A DNA stretch of 22,095 nt from a virus. The notes below the pieces were generated by a model. That model was given only the letters and a program-made list of their open reading frames with translations, searched no databases and was not told the DNA's origin. Both the position numbers and the translations under genes were made by a program. The stretch spans positions 1 to 22,095 of IMG/VR virus record IMGVR_UViG_3300031599_000748. One strand, 5' to 3'. Below, in pieces: positions 1 through 22,095 of this stretch; position 1 is the first letter of the stretch; each line of letters starts with the position of its first letter.

Positions 1-323
1 GTTTGCCTACAAAGGAACGCAGGTATTTGTAATACATCTACACAATCATTAAAGTAAGTTGTAATTATTTCAATCTGTTCAATGTCATGTACATCTGTTA
101 GTGTCTTGACGCCGTATACTTCTTTAATTAATTTAAAGTCATTTAGAGTATTAGCAAGTCCTACACCTCGCTTATTACCTAAGCTAGATCTATTTGCTTT
201 ATCAAAACTTGCTTTAAAAATATATTCAACACCATATTTGTCGCATACTTCTTTGCATCGTTGTGCGATATGTGATGACTGACTTAATGACTCATGCTGG
301 CATGGTCCTGCTATAATTCTCAT
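1..323 (-). CDS. kdsA: 3-deoxy-D-manno-octulosonate 8-phosphate synthase (KdsA), N-terminal part, runs off the window
   Basis: KdsA condenses phosphoenolpyruvate with arabinose 5-phosphate to Kdo-8-phosphate, the first committed step to Kdo. About 107 residues are visible and the C-terminal part lies beyond position 1. Hallmarks seen: IIAGPC at residues 3-8, followed by H-E-S, then FKASFDKANRSS, then a TDVHD stretch and LQIPAFLCRQ at the window edge. The short N-terminus and Cys8 in AGPC match the Aquifex-type, metal-dependent KdsA class, where this Cys is a metal ligand; the E. coli-type enzyme has Asn there. The ATG at 323 overlaps the stop of the upstream small ORF as ATGA, so the two are probably translationally coupled. 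It is the last visible gene of the folE unit. Identity is secure from the motifs. Completeness and the other metal ligands cannot be judged. Confidence 0.93.
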   Translation of the reverse strand, partial: MRIIAGPCQHESLSQSSHIAQRCKEVCDKYGVEYIFKASFDKANRSSLGNKRGVGLANTLNDFKLIKEVYGVKTLTDVHDIEQIEIITTYFNDCVDVLQIPAFLCRQ

Positions 324-502
324 TTTTTTTTTCGTTCCCTACGTGCTTTAGCGTATTCATTTTCTGTACGAGTGTCTACAGCTTCTTTAGTTGATTTGCG
401 CTTTGCTCTTGCAACTTCGCTTTTTCGTACACGCTCACCTTTCGGTGAGGATACTTGACTTTCGTCCAGTGGGTCGTGAAATTCTGTTTCTTTATCTGAC
501 AT
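320..502 (-). CDS. Small basic protein of unknown function, coupled to kdsA
   Basis: A 60-residue, highly charged ORF between folE and kdsA. The N-terminal third is acidic (SDKETEFHDPLDES). The rest is rich in Lys and Arg and ends RRERKKK. No cysteines, no hydrophobic segment and no recognisable domain, so it is probably disordered or helical. An AAGGA sequence lies 9 bases before the ATG. The gene starts 16 bases after folE and ends in an ATGA overlap with kdsA, which supports it being a real operon member. Its last three Lys codons lie in a run of ten A residues on the coding strand that continues into the kdsA start codon. Slippage there could fuse this ORF to KdsA. I do not recognise a family. 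Confidence 0.6.
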   Translation of the reverse strand: MSDKETEFHDPLDESQVSSPKGERVRKSEVARAKRKSTKEAVDTRTENEYAKARRERKKK

Positions 503-518
503 TTATTTTTTCCTTTTG

Positions 519-1205
519 TTATCTAGGAGCAAACTCTTGTTGTAGTTTGATGTTATCAAAGAACTCTTTCTTTGTACCTACATCATCTTTAAATGCACCT
601 TTAAGTACAGTTGTTTGTGTTAAACTACTGTGTGCCATAATTCCTCTGTTCTCACAACAACCGTGTGTTGCTTGAATGTAAACACCTAAGTGTTCTGCAC
701 TAGTTGCTTTCTGTATTTCACGAGCAACGTCATTTGCAAGTTCTTCTTGTAGTGTACCCCGTCTAGCACACCATTGTGCAATACGTGTGTACTTACTAAG
801 TCCAATAAGTTTGTCACTAGCAATAATACCAATGTATGCAACGCCTGCTACTGGCTGGTGATGATGCGAACACATACTTCTAAGTTCACTACGTACTACT
901 AGCATGCCATCATACCGATCATCGCTATCATTTGGAAATGCTGTTGCGTTAGGCATAGCATCATAACGTCCTGCCATAATCTCATTAAAGTACATTTTAG
1001 CAAGTCGCTTTGCTGTACCTTTACTATTAGGATCGTTATACCGATCAATTACAAGTGCATCGAGTACACCTTGAAATGCTGTAGTTGCGTTATTAATAAG
1101 TTCTTCTTTATCGCCTTCTTCCAACACTTCACTTATGTTGTCTCCAGCCCAATAGCGAATACCTGCTTCGTCTAATTTAGTTTTAATCTGTTGTGCTTTG
1201 TTCAA
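519..1205 (-). CDS. folE: GTP cyclohydrolase I (FolE)
   Basis: FolE converts GTP to 7,8-dihydroneopterin triphosphate, the entry step to folates and to 7-deazaguanines (preQ0, queuosine and phage DNA modifications). The 228-residue product is family-sized. Seen in order: a MCSHHH motif at 111-116, where Cys112 and His115 fit the zinc ligands; GLSKYTRI at 135-142; and THGCCENRG at 180-188, where Cys183 fits the third zinc ligand. Start choice: the codon at 1203-1205 is TTG, preceded by GGAG seven bases upstream, and no in-frame ATG occurs for about 70 codons, so a TTG start is well supported. A consensus promoter lies just upstream (1246-1274). It is first in a unit with the 60-residue ORF and kdsA. 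In a phage the likelier role is 7-deazaguanine supply, given the YhhQ-like transporter gene upstream; folate supply is the alternative. Confidence 0.95.
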   Translation of the reverse strand: MNKAQQIKTKLDEAGIRYWAGDNISEVLEEGDKEELINNATTAFQGVLDALVIDRYNDPNSKGTAKRLAKMYFNEIMAGRYDAMPNATAFPNDSDDRYDGMLVVRSELRSMCSHHHQPVAGVAYIGIIASDKLIGLSKYTRIAQWCARRGTLQEELANDVAREIQKATSAEHLGVYIQATHGCCENRGIMAHSSLTQTTVLKGAFKDDVGTKKEFFDNIKLQQEFAPR

Positions 1206-1221
1206 TTTACTTCTCCGAGTT

Positions 1222-1239
1222 TAAGACGTGGATGTCTTA
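1222..1239 (-). other. Stem-loop at the predicted 5' end of the folE transcript
   Basis: A perfect 6-bp inverted repeat (TAAGAC / GTCTTA) with a 6-base loop lies between the folE promoter and the folE RBS. The transcript predicted from the -10 box at 1246-1251 would begin at about 1239, so this hairpin would form the very 5' end of the mRNA. Terminal hairpins of this kind are known to protect mRNAs from 5'-end-dependent decay. That role here is inference. Confidence 0.4.
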
Positions 1240-1245
1240 TAGTTT

Positions 1246-1274
1246 ATTATACAATAGTATTTAGGTTTTGTCAA
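1246..1274 (-). promoter_or_regulatory. Perfect sigma-70-type promoter for folE
   Basis: On the minus strand a TTGACA -35 box (1269-1274) and a TATAAT -10 box (1246-1251) are separated by exactly 17 bases, a full match to the sigma-70 consensus. The predicted start is near 1239, 34 bases before the folE start codon. The -35 box lies inside the 3' end of the upstream methyltransferase gene. A promoter this strong, read by unmodified host polymerase, suggests early expression of the folE unit. Confidence 0.85.
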
Positions 1275-1830
1275 TTACTTTTTTTTGAATAGCGATATCT
1301 AATTTACCCTTAACACTTAGTACGTTGTATATTATGTCGCCATCTATATTCTCATTTAGTTTCTTAGTCCACCAACGCTGATCTTCAATGATCAAATGTG
1401 CATTGTCCCCATTAGGCAATGTCTTACGTGCCCGGACTGTATCTATTCTAAGCCATATAAATTTATTTGATATAGTGTTTATGTGTGCTAGTACATTTAC
1501 TAAGAACGTAGGTTCTATATGTTCTAACACGTCACAGGAAAAGACACAGTCAAATGTACCTTTTCGAATTCTATTAAACTTGTCAACTGCTGGATCATAA
1601 CCTTCAACAACTGTGTTGGGATAACTAGATTGCAAATGGGCTAAGATTGCTCCTTTGCCGCATCCGTAATCTAACATTGTCGCTGGCTGCCAATCTGTCA
1701 TTAATGAAACAAAATGACCTAATGGTTTAACTTTGCCACCAAAACCGTTACTTCGATTTTGATTTCCATGTATGCGCTTTAACGCATTAATGTAATGTGC
1801 AGTAATTAAACCTTTAGATAGTTTGCTCAT
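1261..1830 (-). CDS. Class I SAM-dependent methyltransferase
   Basis: A 189-residue protein with a Rossmann-type methyltransferase core. SAM-binding motif I is MLDYGCGKG at residues 52-60, an acidic residue ending the second strand is in GYDP (Asp79), and FDCVFSCDVLEHI at 93-105 matches the motif IV/post-motif region of methyltransferase 11/12-type enzymes. The C-terminal third (residues ~125-189) probably completes the fold and the substrate site. There is no PPY or other base-methylation signature, so a DNA target is not indicated; a small molecule, sugar or lipid is more typical of this class. Its ATG overlaps the stop of the lysine-rich gene as TAATG, and the folE promoter overlaps its 3' end. 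The substrate is unknown. Confidence 0.85.
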   Translation of the reverse strand: MSKLSKGLITAHYINALKRIHGNQNRSNGFGGKVKPLGHFVSLMTDWQPATMLDYGCGKGAILAHLQSSYPNTVVEGYDPAVDKFNRIRKGTFDCVFSCDVLEHIEPTFLVNVLAHINTISNKFIWLRIDTVRARKTLPNGDNAHLIIEDQRWWTKKLNENIDGDIIYNVLSVKGKLDIAIQKKVIDKT

Positions 1831-2087
1831 TAAGTAGCTTTTTTCTTAGCAGTAGTTTTCTTAGTAGCTGGCTTCTTAATAGCCTTTACAACTTTTTTAT
1901 TAGCTACAGCTTTAGCAGTAGTCTTGTTCTTAGCTACAGCTTTATCTACAACTTTCTTAGTTGAGGTTTTCTTAACTACTTTCTTTGTGTGAAGTTTAGA
2001 TTCATCCATTGGAGGATCAGCTACTGGACGTTCTTCCACTTCGTTAATCACACTCCAATTAAATAACCCTTTAAACCAATTTAACAT
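1830..2087 (-). CDS. Small histone H1-like lysine/alanine-rich protein
   Basis: An 85-residue protein in two parts. Residues 1-15 (MLNWFKGLFNWSV) form a short amphipathic, tryptophan-rich segment. From about residue 33 to the end the chain is almost only Lys, Ala, Thr and Val, with repeated KKVV, TKK and AKK units resembling the C-terminal tails of histone H1, bacterial AlgP/Hc1-like proteins and some ribosome-associated tails. The family behaviour of such tails is non-specific nucleic-acid binding. A strong AAGGAG lies 8 bases before the ATG, suggesting high expression. The stop overlaps the next gene's start as TAATG. Possible roles are DNA condensation or an internal virion protein; the Trp-rich start could also touch membranes. 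Function is inferred from composition only. Confidence 0.7.
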   Translation of the reverse strand: MLNWFKGLFNWSVINEVEERPVADPPMDESKLHTKKVVKKTSTKKVVDKAVAKNKTTAKAVANKKVVKAIKKPATKKTTAKKKAT

Positions 2088-2114
2088 ACTTTTCTCCTTT
2101 TATTTTATTTTGAT

Positions 2115-2141
2115 GATGCTATAGCATTATGCTATAGCATC
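2115..2141 (-). repeat. 11-bp perfect inverted repeat (stem-loop) between the YhhQ-like and lysine-rich genes
   Basis: GATGCTATAGC at 2115-2125 and its exact complement at 2131-2141 flank a 5-base loop. It sits in the 63-base gap after the transporter stop and before the RBS of the lysine-rich gene. On the transcribed strand it is followed by an A-rich stretch rather than a U-run, so it is not a classical intrinsic terminator. An RNA-processing or mRNA-stability element that uncouples the two genes is more likely. Confidence 0.6.
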
Positions 2142-2150
2142 GTGAGTAAA

Positions 2151-2762
2151 TTATCCTTGGGCTGTGTCTTCTGTACGTCCTTTGATGTAACGTAATAAGA
2201 ATCCGTATGCCGGAAGGAAGATAATTAATCCTACTGCAATTTTTAAGCCTGCTTGGCTTGTAGCAATTTCCATCCAGTTAGCTGCCATATACTCATCTGC
2301 TGAGTTATTAAACGCTACTGCAAAGAATGTGTAACTGTCAATTACGTTTGCAACAATTGTTGACAATGCCGGAGCAATCCACCACTGCTTTGACCAGTTC
2401 TCACGGAAGTATTGGAACACATATACATCAAGGAATGTACCTACTGCATACGCTGTTGCACTTGCAAAACCAATACGCATTGCTACGCTTTCCGGTGCGC
2501 CTTCTGCTAGAACCACTGCAATACTTGTAATGATTGCAATTGGATATGCTGCCGCAATAGTTGCTCGAGCAATGTTCTTACCTAACATACGTACTGTTAA
2601 GTCAGTTGCTAGAATAACTAGTGGGAATGTAAATGCGGCCCACGTTAGTTTAAAGCCTAGTATTTCAACTGGTATTGAAACTAAGGCGTTGCTTACTGTA
2701 ATTACTATAACTTGCAATAGTGCAAGTTTTAGCATCATTGTTTTATCAATATTTTTAAACAT
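2151..2762 (-). CDS. yhhQ: YhhQ/VUT-family queuosine-precursor transporter, integral membrane protein
   Basis: A 203-residue, strongly hydrophobic protein with about six membrane segments (roughly residues 12-30, 37-57, 68-88, 95-115, 128-150 and 172-192). Family hallmarks seen are FPLVILATDLTVRMLGK in the second/third segment region, AVGTFLDVYVFQYFR, and SKQWWIAPALSTIVANVIDS. The family (PF02592) imports 7-deazaguanine precursors such as preQ0 or preQ1 across the inner membrane; homologs have been reported in phages. Cotranscription with a cupin and the lysine-rich protein is likely, and folE lies about 0.95 kb downstream. The RBS is modest (AGGAAAG). The substrate assignment rests on family membership, not on visible residues. 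Confidence 0.85.
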   Translation of the reverse strand: MFKNIDKTMMLKLALLQVIVITVSNALVSIPVEILGFKLTWAAFTFPLVILATDLTVRMLGKNIARATIAAAYPIAIITSIAVVLAEGAPESVAMRIGFASATAYAVGTFLDVYVFQYFRENWSKQWWIAPALSTIVANVIDSYTFFAVAFNNSADEYMAANWMEIATSQAGLKIAVGLIIFLPAYGFLLRYIKGRTEDTAQG

Positions 2763-2765
2763 ATT

Positions 2766-3128
2766 TTACTTCTTTCCTGTTGATGTGCCACTTGTACGAC
2801 GAACAATATCATCGTGATTAAATTCAGCCCAGTACAATTCAAAAGCGACACCGTCTTCTAAACCTTCAAACTGGTGAATCTTGCCTGGCTTCACTTGCGT
2901 AAAGTCTCCTGCTTTAAGAATAGTTTCATCAACTAGTCCTTGGTCATCTTGCCAAACGCGGACAATCATCTTGCCCGATTCAACAAAAAATCCATTCCAT
3001 TTAAATTCATGTGCGTGTTCACTACATTTGAATCCTGCATTAAAGTTAATGCGGTGAAACTCTAATGCTCCGTTTGCATGGATCAGCTCTGTGGCTCCCC
3101 ATACTTTTCCTGCTTTGATTCCCATCAT
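2766..3128 (-). CDS. Single-domain cupin protein
   Basis: A 120-residue small beta-barrel cupin. Metal-ligand histidines can be placed at His38 and His40 (SEHAHEF) and at His85 (KPGKIHQF, cupin motif 2). The canonical motif-1 glutamate position is not conserved. The gene starts with two consecutive ATG codons; the AAGGAG at about 3133-3138 fits the second (3125) slightly better. It lies 3 bases upstream of the YhhQ-like gene and 9 after a hypothetical gene, in the uvsW unit. Similar small cupins occur widely in marine phages next to carbohydrate genes, but cupins range from sugar epimerases and isomerases to binding proteins. No substrate can be assigned. Confidence 0.8.
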   Translation of the reverse strand: MMGIKAGKVWGATELIHANGALEFHRINFNAGFKCSEHAHEFKWNGFFVESGKMIVRVWQDDQGLVDETILKAGDFTQVKPGKIHQFEGLEDGVAFELYWAEFNHDDIVRRTSGTSTGKK

Positions 3129-3137
3129 ATCTCTCCT

Positions 3138-3644
3138 TTACATTAATTCTGCGTATTCTATTATTTCACATTGTCGTGAAATGTCTTTTACAAAAAATGC
3201 ACATAGTGGATTTTTACCTTCGGTGATTGGAACACTTAGTAACTGTCCATTTTTCATCTTAGGAAAATACCATTTTACATCATTGTAAAAATTAAGTATT
3301 TTTATTTCAGCAAAATCTGTTTTAAAACTTTTTAAAGGGTTAAACAAAAATGCTTCAAATCCTCTATCATTTAAACTAGTTAGCGGAAGTACTTCTAGGT
3401 CATTTCCACTCTGGCTATCGCCAACTGCTATGCACCAGTCTAACGGCATTGTAACTTGATGTCCTCCAATGTCCAACAACATTGCCGGAGCACTAAATGA
3501 CTCTAAAAAGATTAAAGGCACAAAAAAGAAATCAGGTTCTTTAGGATTGCTATTATCTAATACACTAAACCGTATATCGTCTTCAATTGTATCTGGGAGA
3601 TTGTTAAGCAAAAAGCATTCATTTTCTAATGTAAGTATTCTCAT
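3138..3644 (-). CDS. Conserved-looking hypothetical protein downstream of uvsW
   Basis: A 168-residue soluble protein, probably mostly beta-strand. It has no signal peptide or membrane segment. Notable stretches are DDIRFSVLDN, PLDWCIAVGDSQSG (residues ~67-80), EAFLFNPLKSF and the C-terminal block DVKWYFPKMKNGQLLSVPI. It follows uvsW after 3 bases with no clear RBS, suggesting coupled translation. I recall similar proteins beside replication genes in marine T4-like phages, but no function is known to me. The position suggests a replication, recombination or late-transcription accessory. That is inference. Confidence 0.65.
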   Translation of the reverse strand: MRILTLENECFLLNNLPDTIEDDIRFSVLDNSNPKEPDFFFVPLIFLESFSAPAMLLDIGGHQVTMPLDWCIAVGDSQSGNDLEVLPLTSLNDRGFEAFLFNPLKSFKTDFAEIKILNFYNDVKWYFPKMKNGQLLSVPITEGKNPLCAFFVKDISRQCEIIEYAELM

Positions 3645-3647
3645 ATA

Positions 3648-5111
3648 TTAATTCCAGTCGATTTTTTCTATTGTAAATGGGTACTCAGCTTCTTTGTAAA
3701 ATTTCTTACGTTGAGTTAAGTGTCGCTTCGCGTACTTGCAGGTTGATGTCAAGTCCCAAATTTGTACGAAGTCTTTATCTTTTGCCTTACGAACGCCACG
3801 TCCGATTGATTGTATTACTCTTACGAAAGACTTACCTGGCTCAAGTAACACTAAGTTGAAGATACGAGGAATGTTAAGGCCAACTGCCGCTACACCGTAT
3901 GTTGCAATAATAACTTCATTGGTGCCTTCCTTGATTGTATCGTAAGTTTCTTTTCTATCTTTTACTTTTACACTTCCGCTAACAAAGGTACTGCCTGGCA
4001 TTAGTTCTGCAAGTGTTTGCCCTGCACTAATTCTATCTACTAGTATTAGCGTGTTGCCTGTTTGTGATACTTGTGTTAACATCTTAGCAATGTAAGCTAA
4101 TCGGGTTTCATTTGATGTCAAGTACTTTAGCTCTGCCTGGTAATCAGAATGTGCTACTGTGTCAATTAGCTGACATACATTTACGTGACATGCTGATAGT
4201 ACACCCTTGTCTTGTAATTCTTTTGCAGTAATATTTCCAATTACTGGACCCAAACTTGCATGTATACTTTCAAACTCGAACGCTTCTTTAGGTACTGTGC
4301 CAGTTAGTCCCCAGCGTATCGGAGCATTGCGTAAGTTTTGTGTAAGTAAGTTTTTAAGTACTTCAGCTTTTGCTTGGTGTACTTCGTCGATAATAATTGT
4401 GCTTACACCGCTAAGAAACTCTGTAAGACTCAACTTTGCTGTTCCGTCTTTTGTTTTCTTATCTAAAATGTTTAATGACTGCCATGTACAGATAGTATGT
4501 GTACAGCCTAGCATCTTCCTATCGCCGAAGTACACCCCAACATCGAGCCCACAGTTAATATAGTCTTCTTCTGTTTGTTCTACTAACGACTTGTTAGGAA
4601 CAATGACTAGACTACGACCGTAAGGCTCAGTTATGTGTGATAGTGTTGCTGTAGTAATTGTTTTACCTGCACCAGTAGCAATCTGTTGCAAGCTCTGTGG
4701 ATTGTTAAGAAAGTTATTAATAGCTTCTACTTGATAGTCACGCAAGATAATTTCTGTGCCTGCTACAGGATGTCCTTCGGGCCAACACACACCTTGGTCT
4801 GCCCAATAGCGTTCTGTGACCGGAGTAAACTTTAAATCAATTGGATTACGATTGTCTTCAATTGCTGTAATTTCTACATTGTACTTTTGTAATACTTTTT
4901 GAATAGTTCCTAAGTGATTAACATAACCACTGCCGCCTAAACCAAAGAAAGCAACTTTACCATCCCAGCGTCCTAACTTGTACTGCGGCATATACTTTGC
5001 ATACGGCACTTCAAACTTGAGTGCCTGAGATAGCTTGCGCCGCATGTCAACGTCTAGACCTTCTAACTTAATGTTTACTTCGTCTTGTATAATTAGTTTA
5101 CATGTTGCCAT
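3648..5111 (-). CDS. uvsW: UvsW recombination helicase/ATPase
   Basis: A 487-residue superfamily 2 helicase, close to T4 UvsW in length. UvsW unwinds branched DNA and R-loops, drives branch migration and ends origin-dependent replication in T4. Seen in order: an N-terminal DNA-binding domain (1-~115) with LGRWDGKVAFF; Q-motif-like LRDYQ at 123-127; Walker A ATGAGKT at 145-151; DEVH box at 242-245; LTGT motif III at 269-272; motif IV/V region ATYGVAAVGLNIP at 403-415; and QSIGRGVRK motif VI at 434-442. All catalytic motifs are intact. The start ATG overlaps the preceding stop as TAATG. A candidate promoter inside the upstream gene (5297-5325) may add expression. Confidence 0.96.
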   Translation of the reverse strand: MATCKLIIQDEVNIKLEGLDVDMRRKLSQALKFEVPYAKYMPQYKLGRWDGKVAFFGLGGSGYVNHLGTIQKVLQKYNVEITAIEDNRNPIDLKFTPVTERYWADQGVCWPEGHPVAGTEIILRDYQVEAINNFLNNPQSLQQIATGAGKTITTATLSHITEPYGRSLVIVPNKSLVEQTEEDYINCGLDVGVYFGDRKMLGCTHTICTWQSLNILDKKTKDGTAKLSLTEFLSGVSTIIIDEVHQAKAEVLKNLLTQNLRNAPIRWGLTGTVPKEAFEFESIHASLGPVIGNITAKELQDKGVLSACHVNVCQLIDTVAHSDYQAELKYLTSNETRLAYIAKMLTQVSQTGNTLILVDRISAGQTLAELMPGSTFVSGSVKVKDRKETYDTIKEGTNEVIIATYGVAAVGLNIPRIFNLVLLEPGKSFVRVIQSIGRGVRKAKDKDFVQIWDLTSTCKYAKRHLTQRKKFYKEAEYPFTIEKIDWN

Positions 5112-6346
5112 TAAAGTTTCTCTATGTTTACGTTAAAGCCCTTAGCCATCGGAGTAACATCTGTGTCATAATGAATAACTAAATCTTTTGCAGATGCCAC
5201 ACAGTCAACTCTAGAGTTCCTAGTACTACCCATATACAGAGTAGTACTATTATTCCAGTCTGATGTTAGTACAGGTTTTGGATACTTTGTATTATTAATA
5301 TACACTATCTTAGTGGTTTTGTCAACCTTATTATTAATACCATTATTTTTAACGTATTTGTTAAATGGATGATTACTGTCCGCATTATTATCTACTCTAA
5401 ACATAACTGATATTTCTGAATTGTTAATAAAGCCTTGCACTGCTGAGTGTGTACTAATTAATTGATTTAATATTTCCTCATCGTTTGCTGATAATACTAC
5501 TAACAATGGAAATCTATTCAATTCTAATAGACCTGCATACACTGCATTTAATGACCAATTGTTGCTGTTTACAAAAACAATGTTAGCTGTTCTTCGTATT
5601 ATCTTTTGTGTAAGTGGAGATAATACATTTATTGAATTGTCTAATTCAGGTTGATCAAAATATTCTAATCCGTACTGTAACCCTTTATCTTTAAACCTAT
5701 ATAACGGAGTATCTTTAGGATCTCCTATGTCTGAAATAATATAGTCTATTGTCTTACTTGGTAAATTCTTTAGTTCCACATTGTATACTCCCGGAATGTA
5801 GTCTTGCGGACTGTTAACTATAACCGCAATCTTTTCAAAGGCTTCTAATAATTGAGGTTCAATTAAAAAAGTTCCCCGCTCTTTTACATCCTTAACGACA
5901 TCGTGTATCGTTACTTCGTTCAATTCAAAGTGATGTAAGTGTGTGCCTTTATCATGTGAGTAATGTTTCTTGTGTTTCCAAGCTAACTTTTCCATTAAGC
6001 CAATATACTTCTTACTAAATGGAAACCTAATACCGATACATTGTTTGCCGTTGTGTTCTACAACTTTAACCCAATGACTCCTGTCAATCTGACGTAGAGG
6101 CATCCGCAATGTATCTAATGCAATATAAAAATTATCAATAGAAGCGAACTGGTCAGAATACGATGTAGTTAATTTAAGTTTAACTACATTGTATTGTCTG
6201 TCAGTAAATGCTGTTCCGTTGAACACTTGTCTAGCAATGCTAGATAAGATAGTGTAATCTTCAGATTGTACCTTAAACGGTACGTCACTAGTGTCTACTA
6301 AACCCACTAGTGCCTCAAGGCAGTCTTCGATTGTTTTTATATTCAT
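5111..6346 (-). CDS. Hypothetical 411-residue protein co-transcribed with uvsW
   Basis: A soluble protein with a mixed alpha/beta look. The N-terminal half (1-~165) is basic and His-rich (WKHKKHYSHDKGTHLHHF around residues 124-142). The C-terminal half (~245-411) contains regularly spaced beta strands such as ANIVFVNSNNW, PLLVVLSAND and ISVMFRVDN, then a run rich in Asn/Ser, then DLVIHYDTDV. No Walker or nuclease motif is visible. It is the first gene after the promoter at 6353-6381 and overlaps uvsW by one base (TAATG), so the two products are made together and may act together in recombination. No RBS precedes its ATG, and the predicted transcript start falls on or next to that ATG. I do not recognise a named family. 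Confidence 0.8.
   Translation of the reverse strand: MNIKTIEDCLEALVGLVDTSDVPFKVQSEDYTILSSIARQVFNGTAFTDRQYNVVKLKLTTSYSDQFASIDNFYIALDTLRMPLRQIDRSHWVKVVEHNGKQCIGIRFPFSKKYIGLMEKLAWKHKKHYSHDKGTHLHHFELNEVTIHDVVKDVKERGTFLIEPQLLEAFEKIAVIVNSPQDYIPGVYNVELKNLPSKTIDYIISDIGDPKDTPLYRFKDKGLQYGLEYFDQPELDNSINVLSPLTQKIIRRTANIVFVNSNNWSLNAVYAGLLELNRFPLLVVLSANDEEILNQLISTHSAVQGFINNSEISVMFRVDNNADSNHPFNKYVKNNGINNKVDKTTKIVYINNTKYPKPVLTSDWNNSTTLYMGSTRNSRVDCVASAKDLVIHYDTDVTPMAKGFNVNIEKL
5221..5249 (-). repeat. 9-bp perfect inverted repeat within the 411-residue gene
   Basis: TAGTACTAC (5221-5229) and GTAGTACTA (5241-5249) are exact complements around an 11-base loop, near the 3' end of the gene upstream of uvsW and about 110 bases before the uvsW start. 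No U-run follows on either strand. It could be an operator-like dyad or an RNA hairpin, or simply a by-product of Ser-Thr codons. Confidence 0.4.
5297..5325 (-). promoter_or_regulatory. Candidate intragenic sigma-70-type promoter upstream of uvsW
   Basis: A TTGACA (5320-5325) and a TATATT (5297-5302) are spaced by 17 bases on the minus strand, one mismatch from consensus overall. The transcript would start near 5290 and lead uvsW by about 180 bases. Its location inside a coding region and the AT-rich background make a chance match possible. Confidence 0.4.
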
Positions 6347-6352
6347 ACAACT

Positions 6353-6381
6353 ATTATAACGTATTATAGCTTAGAAGTCAA
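6353..6381 (-). promoter_or_regulatory. Near-consensus sigma-70-type promoter for the uvsW unit
   Basis: TTGACT (6376-6381) and TATAAT (6353-6358) are separated by 17 bases on the minus strand, one mismatch in twelve. A second TATAAT lies at 6363-6368 but lacks a -35 box at the right distance. The promoter overlaps the 3' end of the glycosyltransferase gene ending at 6364. The predicted start is about 6346, the first base of the next gene's ATG, so the mRNA may be leaderless. Confidence 0.75.
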
Positions 6382-7227
6382 GAGGTTAAGCGGAAGTCCT
6401 TGTGATATTTCTTCAAGTGTATATTCAGTATGTGCATAGTCGTTGAGCCATTGTGTTCGATCGGGCATTAATGGGTTCTCTATATCGTGCATGAAGTCTA
6501 TGTCGTTAGCAACGTCATACGCTAACGAGCTAGTACCTACAAACGCTGGAATGCCGTTAATAATACTATGTATACCCGGGTTGCTAGAGTAGCTTATAGT
6601 AGCATGTACGTTGTCGAAGCCCATATCAAAATCGTCATATGTTGCCATTATTTGCTTAGGTACTTGTCGGTATACGTGTCGAAGACCTTTTTCAATTTCT
6701 GGCAACATACATCTTGGGTGCGGTCTAAAGATAATAGGGCGTTCACTGTGTGTTCGAATAGTATCGATAGTGTCTAATAGCCATTGGCTCATACTAGGCA
6801 TTTCTGCCCACTGTAAACTCTTATCGTGTTGTCCGCATATTAGAATAAAATCCCCGTTGGATCTCCAAGGCTTACAAACCAGTCCCAACTGATCAGCGCG
6901 AGTCCCATCATTACCTTGCTCACTAAAGTAACCGTCTCTGTTAATTCCATTTAATCCTACTTTCCATGTTGTGCCACGGTTGATACCACCAACTTCTAAT
7001 ACTATGGTAGGTTTCTTTTGGTCCCATACTGCTTTATTTCTTGCCATTCGGCCATTAAATAGTACACTCCAAATAACATTAACATCGGCGCTATCATCAT
7101 TATAGATAACAGTATGACCGTTATCCACAAGGCTGTTTGCAAAAGCAGTAAACACAGGCTTGCTATTAAGTGCGCCATATTCTGTCCAAAGACTAAACTT
7201 CATTCCAGTACGCTTCAGGTCTAGCAT
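6364..7227 (-). CDS. GT-B-like putative glycosyltransferase, paralog A (capsule/KpsS-like motifs)
   Basis: A 287-residue protein, one of four related proteins in this island. Shared motifs: a core strand ending in RPHPR (HP at residues 170-171), ISYSSNPGIHSIINGIPAF (211-229), and a conserved tail IENPLMPDRTQWLNDYAH followed by T-L-E-E. The HP motif plus the Ser/Asn-rich loop before a G-I/V-P motif recall GT-B nucleotide-sugar sites, especially KpsS/KpsC-type capsule Kdo transferases. The acceptor and donor are unknown. Start: the ATG at 7227 has AAAGGA eight bases upstream but overlaps the previous gene by 35 bases; Met9 (ATG at 7203) begins the first beta strand and is a good alternative. 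It is last in the glycan island. Confidence 0.7.
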   Translation of the reverse strand: MLDLKRTGMKFSLWTEYGALNSKPVFTAFANSLVDNGHTVIYNDDSADVNVIWSVLFNGRMARNKAVWDQKKPTIVLEVGGINRGTTWKVGLNGINRDGYFSEQGNDGTRADQLGLVCKPWRSNGDFILICGQHDKSLQWAEMPSMSQWLLDTIDTIRTHSERPIIFRPHPRCMLPEIEKGLRHVYRQVPKQIMATYDDFDMGFDNVHATISYSSNPGIHSIINGIPAFVGTSSLAYDVANDIDFMHDIENPLMPDRTQWLNDYAHTEYTLEEISQGLPLNLLTSKL

Positions 7228-8035
7228 TCATTAAGTCCTTTAGTTGACTCTTGCGTTTCTGTTTGCGCCCGCCTTTCATGTGATCAATCCATCGGCCTAG
7301 TTCTGTGTTAATAAGAGGATGACCGCCGCCGCCAGTCTTTGCTGTCTTGACATAAATGCCTGCGCTGTAATCAAACACATGTGCATCTTCAAAACGCATC
7401 CTGTTTAATATTTTGCCAAACACATAACTGTCATGCCATTCATCTAATGTAAATATACCGTTGTCTGCATCTACATACATGCGTTCAAACTCTACAAGAA
7501 ACTCTTTACACTTAGCAGTGTTTAGATTCATTCCGTAAAAGCCGCACTCTGGCCAAGTTTGTGATCCAGTGCCTCTGCCTACAAATGTCATCCAACTTTC
7601 GTTAGGTAACTGTCGTTCAAAGTCTTCTCTACTCCAGGGACTATGTACGTATGTATCTGCATCAACCCATACTACCCAATCCTCAGATCTTTCGCATGCA
7701 TCAAATACAGCATATACTTTATTAGCAAACCTTACAGCATCCCACTTGAATGCTTTATGATGATCACGTGGCCGTTTATCAATAATTTCTTGCGGTGGCC
7801 TTCCGTTTGCTTTAGGAACAGCTCCCCATCTTGACTTAAATGCATTTAACTTAGGCAGTGCTGTTTTAGCATCTAATACAATAATGTTATCTGAATTTAC
7901 AATAGGATTACAGTCTTCTGCATACACTAACAGTTTAATTGACGGGTCTACATTTTTAGCCCAGCTATCTAAAAACCTTTGTCCATAAACCATTAAGCCT
8001 TCGTAATGAAATGTTGTAACTGCTGTAATTTGCAT
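7193..8035 (-). CDS. GT-A-fold putative glycosyltransferase (first of two related copies)
   Basis: A 280-residue soluble protein with a nucleotide-sugar transferase look. It has an N-terminal strand MQITAVTTFHYEG, a DxD metal/nucleotide motif WVDADTYVHSP at 123-133, ECGFYGMNL at 163-171, and HDSYVF at 201-206. The C-terminal tail is basic (GGRKQKRKS). It shares KAFKW, W-x-DAD, ECG, NL and HDS-x-VF in the same order with the protein encoded at 12754-13632, so the two are homologs. The RBS is AAGGA before ATG 8035. It lies between two GT-B-like paralogs, with overlap to the downstream one. The substrate is unknown. Confidence 0.75.
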   Translation of the reverse strand: MQITAVTTFHYEGLMVYGQRFLDSWAKNVDPSIKLLVYAEDCNPIVNSDNIIVLDAKTALPKLNAFKSRWGAVPKANGRPPQEIIDKRPRDHHKAFKWDAVRFANKVYAVFDACERSEDWVVWVDADTYVHSPWSREDFERQLPNESWMTFVGRGTGSQTWPECGFYGMNLNTAKCKEFLVEFERMYVDADNGIFTLDEWHDSYVFGKILNRMRFEDAHVFDYSAGIYVKTAKTGGGGHPLINTELGRWIDHMKGGRKQKRKSQLKDLMNARPEAYWNEV

Positions 8036-8045
8036 GTCTGTTCCT

Positions 8046-8972
8046 TTATATATATTGTTTTAGGTGCTGCCAAGCTTCACCTGTTTTAAGTTCGTCAAGT
8101 GTCCAATGACACTGTGCTAGTTTTTGTAACCAGCGTTCTCTATCAAATTCTTTTGGATTCTCTATATCAGCTAATGAGTGATGCGTAACATCACTAGCTT
8201 GACTTCTAGTTGGATCAAGTACAAATGTTGGTACTCCTTCAATAGCACTTGCTACTGCCGGACTGCTATTATAGTTAACTACTGCATATGCTGTTGCAAA
8301 GTCTTCCATTATACTATCAGTATAACTAATTCTTACTTTTGGAATTCGGTAACCAGCTAACATTTTAATGTGGCCGCCAATCTTTTTATCACCTGGATGA
8401 AATCGTATTACTATAGTACGATCGCTGTGCGCACGTATTTGTCCTATAGTTTGTACAAGCCATTTAACAACACCTTGTCCGTCCATGCTCCAGCCACCGT
8501 CACGCTGGCAACATACTAATATATCCTTACCGTTGTTAAGTTTCCAATCCTTAACTTGTATATTCATGTCTGCTTTTAGCTTATCCCAACGCTTAGGATT
8601 TGGATTGTCGTAACAGTACTCTCCTGTTGTAGGGAATATGCCATCGTAACTATATCTTAAATAGCCGCTGGCATTTGTTCTATCAGCATACAAAAACAAA
8701 TTTGCATCAACAATTAAGCAACGTTTGCCTCTATTAATTTGATTATCATACACTGCTTTGCGTAACAGCAAGTGCTTAGTTTGTTTGCTATCTGAATGTA
8801 CAAAGCCTTGTAACACAGCAACATCAGTATTCATAGGATGCCATCCGGTAACAACTGCTCCCTTGTCTCCCACTTTGTTAACCCCTTCAATGAAGTTGTT
8901 AATGATTGCAGGCTTCTCTGGATTTCTATTTCCCGGAGGTATTCCCATTAAGTATGATGCTACAGTTATCAT
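8046..8972 (-). CDS. GT-B-like putative glycosyltransferase, paralog B
   Basis: A 308-residue member of the four-copy family. Seen: VKDWKLNNGKDILVCCQRDGG (residues ~140-160), matching paralog D in position and spacing; TIVIRFHPGDKK with HP at 192-193; AVVNYNSSPAVASAIEGVPTF at 230-250; and the tail IENPKEFDRERWLQKLAQCHWTLDE. Probable two-domain GT-B fold, with the C-terminal domain holding the donor site. Its ATG overlaps the stop of paralog C by four bases (ATGA), which indicates coupled translation of neighbouring copies. The RBS is weak. The KpsS/KpsC-like comparison is by motif only. Confidence 0.7.
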   Translation of the reverse strand: MITVASYLMGIPPGNRNPEKPAIINNFIEGVNKVGDKGAVVTGWHPMNTDVAVLQGFVHSDSKQTKHLLLRKAVYDNQINRGKRCLIVDANLFLYADRTNASGYLRYSYDGIFPTTGEYCYDNPNPKRWDKLKADMNIQVKDWKLNNGKDILVCCQRDGGWSMDGQGVVKWLVQTIGQIRAHSDRTIVIRFHPGDKKIGGHIKMLAGYRIPKVRISYTDSIMEDFATAYAVVNYNSSPAVASAIEGVPTFVLDPTRSQASDVTHHSLADIENPKEFDRERWLQKLAQCHWTLDELKTGEAWQHLKQYI

Positions 8973-9802
8973 GATAAGTTATACTTCTCTATTAGACGAT
9001 AGGCATTACCGTTTGCCATTTCATTTGTAGTATATTGACAGTATGCAACCCAATGTTGCCACTTCTCGACTAAAGTTGTATCCGAATACAACGGTGTTTC
9101 TATCTTGGTTAGGTCTTTTTCACAAAGCATGTCAGCAATGTTCGGCGCACTAACAAATGCAGGCACACCATAACCTATGGCTTCAGTTGCCGCTATACTA
9201 TTATATGTAACAACTGCGAAAATATTATCGTCATCAAGTTGATTGTATATTGATCCGTTACCAATCCGCTCTCTTCTTAACCCTTTATCTCTAATAATTA
9301 TAGGTCGCTTAGTATGTTTTTTAATTGTTGCTATTGTAGTGTCCAGCCATTCCTGTCTATTTATACCATAAAACTTACAAGGCTTATCACTAGGCGTTAC
9401 TAGTAATATAGGGCCACCGTCTTTCTTCCAACCAGGAAATGTTAAGTATTGTAATCCAGGAGTTGACTCAACATATGTGCGCCATCTATCATCAGGCACG
9501 TTTACAAAGTTACTATGTTGCATACCATTTTTAACTACTCTATGATATATTTTACGCTTTTGTCTATTGCCTATGTATCCAGTATCAATATAGTAAAAGT
9601 CTCTTCCGGTTGCTTCGCATTCTCTAACAGCTTTTCTACTGGCCATACTTCTAATAGCAACTGGCAAATCCAATGAATGATTTTTTAACTCTTTATAACT
9701 AGTAACATACTTTGCATCAGTACCTTCTTGCCATGCCTTAATTATACCATCGTCTGGGTCAATTGCTAGTTGTGGGGGTATCACTGTAGTTTCATCTAAC
9801 AT
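8969..9802 (-). CDS. GT-B-like putative glycosyltransferase, paralog C (divergent, HP motif lost)
   Basis: A 277-residue copy aligned with A, B and D through PDDRWR (104-109), ILLVTPSDK (132-140), RPIIIR (166-171), AVVTYNSIAATEAIGYGVPAF (196-216) and the tail KWQHWVAYCQYTTNE. Where the other three have R-x-HP, this copy reads R-D-K-G (171-174), and the segment after it is shorter. If the HP histidine is catalytic or donor-binding, this copy is altered or inactive. Start choice: ATG 9802 overlaps the upstream stop as TAATG, the junction style used throughout this window; an in-frame ATG at 9841 has no RBS and would overlap 40 bases. Confidence 0.68.
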   Translation of the reverse strand: MLDETTVIPPQLAIDPDDGIIKAWQEGTDAKYVTSYKELKNHSLDLPVAIRSMASRKAVRECEATGRDFYYIDTGYIGNRQKRKIYHRVVKNGMQHSNFVNVPDDRWRTYVESTPGLQYLTFPGWKKDGGPILLVTPSDKPCKFYGINRQEWLDTTIATIKKHTKRPIIIRDKGLRRERIGNGSIYNQLDDDNIFAVVTYNSIAATEAIGYGVPAFVSAPNIADMLCEKDLTKIETPLYSDTTLVEKWQHWVAYCQYTTNEMANGNAYRLIEKYNLS

Positions 9803-10476
9803 TATTTGTCGTCCATCATATTTTGTAGTTCTTGTTTCCATTCTGTATGAAACTCGCAGTTTCTATAATTTTCAAACCACGGTCCGCCTTCTGTGTAGTG
9901 TAAAGCCTTTGGGCTTCCGTCTTTGTAATGACCAACTAAGAAATTCCATTCGTAATTTAAATCTCCAATCTCTTCGTCAGTTAACCAACTAAAGCGATGT
10001 AAGTATGCTCCGTTAATTTCTGGTTCGTTAACTAGGTCCATAGTTAATTTTGCATTGCTAGGATGCGCACAGTTAAACAACATTACACTTGACCAGTTCT
10101 TACGTGGATAAACTGTTTGCACTTGTCCATCCATCTTAATACCTTCTTTAGGTGCATAGTCGTGCTTAACACACATTACTGCATACTTGTCATCTGCTTG
10201 ATCAAATAGTTCTTTAACGTCATCTAAAAAGATAATGTCACTGTCACAAAACAATGCCCATCCACTAAAGTTAGTAAGTTCAGGTATAAGGAAGCGAGTA
10301 AACGTAAACTCTGTACTTGCAAGTTTATCTACAGGACGAGTATACCATCCTGCCTCTCTAAGTTTAGATTGTATTAAGGGTTTTACTTCTACGTCTTTAC
10401 TACGAGATTCAAGACTGTGCTTGCATACTTGATATGCAATGTCTTCTCGTGTGTCATAACCTACAAATACTTTCAT
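9802..10476 (-). CDS. GT8-like glycosyltransferase
   Basis: A 224-residue GT-A enzyme. It starts MKVFVGYDTRED, as many phage and bacterial GT8-type proteins do. TEFTFTRFLIPEL at 55-67 is followed by LFCDSDIIFLDD, where the DSD (78-80) is the metal-binding DxD. NWSSVMLFNC at 127-136 and LHYTEGGPWFENYR at 192-205 supply the C-terminal His and acceptor-side residues typical of the fold. It is shorter than GT8 enzymes of bacterial LPS synthesis. It is linked to the upstream nucleotidyltransferase-cupin gene by an ATGA overlap. Transfer of a hexose from a nucleotide sugar is the usual family activity; the acceptor is unknown. Confidence 0.85.
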   Translation of the reverse strand: MKVFVGYDTREDIAYQVCKHSLESRSKDVEVKPLIQSKLREAGWYTRPVDKLASTEFTFTRFLIPELTNFSGWALFCDSDIIFLDDVKELFDQADDKYAVMCVKHDYAPKEGIKMDGQVQTVYPRKNWSSVMLFNCAHPSNAKLTMDLVNEPEINGAYLHRFSWLTDEEIGDLNYEWNFLVGHYKDGSPKALHYTEGGPWFENYRNCEFHTEWKQELQNMMDDK

Positions 10477-11234
10477 GTATCTTTTCTTTCTATGTCTTCT
10501 TCAATGCAATTAGTACCGTATTGTATTTCAACTAATTTTAATGGAACATTAGTTTCGTTTGCTAATTGATGCCACATGCCTAATGGTATGTGCAATGACT
10601 GGTGTTGTTGGAAAGTGCCGTAGATATCTACATCTGTACTAGCATCCAACGTATACACTGTTGCAGTACCTTCTGCAATAAACCAATGCTCAGCACGTTC
10701 TGCATGACGTTGCATACTTAATATTTTACCAGGTTCTATAATAAGTTCTTTTACTTTACTGTGTTCATCATATTCGTGTATCACTCTATAATACCCCCAT
10801 ACTCTTTCAGTCTTAGGCGCTTTCCACTCTTCTAGTATCCAGCTCGAACTGTTAGCTTTGTTTTCTCCACCGACACCAAATACAAACTCTACACCTTCAA
10901 CTGCCATCTCAGGGATGTTTTCAGATGTTCGGTCGCCGCCATTAGCAAATATTATTTTATCGTTAGGATAGTGTGCTTTAACTTGTTTTATAAAATTTAT
11001 AGCAGAATTATCATCGTCCATAAATGTAAAAACTTCGTCTACCATTTGTAAGTTGTTTACAATACATAGGCGTTCATTCCAAGGCATAAATGCCCTGCCC
11101 TTCTTACGCTCAAGCCATTCGTCTGAATTTAGGCCAACGATTAATCGATCGCCTAATTTCTTTGCTTCTTTAAAATAGGCAATATGCCCGCTGTGTAGTG
11201 GGTCAAATCCACCTGTGACTAATACTACGTTCAT
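10473..11234 (-). CDS. Nucleotidyltransferase-cupin fusion (sugar-nucleotide enzyme)
   Basis: A 253-residue two-domain protein. Residues 1-~135 form a cytidylyltransferase-like domain with TGGFDPLHSGHI (HxGH at 14-17), an ISTSS-like region at NANSSSW, and NGGDR at 98-102, as in the adenylyltransferase half of HldE/RfaE and related enzymes that activate a sugar phosphate with ATP or CTP. Residues ~150-253 form a cupin with RHAERAEHW at 176-184, the hallmark of the type II phosphomannose isomerase C-terminal domain. This pairs sugar activation with possible isomerisation. Start: ATG 11234 begins the first strand; the open frame extends upstream to 11321 but would overlap the previous gene by 67 bases. 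No good RBS is seen, so coupling is likely. Confidence 0.85.
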   Translation of the reverse strand: MNVVLVTGGFDPLHSGHIAYFKEAKKLGDRLIVGLNSDEWLERKKGRAFMPWNERLCIVNNLQMVDEVFTFMDDDNSAINFIKQVKAHYPNDKIIFANGGDRTSENIPEMAVEGVEFVFGVGGENKANSSSWILEEWKAPKTERVWGYYRVIHEYDEHSKVKELIIEPGKILSMQRHAERAEHWFIAEGTATVYTLDASTDVDIYGTFQQHQSLHIPLGMWHQLANETNVPLKLVEIQYGTNCIEEDIERKDT

Positions 11235-11254
11235 GCTAATACTTATACTAGCAC

Positions 11255-12196
11255 TTAATGGTCTTGCAATAGATTTGGATACAATGGTTTTAAATGTTCC
11301 CAAGGTAACCCTGCAATGCATTCATCTTCACGCCACTGACAGTACGATAAGTTGTTTAACCATTGCTGTCTATCAAACGTTTGTGGAGATTCAAGAGTAG
11401 CTAAATCTTTATTACTGCAATCCCATGCCATGCTACTAGGGCACATACTAAATGTAGGGATTCCTTCCATAATACTTTCAGTAAGTGCGTTACTATTAAA
11501 TCCTACAACGGCCCATGCTCTATCAAAGTCAGTTTGTAATGCAGTTGCTCCAGACAAGAATCCTTCAGCTGAAACGTTTTCGCTTATTTCAATTCCAGGT
11601 AAGTTCAGGTCAGCAAGCATTTTTAATTGGTCGTTTCTTCTACTAGGATGCGGTCTTACTAATATTTTTCTATCAGTATGTTTTTTAATTTCGTTTATAG
11701 TAAACTCTAAAAACCCTTTGTACGAACCATGCTTTGTTAATAGATTTTTTAAGCTACTATCGCCCGGACGTTGTAATGTTAATAATACATACTCGCCCTT
11801 TGTGCGCCAATCTTTAACTTCAAGTTGTTGATCAGCTTTTACTTGCTTCCATCTATCGTCAGGGCAATTAAGATTGTTATAATATCCTTCGTCTCTAAAA
11901 TAACTATACCAACTGAATCTATGATAAGACTTGCCAGGCTTGCCAGGATCAGGATGTGGCATGTTACGTCTAAACACAGCACTCTCAACACATATCCAAG
12001 GCTTATTACTATCTTCTATAATGTTATAAAACTTACCTAGTTTTCTTTCTTTCTTATTTTGTTTAATATTTGCTTGCACAAGTACGTCTGCACTATTAAT
12101 AGTATCTAAGTCTGATGCAGGTACTACGATCCAACTTGAAGGAATTGGATGCCACGACCAAAGCAATTCTTTAATTGCAACAACTTTAATTGTCAT
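11255..12196 (-). CDS. GT-B-like putative glycosyltransferase, paralog D
   Basis: The largest copy of the family, 313 residues. It has an N-terminal domain with several aromatic stretches (YHRFSWYSYFRDEGYY at 91-106), then CPDDRWKQVKAD (111-122) and EYVLLTLQRPGDSS, then RKILVRPHPSRRND with HP at 183-184, and AVVGFNSNALTESIMEGIPTF at 229-249. The tail LESPQTFDRQQWLNNLSYCQWREDE matches the other copies. It is first of the four in transcription order. It overlaps the methyltransferase upstream by 11 bases. The intact HP and G-I-P motifs suggest an active enzyme. The donor and acceptor are unknown; KpsS/KpsC-like chemistry is a motif-based suggestion. Confidence 0.7.
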   Translation of the reverse strand: MTIKVVAIKELLWSWHPIPSSWIVVPASDLDTINSADVLVQANIKQNKKERKLGKFYNIIEDSNKPWICVESAVFRRNMPHPDPGKPGKSYHRFSWYSYFRDEGYYNNLNCPDDRWKQVKADQQLEVKDWRTKGEYVLLTLQRPGDSSLKNLLTKHGSYKGFLEFTINEIKKHTDRKILVRPHPSRRNDQLKMLADLNLPGIEISENVSAEGFLSGATALQTDFDRAWAVVGFNSNALTESIMEGIPTFSMCPSSMAWDCSNKDLATLESPQTFDRQQWLNNLSYCQWREDECIAGLPWEHLKPLYPNLLQDH

Positions 12197-12761
12197 TAAT
12201 AAACACTAAGCCTCGATTTTTTACAAATGCCTTGCGGCCTTTTTTATGGTACTTACAATTAAGTGTTGATTCTTTTCTTGTTAACTTAGTAAGGGCTTCG
12301 TCATAACGAAATTTGTATGATGCCATAGTTTGTATCCAGTATGCTTCGTCTTGCTCGTTAACATGATGATGTCCTCCCCAACCTACTGGGGCATAAGTTA
12401 TTACCATTACTTTACATGCTTGGAAAGAAGTAATATACTCTGGTATATATTTTTCATATACGTGTTCAACAAACTCAACACTCCAACCTAAATCATAAGT
12501 TTTTTCTAATGTTACAGGACCTTTTGTGAAATCATGTATAATAAACTTACTATTGTCATATCGATCAATTGTATGATCACCGTCGATACCTAATGCTTCC
12601 ATTCTGTATTCTTTTTCAGCGACTTCTACCATGCCCCCTAATCCGCAACCAACATCTAAGAATGACTTAGGATTTAATACTTTGTGTAACGCACTTAATG
12701 CACCTAAGTCTAAGTTTGCTACATTGTTGTGTCCACCTAAGTGATCATCTAGTTCAGTCAT
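12186..12761 (-). CDS. Class I SAM-dependent methyltransferase of the glycan island
   Basis: A 191-residue protein with motif I SFLDVGCGLGG at 33-43, an acidic residue after the second strand in GID (Asp60), and SVEFVEHV at 94-101 in the post-motif region. An HHH run (131-133) and a basic C-terminus (KKGRKAFVKNRG) follow. It resembles methyltransferase 23-type enzymes that occur in sugar and polysaccharide clusters. Start choice: ATG 12761 has GGAG six bases upstream and overlaps the previous stop by 8 bases; an upstream in-frame ATG at 12773 has no RBS. Its place among glycosyltransferases suggests O-methylation of a sugar. It is not similar enough to the 1261-1830 enzyme to be a recent duplicate. 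Confidence 0.83.
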   Translation of the reverse strand: MTELDDHLGGHNNVANLDLGALSALHKVLNPKSFLDVGCGLGGMVEVAEKEYRMEALGIDGDHTIDRYDNSKFIIHDFTKGPVTLEKTYDLGWSVEFVEHVYEKYIPEYITSFQACKVMVITYAPVGWGGHHHVNEQDEAYWIQTMASYKFRYDEALTKLTRKESTLNCKYHKKGRKAFVKNRGLVFINDN

Positions 12762-13632
12762 GTGTATCTCCATTAGTTGACGCTGAATGGTTACGAGTAG
12801 CGTCAGCTATTGGAATTGTTTCTGCTAACATCTCTCCCATTAATTTCTTACGGTCTTCTCTAGCGGCTTCTAATGCAAATCGTTTTAGAAACTTTTGTTG
12901 AATACGTTCTTTAGCATTGCCCTTAGTATGTACCATAACTTGATTTATGCCACTGTTGTTAAAAGGACTTTTAGCATTAATAGGATTTGGATTTAAATCT
13001 AAAAATGGTTCTTGGTCTTCATACGACAATCGTAACTGAAAGAACACCCAACTGTCATGTGTTTCACGCAAGTGATCCAAGCCAGTTAAATATTGATTTT
13101 CAAAATTATTAATAAATTCTCTAGCAATCGGGTTGCTAAGATTATAACCTACTAACCCACACTCGTCGTACTCACCCGGACGACCTAAGTATGTGATTGC
13201 TTTATGATCCGGAAAAAGTTTATCTAAAAATTCCGGTGTCATGGGGCTGTGCATTAATACATCAGCATCTAGCCACACTAGCCAATTGTCTTGTTGCACT
13301 TTAGCTTCTGCAAATATTGCAAATGTTTTGTGAGCAAACTTAATTCCTCTCCATTTAAATGCTTTAGTACCACCTTCTTGCTTCATGCCAATGTGACCAT
13401 TATAGTGTGGATTGTCTTTGTGGCGCTCTTTAAATGCAACTAAATCTGGTGATGCGTTATATAACTCTTTATAAATTATGCGTGGGTGTACTGCTCCGAC
13501 ATCAATATTATCTTCACTGTATACTACAATGTCTACATTATTAGGAAGATGTTCTGCCCAACTTTGTATGTTTACTTTTGATGTTGAGTTCCAATATTCG
13601 TTGTTAAGACTTGTTACAAATGTGTATTTCAT
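12754..13632 (-). CDS. GT-A-fold putative glycosyltransferase (second related copy)
   Basis: A 292-residue homolog of the 7193-8035 product. It has an N-terminal strand MKYTFVTSLN; GGTKAFKWRGIKFAHK at 87-102; WLDADVLMHSP with DAD at 122-124; DECGLVGYNL at 156-165; and THDSWVFFQL at 191-200. The C-terminal 60 residues are charged and likely helical (RKKLMGEMLAE), unlike the basic tail of the other copy. Its ATG overlaps the uvsY-like stop as TAATG, so the glycan island begins translationally coupled to the recombination genes. The DxD motif predicts a metal-dependent nucleotide-sugar transferase. The substrate is unknown. Confidence 0.75.
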   Translation of the reverse strand: MKYTFVTSLNNEYWNSTSKVNIQSWAEHLPNNVDIVVYSEDNIDVGAVHPRIIYKELYNASPDLVAFKERHKDNPHYNGHIGMKQEGGTKAFKWRGIKFAHKTFAIFAEAKVQQDNWLVWLDADVLMHSPMTPEFLDKLFPDHKAITYLGRPGEYDECGLVGYNLSNPIAREFINNFENQYLTGLDHLRETHDSWVFFQLRLSYEDQEPFLDLNPNPINAKSPFNNSGINQVMVHTKGNAKERIQQKFLKRFALEAAREDRKKLMGEMLAETIPIADATRNHSASTNGDTHD

Positions 13633-14087
13633 TATACTGATGCATCCTCCATTCCGGCTACTCTTAGTTTTACAATATTAGTTATCTGCCATTGCTTCTG
13701 GTCGAGACCTTTTAAGACTGCTAGCCATTTGTTACGCATTAACGCAAATTCATTAATAATCTTTTCCATATCAACTACATCTGTTTCACCGTCTACGTAT
13801 TTTTCAACGTCACGACTTGACAATGCCCTTTGATAATTTTCAAGATATTTCTTAAAAAATGAGCTACGCAACCTACGTAGCTCAATATTTAAATAGTGAA
13901 GGATTGCTTCTACTTCTTGTAACTGATGAAAGCGATTTTCAACAATGCCTGGCATAGCCGAAGCAGAGCGTTCTACATTACCAGTTAGTTTAACCTCTTG
14001 TCGTGCTTCATGCAATTCCTTTTCAAAAAATGCAACAGCATCAGGTATCTTACTGATGTCTCTACTTACTTCACTATACCAACCCAT
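13632..14087 (-). CDS. uvsY: UvsY-like recombination mediator
   Basis: A 151-residue, charged, helical protein, slightly longer than T4 UvsY (137 residues). UvsY loads UvsX onto gp32-coated single-stranded DNA. The C-terminal block, with AVLKGLDQKQWQITNIVKLR at about residues 122-141, lines up by eye with the C-terminal helix region of T4 UvsY, and the middle (VEAILHYLNIELRRLR) is a predicted amphipathic helix. Position two genes after uvsX supports the call. The ATG follows the preceding stop directly, with GGAAGA as RBS. A terminator-like hairpin lies inside the coding region (13854-13884). Similarity is weak enough that the assignment is partly contextual. Confidence 0.68.
   Translation of the reverse strand: MGWYSEVSRDISKIPDAVAFFEKELHEARQEVKLTGNVERSASAMPGIVENRFHQLQEVEAILHYLNIELRRLRSSFFKKYLENYQRALSSRDVEKYVDGETDVVDMEKIINEFALMRNKWLAVLKGLDQKQWQITNIVKLRVAGMEDASV
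13854..13884 (-). terminator. Intrinsic-terminator-like hairpin inside the uvsY-like gene
   Basis: On the transcribed strand TGAGCTACG (from 13884) and CGTAGCTCA (ending at 13860) form a perfect 9-bp stem with a 7-base loop, immediately followed by six T residues (13859-13854). This is the textbook layout of a Rho-independent terminator, yet it lies within the open frame, coding E-L-R-R-L-R-S-S-F-F-K. Ribosomes would keep it unfolded; without translation it could end transcription before the glycan island. Confidence 0.55.
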
Positions 14088-14327
14088 TTATTCTTCCCAG
14101 CCTAAATCGTCTTCGTCGTCGTGTGAGTCTTCAGTATCAAGTTCTAGATAATAGTTAATTGCATTATCTAAAACGTTACAGCTACCGAAGCATTCTCTGA
14201 GAACTTCTTCACCTGTACCATAATCAGCTAACATGTCAACATATCGCTCTGCAGCCATTTCAACATGTTTCTTATCTAAGTACTCTTTAAAAATAACCCA
14301 TACCTCAACAATCTGTTCGTCATTCAT
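14088..14327 (-). CDS. Small acidic hypothetical protein between uvsX and uvsY
   Basis: A 79-residue protein, mostly helical (EVWVIFKEYLDKKHVEMAAERYVDMLADYG), ending in an acidic tail (DTEDSHDDEDDLGWEE). There is no catalytic motif. Start choice: ATG 14327 has GAGG about 10 bases upstream and overlaps the uvsX stop by 8 bases; a longer in-frame reading to 14378 would overlap by 59 bases without an RBS. Genes of this size and acidic character sit next to uvsX in marine T4-like phages as I recall them, with no known role. A partner or regulator of the recombination complex is possible, by position only. Confidence 0.72.
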   Translation of the reverse strand: MNDEQIVEVWVIFKEYLDKKHVEMAAERYVDMLADYGTGEEVLRECFGSCNVLDNAINYYLELDTEDSHDDEDDLGWEE

Positions 14328-15408
14328 TTGTAGTTGCTTCCTCAATTTGCTCAAGAGTCGCTTCTTCAATAACTTCATCGACGATTGGTGCTGGTTTCAT
14401 TTTCTCTTCGTATTGATCCATAACCATATCAAGTGCTGGACCTAGCCATTGCTTACGATAGTTAAGATGTTCTTCTCCGTTTAAGTCAATGTACTTGAGT
14501 CGATTACCTTGCTTAACTAACAAGTTCTTCTTCTCAAACAATTCAACTAGCCCGCTATAAGGATTCATACCAGTTTCATAAGGAATCTTCACTTGCACAC
14601 CTTCAAACGGTTTTGCATAACGAGTCTTCATTACTTTACAACCAGCACGTATGCCCATAACTTCTGAGATCTTGTTGCCGTCTTCATCTTCTTTTAACTT
14701 CATCTTTTTCATTGCAACAACAATACTTGATGCATAGATAAAGCCTGCGCCGCCACTAATTTTATCATCTGGGTCAAACATATCTTGCGATGCGTATGTG
14801 TGGTTAGTACATACTAGTCCAACGTTCAATGAGCCAATCATGTTAACTGTGTTACGAACAAGTGAAGTCAATGCCTTAGGCTTACGACCCATATCACCTT
14901 TCATATCACCCTTGTTAAACTGATCAACGTCAGTAGGTGTTAGTAACATACCCAACGAGTCAACTACAAACAATACTTTAGGACGATCTGCTTCATCCAT
15001 TGCACGATAGTCGTTAACAAATGTTGAGATAGTTTTTGCCACATCGTCGATCATACTCATATTGAGTTTGAGCAACTTCTCTGGGCTTGTGTCTACTTGC
15101 AATGCCTGCAACCAGCTCTCGTCAAGTGCATTCTCTGTGTCAATTAGTACTACAAAGATGTCTTGATCCTGTGCGTGTTTTACAATGTTGCCAGCGCAGA
15201 AATAACTCTTACCTGCTCCTGACTCACCTGCAAACACAGTAACCTTACCTAGCGGAACACCTTTGTGAAAGTCTCCTGAGATAAGATAGTTTAGTGCATA
15301 TGATCCTGTTGAAATCCAATCAGTGGGATCGTTAAATCCTGTACTCATGCCTGAGATACTTTTAGTCAAGTCCTTACGGAACTTGCTTACGTCGAATGAC
15401 TTAGCCAT
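14320..15408 (-). CDS. uvsX: UvsX RecA-like recombinase
   Basis: A 362-residue phage RecA homolog (T4 UvsX is 391). It forms filaments on single-stranded DNA and drives strand exchange in recombination-dependent replication. Seen: GSYALNYLISGD before the core; Walker A GESGAGKS at 61-68; the LIDTENALDESWL stretch after the second strand; Walker B VLFVVDSLG with Asp150; an L1/L2-like loop region with MGRKPKALTSLVRNTVNMI and NHTYASQDMFDP; and an acidic C-terminal tail rich in Glu (VDEVIEEATLEQIEE). AGGAG seven to eight bases before the ATG is a good RBS. It follows gp32 after a hairpin and is followed by two genes with overlaps or direct abutment. Confidence 0.97.
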   Translation of the reverse strand: MAKSFDVSKFRKDLTKSISGMSTGFNDPTDWISTGSYALNYLISGDFHKGVPLGKVTVFAGESGAGKSYFCAGNIVKHAQDQDIFVVLIDTENALDESWLQALQVDTSPEKLLKLNMSMIDDVAKTISTFVNDYRAMDEADRPKVLFVVDSLGMLLTPTDVDQFNKGDMKGDMGRKPKALTSLVRNTVNMIGSLNVGLVCTNHTYASQDMFDPDDKISGGAGFIYASSIVVAMKKMKLKEDEDGNKISEVMGIRAGCKVMKTRYAKPFEGVQVKIPYETGMNPYSGLVELFEKKNLLVKQGNRLKYIDLNGEEHLNYRKQWLGPALDMVMDQYEEKMKPAPIVDEVIEEATLEQIEEATTNE

Positions 15409-15433
15409 GTTTTCTCCTAAAAAGTCAAAGTAG

Positions 15434-15455
15434 TGTAGGGGATTTCTCCCCTACA
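15434..15455 (-). terminator. GNRA-capped hairpin after gene 32 (possible partial terminator)
   Basis: In the 61-base gap between gp32 and uvsX, TGTAGGGGA and TCCCCTACA form a perfect 9-bp stem. On the transcribed strand the loop is GAAA, a GNRA tetraloop. A T-rich stretch follows only after about ten bases, so termination may be incomplete. It may end part of the gp32 transcripts, or stabilise the gp32 mRNA 3' end so that gp32 is made in excess over UvsX. Confidence 0.65.
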
Positions 15456-15469
15456 TGGTGTACCTAATT

Positions 15470-16492
15470 TTAGGCTTGTCTGGCGCGAATCATTGCAAGT
15501 ATATCACTTGCATCGCCGCTTGGTGCCGCTGCCGCTGGTGCCGCTTCTGCAACTGGTGCCGCAAAAGATGCTTCAGCTGTTGCTACGTCTGCCGCAAAAG
15601 GTGCCGCTACTGCTTCTACTACTGGAGTTGCAACTGGTGCATCCGCAGTTCTCGAAGTTGCTGTGCCGCCTGCACTTGCGATATTTGGATCGCCTGTGCG
15701 TGACTGCATGCCTGCTGGACGGAAGTATTGTGACCAACGATCTGCATCATATGGTTGATTATCAACCGATGCTTCAAACATTTCTTGCATAATCTTTACT
15801 GCAATTGCGTCTGGCTTCTTTGGAAGGAAGTCACCTAAGTTATACAATCCGTGTGCATCAATACCTTGCATTTCTGCATCACCTAATGGACGATCTCGAC
15901 GTGCCCAATTTGATGTGCTGTAATCTGCATAACCACCTTTACTAGTTTTGTTAAGACGGAAGTCTACACCACCTGTGTAGTCTGTTGGTAACTCTTCCAT
16001 ATCAGGATCCATAAGAGCCTGTTTAATGATTTGAAAGATTTGTGGTCCAATAATAAAGCGTCGGATTGGATTCTCTGGAGTACTATCTTCTTGAAGTGGA
16101 TTATCTGTTACAAATCCTTGGAATACGTATGAACGCTTTTTCCAATACTTACGACCCATGTCTTCTAGACTTGCGTCTTTAAACCAACCGCGTACTTCTG
16201 CTAAAATGTTGCAGTTGTCGCCATACATTTCCATACAAGGTACTTGTACTTGTACAGGCTTGCTGTTAGGCTCGCCCTTAATTCCAGAGAAAGGTAACTT
16301 AATCATAAGTCTCTCTGTCCAGAAAAATGTGTTGGATTCGTCTCGATCTGGAAGGAATCGGATAGTTGCGCTTTGACCTTCTGCAATATTCCAAAAAGGA
16401 TAAATTGCATTGTCTCCGCCAGTGCGTTGTCCGCCTCCAGTTTTAACTTCTTGTTCTTTAAGTTTAGCTCGTATTTCTGCTAATGATGCCAT
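15470..16492 (-). CDS. 32: Single-stranded DNA-binding protein gp32
   Basis: A 340-residue homolog of T4 gp32 (301 residues), which coats single-stranded DNA during replication, recombination and repair. Seen: a basic N-terminus typical of the cooperativity domain (AEIRAKLKEQEVK); a core with AIYPFWNIAEGQSATIRFLP at 29-48; VQVPCMEMYGDNC at 82-94; and YVFQGFVTDNP. The last ~70 residues are a low-complexity Ala/Pro/Val-rich linker followed by a short conserved-looking end (SDILAMIRARQ). T4 gp32 binds zinc through His and three Cys; only Cys86 and Cys94 are visible here, so the zinc site seems reduced. The RBS is AGGAGG eight bases before ATG, and a perfect promoter lies upstream at 16578-16606. 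High early expression is expected. Confidence 0.96.
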   Translation of the reverse strand: MASLAEIRAKLKEQEVKTGGGQRTGGDNAIYPFWNIAEGQSATIRFLPDRDESNTFFWTERLMIKLPFSGIKGEPNSKPVQVQVPCMEMYGDNCNILAEVRGWFKDASLEDMGRKYWKKRSYVFQGFVTDNPLQEDSTPENPIRRFIIGPQIFQIIKQALMDPDMEELPTDYTGGVDFRLNKTSKGGYADYSTSNWARRDRPLGDAEMQGIDAHGLYNLGDFLPKKPDAIAVKIMQEMFEASVDNQPYDADRWSQYFRPAGMQSRTGDPNIASAGGTATSRTADAPVATPVVEAVAAPFAADVATAEASFAAPVAEAAPAAAAPSGDASDILAMIRARQA

Positions 16493-16571
16493 AGTTAATG
16501 CCTCCTAATAGTGCCTATGTTTGTTCTAGTGCGTAGCTACATTGCTACAGTGCCTTTAATGTTACAGCACA
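16493..16571 (-). promoter_or_regulatory. Gene 32 mRNA leader, candidate autoregulatory region
   Basis: The predicted transcript has a leader of about 78 bases before the gp32 ATG. It contains GCACT three times (16549-16553, 16528-16532, 16510-16514) and a small GTAGC/GCTAC hairpin, then an unusually strong AGGAGG. T4 gp32 represses its own translation by binding its mRNA leader next to a pseudoknot. The repeats and hairpin here are in the right place for such a control, but no pseudoknot was proven. Confidence 0.4.
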
Positions 16572-16577
16572 GTTATT

Positions 16578-16606
16578 ATTATATACTCTGTGCGTAACAA
16601 TGTCAA
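16578..16606 (-). promoter_or_regulatory. Perfect sigma-70-type promoter for gene 32
   Basis: TTGACA (16601-16606) and TATAAT (16578-16583) are separated by exactly 17 bases on the minus strand. The start should be near 16571. It lies in the 153-base gap between the large structural gene and gp32, the longest gap in the window, and should drive gp32, uvsX and the genes behind them with host polymerase. Confidence 0.87.
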
Positions 16607-16645
16607 GTCTTTTTTAAAGAAAAAGAAATAAAACTTATAAGTGAG

Positions 16646-18628
16646 TTAGCGTAGTCCTGCTAACTTACGAATTCTGTCATGCTCGCCTGTGTCTGGTGCT
16701 TCCATTTGCTGTGGTTGTGTTTGCATTTGATATTGTTCTACAGTTGCTTGCAACCGCTCAATAAACTGCTTTGCAGGAGTAATGTACTGTTCTCCATAGT
16801 CTTTTTCGATCATAGTAAGTATTGCTGTTTCACCTTTTGGAAATTCGCCTGCATCTCTGTCGTAGTAACTAACGATAAACTCACCTAATGGAGTCTTTTG
16901 CTCTTTAGGTGCCGGTGCGTCTTCTTTGCCCATTGCTGGATCATCGCCGCATTCTGCTTCATCTTCTTTGGCATTTCTGTCAAAGTCAGTTGTGTATAAG
17001 TATTCTATTACAGGGTACAACGTGTTTACAATTTGATTACCAAACTTGCCGTTCTTGCCCGAATCTGCATCACGCTCTAATTTCTTAGCTTCGCCACGTA
17101 GTGTCATCATTGCTTCAATAGCTGCCATAGCATTTTTATCTAGGCCTTTAAAGCCCTTTGTTCTTGCTTCAATGAAACTATATACGTCCCATACATCGTT
17201 TGCATATGCATTTGCTAAGTTGCCTTGATGATCGTCTTGTCCACGTTCAATCTTTTTACCTTTGCCACGTAATGCACCTAGTACATCAATAGCATCTTTA
17301 CTTGTGTTAATGTATGCTTCGCTAACTTCTTCTTCATTAACATCAGCAAACTGTCCCATTAGTCCTTCAAAGTGTGCATCAATTTCAGATTCTTCTACTG
17401 ATTCACCTTTCATTGCGGCAAATCTATCTCTTTGTGCTTTTTTAGCGGCTTCATCTTCGGCATCCATCTTTGCAACACCAGCGTCTCTATGCTTTTGTAG
17501 AGCATCGCCTTTTAGTTTGTGTGCTAAGTCTGCTTTGCCATGTTGTTTGCCTGCTAAACTCTTACCACCATTATAAGCGCCTGCTTTAGCCGCTTGGTCT
17601 GATGCACTTGATCTAGCTTCTTCAATTTCGTCATCAGATGCTTCACCTAATAACTCTTCAGGCCCTAGTGCTAATGCTTTAGTATGCTCGCTTACTAGCT
17701 TATAGATATATGGAAATATATCTGATAGTTCTTCGTTAAACTGTCTAATAGTAAGTTGATCAACCCAGTTACTTGAAACATCTTCCGGAACGTCTTCAAG
17801 TATAGTTGATTCAAAATTTGCAACTGCTTCTGCGTATACATTTTTACGTTGCAGTGTTTCTACTGTACGTTTTACTGCGTCAATACGATCATTTATTACG
17901 TCTGAATATTCTGCAAGACTTTCAGCCATGACACCGTTTCTTGACATATGATTCTTAAATTTCTTTAGCTTATTAAGCTCTTCTGACATACCAACAATGT
18001 GTTTGCCAAAGTCATCATACGCATTACCGCCTTCTGCTACGTGTCGTGCCATTGCTCTTGCACCATTCAAATGTTTGAACGGATACTTAAAGCGTTCGCC
18101 TTCTACACTTTCAATATGAATAGTCCCAATCTTTTGTGTGCGTCCGCCTGCACGTTCTTGGTTAACACTTTCAGTGTGCTTAATAACTATTCTTGCGCTG
18201 TCTACGTTTTGGTAACTTACTTTACCAGTTCCGTATAATTTTGATTCTGTCATGTTGTCGTCTCCGGAATTTGTTGCTAGGTATTTATAATCTCTTTTGT
18301 TTAAATTCGACTTTGTGATATCCCTAACGTCAAAGTTTAAAAGTCTTTTCCTAGCAAAACTCCTAAGTTCTTTTAAGAAGCTATACCAATTACTTTTTTG
18401 AATACTTTGTTCTTTAGTAAACAGTTCGTTATTATACATAATAACTACCCCGTCTTTTTCGCTTATGCTGACGCTAACATTACTATCTTCATCGTATTTA
18501 AAGTCAAAATATCTAGCATCTGTAGGAACATTAGTTACATTTCCTTCTTGGTCACCGATAGTTACTTCACTGAAACGTCCGCGTATCTTATTAAACAGCT
18601 CTTCACTTATTTTATCTAAATCTAACAT
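16646..18628 (-). CDS. Large probable structural protein following the terminase
   Basis: A 660-residue protein. Residues 1-~120 form a compact N-terminal region (SISEKDGVVIMYNNELFTKEQ, FDVRDITKSNLNKRDYK). Residues ~126-330 include FKYPFKHLNGARAMARHVAEGGNAYDDFG and helical heptad-like stretches. Residues ~330-430 are low-complexity Ala/Lys/Glu, then come the acidic Glu-rich stretch VEESEIDAHFEGLMGQFADV and a C-terminal domain ending DRIRKLAGLR. I recall similar proteins as virion or hypothetical proteins in marine T4-like phages. Start: ATG 18628; the frame also opens at TTG 18643, overlapping the terminase. No RBS precedes ATG 18628, but a TAAATA element lies five bases before it. A second possible start with GGAG and TATAAATA lies inside, at codon 126. 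Confidence 0.75.
   Translation of the reverse strand: MLDLDKISEELFNKIRGRFSEVTIGDQEGNVTNVPTDARYFDFKYDEDSNVSVSISEKDGVVIMYNNELFTKEQSIQKSNWYSFLKELRSFARKRLLNFDVRDITKSNLNKRDYKYLATNSGDDNMTESKLYGTGKVSYQNVDSARIVIKHTESVNQERAGGRTQKIGTIHIESVEGERFKYPFKHLNGARAMARHVAEGGNAYDDFGKHIVGMSEELNKLKKFKNHMSRNGVMAESLAEYSDVINDRIDAVKRTVETLQRKNVYAEAVANFESTILEDVPEDVSSNWVDQLTIRQFNEELSDIFPYIYKLVSEHTKALALGPEELLGEASDDEIEEARSSASDQAAKAGAYNGGKSLAGKQHGKADLAHKLKGDALQKHRDAGVAKMDAEDEAAKKAQRDRFAAMKGESVEESEIDAHFEGLMGQFADVNEEEVSEAYINTSKDAIDVLGALRGKGKKIERGQDDHQGNLANAYANDVWDVYSFIEARTKGFKGLDKNAMAAIEAMMTLRGEAKKLERDADSGKNGKFGNQIVNTLYPVIEYLYTTDFDRNAKEDEAECGDDPAMGKEDAPAPKEQKTPLGEFIVSYYDRDAGEFPKGETAILTMIEKDYGEQYITPAKQFIERLQATVEQYQMQTQPQQMEAPDTGEHDRIRKLAGLR
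18251..18289 (-). promoter_or_regulatory. Late-promoter-like TATAAATA plus internal RBS and start inside the structural gene
   Basis: TATAAATA (18282-18289), the T4 late-promoter consensus, is followed by GGAG (18262-18265) and, eight bases later, an in-frame ATG (18251-18253, codon 126 of the large structural gene). The spacing fits a late transcript with a ~20-base leader that would yield a 535-residue shorter product. A TATAAATA 8-mer is expected about once by chance in this AT-rich window, but the combination with RBS and in-frame ATG is less likely by chance. Confidence 0.45.
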
Positions 18629-18633
18629 GTAAG

Positions 18634-18641
18634 TATTTATC
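18634..18641 (-). promoter_or_regulatory. Late-promoter-like element directly before the structural gene
   Basis: GATAAATA on the minus strand overlaps the end of the terminase gene and ends five bases before ATG 18628. It is followed by CTTAC, giving the same TAAATACTT layout as the element before the oxygenase gene. T4 late promoters use TATAAATA. The expected start would fall about at the ATG, giving a very short or absent leader. Confidence 0.45.
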
Positions 18642-20220
18642 AATAACTACTGCTAATAAAGATAGGCATGGGCGGTTCGTAATCTTCAATTTGATCTGCT
18701 TGTGTAAACGTATTATAGATCTTAGGATCCCAGTCTTTGAGTACCGCCATCATTCTTATTGCAAGAAGTGTAGCACTAACTAAGTCATCACTTTGGCCAC
18801 CTTTAGCTTGATAACTACTACCTGTTGCAACAAAGTTTTTAAGCTCTGATATAAAAGGTTTACTGTGTACAGTCATTTTATCATTCTCTAGCATAGTTTT
18901 AAGTCTACTACATGCTGTAATTTTAGTACCATGTGTAGTGTTAAATCCTTTACGGAACTTTCTTACATGTCCTTTGCGCATAGGTTCACTTACAAATAGT
19001 CCAGGTATATTCTCTTCACCAAAGTCATTAATAACAAGTAAACATGCTTCGCCTATACCATTGTTTTCAACACTCCAATATATACCGTTAGTGTTGCCAG
19101 TTTCTGATTGCAAGTATGTGCAGATATCTGCAAGCACTCTTATTTGTCCAGGAATAGCTGTTGTGTTATGTTGCCACTCAGCTACTTGTATGTAACTAGG
19201 TAATTCAAATACTTGTATAGCGGCGTTGTCGCCACCAGTACCCATACTAGGATCAAGGGCAACAGCGTATGTATACTCCGGTGTTGGCTTTTTATACCAA
19301 CGGGTTTGTCCCATATTAATTAGTGGGGTAGTGCCTTCCATAGTTGCAAGTTTAATACTGTTAACAAGTGTTTCATCATACACAAGGAATTCACAGTCAT
19401 ATTCACGGCGGAATCTTTCCTCGCCAATGCGTCCTAGTTCTTCTTGTTTCCATTTAGCATCTCTATCTGGATGCTCTTCCCAATAACTACGGAAGCTATG
19501 AAACCCATTTTGGCCTAGTTCTTGTTCATTGCCATGCTCGTCAAACTTATCTTCAGCACCTTTCCAAATTGTAGCAAAAGTATCTTCATCACTATTTGGT
19601 GTGCTTGTAAGAATTGCTCGTCCACCAGTAGCTAGTGTCGGAGATATAGAAGTCCAAAAGTCAATAGCAACATTAGGTTGTACAAATGCAAACTCATCAC
19701 AGTATAGTAATGATATAGACATACCACGTCCTGTGTTGCCTGTTGTCGTAGCACTAACAATACGTGATCCGTTTTCAAATTCAATACTACCTTTGTTGTA
19801 GTTTGTAACACCAGCACGTATATGGTCTGGGCACATTTCATAGAGATAGCGTATGCGTTGCATAATCTCTTGTGCGCCTGTATACTTGTGTGCGGCAATT
19901 AGAATAGTTTGATCAGGTACAAACATTGCGTACCACGCTAAGTAGATTGCCGCACATGTTGTTTTGCCTGTTTGTCTAGGCAACATGTTAATATTAAATC
20001 GATAGTTGTGATAGCTTGCAAGTAGACGTTCTTGATATTCAAATGGATCAAAAATAAGTTTACCTCTTACAGGATGTTGAATAGTTGCAAACTTTCTAGC
20101 AAAGTACATGTATCCTTCATCTGGCTCCATACACTTCATTAAGTCTGCAATTTGTTCTTCAGTAAACGTTTCTTGTCTATTTGCTTTCTTAATTAAGACG
20201 CCGTCTAGTGCTGTTGCCAT
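18640..20220 (-). CDS. 17: Terminase large subunit gp17 (packaging ATPase and nuclease)
   Basis: A 526-residue T4-type large terminase (T4 gp17 is 610). It cuts concatemeric DNA and pumps it into the prohead. Seen: an adenine-binding FDPFEYQ at 57-63; Walker A LPRQTGKT at 80-87; Walker B LLYCDEFAF at 171-179 with Glu176; the coupling motif LTSTPNS at 204-210; and a C-terminal RNase H-like nuclease with ALDPSMGTGGD (Asp323), VENNGIGE (Glu385) and SDDLVSATLLA (Asp478/479), matching the acidic triad. All key residues are present. The ATG overlaps the oxygenase stop as TAATG. The small terminase is not in the window, and the next gene is not the tail sheath as in T4. Confidence 0.97.
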   Translation of the reverse strand: MATALDGVLIKKANRQETFTEEQIADLMKCMEPDEGYMYFARKFATIQHPVRGKLIFDPFEYQERLLASYHNYRFNINMLPRQTGKTTCAAIYLAWYAMFVPDQTILIAAHKYTGAQEIMQRIRYLYEMCPDHIRAGVTNYNKGSIEFENGSRIVSATTTGNTGRGMSISLLYCDEFAFVQPNVAIDFWTSISPTLATGGRAILTSTPNSDEDTFATIWKGAEDKFDEHGNEQELGQNGFHSFRSYWEEHPDRDAKWKQEELGRIGEERFRREYDCEFLVYDETLVNSIKLATMEGTTPLINMGQTRWYKKPTPEYTYAVALDPSMGTGGDNAAIQVFELPSYIQVAEWQHNTTAIPGQIRVLADICTYLQSETGNTNGIYWSVENNGIGEACLLVINDFGEENIPGLFVSEPMRKGHVRKFRKGFNTTHGTKITACSRLKTMLENDKMTVHSKPFISELKNFVATGSSYQAKGGQSDDLVSATLLAIRMMAVLKDWDPKIYNTFTQADQIEDYEPPMPIFISSSY

Positions 20221-20981
20221 TAGTGTTCAACCTCCCACATTCTACCGTGCTTCATAAACTCACCTATAATATTAACACTACGTCTGCGCTCAATAGGATC
20301 AATTCGCGGAGTAACACTATGTACACTGTGGGCAACATTTAAAAACATACCAAAACTATTTGCTTTATACGGAATTTCAACATGCGGAATATGTATATCA
20401 TCTTCTACAACTCGTGTTTGTAAGGGTTTAAAACTTTTTACTTCTTTAATAGTTTGATGTATTGTAAAGTTTCCACCTGCTGATTTGTCAATATCTTTTT
20501 TCATATACAACAACCCTGCGTATATTTCTTTTGGATTATCTAAGTGCGGAGTTCTTGATGTACTTGTTTGGTCAACTGGTTCGTGTACTACAAGTTGACA
20601 GTCGGTAACATGTTTACCTTTTGACAGTTTGCGCACCCCTACAGTATCTGTAATTAAGTTTTCGTAAAACTCTTCGCCATAATATTGTAATATGCCCTTT
20701 TCAAATAACTTAGCACAATCTCTAAAGTATTCTGGACTAGTATGAAATTCAAAAAAGTCTTCCCATATAGCTGGCATAACTGCATCTACATGCGCCTGTC
20801 GGCTTTTATATCTATAACAAATGCCTTCATCACCTGCGTCAGTACTGCATACTAAGTCTTCAGGAAATGATTTTTCTAATTCGTTGTATACATTTTGTGG
20901 CAATGCATTGTCAACAGCCACATAAGGATACGGAAACGATTCTACTGTTTTACAGTTTTGTATTACACTCAATTTGTTCAT
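20220..20981 (-). CDS. 2-oxoglutarate/Fe(II)-dependent oxygenase
   Basis: A 253-residue enzyme of the prolyl-4-hydroxylase-like 2OG-Fe(II) superfamily. The HxD iron ligands fit HLD at 146-148 (TPHLDNPKEI), the distal iron His fits His221 in NVAHSVHSVTPR, and the 2-oxoglutarate Arg fits Arg233 or Arg234 in ERRRSVNIIGEF. AGLLYM and SAGGNFTIH are typical surrounding strands. Such genes are common in marine T4-like phages and usually lack known substrates; protein, glycan or nucleobase hydroxylation are options. It is translationally coupled to the terminase by TAATG. A TAAATA element five bases before its ATG and a terminator just upstream suggest it starts a new late transcript. Confidence 0.87.
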   Translation of the reverse strand: MNKLSVIQNCKTVESFPYPYVAVDNALPQNVYNELEKSFPEDLVCSTDAGDEGICYRYKSRQAHVDAVMPAIWEDFFEFHTSPEYFRDCAKLFEKGILQYYGEEFYENLITDTVGVRKLSKGKHVTDCQLVVHEPVDQTSTSRTPHLDNPKEIYAGLLYMKKDIDKSAGGNFTIHQTIKEVKSFKPLQTRVVEDDIHIPHVEIPYKANSFGMFLNVAHSVHSVTPRIDPIERRRSVNIIGEFMKHGRMWEVEH

Positions 20982-20986
20982 ACAAG

Positions 20987-20994
20987 TATTTACT
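20987..20994 (-). promoter_or_regulatory. Late-promoter-like element directly before the oxygenase gene
   Basis: AGTAAATA on the minus strand ends five bases before the ATG at 20981, followed by CTTGT. It repeats the spacing and sequence of the element at 18634-18641. It sits just after a terminator, a natural place for a new promoter. No RBS is seen between it and the ATG. Confidence 0.42.
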
Positions 20995-21022
20995 CAAAAG
21001 AATAGGACCCGGAGGTCCTATT
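20994..21022 (-). terminator. Rho-independent terminator with UNCG tetraloop
   Basis: AATAGGACC and GGTCCTATT (21001-21009 and 21014-21022) form a perfect 9-bp stem. On the transcribed strand the loop is TCCG closed by a C-G pair, a UNCG-class tetraloop, and the stem is followed by CTTTTGA. It lies 20 bases after the stop of the acidic gene and should end its transcript. Confidence 0.85.
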
Positions 21023-21042
21023 GAGTTTGTATCTTGTTAATG

Positions 21043-22095
21043 TTATCTAAAAGATATATTTCTAATTGCTTCTAAAGTAGCTTCGTGCTCTAACGTAGCT
21101 TCATCTTTTTGGTCAAGCGTTGATTCATCGTTTTCGCTATTAATAATAGATAAAATTGTATGCTCGGAAGGTCCACGTCCATTACTCCAATCATCTACAA
21201 CTTCATCTGCTATTTTTTGAATTTCGTTGTCTGCTATTGGAAATGTTATGTTTCGATCAGTGATTGCACTAACTACTTCATCATACCAAGACTCGATCGC
21301 GGCTTGATTATGTTCGTCTGTGTCTTCATTAGCTTCGTCATGAACGTCGTCCCACATATCAGCCATTTCAGGATGTTTTTTTACAAATTCGTCTTTTCCC
21401 ATTTCCTGTGCATCTTGATGTATATCTGACATTGCACCTTCGTTTTCCATCTCTTGTGGAGCAGATACACCTGAAAGTTCTGCTAGCCTTGCAAGTTCAG
21501 CATTAGCTTCTTTGCTTTTGCCTGTAATACTATAAGAAGTATCAGCTTCGTCAGTATCTTCTTCGTCATCATCATCACGCTGTGCAATCGCTTGGCTCAT
21601 TGGCTCTTCTTTATTGCCATCATTGTCTAAGTCTGGAAAGTCTGGCTTTGGTGCATCTTTACCTGTCTTTTCAGCAAGTGCGGCATATAACTCATCTTTA
21701 ATAGATTCAATTTGTGCATCTAAATCATCTTCAGTTGCTTCGTAGCTTGATTCTGATTTTGGCATCCACCAGTCGCCGCCTTCATCATCACAATCGTGAC
21801 TGCAATCTGATGTGGGCTTGTGCATTTCATCACCACAGTCTTTACATACCATTGTTTCATCCATGCCGCCTTCAACTGCTATTGGATTGTCGCCATCAGC
21901 TGCCGGTGCATATTGACCTTTCTCACGGTTGATGCCGCCAGCTAAGTCACGTGTCATTGTTTGTGTATCAAAATACTGTTCATCTGGCTCAGTTGTTGAA
22001 GCACTAAATCCGCCGCTCATGTCTTCATCAGCTTCGTCATCCTTTGGATTCATTTGTGGCATATCATCCATTGGACTATCTGTTGGTCCGTCCAT
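21043..22095 (-). CDS. Acidic low-complexity protein, probably virion-associated, 5' end not certain
   Basis: At least 350 residues are visible. The first codon read is an ATG at the very edge of the window, so the true start may lie beyond it. The protein is rich in Asp and Glu. It contains a four-Cys cluster (Cys84, Cys87, Cys98, Cys102) that could hold a zinc ion, and a DLDNDGNKEE loop at about 155-164 that resembles an EF-hand/dockerin-type calcium loop. The C-terminal ~90 residues look folded and helical (NQAAIESWYDEVVSAI, EIQKIADEVVDDW). Similar acidic proteins with this Asp-rich loop occur among marine phage structural proteins as I recall. Gene position before the terminase and the following terminator fit a late gene. 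Function unknown. Confidence 0.7.
   Translation of the reverse strand: MDGPTDSPMDDMPQMNPKDDEADEDMSGGFSASTTEPDEQYFDTQTMTRDLAGGINREKGQYAPAADGDNPIAVEGGMDETMVCKDCGDEMHKPTSDCSHDCDDEGGDWWMPKSESSYEATEDDLDAQIESIKDELYAALAEKTGKDAPKPDFPDLDNDGNKEEPMSQAIAQRDDDDEEDTDEADTSYSITGKSKEANAELARLAELSGVSAPQEMENEGAMSDIHQDAQEMGKDEFVKKHPEMADMWDDVHDEANEDTDEHNQAAIESWYDEVVSAITDRNITFPIADNEIQKIADEVVDDWSNGRGPSEHTILSIINSENDESTLDQKDEATLEHEATLEAIRNISFR

Follow-up and report, generated by a model that had tools for sequence, protein, structure and literature searches.

The viral DNA analysed here, a stretch of 22,095 nucleotides that we call the window, carries an island of glycan genes with four paralogs of a predicted transferase family. 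Modelled folds and active-site motifs suggest that they form a new branch, long diverged, within the retaining beta-Kdo transferases (the superfamily with the GT99/GT107/GT140 fold). Our analysis suggests that the phages carrying this island make an acidic sugar chain of an unusual kind, which they most likely attach to their own virions. We put the probability at about one half that the island is a phage-encoded glycan cassette in which Kdo-transferase-like paralogs use a CMP-ulosonic acid donor, with the product most likely on virion proteins.

Nine minus-strand open reading frames occupy positions 6364-13632, confirming a nine-gene island between uvsY and the uvsW unit. Paralog A (6364..7227), a core gene, belongs to the beta-Kdo-transferase-like family, its fold being assigned through homology to B and D; it is followed by Ga (7193..8035), a GT-A enzyme with a DAD (DxD) motif, and by paralog B (8046..8972), also core, with a predicted beta-Kdo-transferase-like fold. 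Next are paralog C (8969..9841), the most diverged family member; G8 (9802..10476), a GT8-like GT-A enzyme with a DSD motif; and NT (10473..11321), an HldE-C/TagD-like nucleotidyltransferase fused to a mannose-6-phosphate-isomerase-type cupin. Paralog D (11255..12196), the canonical copy, a SAM-dependent methyltransferase (12186..12773), and Gb (12754..13632), the second GT-A enzyme and paralog of Ga, complete the island, which is bordered upstream by uvsY (13632..14087, minus strand). The genes are spaced by -67 to +17 bases and some overlap, so we read the island as one translationally coupled unit. The gene at 5111..6346 (minus strand), here called X, was considered as an island gene and ruled out; two contigs that lack the island keep uvsY-X-uvsW, and X is therefore grouped with uvsW (3648-5111), to which it is coupled, as the downstream edge.

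The four paralogs are mutually homologous (all-against-all blastp, E 1e-12 to 1e-40), and a search with one recovers the remaining three in the record; the earlier note had recognized this kinship from motifs. It had also proposed old duplications, and the tree agrees—A to D fall into four old clades common to diverse marine T4-like contigs, which indicates that the cassette is ancient and maintained. The core of the cassette comprises A, B, NT, the GT8-like enzyme, and one GT-A enzyme; C and D are optional, the methyltransferase and Gb are optional along with D, and the stretch from uvsY to NT is variable. A, B, and Ga occur at the same site in 87 of 94 distinct uvsY-uvsW loci, a sample enriched by our queries, and family members are present in 31 of the 33 well-covered loci drawn with uvsW. 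Many relatives are incomplete contigs, so gene absences carry little weight. In a scan of genome contigs, three contigs binned with cellular genomes as MAGs show the same phage gene order; as for prophage-type copies, no homolog was found on the plasmids searched.

The four window paralogs have no significant Pfam or PHROGs match, and a broad scan of 94 family members gave weak matches to DUF6716 and to Capsule_synth (PF05159), the latter in 5 of the 94 (best E 0.0018) and in none of the four window proteins. Run against PDB sequences, the family profile drew only tubulin matches, which were judged to be chance. AlphaFold models were used for B and D (AF2 pLDDT 97 and 93), with A and C placed by homology. 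In Foldseek searches against the PDB, the top 23 matches of B and the top 28 of D are all chains of KpsC, WbbB, or KrkA, with best E-values of 5.6e-7 and 2.4e-9, respectively; KpsC is the best match of both models, and the next fold classes begin at E 2.6e-5 (B) and 4.8e-5 (D). The likeness to KpsS/KpsC proposed earlier was thus largely right for the GT-B-like fold, which is nearest to KpsC, WbbB, and KrkA, but at the sequence level the PF05159 match is marginal. The structural matches have TM-scores of only about 0.4-0.6 and identities of 9-14%, so the identity of the donor could have shifted. Among the best viral structural matches are four proteins of Tetraselmis virus 1, two of which are named Capsule polysaccharide biosynthesis protein; 2-keto sugar acids, 5-O-methyl-Kdo among them, occur in the theca of Tetraselmis (PMC10762512).

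The motifs of the family agree with published catalytic residues (PMC10148158, PMC12887879), and we followed them through 116 representatives of clades A to D. An acid at the base position, where an N-domain strand ends, is found in all 116 (Glu in A and D, Asp in B and C) and may, as placed by position rather than superposition, be the equivalent of KrkA Glu102. The Arg of RxHP is likewise present in 116 of 116, while its His is kept in all of A, all of D, 41 of 42 B, and no C, where RxK replaces RxHP in all 30 representatives; an RxHP with a Ser phosphate loop is a CMP-binding signature (PMC12887879). The nucleophile Asp and the Gln of QxxxD are each present in 20 of 20 clade D sequences; at the nucleophile position A has Ser and B has Gly almost throughout, and C has Pro, Val, or Ile with few exceptions. 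Both QxxxD residues are invariant across a 22-sequence alignment, and an alignment of clade D with the podovirus, prophage, and extra-copy members shows no variation at Q, D, R, H, P, or E. In the window, D accordingly has QRPGD (Q142, D146), RPHP (R181, H183, P184), and E71; A has QHDKS, RPHP, and a base-position Glu; B has QRDGG, RFHP, and a base-position Asp; and C has PSDKP and RDKG, having lost the Gln, nucleophile Asp, and His but kept a base-position Asp. The HP motif is indeed missing from one copy, C, which has K-G in its place, while the other three retain it; the N-S loop, G-I/V-P-x-F, and W/G tail are as previously described. The idea that the copies add successive sugars is not borne out by the motifs in the form of four Kdo transferases in series, since clade D alone of the four has the full beta-Kdo-transferase catalytic signature. 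It counts against our explanation that A and B, which lack the nucleophile, belong to the core, whereas the canonical D does not.

The remaining enzymes were largely as first annotated. Ga and Gb are homologous GT-A enzymes (30% identity, E 8e-35), and the best PDB sequence match of the pair, the PBCV-1 enzyme 2p6w, is weak and not significant (E 0.46). Pfam also matched the GT8-like enzyme (PF01501, 4e-5, just short of the cut-off), the methyltransferase (PF13489, a weak 7e-4), and NT (PF01467, 4e-14, plus PF01050, 1e-23), which likely makes an activated sugar; in Mosig and in Caulobacter phages, G8 homologs adjoin members of the paralog family. At the edge of the window, which truncates it, lies the Kdo-8-phosphate synthase gene kdsA (3..323, minus strand; 107 aa present). 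Complete relatives exceed the KDO8P-synthase cut-off, and in relatives kdsA is followed by kdsB (CMP-Kdo synthetase); going by these annotations the two products can make CMP-Kdo. The presence of kdsA, to which the earlier note had pointed, stands, but its link to the family is loose: a tight association, expected beforehand, was not found. kdsA lies within 10 kb of uvsW in 16 of 31 island loci, one relative (G015) has kdsAB without the family, and two (G019, G020) have the family without kdsA; this lack of strict linkage also counts against our explanation. A contig nearly identical to the window carries ADP-heptose genes (HldE-, HldD-, and GmhB-like), which together with a gene for a class-I aldolase adjoin a repeat-rich tail-fibre-like gene, and an HldD-like gene occurs in 7 of 10 relatives.

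From computed features—paralogy, old clades, predicted fold, retained motifs, kdsA and kdsB, and placement in virion operons elsewhere—we infer a donor, stereochemistry, order of addition, linkage, and acceptor. The host, together with phage KdsA and KdsB, would supply CMP-Kdo or a related CMP-ulosonic acid, with NT and, in relatives, the ADP-heptose pathway providing further activated sugars. In D, the ulosonic acid would first form an adduct on Asp146 and then be passed on with retention; Glu71 would be the base, and CMP would be bound by RxHP. Both the CMP site and the base persist in A and B, but the nucleophile does not, which would imply a direct (inverting) displacement or a changed donor; C is further altered. 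The remaining residues would fall to the GT-A and GT8-like enzymes and the methyltransferase, which would add and decorate them, and the product, assembled in the cytoplasm, would most likely sit on virion proteins. The fullest version of this scheme, in which retaining D and inverting A and B are CMP-ulosonic-acid transferases of one family that jointly build a Kdo-containing oligosaccharide on virion proteins, is decidedly doubtful.

The donor is where the strongest alternative lies. The copies may share the fold but use other nucleotide sugars, for instance the NT product or ADP-heptose, with kdsAB serving another purpose, a reading compatible with either acceptor. The loose kdsA linkage, the loss of the nucleophile from three of the four copies, and the place of NT in the conserved core all speak for it; however, A, B, and D keep RxHP and the Ser phosphate loop, the CMP signature (PMC12887879), and clade D retains the Kdo-carboxylate Gln as well as the nucleophile. 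We consider a different donor unlikely, though well within reach of the data.

As for the acceptor, the cassette may instead act on nascent lipid A-core or a capsule linker at the cytoplasmic face, where added Kdo, heptose, or other residues would alter the receptor and block superinfection. Published authors have read pelagimyophage glycosyltransferase genes as host LPS modification (PMC7029224). The characterized members of the fold family work on LPS or capsule, and KdsA/KdsB and the ADP-heptose enzymes are inner-core LPS enzymes. LPS core, moreover, requires no flippase from the phage. Counting for our own explanation, a Wzx-type flippase (PF01943) was found in none of 10 relatives, and a credible polytopic exporter was absent from three of these. 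Against a host-surface target, the marine island has zero membrane-associated glycan genes, and a structural match occurs in an algal giant virus whose host lacks LPS. In addition, one HK97-type prophage carries a gene of the D type that is flanked by capsid/connector genes on one side and by head-completion and tail genes on the other, the family adjoins tail genes in the Caulobacter phages CcrColossus and CcrSC, and podovirus ct7QV12 carries it with a GT-A and a methyltransferase gene just ahead of the gene preceding terL. A virion glycan is favoured because homologs sit within capsid-tail operons of unrelated phages, and we regard host-surface modification as rather improbable. The virion reading is itself weakened in marine T4-like phages, where the island belongs to the recombination operon rather than to that of the tail genes, and where an excess of late promoters was looked for and not found.

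DNA, which the earlier note had listed among the acceptors, is disfavoured. The enzymes would here decorate modified phage bases for nuclease evasion, as in T4 and RB69; PMC6024577 and PMC12838424 describe T4-like relatives that glycosylate or arabinosylate hydroxymethylcytosine, coupling ties the island to uvsX, uvsY, and uvsW, and the window holds folE and a Vut_1 (YhhQ-type) gene. However, a hydroxymethylase of the thymidylate synthase family (PF00303, dCMP or dUMP) was found in none of 10 relatives, some of them incomplete (the control was positive in 9 of 14 genomes), homologs elsewhere lie in virion operons, and the closest folds act on glycans; such a role is very unlikely. That the island is ordinary cargo, LPS genes picked up at random with no conserved role, in line with the stuffer-DNA idea once raised for cyanophages (PMC3037559), draws on the variable uvsY-NT stretch but is scarcely credible given the constant placement of A, B, and Ga, the family's presence at nearly all well-covered uvsW-drawn loci, and active-site columns conserved inside clades.

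Virion and host-surface glycosylation by phages is thinly characterized, and T4-like phages abound in the sea; the recognizable CMP-ulosonic-acid chemistry of this conserved cassette makes it concretely and cheaply testable. The four clades offer a natural experiment in what becomes of a retaining, nucleophile-based transferase after nucleophile loss—if the fullest version of the scheme is true, they represent a system for Kdo glycoproteins in phages, and a natural series in the loss of a double-displacement mechanism. As the paralogs lack significant PHROGs or Pfam matches, many "hypothetical" phage genes could gain annotation.

The earlier suggestion of a new system holds in part: LPS-type genes are already known in pelagimyophages and cyanophages (PMC7029224, PMC3037559), but the Kdo-transferase-like family is probably a new branch. 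The LPS/O-chain clusters of those phages (P-SSM2, S-SSM7) likewise place GT8, rfaE-type, and other sugar genes in T4-like marine phages; in contrast, the island is a fixed uvsY-uvsW cassette with a Kdo-transferase-like family. It differs from T4-type DNA glucosylation in that PF00303 was not found in 10 relatives, some incomplete, and from a Wzx/Wzy-type O-antigen locus in that the PF01943 flippase was not found in them either. Chloroviruses and mycobacteriophages also encode glycosyltransferases of their own, which modify structural proteins; these belong to other transferase families. The inverting CMP-sialyltransferases (the GT38 polysialyltransferase and others) resemble A and B in having (K/R)xHP and an acid without a nucleophile, but in the search with D the Kdo transferases come far ahead of GT38 (5wcn; rank 42, E 5.6e-4), which is absent among the best 50 matches listed for B. 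WbbB (GT99) and KrkA (GT140) share the fold class, QxxxD, and HP, and the N-domain acid of the island copies may correspond to KrkA Glu102; the island copies differ in being phage-borne, fourfold, and unfused to other GT modules. The island copies are single-module where KpsC (GT107) has two, match it at 9-14% identity, lie outside a capsule operon, and, except for D, have no nucleophile; nevertheless, KpsC is the closest PDB structure to D, resembling both B and D in predicted fold and D in QxxxD and HP.

The window takes in an entire IMG/VR virus record of 22,095 bases. The nine overlapping minus-strand genes of the island (6364-13632) lie between uvsY and a pair made up of uvsW and X, the protein coupled to it. 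Four of them are mutually similar (E values of 1e-12 to 1e-40): the minus-strand family members A (6364-7227), B (8046-8972), C (8969-9841) and D (11255-12196). The motifs that the earlier note had named are found in these paralogs, with HP absent from C alone. The rest of the island comprises two GT-A enzymes that are paralogs of each other (Ga, 7193-8035; Gb, 12754-13632), a GT8-like enzyme (G8, 9802-10476), a nucleotidyltransferase-cupin (NT, 10473-11321) and a methyltransferase. X (5111-6346, 411 aa) is kept even where the island is absent and had no significant match in Pfam or PHROG. Elsewhere in the window, two genes lying close together (519-1205 and 2151-2762) hint at deazaguanine or folate metabolism: folE, for GTP cyclohydrolase I, and one for a transporter of the Vut_1 (YhhQ) type.

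Family relatives are encoded in hundreds of viral-contig stretches, with four copies each in the near-identical contig G001 and in relatives G002-G004. Built from 116 representatives, the family tree splits into deep groups that match A, B, C and D; the clade labels need 4 changes against a minimum of 3, while shuffled labels need about 62. Gene order is kept as NT-G8-(C)-B-Ga-A-X-uvsW-Y-cupin-(kdsA-kdsB), and the stretch from uvsY to NT varies, with sulfotransferase, GT25, GSCFA and methyltransferase genes present at some loci and not at others. In a sample of 94 distinct uvsY-uvsW loci enriched by our queries, A, B and Ga occur in 87, C in 52 and D in 46. Among 33 well-covered loci drawn with uvsW, 31 carry family members; two read uvsY-X-uvsW with nothing inserted, so the island is a discrete module. 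The same T4-like gene order appears in MAG contigs labelled Neomarinimicrobiota and Euryarchaeota (L226, L227, L228), which are therefore likely to be viral contigs that were sorted into cellular bins, and in apparent contigs of 357, 383 and 262 kb (L270, L297, L300) from a group that is normally shorter.

The predicted folds of B and D (AlphaFold pLDDT 97 and 93) point to retaining beta-Kdo transferases: the top 23 PDB matches for B and the top 28 for D are all KpsC, WbbB or KrkA chains, followed at weaker E values by epimerases, TagF and polysialyltransferase. In these transferases the nucleophile is the Asp of QxxxD, CMP is held by (K/R)xHP and a Ser loop, and a Glu serves as base (PMC10148158, PMC12887879). 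Clade D has counterparts for every published residue (E71, Q142/D146, R181/H183/P184, S235), and E71 to P184 stay invariant in an alignment widened to podovirus, prophage and extra-copy members. Both A and B retain Q, R, H, P and S, together with the Glu in A and a base Asp in B; the nucleophile Asp is replaced by Ser in A and by Gly in B. C retains only R, S and the base Asp. The general-base assignments are positional. In the B and D models these residues sit at strand ends or just beyond, where a GT-B-like site would be expected. A fifth copy type (L202:3088-4140, L206:3227-4237), adjoining normal B copies, has QLxGD and RTHP, hence a full canonical active site.

The donor is likely CMP-Kdo, a reading we base on predicted structure since genetic linkage is loose: kdsAB occurs without the family in contig G015, and G019 and G020 have the family and lack kdsA. 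The kdsA reported for the window is present, cut at its edge; in relatives kdsB (CMP-Kdo synthetase) directly follows it, called by PF02348 above cut-off, whereas NCBIfam kdsB models matched below theirs. A PF02348 gene is present in 8 of 12 records, and 7 of 10 relatives carry HldD-like genes. In G001, a stretch of L038 (4278-8884; L038 covers contig positions 60001-80000) holds heptose-pathway genes of HldE-, HldD- and GmhB-like type, a cupin, an aldolase and, judged by eye, a putative 2OG-Fe oxygenase, all beside a tail-fibre-like repeat protein of 1,426 aa. Two phage contigs of other layout (L317, L314) lack the paralog family; they carry kdsA paired with kdsB, along with an HldE-C-like gene and a distant uvsX-like one.

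As to the acceptor, genomic context favours virion glycans. In an HK97-type prophage (L341, G132:C8 110000-127000) a D-type copy has capsid/connector genes on one side and head-completion (PF05521), HK97-gp10 and tail-completion genes on the other, and a second short contig has the same arrangement with PF05521; the prophage insert also holds an MptE-like gene and a methyltransferase. In Caulobacter phages CcrColossus and CcrSC, tail genes are followed by a family member and a G8 homolog; podovirus ct7QV12 groups a family member with a methyltransferase and a Ga homolog, directly ahead of the gene that precedes terL; and Pelagibacter phage Mosig has two family copies with Gb and G8 homologs. 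Four Tetraselmis virus 1 proteins are among the BFVD structure matches, and the host group of that virus has walls with keto sugar acids (PMC10762512). Against virion glycans stands modification of host lipid A-core, favoured by published authors for pelagimyophages, whose sugar genes were read as modifying host LPS (PMC7029224); altering that core calls for no exporter from the phage, and the marine island is, moreover, coupled to recombination genes. As for an exported polymer, no Wzx-type flippase was found in 10 relatives, nor any credible polytopic protein in three of them. DNA is an unlikely acceptor: the same 10 relatives have no thymidylate-synthase-family enzyme, and therefore no known route to hydroxymethyl bases.

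The island is thus a real, conserved phage glycan cassette of a known kind, with enzymology that is testable and possibly novel. Within the limited set of open papers searched, neither this family nor a phage Kdo transferase is described. LPS-type gene clusters are already known in marine T4-like phages (PMC7029224, PMC3037559); what is new is that this family is tied to the fold of the beta-Kdo transferases, that its cassette comprises four clades, and that the nucleophile has been lost clade by clade.
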